Below, one piece after another: positions 1-32,666 of a stretch of 32,666 nucleotides of DNA (positions are counted from its first letter, which is position 1; the number at the start of each line of letters is the position of its first letter). The stretch comes from Halobacteriales archaeon QS_1_69_70 (GTDB taxonomy: Archaea > Halobacteriota > Halobacteria > Halobacteriales > Haloarculaceae). Position numbers and translations under genes: made by a program. Under the pieces are notes generated by a model. The model searched no databases. It saw only the letters and a program-made list of their open reading frames with translations, and was not told the DNA's origin. The stretch is from positions 1 to 32,666 of the forward strand of contig PXRI01000015.1 in assembly GCA_003021005.1 (NCBI GenBank), written 5' to 3'.

Positions 1-344
1 TCGCGGCGTTCGAGCGGGTTCGCGGCGTCGACGACGAGGTTCGTCTCGGTGCCCGCGCGGCCGACGACGTCGCCGATCTCGTCGAACCCGCTCTCGTGGC
101 CGGCGTAGGCGACCATCGGGTTCCCGACGTCGACGTCGGTGCGGTCGAAGGCGTGCTTGACGCTCGCCTCGGTCCGCACCGTCGAGATGTACAGCGTCTG
201 GCGCTCCGCGGTGAGTTCGTACAGCAGGAGTTCACTCTGGGTTTCGGGCGGCGCCACCAGCGCGACGAGGGAGCCGGCCGGGAGCCCGCCGTCGAGCTGA
301 TCGTCCACGACCGACACGCCGGTCGCCATGCGCCGTCCGGACAT
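1..344 (-). CDS. RecA/KaiC-superfamily (HTR-like) regulatory protein, N-terminal part
   Basis: Only the first 114 or so codons are in the window; the gene runs off the left edge. The protein begins MSGRRMATGVSVVDDQLDGG and continues with LPAGSLVALVAPPETQSELL, the place where KaiC/RadA-like proteins carry their P-loop. The usual GxxGxGKS/T is not present, because the loop reads APPETQSE. This matches the haloarchaeal HTR-like family, ATPase-fold proteins that often lack a good Walker A. ATG at 344 was chosen over ATG at 329 because a TTAAGT box lies 27-32 nt upstream, as expected for a leaderless transcript. A regulatory role is inferred from the family; no partner is visible. Confidence 0.7.
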   Translation of the reverse strand, partial: MSGRRMATGVSVVDDQLDGGLPAGSLVALVAPPETQSELLLYELTAERQTLYISTVRTEASVKHAFDRTDVDVGNPMVAYAGHESGFDEIGDVVGRAGTETNLVVDAANPLERR

Positions 345-370
345 TCATCCGAGGGCTTTTCCGTCAGGGC

Positions 371-377
371 ACTTAAC
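371..377 (-). promoter_or_regulatory. TATA-like box for the HTR-like gene
   Basis: The minus strand reads GGTTAAGT here, 27-33 nt before the ATG at 344. This is the spacing expected for a leaderless haloarchaeal transcript. The rest of 345-620 holds no gene that I can support. Confidence 0.45.
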
Positions 378-620
378 CCCCCTGGCTCGCGGTGCATCGT
401 GGCCCGCCCACACGGGATCGAAACCATGCAACGATGCCACCTCGGGGGCCGGGTGGGCCACCTGGGTAGCCGGGTGAACTTCGACCGTCCAGTCCGGCCG
501 CTCGGCGAGGGCCGATCATCGAACCGCAGGCAGACACTACCGTTCGGGCGGTGATACGCCCCGGGGCGGTCCGCGGACGAACTCGACCGACCCCCCGAGA
601 CGTGTCCTGGCCGGGATCGA

Positions 621-1082
621 TCACTCGAAGTCGGGCAGGTCGTCGGGTGCCTCGTACTCGGTCTCCCAGTCGACGTAGTCGGCCTTCAGCGTCCGGCTGA
701 CGGTGTCGCCCAGCTCCGCGAGCGCGGCGTTGATGCCGGAGACGGTCTCCCAGGAGGACAGCTCCGGGTGGAGGTCCCGCTCCTGCCAGTCCTCGGGGAG
801 CCCGGGCGCGTGGTACCCCACGCGGTCGGCGAAGGCGTCCCAGAAGAAGTCGAACCGCTCGAACAGCGCCAGGTCCCGCATGACCCCGTAGGCGTCCTCG
901 TCGAGGTCCGTCTCGGCGGCCCAGGTCTCGAACGCCTCCGCCCAGGCGCCCGCCGCCAGGAGCCCCTCGAGTTCGTCGCGCTTGTAGTCCGTGTCGCCGA
1001 CGACCTCGGCGTCCTCGTACCGGTTCGGGTCCGTCTCCTCCAGCGTCGGCGGGTCGGGCGGGTGGTCCACGTCCAGGGACAT
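621..1082 (-). CDS. Conserved acidic hypothetical protein, 153 aa
   Basis: The protein starts MSLDVDHPPDPPTLEETDPN and ends in an acidic tail DDLPDFE. It is strongly acidic, rich in Trp and aromatic residues (ETWAAETDLDEDAYG, FERFDFFWDAFADRVGYHA), and has no signal peptide, membrane segment or recognisable catalytic motif. It looks like a soluble, mostly helical cytoplasmic protein. The open frame continues upstream of 1082, but that part has arginine- and serine-rich composition unlike a haloarchaeal protein, so the internal ATG is preferred. The start lies in a divergent spacer shared with the HEWD/CutA pair. I do not recognise the family. Confidence 0.75.
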   Translation of the reverse strand: MSLDVDHPPDPPTLEETDPNRYEDAEVVGDTDYKRDELEGLLAAGAWAEAFETWAAETDLDEDAYGVMRDLALFERFDFFWDAFADRVGYHAPGLPEDWQERDLHPELSSWETVSGINAALAELGDTVSRTLKADYVDWETEYEAPDDLPDFE

Positions 1083-1200
1083 ACCCGCCGTTGGGTGAGG
1101 CGGGGAATAACCGTGTCGTCCGACGGGTCGGGACCGGCCTGACCGGGGGCGACCCACGAGCACCGAGCAGTTGAATACGGAGGCGGCCCTCACCCATGGC

Positions 1201-1404
1201 GTGAGCGTCGACATCGTGCCGCCGGACCGGCGGGAGTGCCAGCGGTGTGGCCGCAGGGACGAGTGGGACGAGGCGGCCGAAAAGTGGGTCATCGCCGTCG
1301 AGGACGGCGAGCGACGGGTCGGCAACAAGCACTGCGTCCACGAGTGGGACATAGACGGGGCCTACAACCCGGTCGAAGGCCCGCGGGCCGCGGGCGAGGA
1401 GTGA
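1201..1404 (+). CDS. HEWD family small zinc-finger-like protein
   Basis: This 67-residue protein carries CQRCG near the N-terminus and CVHEWDIDG near the C-terminus, the HEWD signature that names a small family found in haloarchaea. The CxxC plus the later Cys and His could bind one metal ion, probably zinc; this is inferred from the pattern. GTG at 1201 is chosen because it gives MSVDIVPPDRREC, the usual N-terminus and length for the family; the upstream in-frame ATG at 1171 would add ten atypical residues. The stop is 4 nt before the cutA start, so the two are probably co-transcribed. The function of the family is unknown. Confidence 0.85.
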   Translation: MSVDIVPPDRRECQRCGRRDEWDEAAEKWVIAVEDGERRVGNKHCVHEWDIDGAYNPVEGPRAAGEE

Positions 1405-1408
1405 CCCG

Positions 1409-1711
1409 GTGCCGACCGCCTACGTGACCGTGCCGGCGGCGGCGGCCGACGACATCGCGACCGCCCTCGTCGCGGAGCGGCTCGCGGCCTGCGTCAACCG
1501 GGTGCCGTGTCGCTCGACGTACCGCTGGGAGGGCGACCTCCACCGGGACGAGGAGGTTATCCTCCTGGCGAAGACCACCGGTGACCGCTACGGGGCGCTC
1601 GAAGACCGGGTGGCCGAACTGCACCCCCACGACGTCCCCTGCATCGAGCGGTTCGACGCGGCGGACGTCTTCGCGCCGTACGCCGACTGGGTGGCCGAGA
1701 GCGTCGAGTAG
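1409..1711 (+). CDS. cutA: CutA1 divalent-cation tolerance protein
   Basis: At 100 aa it matches CutA1 along its whole length: AERLAACVNRVP, then YRWEGDLHRDEEVILLAKTT, then ELHPHDVPCI and a final WVAESVE. CutA1 proteins are small, very stable cytoplasmic trimers with a ferredoxin-like fold. They have been linked to copper and other divalent-cation tolerance, although their biochemical role is still unclear. The start is GTG at 1409, 4 nt after the HEWD stop, so the gene probably depends on the HEWD promoter. A cysteine in HDVPCI sits where many homologues have Glu; this may be ordinary variation. Confidence 0.93.
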   Translation: MPTAYVTVPAAAADDIATALVAERLAACVNRVPCRSTYRWEGDLHRDEEVILLAKTTGDRYGALEDRVAELHPHDVPCIERFDAADVFAPYADWVAESVE

Positions 1712-1764
1712 CCGGGGCGTCACCCGTCGCCGGTGCTCCCCCGGTAGGGGGCTATCCCGCGGTC

Positions 1765-2874
1765 TCAGAGCCCGAGCGTCGGCAGCGCGGACTGCTGGAA
1801 GACCCCGAGGACGTCGAGCAGCGCGACCAGGAACGAGCCGACGACGATGGCGGCGGCCGGCGGGTCGACGTGGGTGTCGGCGTGGGCGTACAGCACGCGC
1901 TGGGCGAGTTCGCCGGCGAGCGCGGTGACGACGCCGAAGACCGCCCCGACCAGGAGCGCCGCGAGCAGGCCGACCTCGCCCGCGACGGCCGCCGGGGTGG
2001 CCGCGCCACCGGCGAGGCCGACGACGGCAAGCGAGGAGACCAGCGCCACGTGGTGGGTGACGGGGAACCGTTCGACGCCGACACAGAGGAAAAGCAGCGT
2101 GGCGGCCGCGATGCCGAACGCCAACAGCGGGCTCGCGGATCGGTACGTGACGAAGGCCCCTAACACGCCGACCACTGCGCCGAGAGCGGAGACCTCGCCC
2201 CACCGGTACTGGTGGGGGAGCCACGGCTCGACGGCGAACCGTCGCTCGCCGCCCATGGTGTCCGCGGGGTCGATACCGGAGCGGGCGGGAACGCCGCCGT
2301 CCGCGCGTGGCGGCCCTCGCGCGCGGTCGGCGTACGGCGACATGTCCAGGAGGCCGTCGCCGCGGACGGTGCCGACGAGCGGATAGCCGAGCGCGACCCG
2401 GGCCAGGAGGCCCGTGACGACGATGCTGAACGCGATGGGGTCCCACGGGAGGCCCACGCCGGCCGAGGCGTACGTGACGAGGACGCCGAGGACGCCGAAG
2501 GCGCCGCCGACCGCCATCACGTCCACCCGGGGGCCGTGCGCGCGGGTGACGTGCTTGGCCTCGTGGTACCCGAAGTCGGTGTCGAGGTGGCCCTGCCGGG
2601 CCGCGAAGGCGGTGGCCGCGGCCCCGCCGGCGAAGGCGACGTGCGGGCCGAACAGGGGGCCGAGGCCGACGCTGGCGGTCAGCCCCGTCGAGCCGAGTGC
2701 CGTCGGGCCGACGCCGGGGTCCGGGGCGGCGCCCCCAGCGAGGTCGGTGGTCTCCCCGACGACGATGAGGATCCCCGCGAGCGAGAACGCCTCCAGCGCG
2801 CCGACGGCCGCCCCGAGCGCGCCGCCCGCGAAGGCGGCGACGAGCAGCGCGAGGACCTCAACCACGGACACCAC
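1765..2874 (-). CDS. Multi-pass membrane protein, function unknown
   Basis: The 369-residue protein has about eight to ten hydrophobic stretches rich in Gly, Ala and Val. Two soluble connectors break them: AARQGHLDTDFGYHEAKHVT near residue 100, and a longer one (about residues 175-220) containing DMSPYADRARG and ERRFAVEPWLPHQYRWGEV. The two halves look similar: each ends with a GVLGxxVTYxSA segment (VLVTYASAG and AFVTYRSAS), which suggests internal duplication. It looks like a haloarchaeal permease-like family, but I see no substrate signature. The start is uncertain because several GTG codons cluster at 2865-2874. It converges on cutA and diverges from the YbaK gene. Confidence 0.8.
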   Translation of the reverse strand: MVSVVEVLALLVAAFAGGALGAAVGALEAFSLAGILIVVGETTDLAGGAAPDPGVGPTALGSTGLTASVGLGPLFGPHVAFAGGAAATAFAARQGHLDTDFGYHEAKHVTRAHGPRVDVMAVGGAFGVLGVLVTYASAGVGLPWDPIAFSIVVTGLLARVALGYPLVGTVRGDGLLDMSPYADRARGPPRADGGVPARSGIDPADTMGGERRFAVEPWLPHQYRWGEVSALGAVVGVLGAFVTYRSASPLLAFGIAAATLLFLCVGVERFPVTHHVALVSSLAVVGLAGGAATPAAVAGEVGLLAALLVGAVFGVVTALAGELAQRVLYAHADTHVDPPAAAIVVGSFLVALLDVLGVFQQSALPTLGL

Positions 2875-3122
2875 CCGACCGTATCGTTCCCATCATTGCT
2901 ACCGGGTGCCGCCCCGGGACCGGATAGCGTTGGCGGTTCCAGCCGGCGGCACCCCGACAGGGCCGCGAGGCGGTAGATCGGCCGTCGGTGCGGACCCCCC
3001 ATGCGCCCGGGTGCACGGGCCGTCGGCCCGGGCCCCGTGGGCCGGGGTACGGACCCGGCAGGACGGACCCTCTCCGCGTCGGCATCGGGAGGTTCTTGCC
3101 CCACCGCCGCCACCTCGGGCAC

Positions 3123-3599
3123 ATGCATCCACGCGCGGCGGAGTTCCAGCGGCGGGCGGCCGACGAACACGGTTTCGAGGTCGACGTCCAGGAGTTTCCG
3201 GAGGGAACGAAGACGGCCGCCGACGCCGCCGACGCTATCGGGTGTGACGTCGCCCAGATCGCGAGCGGCATCGTGCTGTCGGCCGCCGGCGACCTTGTCC
3301 TCGTGGTCACGAGCGGCGCCAACCGCGTCGAGGAGGCCAGCGTCGCCGACCACCTCGGTGTCGACGCCGGCTCGGTCTCGATGGCGGACGCCGACGAGAT
3401 CAAGGCGACGCTCGGGTGGGCGATCGGCGGCGTCCCGCCGTTCTGCCACGACGTTGACGTCTCGGTGCTCATGGACGAGACCCTCCGCGAGAACGAGGAG
3501 GTGTGGGCAGCCGCCGGCACTCCGGCGGCGGTGTTCCCGATTGCCCCGGACCGGCTCCGGCAGCTATCTGGGGCGACCGTCGCCGACGTGGCGGAGTGA
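3123..3599 (+). CDS. YbaK/EbsC (INS-superfamily) aminoacyl-tRNA deacylase
   Basis: At 158 aa it has the YbaK/EbsC layout: FPEGTKTAADAADAIGCDVA near the N-terminus, a hydrophobic IASGIVLSAAGDLVLVVTSG strand pair, ANRVEE, and the family GWAIGGVPPF loop, ending PAAVFPIAPDRL. Enzymes of this fold hydrolyse mischarged tRNA, typically Cys-tRNA(Pro) or Ala-tRNA(Pro), in trans in the cytoplasm. The lysine in GTKTAA is the conserved active-site lysine of the family. ATG at 3123 (MHPRAAEFQRRA) is preferred over the earlier in-frame start because the upstream residues are unlike a family N-terminus. The exact tRNA substrate cannot be read from the sequence. Confidence 0.9.
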   Translation: MHPRAAEFQRRAADEHGFEVDVQEFPEGTKTAADAADAIGCDVAQIASGIVLSAAGDLVLVVTSGANRVEEASVADHLGVDAGSVSMADADEIKATLGWAIGGVPPFCHDVDVSVLMDETLRENEEVWAAAGTPAAVFPIAPDRLRQLSGATVADVAE

Positions 3600-3711
3600 C
3601 CGTCGTGTCCTGGCGTCCTCCGCCTGCAACCCTCAGCGTTAAACCGGATGACGCCGTAGCCTCCCGCGGAGCCATCGGGCTCCGTAGTGTCACAGAGGGG
3701 GTTCTCCCCAT

Positions 3712-3965
3712 CTGTCCGTGGACCGCCGGCAGCGACGCGACCAGCCGTTCGTAGGCAGCCTGGCCATCGAGCGACGACTCGGGAGCCGCCGGAGGGGCAG
3801 TCACACGTCGTCGCCAGCGCCACGGGGTTGGTTTCCTCGGTGTCGCCCTGGTGGCGGTTCAACGCGACGCCGACCACGGGAACGTCCCGGGTGCGGAGCG
3901 CATCGGCGGCCAGGGCCGCGTTGTTCGGCGGCCCGTGGCCGGACCGACACCACCCGGTAACGCCT
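3712..3965 (-). pseudogene. Degraded bioD-like (dethiobiotin synthase) remnant
   Basis: Read on the minus strand from about 3965, one frame gives GHGPPNNAALAADALRTRDV, then PVVGVALNRHQGD and TEETNPVALATTCDCP. This resembles the C-terminal half of BioD, where a GxxNHT...L..EAL motif is followed by VxGVVLN and EETNP. Near 3804 the match shifts frame and continues as TAPPAAPESSLDGQAAYERL and VASLPAV, like the BioD C-terminus. No intact N-terminal P-loop is found. A weak possible trace, AVTPDTGLVGDDG, lies at about 4090-4130, far too close for a full-length gene. I read this as a frameshifted, internally deleted and inactive gene. The rest of 3600-4150 holds nothing else I can support. Confidence 0.6.
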
Positions 3966-4151
3966 TCGGGGTCCCCTGCGGACGGCGCCGAACGGCGGCG
4001 TGAGTGGGGGTATGACGGCCATCGGTCCAGGGTGGGAGCCGCCGGTCGTCGGAGCGGGCCCGCCGCCGGTGGCCGGGGTCGATCCCCCGTCGTCCCCGAC
4101 CAGTCCTGTATCGGGCGTGACGGCAGCCTGCACCGGTGACGGACCGAAAAC

Positions 4152-4159
4152 TGTTAAGG
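4152..4159 (+). promoter_or_regulatory. TATA-like box of the PRC-barrel gene
   Basis: TGTTAAGG lies 23-30 nt before the ATG at 4182, preceded by a short A-rich stretch (GAAAAC). This is the spacing of a haloarchaeal leaderless promoter and supports that start. Confidence 0.5.
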
Positions 4160-4181
4160 GGAGTCCACTCCACCGGCCGCC

Positions 4182-4472
4182 ATGGAGTCACAGTCTGGCC
4201 CACAGGAGATAACGTCGCTCGTCGGCCGAGAGGTCTACTCGAACAACGGCGTGTTCGTCGGCGAGGTCGAGGACCTCCGGCTGGAGATGGGTTCCGAGCG
4301 CGTGACCGGCCTCGCCCTCGGCGAGATCAACCGCGAACTGTTCGAGGGCCGGGTGGAGGGCTCGCAGGGCGTGCTCATCCCGTACCGGTGGGTCCGCGCC
4401 GTCGGCGACGTCGTGCTCGTCAACGACGCCATAGAGCAGCTCCGTGGCACCGGCGGCGAGGCCGCCGTCTGA
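4182..4472 (+). CDS. PRC-barrel domain protein, CdpB-like
   Basis: This 96-aa protein is essentially one PRC barrel: ITSLVGREVYSNNGVFVGEV, then EDLRLEMG, VTGLALGEINRELFEG, VLIPYRWVRAVGDVVLVND. In Haloferax volcanii, PRC-barrel proteins of this kind (CdpB1 and CdpB2) bind the FtsZ anchor SepF and act in cell division. The GREVYSNNGVFVGEV opening and the length fit that group, but paralogues are common, so the division role is inferred. The last base of its stop codon is directly followed by the stop of the convergent citrate synthase gene. Confidence 0.85.
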   Translation: MESQSGPQEITSLVGREVYSNNGVFVGEVEDLRLEMGSERVTGLALGEINRELFEGRVEGSQGVLIPYRWVRAVGDVVLVNDAIEQLRGTGGEAAV

Positions 4473-5609
4473 CTACCGGGCGTCGGCGGGCGTCCATTCT
4501 CGCCGCCGCTCGCCGACGTACCGGCTCCGAGGGCGGATGAGCCTGTTGTCCTCCAGCTGCTCCAGCGCGTGGGCCGTCCACCCGCCGACCCGGGCCACGG
4601 CGAAGGACGCCGAGAAGAGGCCGCGGGGAACGCCGGCCCCGTACAACAGCGTCGCCGTATAGAACTCCACGTTCGTCTCGAGGGCCCGGTCGGGCTCGTA
4701 CTCCTCCAGTAAGGAGACGGCGGTGTCTTCGACCGACCGCACGGTCTCGAAGAACGCCTGCCCCTCGTCGCTGGCGTCGAAGAACTCGCGGGCGGCCGTC
4801 GAGAGAACGGCTGCCCGCGGGTCCCGCGCCCGGTAGACCCGGTGGCCGAACCCCATCAGGCGTTCCCCGGACTCCAGCCGCTCGCGGAGCCACCGTTCGA
4901 CGTCGCCGGACGCGTCGATATCGAGGAGCATATCCAGGACCGGCCCGGGCGCGCCGCCGTGCAGCGGCCCCTTCAACGCGCCGACCGCCCCGGTGACCGC
5001 CGACACGATGTCCGACTCGGTGGAGACGATGGTCCGTGCCGTGAACGTCGAGGCGTTGAACCCGTGGTCGATCACCGTGTTGAGGTACGTCTCGACGCCG
5101 CGGACAGCGGCCTCGTCCGGTTCCGTGCCTGTCAGCATGTAGAGGTAGTTGGCGGTGTGCCGGAGGTCGGCCCGCGGTTCGACGAACGCCTCGCCTTCGG
5201 CGAATCGGTGGTAGGCCGCCACCACCGTCGGGAGGACGGCGACCATCCGCTTGGCCGTCTCGCGGTCGTCCCCGTCTCCACCGATGTCGGCCGCCGCCGC
5301 CCCCATTCTCAGGGCCTCCATCGCGTCGCAGCCGGTCTCCGCAGCTTCACGGAGCACGTCGAGAACCGCCCCGTCGACCGTCCGTCGGCCCGCGAGGTCG
5401 TCCCGGAACGCCTCGAGTTCGTCGGCGTCCGGGAGTCGGTCCTCGTACAACAGGAATAGCGTCTCCTCGTAGGTCGCGTTGCCCGCCAGCTCCGCGAGTG
5501 GATAGCCGCCGATGACGAGTTCGCCCGCCTCGCCGTCGATGTACGACAGACGCGTCTCGCCGGCGACGACGCCCTCGAGTCCGGGATAGTAGTGCTGGTC
5601 TTCAGCCAC
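4473..5609 (-). CDS. Citrate synthase-family enzyme, 378 aa
   Basis: Full-length archaeal-type citrate synthase, the enzyme that condenses acetyl-CoA with oxaloacetate at the entry to the TCA cycle. Visible landmarks are the N-terminal YYPGLEGVVAGETRLSYIDG, the catalytic-His loop GPLHGGAPGPVLDML (about residues 215-229), GFGHRVYRARDPRA with the second active-site His (about 255), and the C-terminal VGGWTAHALEQ and NRLIRPRSRYVGE. The position of the usual catalytic Asp reads NVEFYTATLL, with Glu. It may therefore be a paralogue, for example a methylcitrate-type enzyme. The start is GTG at 5609, with an AATTATACC box 23-30 nt upstream. Confidence 0.92.
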   Translation of the reverse strand: MAEDQHYYPGLEGVVAGETRLSYIDGEAGELVIGGYPLAELAGNATYEETLFLLYEDRLPDADELEAFRDDLAGRRTVDGAVLDVLREAAETGCDAMEALRMGAAAADIGGDGDDRETAKRMVAVLPTVVAAYHRFAEGEAFVEPRADLRHTANYLYMLTGTEPDEAAVRGVETYLNTVIDHGFNASTFTARTIVSTESDIVSAVTGAVGALKGPLHGGAPGPVLDMLLDIDASGDVERWLRERLESGERLMGFGHRVYRARDPRAAVLSTAAREFFDASDEGQAFFETVRSVEDTAVSLLEEYEPDRALETNVEFYTATLLYGAGVPRGLFSASFAVARVGGWTAHALEQLEDNRLIRPRSRYVGERRREWTPADAR

Positions 5610-5631
5610 GTTGCAGCGTTCGGGGGCTGCC

Positions 5632-5640
5632 GGTATAATT
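5632..5640 (-). promoter_or_regulatory. TATA box of the citrate synthase gene
   Basis: The minus strand reads AATTATACC centred about 27 nt upstream of the GTG start at 5609. It is the most AT-rich stretch in the neighbourhood and fits a leaderless promoter. Confidence 0.6.
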
Positions 5641-6004
5641 CCTGAAGACGGTTCATCCGTTCACGATGCGGCCCGCAGCGAAATGAGCCAAGCGGCGGGG
5701 AAACCGGCCGTGCGCGGCCGACCGCAGGGAGCGCCGCCGGATGAGCGAGCGGGAGGCGCGAGGCGCGACCCGGGCGGCACGAGCGGAGCGAGTGCCGCCG
5801 AATGTGCGAACGGCGAACGGAGTGAGCCGTGAGCAAGGGAGCGCCTCGGAATGGACGAGCGGTGTGCGAAGCGAGCCGCGAGCACGGACCGCAGGGAGCG
5901 CCTCGGCCAGTGCGAACGGTGAGCGTAGCGAGCCGTGAGCCGGGCGGCCGACCGCAGGGAGCGCCGCCGGATGAGCGAGCGGGAGGCGCGAGGCGCGACC
6001 GAAT
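5641..6004. repeat. GC-rich intergenic repeat tract with a 57-bp direct repeat
   Basis: No gene is supported here. The tract is built from variations on gagcgNagcgagcc and cgaccgcagggagcg. A perfect 57-bp direct repeat occupies 5714-5770 and 5944-6000, 230 bp apart. Between the copies lie shorter degenerate versions such as gaacggagtgagcc and gcgaagcgagcc. All six frames stay open through parts of it, which is a composition effect. The second copy ends 4 nt before the stop codon of the DHH gene at 6005. A similar tract in the same relation to a stop codon lies at 24143-24546. Confidence 0.75.
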
Positions 6005-7453
6005 TCAGGCGCCGTTCGAGCCGTTGCCGCTCTCGACGCCCATCGCTTCGAAGAGCTTCGCCCGGACCGCCTCCTCCGTGAGTTCCATGAGCGTGTCGCG
6101 GTTGTCGCCCGAGATCTCCAGTCCCGTGAAGATGCCGAGGGGGATCGCCGCGGAGGCGTCCGTCGAGTGCCCGCCGACCTCGCCGACGTCGTCGAAGGCG
6201 TCCTGGAGGATCTTCCCGATGTTCATCCGGATGTCCTTCGAGCGGGCGGCGAGGTAGATGGTGTCGTCGGCGATGGCGAACACCGCCGAGGTGGTGATGC
6301 CCTCGAGGTTCAGGAGGTGCTGGGCGGCCTGCGAGAGCGCATCGCGGTCGCGGATGAAGCCGGCGTTGGAGACGAGGTGTGAGCCCTTGACCTCGCGGTT
6401 CCGGATGGCCTCGGCGAGGACGTCCAGCGTCTCGGGACTCATCGACGGCGACTCGACCTGCTCTAGGGTGTCGTGGTCCGCGAAGGGGTAGAGGTACGCC
6501 GCGGCCGTCAAGTCAGCCGGCGTGGTGTCGCGCTTGAAGTCCAGGGTCTCCGCGCGGATCCCGTACAGCAGCGCGGTGGCGACCTCATCGGGAAGGGTGA
6601 TGTCGAACTCCTGGACGTACTTCGTGAGGATGGTCGAGGTCGAGGAGACGTTCGGCCGGACGTCCTGGAACGTCGCCTCGTAGTCGACCTCCGGCTCGAA
6701 GTGGTCGATGAACACGTCCACGTCCCCCTCGACGACCGGCTCGGAGGCCTTCGCGTAGTCGACCAGCGCGACGGTGTCGTAGTCGGCGAGGTCGGCGTCG
6801 GCCATCGGTGTCAGCTCGATGCCGAGGAGGTTGACGAACGCCCGGTTCTCCTGGTGGCCGATCTCGCCCGCATAGAGGATGTCGGCCTCGATGTCCCGGG
6901 CCTCGGCGATGGCCGTGAGCGCCACCGCGGAGGCGATCGAGTCGGGGCCGGGGGACCGGTGGGCGAGGATTGCGAGCGTCTCTCCGCCATCGACGACCTC
7001 CGCGAGTTTAGCCGCCCGGTACTCGAGTTCGCCCTGCTCCAGCGTCCGGAGCGCGGAGTCGGCGATCACGACGGAGGGGTTGATGACGACGTCGGCACCG
7101 CCCTCCCGGAGTTCGTCCGCGGTCACGGGGTCGGAGGCGCGGGCGATGATGAACTTGTCCTCGGCGTGCTCGCGGATGTTCTCGACGGCGACGCGGTTCG
7201 CGTCGACGTCCGACGAGAGGATGAGGATGACGTCGCGGTCGGCGACCGCCTCGACGGTCGCCTGCTCGCGGATGTCGGCCGTCCTGGCGTCGAGGTCCTG
7301 GTCGCGGAGCGCGTCCACCCGACCCTCGTCTCGGTCCAGGATGAGGACGTCCTTCTCGCCCGCGAGGAGTTCCTCCGCGACGGCGTGGCCGACGCTGCCA
7401 CACCCGAGGATCGCGTAGGAGGACATCGACGCGTCCGAGACGGCGCTGTTCAT
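6005..7453 (-). CDS. TrkA-N/DHH phosphoesterase-family fusion protein
   Basis: The 482-aa protein has two parts. Residues 12-125 are a Rossmann TrkA-N (RCK-N) domain with SYAILGCGSVGHAVAEELL and LILDRDEGRVDAL, likely to bind a dinucleotide. The rest resembles DHH/DHHA1 phosphoesterases related to oligoribonuclease/pAp phosphatase: AHRSPGPDSIASA (motif I), ALVDYAK (motif II), VFIDHFEPE (motif III) and GGHSTDASAAIPLG in the DHHA1 part. Motif III reads DHF rather than DHH, and motif I has GPD rather than DPD, so activity may be altered. The start at 7453 is supported by a TTAAG box at 7481. A role in nucleotide or ion-linked regulation is only an inference. Confidence 0.88.
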   Translation of the reverse strand: MNSAVSDASMSSYAILGCGSVGHAVAEELLAGEKDVLILDRDEGRVDALRDQDLDARTADIREQATVEAVADRDVILILSSDVDANRVAVENIREHAEDKFIIARASDPVTADELREGGADVVINPSVVIADSALRTLEQGELEYRAAKLAEVVDGGETLAILAHRSPGPDSIASAVALTAIAEARDIEADILYAGEIGHQENRAFVNLLGIELTPMADADLADYDTVALVDYAKASEPVVEGDVDVFIDHFEPEVDYEATFQDVRPNVSSTSTILTKYVQEFDITLPDEVATALLYGIRAETLDFKRDTTPADLTAAAYLYPFADHDTLEQVESPSMSPETLDVLAEAIRNREVKGSHLVSNAGFIRDRDALSQAAQHLLNLEGITTSAVFAIADDTIYLAARSKDIRMNIGKILQDAFDDVGEVGGHSTDASAAIPLGIFTGLEISGDNRDTLMELTEEAVRAKLFEAMGVESGNGSNGA

Positions 7454-7479
7454 GGTAGCGGGGCGGAAGGTCGGGACGT

Positions 7480-7487
7480 ACTTAATT
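7480..7487 (-). promoter_or_regulatory. TATA-like box of the TrkA-N/DHH gene
   Basis: The minus strand reads CAATTAAG, 27-34 nt upstream of the ATG at 7453. The spacing supports a leaderless transcript starting at this ATG, rather than the inner Met in MSSYAILG. Confidence 0.5.
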
Positions 7488-7540
7488 GGCCCGTACGCTT
7501 CGATCCCCCGGAGGGCGGGGCGCCGTCCCGGGGGAACGCA

Positions 7541-7557
7541 ACCTATTTGGGGCGACC
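7541..7557 (+). promoter_or_regulatory. tRNA-Lys promoter element shared with tRNA-Trp
   Basis: ACCTATTTGGGGCGACC ends 19 nt before the first base of tRNA-Lys. A near-identical ACCCCTTTGGGGCGACC sits at 12278-12294, 18 nt before tRNA-Trp; 15 of 17 positions match. The TATTT core lies about 30 nt upstream of the tRNA, where an archaeal TATA box is expected. Confidence 0.55.
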
Positions 7558-7576
7558 CCGGCTACGTGGGTGCGCT

Positions 7577-7650
7577 GGGCCGATAGCTCAGTCAGGGAGA
7601 GCGACGGCCTCTTAAGCCGTCGGTCGGGGGTTCAAATCCCCCTCGGCCCG
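7577..7650 (+). tRNA. tRNA-Lys (anticodon CTT)
   Basis: A complete 74-nt cloverleaf can be drawn. Acceptor stem GGGCCGA pairs with TCGGCCC, with G as discriminator. D stem GCTC pairs with GAGC. Anticodon stem ACGGC pairs with GCCGT around loop CTCTTAA, giving anticodon CTT, which reads AAG. The variable loop is CGGTC. T stem GGGGG pairs with CCCCC around TTCAAAT. CCA is not encoded. The last 22 nt are repeated twice downstream, marking the gene as an integration target. Confidence 0.97.
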
Positions 7651-7717
7651 TGCAACGAGCCCGCGAGCGACGCGAACGGAGTGAGCGGAGCGAGCGGGTG
7701 AGTGAACCGGCAGAGGA

Positions 7718-7795
7718 GGATTTGAACCCTGGAAGACGCAGCGCCGAGCGGAGCGAGGCGACCGTCTTCCTCCGGTTCAAATCCCCCTCGGCCCG
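7718..7795 (+). repeat. tRNA-Lys tail cassette A (inverted T arm, GC loop, direct tRNA end)
   Basis: The cassette opens with GGATTTGAACC (7718-7728), the reverse complement of the T-arm sequence, and then TGGAAGAC. A GC-rich spacer gcgccgagcggagcgaggcg follows. It closes with GTCTTCC and a perfect 22-nt copy (7774-7795) of the tRNA-Lys 3' end 7629-7650. The two arms pair into a stem of 11 + 7 bp interrupted by a small mismatch. The direct copy could be an attachment-site remnant; the inverted arm is not explained by simple integration. Confidence 0.8.
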
Positions 7796-7876
7796 CTTCT
7801 GTGAGGAGCATTCGTCGAGCAGTGCCGAGCGGCAGCGAGGCCTGCTCGACACGGACGCGACGAACGAAGCGGTATG

Positions 7877-7966
7877 GGATTTGAACCCGACGAGTCGCAG
7901 CCCGGAACGGCGCGAAGCGCCGCACGCCCGGACCGTCTCGGCTCGGTTCAAATCCCCCTCGGCCCG
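7877..7966 (+). repeat. tRNA-Lys tail cassette B, joined to truncated hicA
   Basis: It has the same layout as cassette A: GGATTTGAACC at 7877-7887, a GC-rich middle including ggcgcgaagcgccgc, which is itself self-complementary, then ctcggctc and a perfect 22-nt copy of the tRNA-Lys 3' end at 7945-7966. The first base after this copy, 7967, is where coding similarity to HicA (read on the minus strand) begins. The cassette thus marks a recombination junction. Confidence 0.8.
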
Positions 7967-8156
7967 CTTTGTGGAGCGTACCGATGTCGAGACTATCGTG
8001 GCGGGGCACCGATACCGTCCGTGGCTCGGTGTCGTGATCTGCTGGCGGTTCCCACTTCAACACCATGTGGTCGCCACAAATTCGGTCGACGTAGTGGTTC
8101 CCCACATTGACGAGCACCTTCACAATATCGTCGCCAGAGAAATCCCGCGTTACCAT
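7967..8156 (-). pseudogene. hicA: hicA-like mRNA interferase toxin, 3'-truncated
   Basis: The frame begins MVTRDFSGDDIVKVLVNVGN and has GDHMVLKWEPP, with the catalytic-type His of HicA (GxH) kept, then TVSVPRHDSLDIGTLHK. Similarity to HicA stops there, after about 63 residues, exactly where the tRNA-Lys 3'-end copy begins. Haloarchaeal HicA proteins usually have some 20-25 further residues (IAEQAG...). The frame runs on through the tRNA-like DNA as AGRGGFEP and ends only at 7632, giving a 174-codon readthrough product. The gene starts 10 nt after the hicB stop, in the usual operon place. I infer that the toxin is inactive, but this is not certain because the catalytic His remains. Confidence 0.75.
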
Positions 8157-8166
8157 CGGCTGCTCA

Positions 8167-8442
8167 CTACTCGAGGATGTCCGGTAGCTCGCCCCGGCCA
8201 GGTTCGTTGTCTTCGGGATCAATCCCGATGTCGCGTAACTCCTCGTCGGTGGGTTCACGGCCGATGTCGCCCTTGTAGAGTGCGACGGCTTCATCGAGAT
8301 TTTCGAGTGCTGCCTGTCGGCTCTTACCTTGGGTTGTGACGCCGGTTTTCTCGTCCGTCGCCACCCACCATTCTTCGCCACGGACGAGCGTGATCGTGGT
8401 GCCGGTCGGAGGGTCCTGATTTGCGTGTGATCCGGTGCTCAT
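8167..8442 (-). CDS. hicB: HicB-family antitoxin
   Basis: The 91-residue protein starts MSTGSHANQDPPTGTTITLV and contains EEWWVATDEKTGVTTQGKSR followed by QAALENLDEAVALYKGD, the HicB partial RNase H-like fold in which substrate-like sequence is followed by a helix. HicB proteins bind and neutralise HicA. The gene sits between the HTH gene, whose stop it overlaps by 4 nt (ATGA), and the truncated hicA 10 nt downstream. The C-terminus (PTDEELRDIGIDPEDNEPG) is acidic and shows no DNA-binding motif, so repression of the operon may rest with the HTH partner. Confidence 0.85.
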   Translation of the reverse strand: MSTGSHANQDPPTGTTITLVRGEEWWVATDEKTGVTTQGKSRQAALENLDEAVALYKGDIGREPTDEELRDIGIDPEDNEPGRGELPDILE

Positions 8443-8681
8443 ACTGTGTTCTCCACGCCGGGACTCCACACAAGGGAGGTCCCGACCTTCTTTTTCGTCA
8501 CCTGTCCCGCGTCGGCCAGCTTTTCGAGCCGGTAATGTGCGTTCCGCCGGGCGATACCTACCGCCTCAGCCACCTCGGTTGTGGCTGCAGGTTCGTATTC
8601 TTGCACGGCTTCAAGAAACGCGTCGTTGGGGTATTTCGGCTCGAACCGCCCCGTCGCTGTATCACGATCCTGTTCAACCAT
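8439..8681 (-). CDS. Winged-helix DNA-binding protein, probable operon regulator
   Basis: This 80-aa protein has a compact helix-turn-helix: ATTEVAEAVGIARRNAHYRL then EKLADAGQVTKKKVGTSLVW, a typical winged-helix recognition helix and wing. The N-terminus has GRFEPKYPNDAFLEAV, seen in haloarchaeal regulators that accompany toxin-antitoxin genes. It is the first gene of a three-gene operon with hicB and the cut hicA, overlapping hicB by ATGA. The promoter must lie in 8682-8821, which is visibly AT-richer than the surroundings (gatatatta at about 8733). Autoregulation of the operon is an inference. Confidence 0.8.
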   Translation of the reverse strand: MVEQDRDTATGRFEPKYPNDAFLEAVQEYEPAATTEVAEAVGIARRNAHYRLEKLADAGQVTKKKVGTSLVWSPGVENTV

Positions 8682-8821
8682 GACCTATTCATAAGCGAAC
8701 CACGGCAGAAAGTGTTACGGTGTCCTCCAGAGGATACCGAAGATATATTACCGTTTCCTGTGTTGGCTATTGTAAGAACAGACACGTTCCTCAGGGCGCT
8801 TCTTATAAGAGCGACGCGAAT

Positions 8822-10300
8822 TCAGTTCTCGGGACTGTAGTTCGGCGCCTCGTCCGTAATCACCACGTCGTGGGCGTGGCTCTCCGTCTGGCCGGCCGCG
8901 GAGACGCGGACGAACTCGGAGATCTCCTGGAACTCGGGAACGGTCTCGGCGCCGACGTAGCCCATCCCGGACTGCATGCCGCCGACGAGCTGGTGGAGTT
9001 CCGAGGCGAGCGAGCCCGTGTAGGGTTTGGCGGCCTCGACGCCCTCCGGGACGAATTCCTCGCCGTCCTCGTCGTCCTTCAGGTAGCGGTCGCCGCCGCC
9101 GTCGTTCATGGCGCCGACCGAGCCCATGCCGCGGTACTGCTTGTACCGCTTGCCGTTCATGGTGATGACGCGGCCGGGGGCCTCGTCGGTGCCGGCGAAG
9201 TACGAGCCGAGCATGACGGCGTCGGCGCCGGCGGCGATCGCCTTGATGGCGTCGCCGGAGTACCGGATGCCGCCGTCGGCGATCACGGGGACGTCGTGGC
9301 GCCGGGCGACGTCGGCGACCTCCGCGACGGCCGTGATCTGCGGCATGCCGGATCCCGAGACCACCCGGGTCGTGCAGATGGAGCCGGGGCCGATGCCGAC
9401 CTTGATGCCGTCGGCGAACTCGACGATGGCCTCGGCGGCCTCCCGGGTGCCGACGTTGCCGACGACGACGTCGGCGTCGACCTCGGTGCGGATGTCGCGG
9501 GCGGCGTCGATGACGTCGAGGTTATGGGCGTGGGCGCAGTCGATGAACAGGACGTCGGCGCCGGCCGCGTCGGCCGCTCGGGCGCGCTCGGTCTCGAACG
9601 GCCCGACGGCCGCGGCGGCGATCAGCGCGCCGTCGTCGTCGCGGGCGGCGGCGTCGTACTCGCGCCGGGCGAGGACGCCCGCCATCGTGACGAGGCCGGT
9701 GAGACGGTCGTCGGCGTCGACGACGGGGACGCGCTCGATCTTGTGCTCGTACATCAGCTCCAGGGCCTCGCGGGCGGTGACGTCCTCGGCGGCGGTGATG
9801 ACCTCGTCGGTCATGGCCTCCCGGACCTCGTCGTGCTCGCCGACCTGGAGGTACGGCCGGATGTCGGTCCCGGAGATGATGCCGAGGACGGTGTCGTCGT
9901 CGGCCACGACGGGGGCGCCGGAGACGCCGGCGCGGTCCATCATGGCGTCGACGTCGCGGACCGTCTGGTCGGGGGCGGCGGTGACGACGTCGCGGATGAT
10001 GAGTTCGTCGGCGCGCTTGACCGCCTCGATCTGGTCGGTCATCGCCTCGACGCCCATGTTCCGGTGGAGGACGCCGAGGCCGCCCTGCCGGGCCATCTCG
10101 ATCGCCAGGTCGGCCTCGGTCACGGTGTCCATCGCTGCCGACACCACGGGGATGGTGAGCGTGACGTTCCGCGAGACCCGGGTCCGCATGTCGGCCTCGT
10201 CTGGTTCGACGCGGCTCTGCTTCGGCCGGAGCAGGACGTCGTCGAACGTCAGCGCCTCCGGGACGCGGAGTTTCTCCGAGAAGGGATCGTCTGTCGCCAT
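8822..10300 (-). CDS. guaB: Inosine-5'-monophosphate dehydrogenase
   Basis: IMP dehydrogenase converts IMP to XMP with NAD+, the committed step of GMP synthesis. The 492-aa protein has FDDVLLRPKQSRV at the N-terminus, PVVSAAMDTVTE, and two CBS domains in tandem at about residues 90-205. The catalytic loop GIGPGSICTTR contains the active-site Cys, followed by the phosphate-binding VIADGGIRYSGD, then the flap region RYKQYRGMGSVGAM. All key residues are present. The start at 10300 (MATDDPFSEKLRVPEALTFD) gives the normal N-terminus; the open frame continues upstream but loses coding character. It is transcribed alone and ends 141 nt before the hic operon start. Confidence 0.97.
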   Translation of the reverse strand: MATDDPFSEKLRVPEALTFDDVLLRPKQSRVEPDEADMRTRVSRNVTLTIPVVSAAMDTVTEADLAIEMARQGGLGVLHRNMGVEAMTDQIEAVKRADELIIRDVVTAAPDQTVRDVDAMMDRAGVSGAPVVADDDTVLGIISGTDIRPYLQVGEHDEVREAMTDEVITAAEDVTAREALELMYEHKIERVPVVDADDRLTGLVTMAGVLARREYDAAARDDDGALIAAAAVGPFETERARAADAAGADVLFIDCAHAHNLDVIDAARDIRTEVDADVVVGNVGTREAAEAIVEFADGIKVGIGPGSICTTRVVSGSGMPQITAVAEVADVARRHDVPVIADGGIRYSGDAIKAIAAGADAVMLGSYFAGTDEAPGRVITMNGKRYKQYRGMGSVGAMNDGGGDRYLKDDEDGEEFVPEGVEAAKPYTGSLASELHQLVGGMQSGMGYVGAETVPEFQEISEFVRVSAAGQTESHAHDVVITDEAPNYSPEN

Positions 10301-10494
10301 GTAAACCGTGGGACGGCCCCGCCCAAAAGCGTTGGGAGACCGCGACCGGCCGGGGCGGACGCGGCCGCGGTGATTCCGCCGGATCCCGGGCATTGAAGGG
10401 CGAGTCAGCCTATCTGGCGTGTCGAGACGTCTTTTCCCCGATCGACCACCGCACTCGGCAGCCGTCGGGGATGTGGGCACACCCCTCACGCAAT

Positions 10495-10502
10495 GCTTAT
10501 CC
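10495..10502 (+). promoter_or_regulatory. TATA-like box before the small ORF and DUF5794
   Basis: GCTTATCC lies 24-31 nt before the ATG at 10526. No comparable box lies before the DUF5794 start at 10718, so this promoter may serve both genes. Nothing else is supported in 10301-10525. Confidence 0.4.
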
Positions 10503-10525
10503 CCGCGTCGCCAATTATTTCATCC

Positions 10526-10714
10526 ATGGACTCCGCCAGTCCCACTGTAAAGCGCACCGCCGGACGAGTTCCCTCCGTCACCGGTGCCAAACTCACATTC
10601 TTCGGTGGGACGTACGAGGCGGAGACCCTCGCGACCCGACGGCGGGCCCGACGACGTGCCAGCGGCTGTCACGACCCGCACCACCGACCCCACGGTGAGG
10701 GCCCACTCGTCTGA
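10526..10714 (+). CDS. Small basic hypothetical protein, 62 aa
   Basis: The ORF starts MDSASPTVKRTAGRVPSVTG and ends with HDPHHRPHGEGPLV; in between is TLATRRRARRRASG. It is strongly basic, which is unusual for a haloarchaeal protein and would suit a nucleic-acid-binding peptide, but no known domain is seen. Support comes from context: a TATA-like box at the leaderless spacing, a stop 3 nt before the DUF5794 ATG, and no other promoter for DUF5794. It could instead be a leader region that is open by chance. Confidence 0.4.
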   Translation: MDSASPTVKRTAGRVPSVTGAKLTFFGGTYEAETLATRRRARRRASGCHDPHHRPHGEGPLV

Positions 10715-10717
10715 CGC

Positions 10718-11635
10718 ATGAGTGCATCCCGTCACCCGATCGCACTCCGGCTCGAGCGACAGGTCGGCGAGGGCACCCGGCTGCTCGCGACCGTCATGGC
10801 GCTGCCGCTCCTGGACGGCATCTTCGCCGCGCTGGTGCTGACCGGTGCCGTCTCGACCGTCACGGGGATGCTCGAGGTCGGCCTCCTCATCTTCGGCGGC
10901 AGCGCGACGCTCGCCGTCGTCCTCGCCGAGATGGAGGGCGGCCGCGCCGACCAGGTCAAGCGGGTGCTCCTGGTCGGCCTCCTGGTCGTCCCGCTCGCCG
11001 CACTCCAGGCGGCCGTCGCCCCGACGGTCGAATCCGTCCTCGCGATGGGCATCTTCGAGCGGTTCGCGGCACTCGTGATCGTTGCCGTCGCCGCGAAGAC
11101 CGCTAGCGCCTCCATCGGCGAGTACCTCCCGAGTCCCGGGGTCATCATCGGCCTCGGAATGGTCGGCAGCTTCAGACCTGGGGCCTTCGAGTTCGCCCTC
11201 GTTTCCGAGCCGATGTCCGTCGCGTACGGCACGGGGGCCGCGGCGGTCGGCGTCGCCTTCGCGCTGGCGGTCGCCGTCTTCGCGCCCTGGCTTCGCGGCA
11301 ACGTCGACGTCGACCGGTTCCGGTTCGGGAGCGCCGTCGCCCTCGGCGTCCTCCCGCTGACCATCCTCGGGCTCATCCCGTCTGAGGCGCCGCTCGCGCT
11401 CGCGGTCCTCGGAATCACCGCGCTGCTGGCGTTCGACCCCGACGGTCTCGACGAGGAGCGGACCCCGCTTGAGTCGGGCGACGAGTCTCGACCGGGGGCC
11501 GCTGGCGGGGGCGCCTCGACCGACGCCGGGGACGGCGTATCGCTCGAGGACGCAGACCCCATCGTCGACGGCGTCGGCCGGACCGAGGACGGCGCCCCGG
11601 GCGTTCCGGACGGCGATAGGGCACCGTGGCTCTGA
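10718..11635 (+). CDS. DUF5794 family membrane protein
   Basis: A 305-aa integral membrane protein beginning MSASRHPIALRLERQVGEGT. About seven hydrophobic helices follow between residues 25 and 245. The last 60 residues are an acidic, Gly/Asp-rich cytoplasmic-type tail (ESGDESRPGAAGGG, EDADPIVDGVGRTEDG). The opening HPIALRLERQVGEGTRLLAT is typical of DUF5794, a haloarchaeal family of unknown function. The gene is followed 44 nt later by DUF5795. No transporter or enzyme motif is visible. Confidence 0.85.
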   Translation: MSASRHPIALRLERQVGEGTRLLATVMALPLLDGIFAALVLTGAVSTVTGMLEVGLLIFGGSATLAVVLAEMEGGRADQVKRVLLVGLLVVPLAALQAAVAPTVESVLAMGIFERFAALVIVAVAAKTASASIGEYLPSPGVIIGLGMVGSFRPGAFEFALVSEPMSVAYGTGAAAVGVAFALAVAVFAPWLRGNVDVDRFRFGSAVALGVLPLTILGLIPSEAPLALAVLGITALLAFDPDGLDEERTPLESGDESRPGAAGGGASTDAGDGVSLEDADPIVDGVGRTEDGAPGVPDGDRAPWL

Positions 11636-11679
11636 CCGCGGCAGCAAAGCCTTAGGACCCTGGCCGCCCCCGCCTCGAT

Positions 11680-11904
11680 ATGGCCGACAACCGCGTCGTG
11701 GAGGGCCGGATGGTCACGCCCGAGAAGCTCGCCGAACTCGTCGAGGGCGACGGCGTGATGGACGCCGAAGCCATCGAGGACGCCGACCGCGACTGCCCCG
11801 ACTGCGGCGGCGACGTGCTCTCGGTCGGCTACATGCCGACGGTCACGGAGTTCGTCACCGGCTACAAGTGCCAGGACTGCGGCTGGCGCGAGACCGACCG
11901 CTAG
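11680..11904 (+). CDS. DUF5795 family zinc-ribbon protein
   Basis: At 74 aa it has MADNRVVEGRMVTPEKLAEL at the start and two CxxC knuckles, DCPDCGGDVLSVGYMP and YKCQDCGWRETDR, which should form one zinc ribbon. This is the haloarchaeal DUF5795 family; its function is unknown. The final TAG overlaps the stop codon of the convergent ferredoxin gene within a CTAG tetranucleotide, so there is no spacer between the two. Confidence 0.9.
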   Translation: MADNRVVEGRMVTPEKLAELVEGDGVMDAEAIEDADRDCPDCGGDVLSVGYMPTVTEFVTGYKCQDCGWRETDR

Positions 11905-12230
11905 TCCGGGAGGAGCTGCCCCCAGACCACCTTCTCGACGAGTTCGACGACCATCGGTTCCGTCACCCGGATCTGACAGGACAACCGGGGATAGCCCCAG
12001 CGGTCGGAGGCGGCGTCGTGCCACTGCTCGGGCTCCGGCGCGCCCTCGCGGATCCGGACGCCGCAGGTGCCACACAGGCCGCGGCCACCGCAGTTCGCGT
12101 ACCGCGAGACGGTGCCGTAGACGTCCAAGCCCGCCTCCAGGAGGGCGTCCCGGAGTAGGCCACCCTCCTCGACCTCTATCTCGGTCTCGGTGTCGTTCGC
12201 GAGGATGGTGACAGTGATCGGTTCGGCCAC
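11901..12230 (-). CDS. 2Fe-2S ferredoxin-like protein
   Basis: The 109-aa protein, starting at GTG 12230 (MAEPITVTILANDTETEIEV), has the beta-grasp ferredoxin fold. Its cluster ligands are in YANCGGRGLCGTCGVRI, with the fourth Cys in PRLSCQIRV. The spacing is CX5CX2CX28C, not the CX4CX2C of plant-type and halobacterial major ferredoxins. It is closer to the CGGxGxCGxC form seen in reductive activators and in electron-transfer domains of oxygenase reductases. It is a soluble electron carrier; its partner is unknown. It shares a divergent spacer with tRNA-Trp. Confidence 0.88.
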   Translation of the reverse strand: MAEPITVTILANDTETEIEVEEGGLLRDALLEAGLDVYGTVSRYANCGGRGLCGTCGVRIREGAPEPEQWHDAASDRWGYPRLSCQIRVTEPMVVELVEKVVWGQLLPD

Positions 12231-12277
12231 ATCGGCCCCTACGGCTTCCGGCGTGAAAGGGGGTCGGTCGAACCGTA

Positions 12278-12294
12278 ACCCCTTTGGGGCGACC
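12278..12294 (+). promoter_or_regulatory. tRNA-Trp promoter element
   Basis: ACCCCTTTGGGGCGACC, matching 15 of 17 bases of the element before tRNA-Lys, ends 18 nt before the tRNA-Trp start. The core CCCCTTTGGGG is an almost perfect palindrome here. Confidence 0.5.
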
Positions 12295-12312
12295 GGAAAT
12301 ACCAGCATGTGC

Positions 12313-12491
12313 GGGGACGTGGCCAAGCCAGGCATGGCGGCTGACTCCAGAGGCCACGCGCCCGGTGACGAGACTCCAGACTGATGTACCGAGCGGCCGA
12401 CTGATCATCGTCCGCGTTGACGACCCTCTGGAGGCCCGAGGCGCATACCGGAGACATCAGTAGATCGGGGGTTCAAATCCCTCCGTCCCCA
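12313..12491 (+). tRNA. tRNA-Trp (anticodon CCA) with a 105-nt intron
   Basis: Exons are 12313-12350 and 12456-12491, giving a 74-nt mature tRNA. Acceptor GGGGACG pairs with CGTCCCC, discriminator A. D stem GCCA/TGGC. Anticodon stem GCTGA/TCAGT with CCA at 12347-12349. T stem GGGGG/CCCTC around TTCAAAT. The intron (12351-12455) follows position 37. A canonical bulge-helix-bulge is present: central helix CTCC (12345-12348) with GGAG (12450-12453), and 3-nt bulges AGA and ACA cut after their second base. Inside the intron CCTCTGGAG complements the anticodon-loop CTCCAGAGG, as in the known haloarchaeal tRNA-Trp introns that act as C/D-box methylation guides. Confidence 0.96.
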
Positions 12492-12534
12492 CTACGAACC
12501 CGCGAGCGCTGCGAGCGGGATTTGACGCGGACGA

Positions 12535-12612
12535 GGGATTTGCATCAGGGCAGTCGCAGCGCGAACGGAGTGAGCGACCGTCTGCCCGTGGTTCACAATC
12601 CCTCCGTCCCCA
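12535..12612 (+). repeat. tRNA-Trp tail cassette A
   Basis: GGGATTTGCATCAGGGCAG (from 12535) faces CTGCCCGTGGTTCACAATCC; the arms pair imperfectly. The loop is gcagcgcgaacggagtgagc. The right arm runs into ATCCCTCCGTCCCCA at 12598-12612, an exact copy of the last 15 nt of tRNA-Trp (12477-12491). The layout matches the tRNA-Lys cassettes, with the tail of the local tRNA in place. 12613-12741 is an AT-richer stretch with no supported gene. Confidence 0.7.
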
Positions 12613-12741
12613 TACCGAGCATAAACCTTTCTCAGGGCTTTATACGTCCGATCACTCGAGGTTTTGGAGGTGGTTCACATGCGCGCTGAAGCCAAACCTA
12701 TCACATCTACTGATATACGTGTGCTGGCGACCTCCCCGACC

Positions 12742-13164
12742 TCAGTCCGCGCTGGCGGGGGACTCATCAGTGGGCGTCTCGTCGACAAGCGGGTAGTCGA
12801 TCTGCATCTCGATCCGGTCGAACGGGATATCGGGTTGCATCGCCCCGCCGGGACCACCTTGTTCGAAATCGAGGATGCCCAGAACCTCCAACCGCTTCAG
12901 GTCGGAGTGGACATCCGAGACATCGCGGTCGACGAGGCGGGAAACCTCGCGAATGCTCTTGGGGTCGTGTTCGGCAATCGCTCCGAGCAGGTCCAGCCGC
13001 AGGGGCGTGAGAACGTCGACGAGGTCGTCGTAGGACCCGAACTGCAGAACCGCTTTCTGGTCGCTCTCGGTAAGGTCGCCGGCGTCGCCCGCCTGGACGA
13101 ACTGCAGGGCGTCCTCGCGAAGCTGTTCTCGGTCTCCGACGGTGATGTGGAGTGTCGTGGTCAT
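12742..13164 (-). CDS. HVO_A0114-type winged-helix protein, probable TumE antitoxin
   Basis: A 140-aa protein starting MTTTLHITVGDREQLREDAL. The middle has the HTH RLDLLGAIAEHDPKSIREVS, RLVDRDVSDVHSDLKRLEVL (recognition helix) and a wing GILDFEQGGPGGA. The layout fits the haloarchaeal HVO_A0114 family of putative DNA-binding proteins. It follows the TumE toxin gene by 18 nt, so the order is toxin then antitoxin. I infer that it neutralises TumE and represses the shared promoter at 13505-13551. The C-terminus ends in an acidic tail (VDETPTDESPASAD). Confidence 0.82.
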   Translation of the reverse strand: MTTTLHITVGDREQLREDALQFVQAGDAGDLTESDQKAVLQFGSYDDLVDVLTPLRLDLLGAIAEHDPKSIREVSRLVDRDVSDVHSDLKRLEVLGILDFEQGGPGGAMQPDIPFDRIEMQIDYPLVDETPTDESPASAD

Positions 13165-13182
13165 GGGTAGTGGTGTGGGTGG

Positions 13183-13497
13183 TCAGTATGGGCGCGGCGG
13201 GTCGCCGCCGACAGCGTCCCAGTACTCATCTGCGCTTGCCCAGAAATCCGCGAGGACCGCTTCCGTTCCGGGGAACTCGACGTCGACGTCGCCCGCCGCA
13301 GTGTGGAACTCGTGGCCTTTTGTGTCTTCGTGTGAGTTGTCGTAGCGGAGCAGTGTGAGGCCCTCCAGGGTGCCCAGGTGGAGTCGGTACTTCCAACCCG
13401 ACGGATAGCTGTCGGTGTCTGCGATCTGTTGGACCATTACGTTCTCCACGAGGCTCGCTTCGTAGTACGTGTACTGGTAGGTGAGGCCCTGGGCCAT
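13183..13497 (-). CDS. TumE-family toxin of a toxin-antitoxin pair
   Basis: This 104-aa protein has the signature of the TumE/DUF6516-type family: YRLHLGTLEGLTLLRYDNSH then EDTKGHEFHTAAG and VEFPG, with a C-terminal FWASADEYW helix. The LLRYDNxHxDTKGHExH block is the conserved core and holds the likely catalytic or nucleic-acid-binding His residues. The start at 13497 (MAQGLTYQYTYYEASLVENV) lies 27-35 nt after a TATA-like CTTATGATG placed inside a palindrome. It is followed by its HTH partner. Toxic activity is inferred from the family; the reading frame is intact. Confidence 0.83.
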   Translation of the reverse strand: MAQGLTYQYTYYEASLVENVMVQQIADTDSYPSGWKYRLHLGTLEGLTLLRYDNSHEDTKGHEFHTAAGDVDVEFPGTEAVLADFWASADEYWDAVGGDPPRPY

Positions 13498-13504
13498 CCC
13501 TGTA

Positions 13505-13551
13505 TGTTGGTAATAGCCCCAACATCATAAGTGTTGGGGAACAGGCCAACA
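13505..13551 (-). promoter_or_regulatory. Promoter and four-half-site operator of the TumE pair
   Basis: Four half-sites alternate in orientation at nearly equal steps: TGTTGG 13505-13510, CCAACA 13519-13524, TGTTGG 13532-13537, CCAACA 13546-13551 (steps 14, 13, 14). The central pair extends to CCCCAACA-7 nt-TGTTGGGG (13517-13539). The TATA-like CTTATGATG (minus strand, 13523-13531) lies across its spacer. A dimeric repressor bound here would block TBP, so autoregulation is likely. Confidence 0.65.
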
Positions 13552-13717
13552 CCAAAAGAGCAACCAGGCACCGGCGTCTGATCCGTAGCAGAACCTCCGG
13601 CGAGCAAGGGGTCGTTCGCGAACCACGGCGGGGCGTCTAGCCTTCATGAGTCGTGGATGTCCCTCCGTCCCCACTACGAACCCGCGAGCCCTGCGAGCGG
13701 GGTTCGGAGCGTTCGGA

Positions 13718-13804
13718 GGATTTGAACCCTGCCAGAGGCAGCCCGGACAGCGAACGCAGTGAGCGAGCAGGACCCTCTGGCTTCGGTTCACCATCCCTCC
13801 GTCC
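13718..13804 (+). repeat. tRNA-Trp tail cassette B
   Basis: GGATTTGAACCCTGCCAGAG at 13718-13737 pairs with CTCTGGCTTCGGTTCACCAT near 13775-13794 around a loop that includes agcgaacgcagtgagcgag. The right arm ends in ATCCCTCCGTCC (13793-13804), a shortened copy of the tRNA-Trp end. It follows the right-hand 42-bp repeat directly, as cassette A follows the tRNA. No gene is supported in 13552-13846. Confidence 0.7.
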
Positions 13805-13846
13805 ACCTACTCGACGCTGCGTTCGATTCTTTCGCTGATTGCTGCG

Positions 13847-13927
13847 CTACATCTTCCGCTCGACCCACTTACGGAACCAGTGAACGTCCTTCGTCCGGGG
13901 GTATTGGATCACGATCGCCCGTATCAC
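13847..13927 (-). CDS. 26-aa ORF coupled to the small membrane protein
   Basis: GTG at 13925-13927 overlaps the TGA stop of the upstream 60-aa gene (GTGA). The peptide begins MIRAIVIQYPRTKDVHWFRK and ends WVERKM. Its composition, with several Trp, Tyr and Lys, is unlike frameshift noise. It may be a real coupled micro-protein, or the start of a longer gene cut by the tRNA-Trp-associated insertion just downstream. I do not recognise it. Confidence 0.3.
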   Translation of the reverse strand: MIRAIVIQYPRTKDVHWFRKWVERKM

Positions 13928-14106
13928 TCCCGCAGCACCACGAGGTAGGTCACCACCGCGAGCGCGAGCGTTCCGATGGCGAGGTTGCGAGCCGTGAACG
14001 GGACCTCGCCGATGAAGTCCAGCCCCCAGAGGACGACGCTCGCGAACAGCAGCGACAAAAGCAGGTCCAGGACGACGAGCACCCGGATGTCGCCCTCGGA
14101 AGCCAC
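13924..14106 (-). CDS. Small two-helix membrane protein, 60 aa
   Basis: Starting at GTG 14106, the protein reads MASEGDIRVLVVLDLLLSLL and continues to a second helix IGTLALAVVTYLVVLRE. The two transmembrane segments (about residues 9-30 and 41-57) are joined by a short loop GEVPFTARN. It is probably in the cytoplasmic membrane with both ends on the same side. No family was recognised with certainty; similar small proteins are common in haloarchaea. A TTTCAAGTC stretch 22-30 nt upstream may be its promoter. Confidence 0.7.
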   Translation of the reverse strand: MASEGDIRVLVVLDLLLSLLFASVVLWGLDFIGEVPFTARNLAIGTLALAVVTYLVVLRE

Positions 14107-14326
14107 GCCGGAGTCTCGACGTGCAACCGACTTGAAACCACGCGCTGTTTCTCTTCCTGCCGTCGGCCGAACGTTCGGGTATCGGTCCGCAGTGTCGTGG
14201 CGACGGAATACCGGCTCGGAGCACTCCGCTTCGACGCGTTCGTCCTACCAGGCGGATTTCCCCGTTGGACGCCCGTCTCCATCGGGGTAGTCAGCCCCCA
14301 CCCTTTTGCGGTCGCTGTGTGAGACT

Positions 14327-14725
14327 GTGGATGTGCGCGAGGTATGGGTTTCGCGTTTCGTCCAGGCGCACCCCTCGACAGTCGAGGAGGCCCTCTCGCC
14401 GGCGGCGATCCTCGAGGCCGAGGGGAGTTTCAGCGTGCGCCGGACCCAAGCGGGCGGCGACCGGATCACCGTCGGCGGATACGGCCTCGAACTCGTCTTC
14501 GAGTTCACGAGCCGGGAGGACGGCATCGAGTACGACCAGGTCGAGGGCCCGCTGGAGACGTTGCGGACGACGCTTTCCTACGAACGACAGGACGAGGGGA
14601 CGCGACTCGCGGCCCACTCTGCGGTCGCCGTCGGCGGCCCGGCCGTCCTCGACCGCCTCGCCGCCTGGAAGCGTCGCGGGGAGCTCCGCCGCGCCCTCGA
14701 CGGCCTCACCGCCGACTTCCGGTGA
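14327..14725 (+). CDS. SRPBCC-fold protein
   Basis: The 132-aa protein begins (GTG 14327) MDVREVWVSRFVQAHPSTVE and has EGSFSVRRTQ, GLELVFEFTSREDGIEY, ETLRTTLSYERQDEGTRLAA and AAWKRRGELRRALDGL. This is the strand-helix pattern of the START/polyketide-cyclase (SRPBCC) superfamily, whose members bind hydrophobic ligands in a deep cavity. The length is about right for a single domain. An earlier in-frame TTG at 14306 is less likely. The ligand is unknown. 14726-14923 holds no gene I can support. Confidence 0.78.
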   Translation: MDVREVWVSRFVQAHPSTVEEALSPAAILEAEGSFSVRRTQAGGDRITVGGYGLELVFEFTSREDGIEYDQVEGPLETLRTTLSYERQDEGTRLAAHSAVAVGGPAVLDRLAAWKRRGELRRALDGLTADFR

Positions 14726-14890
14726 GGCCACCGCCTCATCCGGCGGACTCGACGGGATCGCCGGGCGTCACGGCTGTCGGACCGCAGTGCCGGGTGGGCG
14801 TGTCCGCCCCGATGCCCACCTTCGCCGAGTTCACCCGAGGGTGCGATCGCCTGTCGCGTCACTCGTAGAATGCCCGGCGTGAGCGGCGGT

Positions 14891-14898
14891 ACGCTTTA
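14891..14898 (+). promoter_or_regulatory. TATA-like box of the helical protein/Get3-like operon
   Basis: ACGCTTTA lies 26-33 nt before the ATG at 14924, fitting a leaderless promoter for the two-gene operon. Confidence 0.4.
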
Positions 14899-14923
14899 CC
14901 CACCTGCGCATGAGGGTGGAGGT

Positions 14924-15220
14924 ATGCGACTCGAGGCGCGCATCCGGGCGTTCCGGGCGACACTGGCGGAGTGGCTCCGGGGGCTCTACCACGGGATGGT
15001 CGCCCATCCGGCCTACGAGAAGATCGAGCACGCCGCGGAGGACAGCGAGGACGCCTTCCTCTTGGCCTGTTTCCCCGACGCCTTCGGGATCCCGAGTCCG
15101 GTGTCGTACTACACGGCCGAACTCCTGCCGCACCTCGCCGAGGAGTTCGCCCAGTGGGAGCGCCGGATGTGGGACCGCGAATCGGTGCTCGAGCGGAAGG
15201 GCAAGCAGTACCACTTCTGA
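14924..15220 (+). CDS. Conserved helical protein coupled to a Get3-like ATPase
   Basis: A 98-aa soluble, mostly helical protein: MRLEARIRAFRATLAEWLRG, then YHGMVAHPAYEKIEHAAEDS, FLLACFPDAFGIPSPVSYYT and a charged end ERKGKQYHF. There is no membrane segment. ATG 14924 follows GGAGGT, a possible ribosome-binding site, and starts a clean protein; the open frame upstream looks non-coding. Its stop TGA overlaps the ATG of the ATPase gene (TGATG), so the two are translationally coupled. It may be a partner or regulator of the ATPase. I do not recognise the family. Confidence 0.75.
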   Translation: MRLEARIRAFRATLAEWLRGLYHGMVAHPAYEKIEHAAEDSEDAFLLACFPDAFGIPSPVSYYTAELLPHLAEEFAQWERRMWDRESVLERKGKQYHF

Positions 15221-16173
15221 TGGGCCGGTTCGTCTTCTTCGGCGGCAAAGGCGGCGTCGGCAAGACCACGGTCTCCAGCGCCTACGCACACAAGTGTGCA
15301 AGGGCGGGCCAGGCGGTGCTCCTGGTCTCGACGGACCCGGCCCACAGCACGGCCGACGTCTTCGGGCAGTCCTTCGACGACGACCCGACCCCCGTCCGGG
15401 GGTACGACACCCTGTCGGTCATGGAGATCGACCCCGAAGCGGCCGTCGACGACCACTTGATGGACGTAAAGCGGTCGCTGGGCGACCAGGTCAGCCCCGG
15501 CATCGTCAACGAGATCGACCGCCAGATCGAACTCGCCCACCGGACCCCCGGCGCCCACGAGGCGGCGCTGTTCGACCGGTTCATCGAGGTGATGGACGAC
15601 GCGGCGGCCTACGACCGGGTCGTCTTCGACACCTCGCCGACCGGCGGGACGCTCCGGCTCCTGTCGCTGCCGGAGTACCTCGGCGGCTGGATCGACCGCC
15701 TGCTCGAAAAGCGCCGGGAGAGCGTCGACCTGTACGAACGGGCCGCGATCGGCGACCGGGAGCCACGCCGCACGCGGGTCGGCGACCCGATCATCGCCCG
15801 GTTGCAGCAGCGCAAGGAGAGGTTCGCGTTCGCCGGCGACACGCTCCGCACCGACGCCACCTTCTTTCTGGTCATGAACCCCGACCGGCTCTCGCTGCGG
15901 GAGACCGCACGGACCGTCGACCGCCTCGACGACTACGACCTCGATGTGTCCGGCCTCGTCGTCAACCGCCTCACCCCCGAGCCCGATCCCGACGAGGACG
16001 GCCGCGGCGCCCGATACCTCCGCGACACCGTCGAGACCGAGCGCGCGCGGCTCGAGGAGACCCGCGAGTCCTTCGAGCCCCCCGTCGTCGCGACCATCGA
16101 GGCCCGGGCGCGCGAGGTGGACGGTGACCTCCTCGAGTCGGTCGCCGCCGAGATAGACGTCGAGCCCCAATGA
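15220..16173 (+). CDS. ArsA/Get3 (TRC40)-family ATPase
   Basis: At 317 aa this is a single-domain member of the SIMIBI ATPases. It has the deviant Walker A GGKGGVGKTT at residues 8-18, switch I STDPAHSTADVFGQ, switch II FDTSPTGGTLRLLSLPEYL (Get3 proteins usually have PTGHTLR, here G), and VVNRLTPEPDPDEDG near the C-terminus. Get3 homologues dimerise and carry tail-anchored membrane proteins to the membrane; ArsA drives arsenite pumps. No arsenite-binding Cys set and no CxxC zinc motif are visible: the only Cys I see is in AHKCARAG. Membrane-protein targeting fits better than arsenite export, but the substrate is unproven. It is coupled to the 98-aa gene upstream. Confidence 0.88.
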   Translation: MGRFVFFGGKGGVGKTTVSSAYAHKCARAGQAVLLVSTDPAHSTADVFGQSFDDDPTPVRGYDTLSVMEIDPEAAVDDHLMDVKRSLGDQVSPGIVNEIDRQIELAHRTPGAHEAALFDRFIEVMDDAAAYDRVVFDTSPTGGTLRLLSLPEYLGGWIDRLLEKRRESVDLYERAAIGDREPRRTRVGDPIIARLQQRKERFAFAGDTLRTDATFFLVMNPDRLSLRETARTVDRLDDYDLDVSGLVVNRLTPEPDPDEDGRGARYLRDTVETERARLEETRESFEPPVVATIEARAREVDGDLLESVAAEIDVEPQ

Positions 16174-16268
16174 CGGCCACGTGAAACGTCTCGCCGGGGC
16201 TGAGCGGTATCGGGCAGTAGACGGAGCATAGCGTCGTTTCCGTCGGTTCGTGTCCGATACGTTCAAAA

Positions 16269-16285
16269 AACTATAAGTAATAGTT
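16269..16285 (+). promoter_or_regulatory. Palindrome overlapping the cstA TATA box
   Basis: AACTAT-AAGTA-ATAGTT is a perfect 6-bp inverted repeat with a 5-nt spacer, in a very AT-rich stretch. It contains TATAAG and lies 23-39 nt upstream of the cstA ATG. The overlap suggests control of TBP access by a dimeric regulator. Confidence 0.5.
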
Positions 16286-16307
16286 CGGCAATTCGTCAAC
16301 GGAACCC

Positions 16308-18158
16308 ATGGTGGGTGTCATCACAGTCGTCGTCCTGTCACTCGTCACGTTCACCCTCGGGTACCTCACGTACGCCCGGTACCTGTCACAGTTCGTGGAG
16401 CTGGACGAGGCGACGGAGACGCCGGCGCACAAGTACGACGACGGCCAGGAGTACGTGCCCTCGAAGAAGCCCGTGCTGCTCGGTCACCACTATTCGAGCA
16501 TCGCCGGCGGGGCGCCGATCGTCGGGCCCATCACCGCCGGGGCGGCCTTCGGCTGGCTGCCGGCGATCCTGTGGATCGCCATCGGGAACCCGCTGTTCGG
16601 GGCCGTCCACGACTTCATGTCGCTGTCGGCGAGCGTCCGCCACGAGGGCAAGTCCATCGGCTACATCATCGGGGAGTACGTCGGCGAGCGCGGTAAGGAC
16701 ATGCTCCTGTGGTTCGCGTTCCTGACGATCATCCTCGTCATCGCCGTGTTCGCGCTGGTGGTCGGGGTCGTCTTCCACTTCTTCCCCGCGGCGGCGACCG
16801 CGAGTGCGATCTACATCGCGCTGGCGCTACTCTTCGGGGTGTACCTCTACCAGTTCCGGCTGCCGTTTCTGCCCGGCGCGATCGCGTTCGTCGGACTGGT
16901 GTTCGCCGGGGTCTTCGTCGGCCTCGAGTACCCGATCGCCCTGGTGAGTACCGAATCGACCGCCGCCGACACCCTCGTCCTCCTGGGGGAGGCCTCCGCG
17001 TGGAACTGGTTGCCGCTTTCGGGGTCACAGAACGCCAACGTCGCCGCCTGGGTCCCGGTCGTCATCATATACGCGTTCGTCGCCAGCGTGCTGCCCGTGT
17101 GGGTGCTTCTGCAGCCCCGGGACTTCCTGACGTCGAGTCTGCTGTACGTCGGCGTCGGCGGGATGTTGGTCGGCGTCATCGTCGCCGCCGGCCTGTCGGT
17201 GTTCGGGAGCGGCTTCTCGGTGACGGCCACGAACCCGATCTCCGGCGAACAGTTGACCCGCTCTGCACTCCAGATGGAGATCCCCGCGTTCACCGGCTTC
17301 ACCAGCGAACTCGGGCCGCTGTTCCCGTTCCTGTTCGTCACCATCGCCTGCGGGACGATAAGCGGCTTCCACTCGCTGGTCTCGTCGGGCACGACCGCGA
17401 AGCAACTCGACCGGGAGACCGACGCCAGGGCCATCGGCTACGGCGCGATGCTCGGCGAGGGGCTGCTCGCGACCACCGCGGTCGCGGCGCTTGCCGTCGT
17501 CGGCTTCACCTCCTGGCAGGGCGGCAACCTGGTCGGCGCGCTGGCGAACTTCCCGACCGGCGGCGCGATCATCCTCGGTGCCGGCTTCGGTATCCCGGTC
17601 GCGCTCGGCGCGACGTTCATCGGGCTGGTGTTCGTCAGCTTCCTCCTGACCTCGACCGACACCGCCACGCGGCTCGGTCGCTACATGCTCGAGGAGATCG
17701 TCGGCACGCCGGAGACGAGCGTCCAGAACCTCGCGGTCAACCGCTACGTCAACACCGGGGTCCTGTGTGTCCCGGCGTATCTTCTGGTCGGCAGCGGGGA
17801 GTGGGCGACGCTTTGGCCGCTGTTCGGCGGCGCGAACCAGACGCTCGCGGCGCTTGCGCTCCTGTCGGCGACGCTGTGGCTGGCCAACTGGGACGAGTCC
17901 AAGCAGCTCGTCAGTACCGGCGCGCCGATGGCGCTCATGCTCGCGATCACGGTCACGGCCCTCCTGTGGATCGGACTCTACCGGGCGCCGACGGACCTGC
18001 TCGGCGCCGACGCCACTGCGGCGATGGTCGCGGCCGGCATCCAGTCGCTTGTCGCACTCGTGTTGGCCGGACTGGCGATCGCGCTGACGTGGATGGGCTA
18101 CAAGAACATCAGCGCCGAGCGCGACAGCTACACCGGCGCGGTCACGAGCGACGACTGA
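16308..18158 (+). CDS. cstA: CstA carbon-starvation family transporter
   Basis: The 616-aa membrane protein has about 16 hydrophobic segments. CstA hallmarks follow in order: LTYARYLSQFVEL, then YVPSKKPVLLGHHYSSIAGG, GPITAGAAFGWLPAILWI, GAVHDFMSLSASVRHEGKSI, CGTISGFHSLVSSGTTAKQL, LLTSTDTATRLGRYMLEEI and WPLFGGANQTLAALALL. CstA and its relatives take up peptides or pyruvate across the cytoplasmic membrane during carbon limitation. It is shorter than the E. coli protein (about 700 aa). ATG 16308 follows an AT-rich palindromic promoter. The last 17 nt overlap the convergent gene 18142-18750. Confidence 0.93.
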   Translation: MVGVITVVVLSLVTFTLGYLTYARYLSQFVELDEATETPAHKYDDGQEYVPSKKPVLLGHHYSSIAGGAPIVGPITAGAAFGWLPAILWIAIGNPLFGAVHDFMSLSASVRHEGKSIGYIIGEYVGERGKDMLLWFAFLTIILVIAVFALVVGVVFHFFPAAATASAIYIALALLFGVYLYQFRLPFLPGAIAFVGLVFAGVFVGLEYPIALVSTESTAADTLVLLGEASAWNWLPLSGSQNANVAAWVPVVIIYAFVASVLPVWVLLQPRDFLTSSLLYVGVGGMLVGVIVAAGLSVFGSGFSVTATNPISGEQLTRSALQMEIPAFTGFTSELGPLFPFLFVTIACGTISGFHSLVSSGTTAKQLDRETDARAIGYGAMLGEGLLATTAVAALAVVGFTSWQGGNLVGALANFPTGGAIILGAGFGIPVALGATFIGLVFVSFLLTSTDTATRLGRYMLEEIVGTPETSVQNLAVNRYVNTGVLCVPAYLLVGSGEWATLWPLFGGANQTLAALALLSATLWLANWDESKQLVSTGAPMALMLAITVTALLWIGLYRAPTDLLGADATAAMVAAGIQSLVALVLAGLAIALTWMGYKNISAERDSYTGAVTSDD

Positions 18159-18750
18159 GCGCCGCACGGAGGCGGTCGAGCATCCCCGCCGGCTCGGTCC
18201 GCCCGTCGCCATCGTCCCACAGTCGGAACGCCCGCACGACGTCCGTACCCGGGCTGGCGACGGACGCCTCCCGGTCGGGGGCGACGACGAACAGCCGGGT
18301 GCGGTAGTGGCCGTGGTAGCCGAACGTCAGGAGCGTCCGCGACTCGAAGGTGGACACGAACGACCGGACGTCCGCGGGGACGTCCGGTGTAACGAGGCCG
18401 AAGACGAACTCGGTGCCGAAGTGCTCGGCGTCCGGCTGTATCCACTCGTCGGCCAGCCGCTCGCCCAGCTCCGCGAGCCGTTCGACGTCGGCGGTCGAGA
18501 CGCCCTCGAGGCGCTTCACGAGCAGGTGCTCGGTCGTCCGGTGGTCGCCGTAGGTCAACGCCGGGTGGAGGAACTGCTTGTGGCGGCGTATCGCCAGCTG
18601 CCCGTAGAGGGTGAACCGGTGGCCGGCCACCGTCCGGTCGCGCTCGAGGTCGTAGCTGTGGTGGAGCCGGTCGCTCACACGGTCGATGTACTCGTCGTCC
18701 CACTCGGGGACCGCCGCGAGCTGGTCCGTCTCGCCCGTCCCGTCGCCCAT
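18142..18750 (-). CDS. Conserved hypothetical protein, 202 aa
   Basis: Starting MGDGTGETDQLAAVPEWDDE, the protein continues with YIDRVSDRLHHSYDLERDRT, HRFTLYGQLAIRRHKQFLHP and FESRTLLTFGYHGHYRTRLF. It is acidic, soluble and rich in His and aromatic residues, with no membrane segment or catalytic motif that I recognise. ATG 18750 is preferred to the earlier in-frame start because the extra residues lack coding character. It overlaps the end of cstA by 17 nt tail-to-tail. Co-occurrence with cstA could mean a shared role, but nothing in the sequence shows it. Confidence 0.75.
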   Translation of the reverse strand: MGDGTGETDQLAAVPEWDDEYIDRVSDRLHHSYDLERDRTVAGHRFTLYGQLAIRRHKQFLHPALTYGDHRTTEHLLVKRLEGVSTADVERLAELGERLADEWIQPDAEHFGTEFVFGLVTPDVPADVRSFVSTFESRTLLTFGYHGHYRTRLFVVAPDREASVASPGTDVVRAFRLWDDGDGRTEPAGMLDRLRAALSRRS

Positions 18751-18875
18751 ACGGCAGTCTGGTGGCCGGACGTCCAAATTCCCACCGGTGGGACGACCCG
18801 ACTCGAGGCCGTGAATGTCCGGACGGCCGACGTGACCCGGGAAAACGCTTTCCGCGTTCGGCCCGTCGTCCCGCT

Positions 18876-19085
18876 ATGGACGAGAGCGACGACCGGGCGG
18901 AGGCCTGCGGCCGGTGTGCGATGAGTTCCGTCTCCGCAGTCATCGAGAATGACCACGACCCCTTCGACGAGGACCGCATCGAGGTCGAGGAGGCCGACCT
19001 CCGGAAGGTCTCGCCGGGCGTGCTCGCCGGCCGGGCGAGACGGTGGCTCGACGGGATCGCCAGGCGCCTCACCTACGGCCGCTGA
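18876..19085 (+). CDS. Small acidic hypothetical protein with CxxC
   Basis: This 69-aa protein reads MDESDDRAEACGRCAMSSVS at the start, then VIENDHDPFDEDRIEVEEAD, and ends with a basic amphipathic segment RARRWLDGIARRLTYGR. The ACGRC pair could bind a metal or form a disulfide, but a single CxxC is weak evidence. It is preceded by the spacer of the divergent gene at 18142. No family recognised. 19086-19284 holds no further gene that I can support. Confidence 0.55.
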   Translation: MDESDDRAEACGRCAMSSVSAVIENDHDPFDEDRIEVEEADLRKVSPGVLAGRARRWLDGIARRLTYGR

Positions 19086-19284
19086 CGCCCTGTGTCCGGG
19101 GAATCCAGTAGCCATCTCGGGGCGTCGACGGCGGGCACGGGCGCTCGGGACGCACGATGCAGCGAGACAACCGCTCGCACGACGTGGAGCCCTCATTACA
19201 CACCGATACCGGAGTGCACCGGTCGTTGAAAAGTGACGGGTGGCCGAAAGGTTAATGGGTCGATTCGGCGAACCTTCATCTGCA

Positions 19285-20274
19285 ATGTCACGACTGGCGA
19301 GTACGCGGCGCGACGTGCTCCGGGGCGCCGGGGCGCTGGGCGTGGCCGCGACCGTTCCGACCGTCTCGGCCGCCGAGGAGGAGTGGACGATCGAGGAGAC
19401 GCCGACCGACGGCGATCTCCACGACGTGGTCTACACGGACGAGGGCGCCTACGCCGTCGGGCAGGGCGGCGTCATCCTCGAGCGAACGGACACCGATGAA
19501 GGGTGGCGGAAGGTCACCGACGGTGGCGCCTCGGGCGACGGCCGTGACCTCTACGGGGCCGACGTCACTGACGACGGCGAACGCCTCTGGTTCGCCGGGG
19601 CCTCCGGCGTCATCGGGGAGTACGACCCGGCCACCGGCAGTATCGAGGACCGGGGCGAGCCCCAGGACAACACCGAGAACTTCCGCGACGTCGCCGCCAC
19701 TGGCGAGGCCGGGGAGGCGAACGTCTACGTCGCCGACGAGGCCGGCGCCGTCAACTACAGCTTCGGGAACGGCCGGAGCGGAACGTGGAACGCCGCCTCG
19801 GTCGGCCAGGGCGACTCCCTGAACGCCATCGACTTCCACGGCGAACGCTCCGGACACGTCGTCAACGGGAACGGGAGCGCCTTCGAGACCGACGACGGTA
19901 CGACCTACCGACGGATCGGCGTCGAGGACACCACCAACCCCTTCTACGGTATCGACAGCGACGGTCCCGAGGACCTCTGGATCTCGGCCGGCGGCGGCAC
20001 CGTCTACCGCTACAACGGCGCCTGGCGCCGGTACGACCTCGGCGACCCGACGCTGCGTGACGTCGCCATCGAGGACGCCCAGGGGTACGCAGTCGGGGAG
20101 AGCGGCCGCGTCTTCGAGTACTCCGCCGACGAATGGCGCGAGAACACCACGGAGACCGAACAGAACCTCCGTGCGGTCGCCAGGGGCACGCCGGAGGTCG
20201 CCGTCGGCGCCTCCAGCACCGCCATCGTCAAGCCCGTCGAGAACGTTCTGAACGCCCCGCTCACCGAGGTCTGA
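19285..20274 (+). CDS. Tat-exported beta-propeller protein
   Basis: The N-terminus MSRLASTRRDVLRGAGALGV is a twin-arginine signal (TRRDVL), followed by a hydrophobic stretch and a likely cleavage site after TVSA. The mature part is a run of short propeller-like repeats: VVYTDEGAYAVGQGGVILER, LWFAGASGVIGEYD, VYVADEAGAVNYSF, LWISAGGGTVYRYNG and AYAVGESGRVFEYS. These resemble Ycf48/BNR-type beta-propellers. It is probably folded before export and acts at the cell surface. At 329 aa it would form one six- or seven-bladed propeller. No catalytic site is visible. The gene appears to be transcribed alone. Confidence 0.85.
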   Translation: MSRLASTRRDVLRGAGALGVAATVPTVSAAEEEWTIEETPTDGDLHDVVYTDEGAYAVGQGGVILERTDTDEGWRKVTDGGASGDGRDLYGADVTDDGERLWFAGASGVIGEYDPATGSIEDRGEPQDNTENFRDVAATGEAGEANVYVADEAGAVNYSFGNGRSGTWNAASVGQGDSLNAIDFHGERSGHVVNGNGSAFETDDGTTYRRIGVEDTTNPFYGIDSDGPEDLWISAGGGTVYRYNGAWRRYDLGDPTLRDVAIEDAQGYAVGESGRVFEYSADEWRENTTETEQNLRAVARGTPEVAVGASSTAIVKPVENVLNAPLTEV

Positions 20275-20384
20275 AGTCGGGGAACTTTCCATCGACGAGC
20301 AACCCTGCATCGACTGCTTTTCGGATACGTTCGGCCCCCGACGGCCGACCGCACACCGGCCCGTCTCCCGACCGGGTGTCCCGG

Positions 20385-20963
20385 TCAGTCCGTGCCGGCA
20401 CGTGATCGGGCGCCTACGGCCCCGCGGAGCCGGTCGACGTCGGTCGGGTCCCCCGGCGACGGGAGTCGAACCGGGTCGCCGCCGGCAACCGTGACCTCGA
20501 GGACGTCCTCCCGGGTGCGGTAGAACGCGACGAGGTGCCAACCAGCCAGCGCGATGGAGAGGATGGCGACGGCCAGGAACGCCTCGTCCAGGTAGCGGAG
20601 CGCGTTGACGAGCACCGCGACGGCCGCATAGAGCGCGTCGAACCCACCATCTGGCGGCGGTTCGACGGGCGCAACCAGGCTCTCGAGGGGCGCGAACGCC
20701 CGGGCGACGATGAGCACCGCGGCGAGTCCACCCCACTGCAGCGCCGCCGACAGCCGACCGCGATCCTGGAGGGTCCGTCGACGGACCGCGCGGACGTTCG
20801 TGAGGTCGACGGCCCGTAGGTTGGCCCCCTGTCGGACGAGCAGCCGCCGGTCGGTCACGCCGACGGCGGCCGCGCCGACCTGGACGGTTTCGGTCAGCGT
20901 CTCGCCGTCTTGGAGCGCTCCCCGGAAGGCGTCGTCGGCGGCCGCCCCGGTCCCCGGTGTCAT
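20385..20963 (-). CDS. PH-like/two-helix membrane protein, 192 aa
   Basis: The N-terminal part, ALQDGETLTETVQVGAAAVG then VTDRRLLVRQGANLRAVDLT, has the short-strand pattern and VTDRRLLV motif of bacterial-type PH domains. Two transmembrane segments follow (GGLAAVLIVARAFAPL and AFLAVAILSIALAGWHLV). The C-terminus ends in more strands, REDVLEVTVAGGDPVRLPSP. It is probably a membrane-anchored protein with cytoplasmic domains. Function unknown. It ends 110 nt after the propeller gene, tail to tail. Confidence 0.72.
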   Translation of the reverse strand: MTPGTGAAADDAFRGALQDGETLTETVQVGAAAVGVTDRRLLVRQGANLRAVDLTNVRAVRRRTLQDRGRLSAALQWGGLAAVLIVARAFAPLESLVAPVEPPPDGGFDALYAAVAVLVNALRYLDEAFLAVAILSIALAGWHLVAFYRTREDVLEVTVAGGDPVRLPSPGDPTDVDRLRGAVGARSRAGTD

Positions 20964-21082
20964 CGTTGGGACGGGCGGCCCGTGCCGACATATATCTCCG
21001 GGTCCACCACATCCTCCCGGGATGTCGCGGATGCCGGGCCGCCACCCCAGCGCACTTGGGCCACCGCGTTCCAGGGTCCGGT

Positions 21083-21844
21083 ATGCAGGTCACGTTCCTC
21101 GGGACTGGGGCGGCGATGCCGACCGGCGATCGCTCCCAGACCGGGCTGTTGCTGGCCGACCCCGGTGGCGACGCGGATCCACTGCTCGTCGACTGTGGCA
21201 GTGGCGCACTCGGCGGCCTCGCGGCGACCGACGTCGGCTACGAGGGCGTCGGGAGCGTCCTCCTCACCCACCACCACCTCGACCACGTATCCGACCTACT
21301 GGCCCTGTTGAAGGCGCGGTGGCTGGCGGGCGAGACCGCCCTCGAGATCGTCGGCCCCGACGGGACCGAGGCCCTCGTCGAGGACCTCCTTGCGGTCCAC
21401 GACTACATGCAGGGCCGCCTCGAGCTGACGTACCGGGAGGTCGACCCGGGATCGTTCGCCGTCGCCGGCTACGACGTCGAGGCCGTCGAGACGGTCCACT
21501 CGATGTACTGTCTGGCCTACCGGTTCGAGACGGCCGACGCGACAGTGACGTTCTCCGGCGACACGGAGGCCACCGACGCCGTCGCCGACCTCGCCGACGG
21601 CTCGGCACTACTCGCCCACGACTGCTCGTTCCCGGACGGCATCGACGTGGACAACCACCCGACACCGACACAGCTCGGCGAGATCCTGGCCGGCCGCGAC
21701 CTCGGCCGGGTCTACCTCACCCACCGCTATCCGCACACCGACGGCGAAGAAGCGGCCATGGTCGAGGCCGTCGAATCCCGCGTCGACGCCGAGGTCCGGA
21801 TCGCGCGGGACGGCCTCACGGTCGACGTCTCGGAGCGGACGTGA
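21083..21844 (+). CDS. MBL-fold metallohydrolase, RNase Z-like
   Basis: The 253-aa protein begins MQVTFLGTGAAMPTGDRSQT, a start typical of the RNase Z/ElaC branch, and has the metal motif THHHLDHVSD (about residue 70), SGDTEATDA, AHDCSFPDG and a C-terminal LTHRYPHTDGEE. These supply the His and Asp ligands for two zinc ions. Enzymes of this branch cleave tRNA 3' trailers or act as phosphodiesterases or arylsulfatases. The exosite arm typical of full RNase Z is not obvious, so it is called RNase Z-like only. ATG 21083 is selected over the in-frame upstream extension. Confidence 0.85.
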   Translation: MQVTFLGTGAAMPTGDRSQTGLLLADPGGDADPLLVDCGSGALGGLAATDVGYEGVGSVLLTHHHLDHVSDLLALLKARWLAGETALEIVGPDGTEALVEDLLAVHDYMQGRLELTYREVDPGSFAVAGYDVEAVETVHSMYCLAYRFETADATVTFSGDTEATDAVADLADGSALLAHDCSFPDGIDVDNHPTPTQLGEILAGRDLGRVYLTHRYPHTDGEEAAMVEAVESRVDAEVRIARDGLTVDVSERT

Positions 21845-21896
21845 GCCTGGCCGACGGCCGCCTCGCCCGCGGTGCAACGCGACCGCCGCCGCCCGT

Positions 21897-22964
21897 TCAG
21901 TCCAGCCGGTACCGCAGCAGGGCGGCGACGCCGCCGAGGTTCGCGAGCTGCTGGCCGGGGTCGAACTCGTGGGAGAACACGGTGACCTCGCCGCCCTGCT
22001 GCTCGACGCTCTCGACGAGGTCGTCGACGTCTGCGTCCCACTCGCCCTCCCCGGAGCGTTCGGCGCGGAGCCGCTCGTCGAGGATCAACAGCGTCTCGAC
22101 GGCCCCGTAGTCGGCCGCCGTCGCGACCTCGTCGATCCCGTAGGTGGCCTCGGCGCCCTCGCCGATGCGTGCGGTGAGTTCGTCGATCAGCTCGGCCTCG
22201 CGGGCGATCCGCGTCTCGGTCTGGATCTCCTCGACGGCGCCTCGCTTGAGCACCTCGTGGACGCCGCGGTCGCCGACGCTCGCGGTGTCGACGGTCCTGA
22301 CCCGCTCGGCCACCTCGGGGGCCTCGTCCTCGATGTGGGCCAGCGCATCCTGCTTGGTGAACCCGGGCCCGGCGAGGATGATCGCCTCGACGTCGAGCCG
22401 CGAGAGCACGTCCGACAGCTCCCTGAACAGCTCATCGCGGGCGCGGGCGTACTCGCCCTTGCCGGTCGTCCCCGAGAGGGTGGCGCGCTCCTCGACGCCG
22501 TACTGGGCGACGGTGTGGACGAAGGCGGCGCCCTCCTCGACGGTCGCGACCGCGACGTCGGGCTGTTCGGCCGCCTCGACGGCCGCCTCCAGCCGCTCGA
22601 GCTGGTCGATTTGCCACCGCTTTTCGATCTCGAGTTCGTCGTGTTCCTCGACGTTGAGCGTGTGGTGGAAGCCGAGCTGGTCCTCCCGCGAGCAGTCGCG
22701 TATCTCGCCGCCGACCCGGAGGCGGTTGGCGAACTTCGCGAACTCGACGTCGCCGACGTCGAGCCGGACCCACATGGGCTCGCGCTGGCCGCCGGTGTCC
22801 CTGGTCTTGTCGTCGTCCCGCTGGATGCGGCGGGTGGTGTCGCCGGCGACGCGGTCGCCCGGCTCGATGACGTAAGTGAGATGCCAGAGGTCGTCGAGGC
22901 TCTCCGGCACGACCGTGATCCGCTCGCGGTCGCCCTCCACGGCCGTCCGGTCGGCGACGCGCAT
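21897..22964 (-). CDS. pelA: mRNA surveillance protein Pelota
   Basis: A full-length (355 aa) archaeal Pelota. Domain 1 (Sm-like) covers about residues 8-125, with [29 protein letters not shown] and [17 protein letters not shown]. Domain 2 (eRF1-like) holds [20 protein letters not shown] and [16 protein letters not shown]. Domain 3 holds [14 protein letters not shown] and ends [12 protein letters not shown]. With aEF1A and ABCE1, archaeal Pelota splits ribosomes stalled without a stop codon; it lacks the GGQ motif of release factors. The Rqc2/NEMF homologue is about 1.6 kb upstream. DUF4013 precedes it on the same strand with a 26-nt gap. Confidence 0.95.
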
Positions 22965-22990
22965 GCTGGTCGACGCTCGGGCCGGCGACG

Positions 22991-24112
22991 TTAAGTGCGC
23001 TCCCCTTCGTCGTCCCCGTTCGACGGCTCGTCGTCGGTCGAGGAAGCGGTATCGTGGGTCGACGTGGTATCGTTCCCGCTCGTCGGCTCGTCGTCGGGGG
23101 CCGTGGCGGCATCGTCGGGAGTGGTGGCATCGTCCACGTTCGTCGGCTCGTCGTCCCTCGTCGCGACGTGATCGTCGGTGGTCGAGGCGGCGTCGCCGGT
23201 CGTCGTGGCGTCGTCGGTCGACGTGTGTGAGTCGCGGTCGGTATCGGCCGGGTCGCTCCCGGTACCGCGAGCGGTCGGGTCCGCGTCGGCCGCCGGCCCC
23301 TCCTCGGGGGCCGACGTGCCCGGTGCCGGAGCGTCATGGGGCCCCTCGGCGCCAGGAGCGGACTCGTCGGTCGTCCGCGCGAGCGGCTCGAGGTCCGAGC
23401 CCTCACCCACCCCGCGAGCGTAGCAGTACCGGACGGCGACGGCGACCACGAAGTGGAAGAAGAACCCGACGATGGCGGCCCGGAACACGTACGCGATCGG
23501 GAACAGGAAGACCTGGAGCAACAGCGCGGCCGCCCAGGCGACGGCGTAGTCCTCGGTAAGGGCGCCGTCGACGACGCGCCGGAGTTCGAAGGCCGCTCCG
23601 AGGCGGTCCTCGTAAGCGAACCGCGCGACGGCGACCGGGGTCGCGTACAGTGCGCCGAGAAGGTACATCGCGGCCAGCAGGGCGAGGAAGCCGGTCGCCG
23701 ACAGCACCGCGTCCGCCAGGACGGCCTGGAGGCCGACCTCCGCGTACAGGGCCCCGACGTCTGTCCCGACGGCCCGGGCGTACACGAGCGGGCCCAGAAC
23801 GACCGCGCCCGGGAGCAGGTACGCCGCCGAGATGCCGACGGCGACGGCCCCGTCCCGGAGGAGGCGCCCGCCGTCCGCCATTGGTGGCGGCGTGGGTCGG
23901 TCCCGGCCGATGCTGGTCCGGAGCACCCGCACGTAGTAGCCCCGGAGCGCGAGCCAGGGGAGCACCCCGACGAGTGCGACGAGACTCACCGGGCCCCCGA
24001 GCAACGAGGTCGCGCTGAACAGGGACGCCAAGAACACCAGGCCGCCGCCGAGGAGGACGCTGCGGGGCCCGTCGGGGTTCCGCGTGGGGTACGACAGCGC
24101 CGCTCGAAGCAC
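22991..24112 (-). CDS. DUF4013 membrane protein with Thr/Asp-rich tail
   Basis: The first 245 residues ([20 protein letters not shown]...) have about six membrane helices and the DUF4013 pattern: [18 protein letters not shown], then [18 protein letters not shown], and [20 protein letters not shown]. The last 130 residues are low-complexity and acidic, with repeated DDEPT and DDATT units ([33 protein letters not shown]). The tail is probably disordered. Start GTG 24112 is supported by a TATAAACA box 23-31 nt upstream. It probably shares a transcript with pelota. Function unknown. Confidence 0.83.
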
Positions 24113-24134
24113 ACTCGCCGGAGAACCCGCTGGT

Positions 24135-24142
24135 GTTTATAC
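24135..24142 (-). promoter_or_regulatory. TATA box of the DUF4013-pelota operon
   Basis: The minus strand reads GTATAAAC within AAAGTATAAACACC, 23-30 nt before GTG 24112. A strong, consensus-like box in an otherwise GC-rich region. Confidence 0.6.
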
Positions 24143-24546
24143 TTTCAGGATCGGACATCGGGGCGTCGGCCCACCCTAACGGCGGCTCGCGGCTCCCTCC
24201 GGCTCACGGCTCCCTCCGGCTCACTGCTCCCTCCGGTCGCCGGCAGAGCTTCGCACTGCCGAGCGCTCGCTCGCTTCGCTCGCGAGGACGCCGTTCGCCG
24301 GGCCGAGGCGCTCACTTCGGTCGCGCCTCGCGATCGCCGTTCGCCCATTCGGCGGCCTCCCTGCGGTCGGCCGCCCGCCGCTCGCTCATTCCGAGGCCCT
24401 CCCTCGTTCACGGCTCGCTTCGCTCACCGTTCACGCATTCGGAGCCGCTCCCTCCGGTCACGGCTCCCGCCGCTCGGCCTCGCGGCTCGCGGCTTCGCAG
24501 CTCGCACATCCGGCGGCGGGCTCGCTCCGCTCGCCCGCCGCCCGGC
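24143..24546. repeat. GC-rich intergenic repeat tract beside the Rqc2 gene
   Basis: No gene is supported. The tract is made of ggctccctccggctcacggc-type units repeated at the left (ctccctccggctca three times within about 50 nt), then gctcgcttcgctcgcgag, cctccctgcggtcggccgcc and similar. These are reverse-strand versions of the units in 5641-6004. It ends against the stop codon of the Rqc2 gene at 24547. Its purpose is unknown; it could be a terminator-like region or a self-propagating repeat. Confidence 0.7.
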
Positions 24547-26826
24547 TTACTCGTCGACGATCCGGCTGCCGCCGGCCGGGCAGAACTCCTGGATCCGGTC
24601 CGGGCTGGCCACCTTCCGGACGAAACTCGTGTCGCGGAACCGCTCGCGGAAGGTCCGGTAGATGCGCGTTGCGACGTCGTTCTGGGCGTACCGACCAGGC
24701 TCTAGGCGGACGGACGTCTCCGCGTGCGGCTCGACGGCCGACGGCGGCCCGCCGACGACGCGGGTGTCGGGCTCGCAGGTGATGCCGACGGCCACGCCGA
24801 CCGGGACGTCCCGGTGGTACTCGCGGTCGCCGCGGACGACGAAGCTGCCCTTCTCGACGTACTCGCCGCTCTCCGGGGTCTTCGAGACCTGATCCGGGTC
24901 GACCTCGTAGACGTCGCCCTCGTACCGGCCCTCCTTCCAGACCGACGAGTAGGAGACGGCGAACTGCGCGGACGCCTCCCGACTGGTCGCCGGGACCTCG
25001 ACGTCACGGGCGGCCTCGTCGGGTTCCGTGGCCTTCAGCACGGTGACGGGCGCGCCGTGGGCCTGCGCGTGGAGAAACCGGTCGACCGGTTCCATGTACT
25101 TCTTGACGAGCTCCTCGTTCTGGTCGGCGTTCCGCCCGCCGAGGACGAGAAAGCCCTCGGCCGTCCGGAACCAGCGGAACCGCTCGTACCACTGCTCGTC
25201 GTACCGGACGGGAACCGACCCCATGTCGAGCCAGTCGCGCTCCGCGTCCTCGCCGCCGGCCTCGGCGGCGTCGTCGGCCGCCTCCCACTCCTCCCGCCGC
25301 TGTTTGACGGCCTCGAGGTCCTCGCGCGTGTCCTCGATGGCCGCCTGGGCGCCCGCCTGCTTCTCCCGGATCCGCTTGGCCTCGGTGTAGAGGCGGTCGG
25401 CGTTCTTCTCGACGCCCATCGACGGGTCGACCTCGACGGTGGTCTCCTCGATCTCGAGGGTGACCGTGCCCTCGGACTCGTCGACGCCGACCACGGCCTC
25501 GGCCTCCGGTATGCCCCGCTCGGCGCCGGCTGCGAGAGTCGCTTCGATCTCGCTCCAGTCGAGGCCGTCCTCGCGGGCCTCCCTGACCGTCGAGCAGACC
25601 TCGTCGACCAGGTCGTAGTTGCCGTACAAGAGCTCCGCTTTCGCCTGTTCGGCCTCGGCCTGCGCCTCGAAGTCCTCGATGGCCTGCTCCTGTTGGCGGA
25701 TGATCCGCTCGTGTTTCTCGATCTCGGCCTCGAAGTCCGGGCCGTCGGGCTCCGGCTCGGCCCCGGCGTCGGCCTCCCGGTCGAGCCGGTGGAAGTACTC
25801 GTCGACGGCGTCGTTGAACGTCTCGAAGGCAGTCGCCGCGTGGCCAGCGGCGGCGTGTTCCTCCAGCGGAAGCGGCGTCGCGTCGACGACGGTCGCTCCC
25901 GGCCCTCGGCCGCCCGGCCCGTCCGCGGTCTCCCGATGATCGATCGCGCGGCTCGCGGCTTCGCCGCTCGCTCGTTCCGAGGCCTCACTTCGTTCGGCCT
26001 CGCGGCTCGCGTGTCGTCCCTCCCTGCGGTCGGTCCTCCCGCTCGCTCTTTCCGAGGCCTCGCTACGCTCGGCCTCGGGCTCCTCGTAGAGTCGCGGATC
26101 GGTGTCACCGGCCAGGATCGGCTCCCGGAGCCGCTCGAGGGCGCCGTACAGCGCGTCGTACTGGCGCTCCGTCGCGTCCTCGATGTCGACGGTCTTCTCC
26201 ACGCCGGCGCGGCTACATAGCTCCTCGGCGTAGAGGCCGCCGAAGTTCAGCTGCGTGGCCAGCGTCCGAACGAGGTCGGTATCGGAGTCGTCCATCCGCG
26301 CCGCGAACGCGTCGTACCCGCAGGCCAGCGGGCTGAACCGCTCGTCTGGGTAGCCGTACTTGCTACCCGGCGCAACGGTCCGGGAGCGCAGACGGACGGT
26401 GTCCAGACAGCCGATGACCTCGCGGTCCTCGTCGAGGACGGCGACGTTGCCGTCGCCGAACAGCTCGGTGACGACGAACGTCGTTCCGTCCTCGCGCTCG
26501 AAGCGGAACGTGAGGATGCGGTCGAAGCCGTACTGCTCGACCGACTCCAGTGTCGCGCCGGCGATGCGGTTCCGGAGCATCTTCGCGAAGTTCGGCGGGC
26601 GGCCCGGCGCGTCCGGGACGTGCTCCGGCGCGGCGACGTGGACGCGCTTCGGGTCGCCCACCTCGACGATCAGCTCCACCCGGCCGCGGTCGTAGTCCCG
26701 CATCTTCAGCCGGACGAGGTCCTCGCCGTAGAGGTACGCCTTGTCGACGACGGCGCCGGTGTACGCCCGGAGTTCGCCGACGAGCGCGGCGAGGTCGACG
26801 CTGGTCATCGCCCGCTTGCGGTCCAT
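24547..26826 (-). CDS. Rqc2/NEMF (RqcH)-family ribosome quality-control protein
   Basis: A 759-aa NFACT protein. The N-terminal NFACT-N domain (about 1-240) has DLAALVGELRAYTGAVVDKA, RPPNFAKMLRNRIAGATLE and GDGNVAVLDEDREVIGCLDT. A linker with the GC-rich repeat in frame lies at about 249-301 (AERSEASERASG twice). A coiled-coil/NFACT-C region follows at about 335-530 (EKHERIIRQQEQAIEDFEAQ). The NFACT-R domain has YERFRWFRTAEGFLVLGGRN and SYSSVWKEGRYEGDVYEV. The family binds split 50S subunits carrying peptidyl-tRNA and, in bacteria and eukaryotes, adds C-terminal tails. The start may be Met1 or Met7 (MTSVDLAAL). Confidence 0.93.
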   Translation of the reverse strand: MDRKRAMTSVDLAALVGELRAYTGAVVDKAYLYGEDLVRLKMRDYDRGRVELIVEVGDPKRVHVAAPEHVPDAPGRPPNFAKMLRNRIAGATLESVEQYGFDRILTFRFEREDGTTFVVTELFGDGNVAVLDEDREVIGCLDTVRLRSRTVAPGSKYGYPDERFSPLACGYDAFAARMDDSDTDLVRTLATQLNFGGLYAEELCSRAGVEKTVDIEDATERQYDALYGALERLREPILAGDTDPRLYEEPEAERSEASERASGRTDRREGRHASREAERSEASERASGEAASRAIDHRETADGPGGRGPGATVVDATPLPLEEHAAAGHAATAFETFNDAVDEYFHRLDREADAGAEPEPDGPDFEAEIEKHERIIRQQEQAIEDFEAQAEAEQAKAELLYGNYDLVDEVCSTVREAREDGLDWSEIEATLAAGAERGIPEAEAVVGVDESEGTVTLEIEETTVEVDPSMGVEKNADRLYTEAKRIREKQAGAQAAIEDTREDLEAVKQRREEWEAADDAAEAGGEDAERDWLDMGSVPVRYDEQWYERFRWFRTAEGFLVLGGRNADQNEELVKKYMEPVDRFLHAQAHGAPVTVLKATEPDEAARDVEVPATSREASAQFAVSYSSVWKEGRYEGDVYEVDPDQVSKTPESGEYVEKGSFVVRGDREYHRDVPVGVAVGITCEPDTRVVGGPPSAVEPHAETSVRLEPGRYAQNDVATRIYRTFRERFRDTSFVRKVASPDRIQEFCPAGGSRIVDE
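25923..26087 (-). repeat. In-frame GC-rich repeat inside the Rqc2-family gene
   Basis: The coding strand here holds two copies of gaggccgaNcgNagNgagg-like sequence, separated by gaccgcagggag, and is read as AERSEASERASG, then RTDRREGRHASR, then AERSEASERASG again. The units are those of the intergenic tracts 5641-6004 and 24143-24546. The reading frame is kept, and the insert falls in a linker between domains. Confidence 0.7.
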
Positions 26827-27103
26827 GCCCTGACGCTGCGGCGGCCCGGAGAAAGGCCTGACGGGTCGCGGTGCCCTCGTGATGATCCGTAGGTCCTGCC
26901 GTCGATGGGGTTGGTGGAAGGATGGATACCGCCGGACCCGTCACGCCACGACGACGCGCGCGTTCCTCGAGGCCAGCGGCGTCCGCCGGACGCAGACGAG
27001 CACGGTGACTGCGACCTCCCGGCCCGCGTGGTCGACCGACTGCCCGTGGTTTCCATACCGGAACGCCGCAACCGATTTGGCCGCGCTGTGCGGAGACGGC
27101 CGC

Positions 27104-27484
27104 ATGGAGGACCGGACCTCGGGCGTCGCCGCCGTCGTCGTCGGCGCGGCACTCGCCGTCGTCGGGCTCTTCGAATTCGTCCGGCCGGGGCTGGCCGCGG
27201 TGCCGTTCGAACCGTTCGCCACCGGCGCGCTGGTCGTTGCCGCCGGCGTCGTCCTGGCCGCGGCCGGAGGGCTGGCGACGGGAGCAGGCGGGGACCCGCT
27301 CGCGCTGCGGGCGGCCACGATGGTCGGGCTCGGCACGCTCGCCCTCGCGGTGGTCCAGTCCGAGTCGCTCCTGTTCGGCGGGGTGTTCTGGCTCGCGCTC
27401 GTCGCCGCCGCCCTGGTGGCCGCCGGCGCCTACCGCACCTGGGACCTCGTCGGGCTCGAGGGAGGCGACACGGAACGGGGGTGA
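27104..27484 (+). CDS. Small four-helix membrane protein, 126 aa
   Basis: The protein starts MEDRTSGVAAVVVGAALAVV and has four hydrophobic segments (about 8-25, 40-60, 68-85, 90-112), ending with a soluble RTWDLVGLEGGDTERG. No motif points to transport or catalysis. ATG 27104 is preferred to an earlier in-frame start, whose N-terminal part is arginine-rich and unlike protein. Its stop is one base from the stop of the convergent MBL hydrolase. The region 26827-27103 before it holds nothing I can support. Confidence 0.7.
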   Translation: MEDRTSGVAAVVVGAALAVVGLFEFVRPGLAAVPFEPFATGALVVAAGVVLAAAGGLATGAGGDPLALRAATMVGLGTLALAVVQSESLLFGGVFWLALVAAALVAAGAYRTWDLVGLEGGDTERG

Positions 27485-27485
27485 C

Positions 27486-28205
27486 TCAGGGCCATTGGCC
27501 CGTCAGGTCGGCCACGAGGTCGGCCAGCGCGGCGCCGGCGTCCGGCGTCACCGGGCCGCCGTGGCCGGCACAGCCGTGGTCGAAGGATTCGGCCCCGACC
27601 CGGGCGATGCTCTCCCGGGCTCTCTCTCCGTCGTAAGTGTCGATCCAGGGTGGCGGGCGGAACCGGCCGTCGGAGACCCGGACGAGGTCGCCCAGGAACG
27701 CGGTGTCGAGGGCGTCGTGGACGTAGACGGTGTGGCCGGGGTTGTGGCCCGGCGTGTGGAGCGCCCGGAACCCGCCCACCTGCTCCCGGTCCAGCACGGG
27801 ACGGAGGTCGCGGTCCGACAGCGGGTAGAGGCGTCGGAACAGCCGGTGGTAGGGCCCCTTGGGGTGGGTCCATGGCGGCTTCCAGTCGCCCTCGAGGAGG
27901 GCCGCGTCCGGCGCGCCGAGGTGGACGAGGACGTCGCCGTCGACCGCCCGGAGGCCGCCGACGTGGTCGACGTCGTAGTGGGTGAGGAGGACGCGGTCGA
28001 GGCCCGCCGGGTCGTAGCCGGCCGTGGCGATCTCGGTGGTCAGCCGACGTCGGCCGACCGGGAGGCCGGCGTCGACGAGCGTGAGGTCGCCGTCGTCGAC
28101 CAGGTAGGCGTTGGCCCCCACCGGTTCCGGCCACCCGACCTCCAGCAGGTGGACGCCGTCTGTGACCTCCCGTGACACGTGCGGCGCTACTCTGTCCTGA
28201 CACAT
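27486..28205 (-). CDS. MBL-fold metallohydrolase, glyoxalase II-like
   Basis: The 239-aa protein has PVGANAYLVDDGDLTLVDAG, the metal motif THYDVDHVGGL (the HxHxDH pattern with Asp at the second position), HTPGHNPGHTVYV and AFLGDLVRVSDGR, ending FDHGCAGHGGPVTPDAGAAL. This is the MBL order of a hydrolase that uses one or two zinc ions. THYDVDHVGG with Asp occurs in several MBL branches, so it need not abolish metal binding. The substrate is unknown. ATG 28205 gives MCQDRVAPHVSREVTDGVHL; an internal GTG is possible. It lies downstream of elp3 on the same strand with a 60-nt gap. Confidence 0.85.
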   Translation of the reverse strand: MCQDRVAPHVSREVTDGVHLLEVGWPEPVGANAYLVDDGDLTLVDAGLPVGRRRLTTEIATAGYDPAGLDRVLLTHYDVDHVGGLRAVDGDVLVHLGAPDAALLEGDWKPPWTHPKGPYHRLFRRLYPLSDRDLRPVLDREQVGGFRALHTPGHNPGHTVYVHDALDTAFLGDLVRVSDGRFRPPPWIDTYDGERARESIARVGAESFDHGCAGHGGPVTPDAGAALADLVADLTGQWP

Positions 28206-28265
28206 GAACGCGACGGCGGCAGGGGCCGGCGATCGGACTGGCTTGAAGGGGACGCCCGCACGGCC

Positions 28266-29978
28266 TCACTGCAGCCGCGTCGAGACGTAGGGGCCGTCCT
28301 GGTAGTAGCCGAGCTTCTCACGGTAGTACTGGCGGACGCCGACGCCGGAGATGACCGCGAGCTTCCGGAACCCGGCATCGCGGGCGATATCCTCGGCCGT
28401 CCGGAGCAGTCGGCGGCCGTGGCCCGCGTGCTGGTGGGCGCTCGCGCCCGAGCCGCGTGGCGCCTCGCTACCGACACCTACCTCGTCGCCGTACACGTGG
28501 AGTTCCCGCACCAGCGCGGCGTCCTGCAACTCCGGCCGCTGCGGGTCACCGGAGGACGCTGCGGCGCCCGACGAGGCTCGCCTCGCTCCGCTCGGCTCAC
28601 CGTCCGGGAACCGGAGCCGGCAGAACCCCACGAGCAGGTCCTTCTCGAAGTCCTCGATGGAGATGAAGTGCTCCGTGCCGCCGGCGGCCTCGTAGGTCAG
28701 CACGTCCATCTCGACGTTCTCGGGTTCCTCGTCGTTCATCCCGACCTCCCGACACCGGATGCACTCGCAGGTCCAGCCGTGCTCGGCCATCCGCCGTCTG
28801 GCGAGCTGTCGGAGGTTTGACTTCCAGACGCCGGCGTCGATGAAGTCCGCGGGGATGTCCCGCTGGACGCGCTGGAGCCGGGTGTACCGGGGGATCATCG
28901 ACTTGATCTCGGCGACCAGCTCCGCGGCCTCCTCGTTCGTGAGCGGCTCGTACTCCCCGCGGCGCCACATGTCGTAGGTGACGGTGTCCCGGACGACGAG
29001 CGTCGGGTAGATCTTGAGGTAGTCCGGCCGCCACGCCGGAGCGTCGAACAGCTCCCGGAAGTCCTGGAGGCACATCTCCCTCGACATGCCGGGCTGGCCG
29101 GGCATCATGTGGAACCCGACCTTGAACGCGGCGTCCCGCAGCCGCCGGTTGGCGTCGAGGCTCGCCTCGACGCCGTGGCCGCGGTGCATCTCGCGGTTGA
29201 TCCGCTCGTAGGTCGTCTGGACGCCGACCTCGACCTTCGTGCCGCCGAGCCGGAGCATCCGGTCGATCTGCTCGGGGCCACACCAGTCCGGCTTCGTCTC
29301 GAACGTGGTCCCGATGTTCCGGATGTCCGCCGTCTCGTTCTCGGCGATCACGTCCTCGAGGTACCGGAACTCGACCGAGTCGGGGTCCGGCCTGAACGAC
29401 TCGGTCTCGCTCGGTTCGGGGTCGGCGTCGGGGTCGTAGTCGTTCAGCGCCTCGAGGGCGCGTTTGACGAACCACGCCTGGTAGTCGTGCGAACGGGCGG
29501 TCATCGTCCCGCCCATGAGTATGAGTTCCACCTTGTCGACGGGGTGGCCGATCTCCCGGAGCTGGTGGAGCCGGAGCGTCACCTGGCCGTAGGGATCGTA
29601 ATCGTTCTGGACGCCGCGGGCGGCGGCGGGCTCGTGGCCCGTGTAGGACTGGGCGGAGGAAAACTCCGAGGCCGGGCCGCCGGGACAGTACAGACACTTC
29701 CCGTGCGGGCAGGTGTGGGGCGACGTCATGATGGCGACCGGCGAGACGCCCGACGCCGTCCGCACGGGCTTGCGGCGGACGACCGCCGCCAGGTCCTCCC
29801 GGCGGTCGGCCGGCGCGTGGTAGAGCAGGTCGGTGTTCTGCGGCACCTTCGGTGAGGCGTGTTCGCGGCAGGCGTCCAGCTTCGCCGCCTCGAGGTCGCC
29901 GCGCTCGAGGTCGCCCGCCAGGATGGACTCGACGAGGCTCTCACACACCCGCTCGAACGCGACGGAGTCGGTGCTCAT
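28266..29978 (-). CDS. elp3: Elp3 tRNA U34-modifying radical SAM/acetyltransferase
   Basis: A 570-aa archaeal Elp3. The radical SAM part has VAIMTSPHTCPHGKCLYCPG (4Fe-4S ligands), ELILMGGTMTARSHDYQAWF, GGTKVEVGVQTTYERINREM and GFHMMPGQPGMSREMCLQDF. The C-terminal GNAT acetyltransferase has ALVRELHVYGDEVGVGS, GHGRRLLRTAEDIARDAGF and a final YYREKLGYYQDGPYV. It makes the carboxymethyl-type modification on U34 of certain tRNAs from acetyl-CoA. An insert at about residues 470-490, SGARRASSGAAASSGD, carries gctcgcctcgctccgctcgg-type DNA like the GC-rich repeats, between FPDGEP and PQRPELQDAAL. 29979-30206 has no gene I can support. Confidence 0.95.
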   Translation of the reverse strand: MSTDSVAFERVCESLVESILAGDLERGDLEAAKLDACREHASPKVPQNTDLLYHAPADRREDLAAVVRRKPVRTASGVSPVAIMTSPHTCPHGKCLYCPGGPASEFSSAQSYTGHEPAAARGVQNDYDPYGQVTLRLHQLREIGHPVDKVELILMGGTMTARSHDYQAWFVKRALEALNDYDPDADPEPSETESFRPDPDSVEFRYLEDVIAENETADIRNIGTTFETKPDWCGPEQIDRMLRLGGTKVEVGVQTTYERINREMHRGHGVEASLDANRRLRDAAFKVGFHMMPGQPGMSREMCLQDFRELFDAPAWRPDYLKIYPTLVVRDTVTYDMWRRGEYEPLTNEEAAELVAEIKSMIPRYTRLQRVQRDIPADFIDAGVWKSNLRQLARRRMAEHGWTCECIRCREVGMNDEEPENVEMDVLTYEAAGGTEHFISIEDFEKDLLVGFCRLRFPDGEPSGARRASSGAAASSGDPQRPELQDAALVRELHVYGDEVGVGSEAPRGSGASAHQHAGHGRRLLRTAEDIARDAGFRKLAVISGVGVRQYYREKLGYYQDGPYVSTRLQ

Positions 29979-30206
29979 CCGCTATCGGGTCGAGGCGCGC
30001 CGGCGGTAAGTGGCTAGCGGTCCGGCGCGACGCCAACGTTCCCCGGGACGACCCCCAGGTCGATGTGTCCTCGTCCCTCGGTGAGATCGGCCGGAAGTGG
30101 CGTGCGGTCCCGGTCCGTCGGTGAGTGGGGACGGCCCGGAGGGCTCGCCGCCTCGGGAAGTGCGCACGCGCCGGGCACGGTCACCGGGGAGGCGCAGTGG
30201 AACTCC

Positions 30207-32444
30207 TCAGGCCGACGGGGCCAGCGCGCGCTCGGCGACGGCGTCGACGGCGGCGTCCAGGACGGCCTCGCGCTCGCCGGCGAGGAACTCGACCGTGGGC
30301 TCGCGGGCGCCGGGGTCGGTGACGCCGGCGTCGGCCGCCTCGAGCTGGAGGGCGGCGACGAGCGACTCCAAATCGAACTCGCCGTCGGTCCGGAGCTGGA
30401 GATCGTCGGTGCCGACGCCGATGACGACGTCGGCCTCGAGCCGCCGGTGGAGTTCGTCCAAGAGCATCCTGGTCGGCGGGAAGTCGTACTCGTGTGTGTA
30501 GGCCTGCGTGTCCAGCACCGCCACGGTCCCGTCGTCGACGGTGCGCTTCTCGAGGTTCGCGGTCGCCGTGTCGAGTTCGGCCGCCAGCTTCGTGCGGAAC
30601 TGGTCGGCGACCTGGGCGGCCAGCCCCGTACGCGCGTCGAACAGGAGGTCGACGATGAGTTCGCGCTTGTCCTCGTATGACTGGTAGAAGGCCTCCAACG
30701 CGATGGCCTGGCGGAGCTCGCGGGCGGTCTCGGCGTCGATCCCGGCCTCTCGGGCGAGCTCCGCGTAGGGCTCGGGGACGTCGTCCCAGTAACTGACCGC
30801 CGGCAGGTGGAGCAGGTCCTCGCGGACGTCGCCGTTGACGGCCGCGGCGACGTCGGCGGCGACGGTCGTCGCCGTCCGCTCGTCGGCGGTGACGAGGGCC
30901 TCCACCTCGTCGGTGACGGTGGCGTCGGCCGGGCAACCGTCGAGGACGACGCGCGGGGCGCCGTAGACGGAGAGCAGCTCGAGGCCGTCGGCGGAGGCGG
31001 CCGTCGAGCCGGCCGCGGCGAAGACGAAAAGCGGGAGCCGCTCGTCGTGACGCTCCCGGTCGCCGAGCATCCGGGTGACGTCCTTCGTCGCGTCGTTCAT
31101 GTCGTAGACGCCGTCCTCGAGCGGTCGGCGGTCGAAGTAGTGGTAGACGGCGTCGGCGGCGGCGTGCTCGGCCTCGACGAGCGGGAGGACGGCGCGCTCG
31201 ATGGCGGCGCCGGCCGCGTAGCCGTCGGTCGTCGCGTCGTGGCGGACGACGACGGGCCGGGATTCGAGGACGGCCCGCCGGATGGTGGTGGCGGCGTCGG
31301 TCACATCGTCGGCGATAGCCGCCAGGGCCTCGTCGTCGGCGAGCGGCGCCGCGTCGTCCGGCCGGGCCCGGGCGTCGAGCGCCTCGTCCATCCGGTCGCG
31401 GACGGCGGCCTCGGCGTCGCCCGCCAGTTCGACGAGCGACTCCGTCTCGACCTGGATCTCGTCGCGCCGGAGCCGGACCTCCCCGTCGAGCCGGACAATG
31501 TCGTCGGCCTCGACGTCGGGGTAGGCGCGGACGCCGGCCTCGACGAAGGCCGCACAGTCGACCACCCCGGTCTCGTCGCGGAGTTCGAAGACGGTCGGGC
31601 CGGAGGTCTGGCGGGCGGCCGCGACCTCGCCCTCGAGGCGGACGACGTCACCGACGTGGTCGGAGAGGTCCTCGACGGCGACGCGGTCGAGGTCGGCCGT
31701 CGGGGAGGGCTCTCCCCGTCCTGATCCCGACTCGTCGGTCGCCTCGTCGCCGACCGGGGCCCCGTAGGATTCCTCGTCGCCGCCGGGCCGGCCGGACCCG
31801 GAATCGAGGTCCGGCTGGCGGGGCGCCGCGTCGTCGCTCGAGGGGCCGGCCGACGAATCCGCCTCTGGGGTGTCAGTCCGCTGGCTCTCGCCCGACCGGC
31901 CGGATTCCGATGGCTCGGCCGACGACTCGGACGACCGTGTCCCGGCCGACGACCCGGCATCGGCGGTCGCGGGCGACGGTTCGTCGGCGCCCCCGGGCCC
32001 GGCGCTCCCACCGGCGGCACGCTCGTCGTCCTCGGCCGACGCCGCTCCGTCGTCATCGCCGGCCTCGTCGGCCAGGTAGTCGCCGTCCGGCGCGTCCACG
32101 AGGACGCCACGGAACTCCCGTTCGTCCTGGCGGATCGACCAGCCGAGGTCGATGTCGCCGTTGTCGCGGACGTTGTTCACCTGGACGAAGACGTCGTCGC
32201 CGGCCGTCCACTCGAGGCTCTCGAGGCGCCGGTCCAGCTTGCTCCGGTGGAGCAGCCCCGTGACGGTGCCGACGTTGATGAACACGCCGAAGTCGGCGTA
32301 GCCGTCGACGGTGCCGCGGTAGAACCGGCCCGGCGTCAGCTGGGAGGGGTGGTCGCCGTCGAACTCGAACGCTACGTCCTCCTGGTGAACCTCACAGATC
32401 GGTCCGCCGTCGGTGGAGGTACCGCAGATGATGCAGTCTGCCAT
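30207..32444 (-). CDS. RecJ-like protein: Zn ribbon, S1, OB and DHH-like domains
   Basis: The 745-aa protein starts MADCIICGTSTDGGPICEVH, a CxxC/CxxH zinc ribbon. An S1 domain follows at about 35-105 (GRFYRGTVDGYADFGVFINV, GTVTGLLHRSKLDRRLESLE). A long Ser/Gly/Asp-rich linker (about 120-245) leads to an OB fold (about 250-335, VVRLEGEVAAARQTSGPTVF). The rest resembles archaeal RecJ-like DHH/DHHA1 proteins: VVVRHDATTDGYAAGAAIER is motif I and VLDGCPAD stands where VDHH would be, so the catalytic DHH appears lost. It may bind single-stranded nucleic acid rather than cleave it. ATG 32444 is preferred over an upstream in-frame start at 32507. Confidence 0.85.
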   Translation of the reverse strand: MADCIICGTSTDGGPICEVHQEDVAFEFDGDHPSQLTPGRFYRGTVDGYADFGVFINVGTVTGLLHRSKLDRRLESLEWTAGDDVFVQVNNVRDNGDIDLGWSIRQDEREFRGVLVDAPDGDYLADEAGDDDGAASAEDDERAAGGSAGPGGADEPSPATADAGSSAGTRSSESSAEPSESGRSGESQRTDTPEADSSAGPSSDDAAPRQPDLDSGSGRPGGDEESYGAPVGDEATDESGSGRGEPSPTADLDRVAVEDLSDHVGDVVRLEGEVAAARQTSGPTVFELRDETGVVDCAAFVEAGVRAYPDVEADDIVRLDGEVRLRRDEIQVETESLVELAGDAEAAVRDRMDEALDARARPDDAAPLADDEALAAIADDVTDAATTIRRAVLESRPVVVRHDATTDGYAAGAAIERAVLPLVEAEHAAADAVYHYFDRRPLEDGVYDMNDATKDVTRMLGDRERHDERLPLFVFAAAGSTAASADGLELLSVYGAPRVVLDGCPADATVTDEVEALVTADERTATTVAADVAAAVNGDVREDLLHLPAVSYWDDVPEPYAELAREAGIDAETARELRQAIALEAFYQSYEDKRELIVDLLFDARTGLAAQVADQFRTKLAAELDTATANLEKRTVDDGTVAVLDTQAYTHEYDFPPTRMLLDELHRRLEADVVIGVGTDDLQLRTDGEFDLESLVAALQLEAADAGVTDPGAREPTVEFLAGEREAVLDAAVDAVAERALAPSA

Positions 32445-32503
32445 TGCCGGAATCGACGGGACGGGGCTTGAAACGGTTGTCGGAATCGCCCGGCCCGTCG
32501 ACG

Positions 32504-32666
32504 TCATGCCCCAGCAATGACCGCATCGAGTGCGGCAATGCCGCCGAAGGCCAAGCCGAACACGAAAAGCGCCGGGAGTGCGGCCGCCAGGGCGGCGCGG
32601 CGGCGCGAGGTCCCGTGGACGACCGCGAGACCGACGGCGAACAGGACGCAGGCGTACGCGAGCGCG
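32504..32666 (-). CDS. Membrane protein, C-terminal part
   Basis: The frame enters from the right edge and reads ALAYACVLFAVGLAVVHG, TSRRRAALAAALPALF, VFGLAFGGIAALDAVIAGA, then stop. The two hydrophobic helices are separated by a basic TSRRR loop, so this is the end of a polytopic or small membrane protein. It lies 59 nt upstream of the RecJ-like gene on the same strand. The family cannot be told from this part. Confidence 0.6.
   Translation of the reverse strand, partial: ALAYACVLFAVGLAVVHGTSRRRAALAAALPALFVFGLAFGGIAALDAVIAGA

What the first reader, a model, noticed from the sequence alone, without database searches (positions are those of the whole stretch)
7577..13804. tRNA-tail cassettes: hairpins that join an inverted T arm to a copy of the local tRNA 3' end
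Four cassettes (7718-7795, 7877-7966, 12535-12612, 13718-13804) follow two different tRNA genes. Each has GGATTTG(AACC)-type inverted T-arm sequence, an inner stem that differs between cassettes yet stays complementary within each, a gcgaacggagtgagc-type GC-rich loop, and a direct copy of the 3' end of the neighbouring tRNA. Simple repeated integration at tRNA genes would explain the direct copies but not the inverted arms or the preserved inner stems. This could be a mobile hairpin repeat that takes over tRNA ends, or a single-stranded-DNA recombination site.
Basis: seen in the sequence. Interest (0 to 1): 0.8.

Follow-up and report, generated by a model that had tools for sequence, protein, structure and literature searches.

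The report
Haloarchaeal tRNA-end hairpin cassettes
In the salt-loving archaea examined, many tRNA genes are followed by tandem cassettes made of a conserved hairpin joined to a copy of that tRNA's own 3' end; they look like a very small mobile element with an unusual folded attachment site, and no enzyme is known for it yet.

Summary
The hairpin (H2: inverted T arm, inner stem, variable loop, T arm) has model matches in 139 of 145 genomes of the class; in a phylum sample all 31 matching genomes (of 196) are of the same order or nearer. In three complete genomes 88 of 95 hairpins lie within 1 kb behind a tRNA gene, all 88 on its strand, at 66 of 124 tRNA genes. Units end in a copy of local tRNA nucleotides ~53-73, with sharp borders. 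The inverted arm carries the local T-arm base at 42 of 45 variant positions. Inner stems covary (88 double changes against 30.2 shuffled). Hairpins 93-97% identical sit behind different tRNAs with different tails. Arrays differ between congeners. Best reading: a non-autonomous element accreting at tRNA 3' ends, H2 being a strand-specific folded attachment site used by a tyrosine recombinase in trans. Accretion of a mobile hairpin is well supported; the folded-site mechanism is inference (0.4). Structured RNA, target-duplicating transposition and att relics remain rivals. Eight literature searches listed no description.

The parts
7577..7650 (+). tRNA-Lys(CTT), the leader-side end of array 1
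   Evidence: ARAGORN; Rfam RF00005 71.2 bits
7651..7717 (+). unit 1, H1 region (between the tRNA end and the inverted T arm)
   Evidence: folding of 7652-7720 alone is not better than shuffles (z 0.27)
7718..7784 (+). unit 1, H2 hairpin: inverted T arm, inner stem GGAAGACG/CGTCTTCC, loop, T arm
   Evidence: z -3.88; R1 match E 1.7e-15, but this sequence is in the model's own training set
7774..7795 (+). direct copy of the last 22 nt of tRNA-Lys, identical to the tRNA
7796..7876 (+). unit 2, H1 region
   Evidence: z -1.21
7877..7955 (+). unit 2, H2 hairpin
   Evidence: z -2.48; R1 match E 1.5e-12, also in the training set
7945..7966 (+). second direct copy of the last 22 nt of tRNA-Lys, identical
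12313..12491 (+). intron-containing tRNA gene (recalled as tRNA-Trp), leader-side end of array 2
   Evidence: Rfam RF00005 46.8 bits
12492..12535 (+). H1-like sequence of the first Trp unit; its first part recurs at 13673
   Evidence: direct repeat D2, 80% over 89 nt
12536..12601 (+). H2 hairpin, degraded arms
   Evidence: z -2.48
12602..12612 (+). copy of the Trp tRNA 3' end CTCCGTCCCCA
12742..13164 (-). HTH protein, HVO_A0114 family, probable antitoxin partner
   Evidence: PF25212 E 5.3e-26; antitoxin role inferred
13183..13497 (-). TumE toxin-family protein
   Evidence: PF20126 E 5.5e-12
13660..13672 (+). partial tRNA-end copy TCCCTCCGTCCCC, right border of the two-gene insert
   Evidence: D2
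13673..13717 (+). H1-like region of the last unit
   Evidence: D2
13718..13796 (+). H2 hairpin of the last unit
   Evidence: z -1.97; R1 match E 1.4e-11, not in the training set
13797..13807 (+). degraded copy of the Trp tRNA 3' end CTCCGTCCACC

Best explanation
Each unit (tRNA end, H1, H2, tRNA end) is a cassette of a small non-autonomous element that accretes next to tRNA genes of Halobacteria. H2 is its attachment site and works folded, on the tRNA-sense strand. The stem formed by the inverted T arm and the T arm is a double-stranded mimic of the tRNA T arm. A tyrosine recombinase supplied in trans pairs it with the T arm of a tRNA gene and exchanges strands in or near GGTTC; replication resolves the junction. 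H2 is thereby joined to the local tRNA tail, and the tRNA stays intact because nucleotides ~53-73 are present twice. New units enter on the tRNA side and push older ones outward, where tails decay. Some cassettes may carry genes, such as the TumE pair here. Shown by comparison: distribution, duplicated block, local arms and tails, covariation, one orientation, module sharing, differing arrays. Inferred: folding as DNA, the recombinase class, trans supply, how both arms and the tail become local, cargo transport.
For: Covarying inner stems with a T.T mismatch in 76 of 103 and unequal internal loops. The direct block runs from about G53 to N73; identity falls from 0.95 to 0.61 at the next base, where the null is 0.51 (170 first units). 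Inverted arm local at 42 of 45 variant positions. H2 modules 93-97% identical behind different tRNAs with different tails. 88 of 88 tRNA-linked hairpins in one orientation, unlike inverted double-stranded sites, which should allow flipping. Perfect tails fall from 136/175 to 40/61 to 10/23 with unit number. Differing arrays, some absent, at one orthologous tRNA-Lys. Tyrosine recombinase domains in 23 of 23 genomes examined, whereas Cas1 is missing from 9 and Y1 transposase from 4 of the 18 hairpin-rich ones. Outside archaea, two viral contigs that look like Bifidobacterium prophages have an inverted-T-arm hairpin next to a tyrosine-recombinase-like gene (by eye).
Against: No recombinase is tied to H2: the three tRNA-integrated elements read closely (L273, L274, L275) have integrase-side tRNA-end copies without H2. 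Simple site-specific recombination does not by itself give a cassette the tail of a new tRNA. H2 was not found in phage records (one 131-base query) or convincingly in plasmids (one 144-base query, 4 weak matches, none covering 80%), and none of the 11 viral contigs found by pattern looks haloarchaeal. With RNA parameters the sense strand of H2 folds 2.17 kcal/mol better than expected and with DNA parameters it does not, which leans to RNA. Two of the five covariation measures are weaker (shuffles reach the observed value 38 and 18 times in 500). The recalled attC consensus is not met.
Confidence: 0.4

Rival explanations
1. H1 and H2 are a structured RNA made from the tRNA 3' trailer. Selection acts on the RNA fold, and copies multiply by unequal crossing-over and gene conversion with the tRNA gene.
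For: Stem covariation; always the tRNA strand near tRNAs; sense strand more stable with RNA parameters, excess over shuffles -2.17 kcal/mol for H2 and -1.60 for H1, 140 sequences each; H1 also slightly with DNA parameters, -0.36, without shuffle control; a G.U pair at one arm position in 27 of 103; few T-runs that would stop transcription before H2 (T5 or longer in 8 of 220).
Against: Presence and number vary at one orthologous tRNA within a genus. Outside that one position G.U (21 cells) is no commoner than A.C (20 cells) (summed). H2 shows no strand difference with DNA parameters. No Rfam family fits. Near-identical modules behind unrelated tRNAs need transfer between loci.
Confidence: 0.2
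2. A transposase makes a staggered cut around tRNA nucleotides 53-73 and duplicates 21-22 bp, as Cas1-type enzymes do; the element is H1 plus H2.
For: Sharp 21-22 nt block; better tails on the tRNA side; mostly a local tail (93 of 135 perfect).
Against: Cas1 missing from 9 of 18 hairpin-rich genomes and Y1 transposase from 4 of 18, though past activity is possible; element starts are varied, CTTC the commonest at 45 of 259; no reason for the inverted local T arm.
Confidence: 0.15
3. Ordinary att relics: footprints of proviruses and integrative plasmids, or att-flanked deletion products (CIME-like accretion, recalled), with no function of their own.
For: tRNA-end copies; integrated elements with tyrosine recombinases sit between tRNA and array in L273, L274, L275; 5 of 7 hairpins far from tRNAs are within about 1.1 kb of a tyrosine recombinase gene listed.
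Against: Those elements' own tRNA-end copies lack H2. Mere relics would not be expected to keep covarying stems, local inverted arms and one orientation.
Confidence: 0.15
4. Template switching: fold-back synthesis and 11-nt microhomology between T arms build direct and inverted copies of the local tRNA end around a shared inner hairpin.
For: Inverted arm is local; spacing between H1 and the inverted arm tracks the tail length, offset difference 7-11 nt in 115 of 174. An offset correlation of 0.67 is inflated, being computed on the 152 units with a difference of 0-20.
Against: Inverted tail sequence beyond the first three or four positions is near background; conserved loops and the T.T mismatch point to selection; limitation to one order in the phylum sample.
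Confidence: 0.07

Closest known systems
Integron cassette arrays with folded attC sites
   Same: Imperfect palindrome whose ends are conserved while the inner stem changes sequence but keeps pairing; internal loops and mismatches; one orientation; tandem array whose younger-looking units are at one end; here once with toxin-antitoxin-like genes between units
Filamentous-phage CTXphi folded attP (recalled, no paper read)
   Same: Two inverted copies of a recombination site folded into a hairpin on one strand
   Different: Target is dif, not tRNA; no phage known here
tRNA-targeted integrative elements and att-flanked accretion (ICE/CIME, recalled; haloarchaeal SNJ2-type and other integrases, PMC8371274 passages and section 17)
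   Same: Copies of the tRNA 3' end in tandem, insertion on the tRNA side
   Different: Units hold no integrase; hairpin shared between tRNAs; inverted local T arm
Casposons (PMC4046053, passages read)
   Same: Insertion at tRNA 3' ends with a target duplication
   Different: Cas1 missing in 9 of 18 hairpin-rich genomes; no shared terminal inverted repeats noticed; units found are gene-free apart from the window case
MITEs, PATEs and SMRs of Haloquadratum (PMC3119063, passages read)
   Same: Small, lacking a transposase, most with terminal repeats or palindromes
   Different: The passages read do not tie them to tRNA genes or to tRNA-end copies

Membership tests
Integron / attC | Folded imperfect palindrome with conserved ends and variable, paired inner boxes | tested here: met
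   Covariation; internal loops and mismatch
Integron / attC | GTTRRRY / RYYYAAC end boxes (recalled consensus) | tested here: not met
   Ends read GGTTCAAATCC / GGATTTGAACC: GTT and AAC are there, the rest differs
Integron / attC | Integrase gene next to the array | tested here: not met
   PF00589 gives 5 matches in the 82% complete genome, on contigs C8, C26 and C40, none on the window's contig C15; IntI type not tested
Casposon / Cas1 integration | Cas1 present in active genomes | tested here: not met
   Absent from 9 of 18 hairpin-rich genomes; present-day activity is unknown and past activity not excluded
Casposon / Cas1 integration | Target-site duplication at a tRNA 3' end | tested here: inconclusive
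   A 21-22 nt block is duplicated, but site-specific recombination predicts the same footprint
IS200/IS605 or PATE | Y1 transposase available | tested here: inconclusive
   Present in 14 of 18 hairpin-rich genomes, absent from 4
IS200/IS605 or PATE | No target duplication | tested here: not met
   Hairpin units end in a tRNA-end copy, 93 of 135 perfect, block borders
tRNA-integrated element with its own integrase | Integrase gene inside the att-flanked unit | tested here: not met
   Spacers of the 259 units run from 57 to 207 nt at the quantiles printed, too short for one; the search stopped at 420 nt, so longer gene-carrying units would be missed
Known RNA family | Rfam match | tested here: not met
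   Only tRNA in the window at gathering score; in six other loci up to E 1 only the tRNAs and two weak matches overlapping them (E 0.3 and 0.62)
Site-specific mobile element in general | Movement or circular form observed | not testable with these tools
   Only comparative presence and absence

The most novel reading that the evidence does not exclude
A new class of mobile DNA: a gene-free hairpin that recognises tRNA genes by a folded copy of the T arm, moves between many different tRNA genes across a whole archaeal class, and at each landing acquires both an inverted and a direct copy of the host tRNA's own end, so that the tRNA survives. It would be an archaeal counterpart of integron cassettes with any tRNA gene as the entry site.
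Probability: 0.35. Interest if true: 0.9.

Novelty: new variant of a known kind. Interest (0 to 1): 0.8.

Why it matters
In three complete haloarchaeal genomes 66 of 124 tRNA genes carry such units, yet no Rfam family matched them and the listings of eight literature searches showed no paper on them. If the folded-site reading is right, folded single-strand recombination sites exist in archaea on a genome-wide scale, tied to the T arm, and this bears on why tRNA genes are favoured landing sites for mobile DNA. It also gives a concrete, testable substrate (a hairpin of about 60-90 nt) for finding the enzyme. If the RNA reading is right, it is a large unnoticed family of tRNA-trailer RNAs.

Tried and rejected
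Rfam, gathering and permissive: no family. H2 as attP of known viruses or plasmids: none convincing. Full inverted copy of the tRNA tail upstream of H2: only weak; mean score 8.60 against 7.75 +- 0.11 permuted, and pairing clearly above background only in the first three positions, so I do not claim a full triplication. Direct repeat extending past the tRNA end: only in about a tenth of units (score 20 or more: 10.4% against 0.4%). Strand test for RNA: positive with RNA parameters, negative for H2 and slightly positive for H1 with DNA parameters (no shuffles), so undecided. Cas1 or Y1 transposase as required enzyme: not supported as a present-day need. Two regular expressions failed to find the tRNA (and the Leu part) and were corrected.

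Biases to keep in mind. Loci were chosen for the hairpin. The 259 units were chosen for a tail match of at least 8 of 11 and a spacer under 420 nt, so tail identity inside that stretch is inflated (one search did not ask for a tail). They include a few false units from bacterial tRNA clusters (for example L088) and doubtful ones (L032 Asn, L201). The covariation set was collected with a pattern fixing columns 17-18 and parts of the 3' arm (including the 3' T of the T.T pair), so those columns say nothing; the 5' bases of columns 14-16 and 19-21 were free. Of 67 hairpins printed I left out six by hand, judged oddly formed; the full set of 103 shows the same pairing. In one search the inverted arm was located by its best fit to either the local or the consensus T arm. 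Related sequences are not independent, so p-values and shuffle counts overstate. In one search the kinship of 145 of the 165 genomes without a match is not printed.
Full report
WHAT WAS CHECKED. The window lies in contig C15 of G000 (2.45 Mb, 82% complete), a haloarchaeon by its relatives. Each H2 hairpin consists of an inverted T arm (GGATTTGAACC type), two unpaired bases, an inner stem of about 8 bp, a variable loop, the other half of the stem, three unpaired bases and a direct T arm (GGTTCAAATCC), followed by the local tRNA 3' end. DNA folds of the four beat dinucleotide shuffles with z = -3.88, -2.48, -2.48 and -1.97. The Trp pair is degraded. The two Lys units are intact and their 22-nt tails are identical to the tRNA.

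OWN GENOME. The same units stand behind tRNA-Arg(tcg), an intron-containing tRNA with anticodon cat, Gly(gcc), Asp, Ala(ggc) and Leu(tag), two or three each including degraded ones. None was seen in the roughly 500 nt shown behind Val(gac), Arg(ccg), Glu, Thr(ggt) and Thr(cgt). A covariance model R1, built from 61 hairpins of many species, gives 27 matches in G000.

DISTRIBUTION. Several of the other hits are tRNA coincidences. With R1, 139 of 145 genomes of the class match. In a sample of 196 genomes of the phylum, 31 match, all of them of the same order or nearer. Of the 165 without a match two are listed as same order and 18 as same phylum only; the other 145 are not listed. Both searches used stricter filters. 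In three complete genomes, 88 of 95 matches lie within 1 kb behind a tRNA gene on the same strand, where chance would give 1% or less; 66 of 124 tRNA genes have at least one. No match within 1 kb of a tRNA is on the opposite strand (88 same, 0 opposite).

THE DUPLICATED BLOCK. In 138 hairpin units found without asking for a matching tail, the 11 nt after the T arm matched the upstream tRNA perfectly in 93 of the 135 scored (112 of 135 at 9 of 11 or better); mean identity was 0.89 against 0.43 for other tRNAs. In 170 first units, identity between tRNA and copy is 0.94-1.00 from G53 to N73. It falls to 0.61 (null 0.51) at the next base on the 3' side and to 0.39 (null 0.25) two bases upstream of G53. 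Much of the T arm is universal, so mainly positions +4 and +10 to +20 are informative, and the latter are inflated by selection; the borders are not. Perfect tails become rarer with distance: 136 of 175, 40 of 61, 10 of 23 for units 1, 2 and 3 or more.

ARMS FOLLOW THE LOCAL tRNA. At positions where the local T arm departs from consensus, the inverted arm carries the complement of the local base in 42 of 45 cases. At one orthologous tRNA-Leu, congeners with GGTTCGAATCC mostly have TTCGAA-type inverted arms and those with GGTTCAAATCC mostly TTTGAA-type; L185, L189, L200 and the second unit of L184 are exceptions.

INNER STEM. On the 61-row alignment, 88 cells change on both sides against 30.2 +- 4.5 in shuffles (0 of 500 reach it), and the covariation score is 0.212 against 0.079. 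Two other measures are weaker: pairs with a change on both sides 6 against 4.4 (38 of 500), further pair types 18 against 15.3 (18 of 500). Sliding the partner columns lowers paired cells from 91.7% to 21.7-56.3%. The two most variable pairs take G-C, C-G, A-T and T-A forms between them. One position is a T.T mismatch in 76 of 103 (the 3' T was fixed by the collecting pattern, the 5' T was not). A frequent mismatch and unequal internal loops speak against mere copying of one arm onto the other.

H1. Between each tRNA end and H2 lies a second hairpin region. Its arms pair better within a unit than between units (14.47 against 10.62, sd 2.66), and 65 of 174 hold GA[AG]C...CG[TC]GAG against 0.6% of shuffles. 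The distance from its 3' arm to the inverted T arm tends to equal the tail length. The inverted tail itself is not preserved.

MOVEMENT. Behind orthologous tRNA-Lys in 18 genomes of the genus, own included, the array differs from none (for example L161, in the 620 nt shown) to two units, and genomes with one unit can hold different H2 types. G000 has a first unit that the closest relative (G014, 97% identical over tRNA and upstream flank) does not have in that place; part of the relative's array is masked. H2 modules of 93-97% identity over 58-71 nt occur behind different tRNAs in different genomes (Leu and Lys, Ile and Phe, Asp and Gly, among others), with diverged H1 and tails that each match the local tRNA. 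A Glu/Ile pair is 88.5% identical over 96 nt. In L199 what looks like the same unit stands twice with another between. Behind tRNA-Ser(gga) in five loci H2 and tail are conserved while H1 has diverged.

LARGER ELEMENTS. Seven of the 95 matches are far from a tRNA. Three were read closely (L273 Val, L275 Thr, L274 Tyr). They look like old units cut off from their tRNA by elements of about 9, 11 and 18 kb. Two of these elements have a Pfam-confirmed tyrosine recombinase next to the array; for the third, one search lists one at the same place. The integrase-side tRNA-end copy (in L274 only some 13 nt) lies before H1 and has no H2. Five of the seven are within about 1.1 kb of a tyrosine recombinase gene listed. 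So integrases use the same tRNAs, but H2 is not part of their att sites in the three read.

ENZYME. Tyrosine recombinase domains occur in 23 of 23 genomes examined, five of them without R1 matches. Cas1 is missing from 9 and Y1 transposase from 4 of the 18 hairpin-rich ones. This only removes a present-day need for the latter two. In two viral contigs (L296, L298) a hairpin of inverted and direct T arm stands next to a gene that reads like a tyrosine recombinase (by eye, no family search). I take them for Bifidobacterium prophages at a tRNA-Met end, because named Bifidobacterium contigs L049 and L051 hold nearly the same hairpin and PMC6109161 (passages) reports prophages in tRNA-Met with a 39-bp core; the passages shown do not mention the hairpin.

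MECHANISM. The best fit is a folded, strand-selective attachment site, by analogy with attC (PMC8946536, passages: unpaired central spacer, extrahelical bases and variable terminal structure direct strand choice; replicative resolution) and with CTXphi (recalled). It accounts for pairing without sequence conservation, the mismatch, the single orientation and the T arm as target. It does not by itself explain how both arms and the tail become local; exchange at both arms, or priming of synthesis on the target T arm, would. RNA parameters show a sense-strand advantage of 2.17 kcal/mol for H2, DNA parameters none, so an RNA role stays open.

LITERATURE. Eight searches of open-access papers listed no paper that, by title or start of abstract, describes these units. 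I read passages of PMC8371274 (and its section 17), PMC3119063, PMC6109161, PMC8946536 and PMC4046053. Most subscription papers and all bioRxiv preprints are outside that library.

Noticed in passing
window 12742-13497: A TumE-type toxin gene with an HVO_A0114 HTH gene lies between two tRNA-Trp-end copies, like a gene-carrying cassette.
   Followed up: partly
window 7967-8681 and L155: Behind the Lys array lie small genes (DUF7387, HTH); the sequence next to the last tail reads like a truncated HicA-type gene compared with relative G014 (by eye).
   Followed up: partly
L035 about 1640-1730 and L033 about 1690-1770: A second kind of unit behind Ala and Gly tRNAs: an exact or near-exact inverted copy of the 11-nt acceptor tail (not of the T arm) between two direct tails.
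   Followed up: no
L296, L298, L293, L295, L049, L051: Bifidobacterium contigs (L049, L051) and viral contigs with nearly the same sequence: a long inverted repeat made of a T arm and its inverse, beside a tyrosine-recombinase-like gene in L296 and L298.
   Followed up: partly
L061 6240-6460: A Woesearchaeota contig shows the same plan behind tRNA-Ser(cga): inverted T arm, unrelated inner hairpin, T arm and exact tail.
   Followed up: no
L199 downstream of tRNA-Leu: Unit order A, B, A with two apparently identical copies of A, as after unequal crossing-over or re-insertion.
   Followed up: no
G050, G033, G070, G082, G036, G032: Six genomes of the class without any R1 match; possibly useful for finding the enzyme.
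   Followed up: partly
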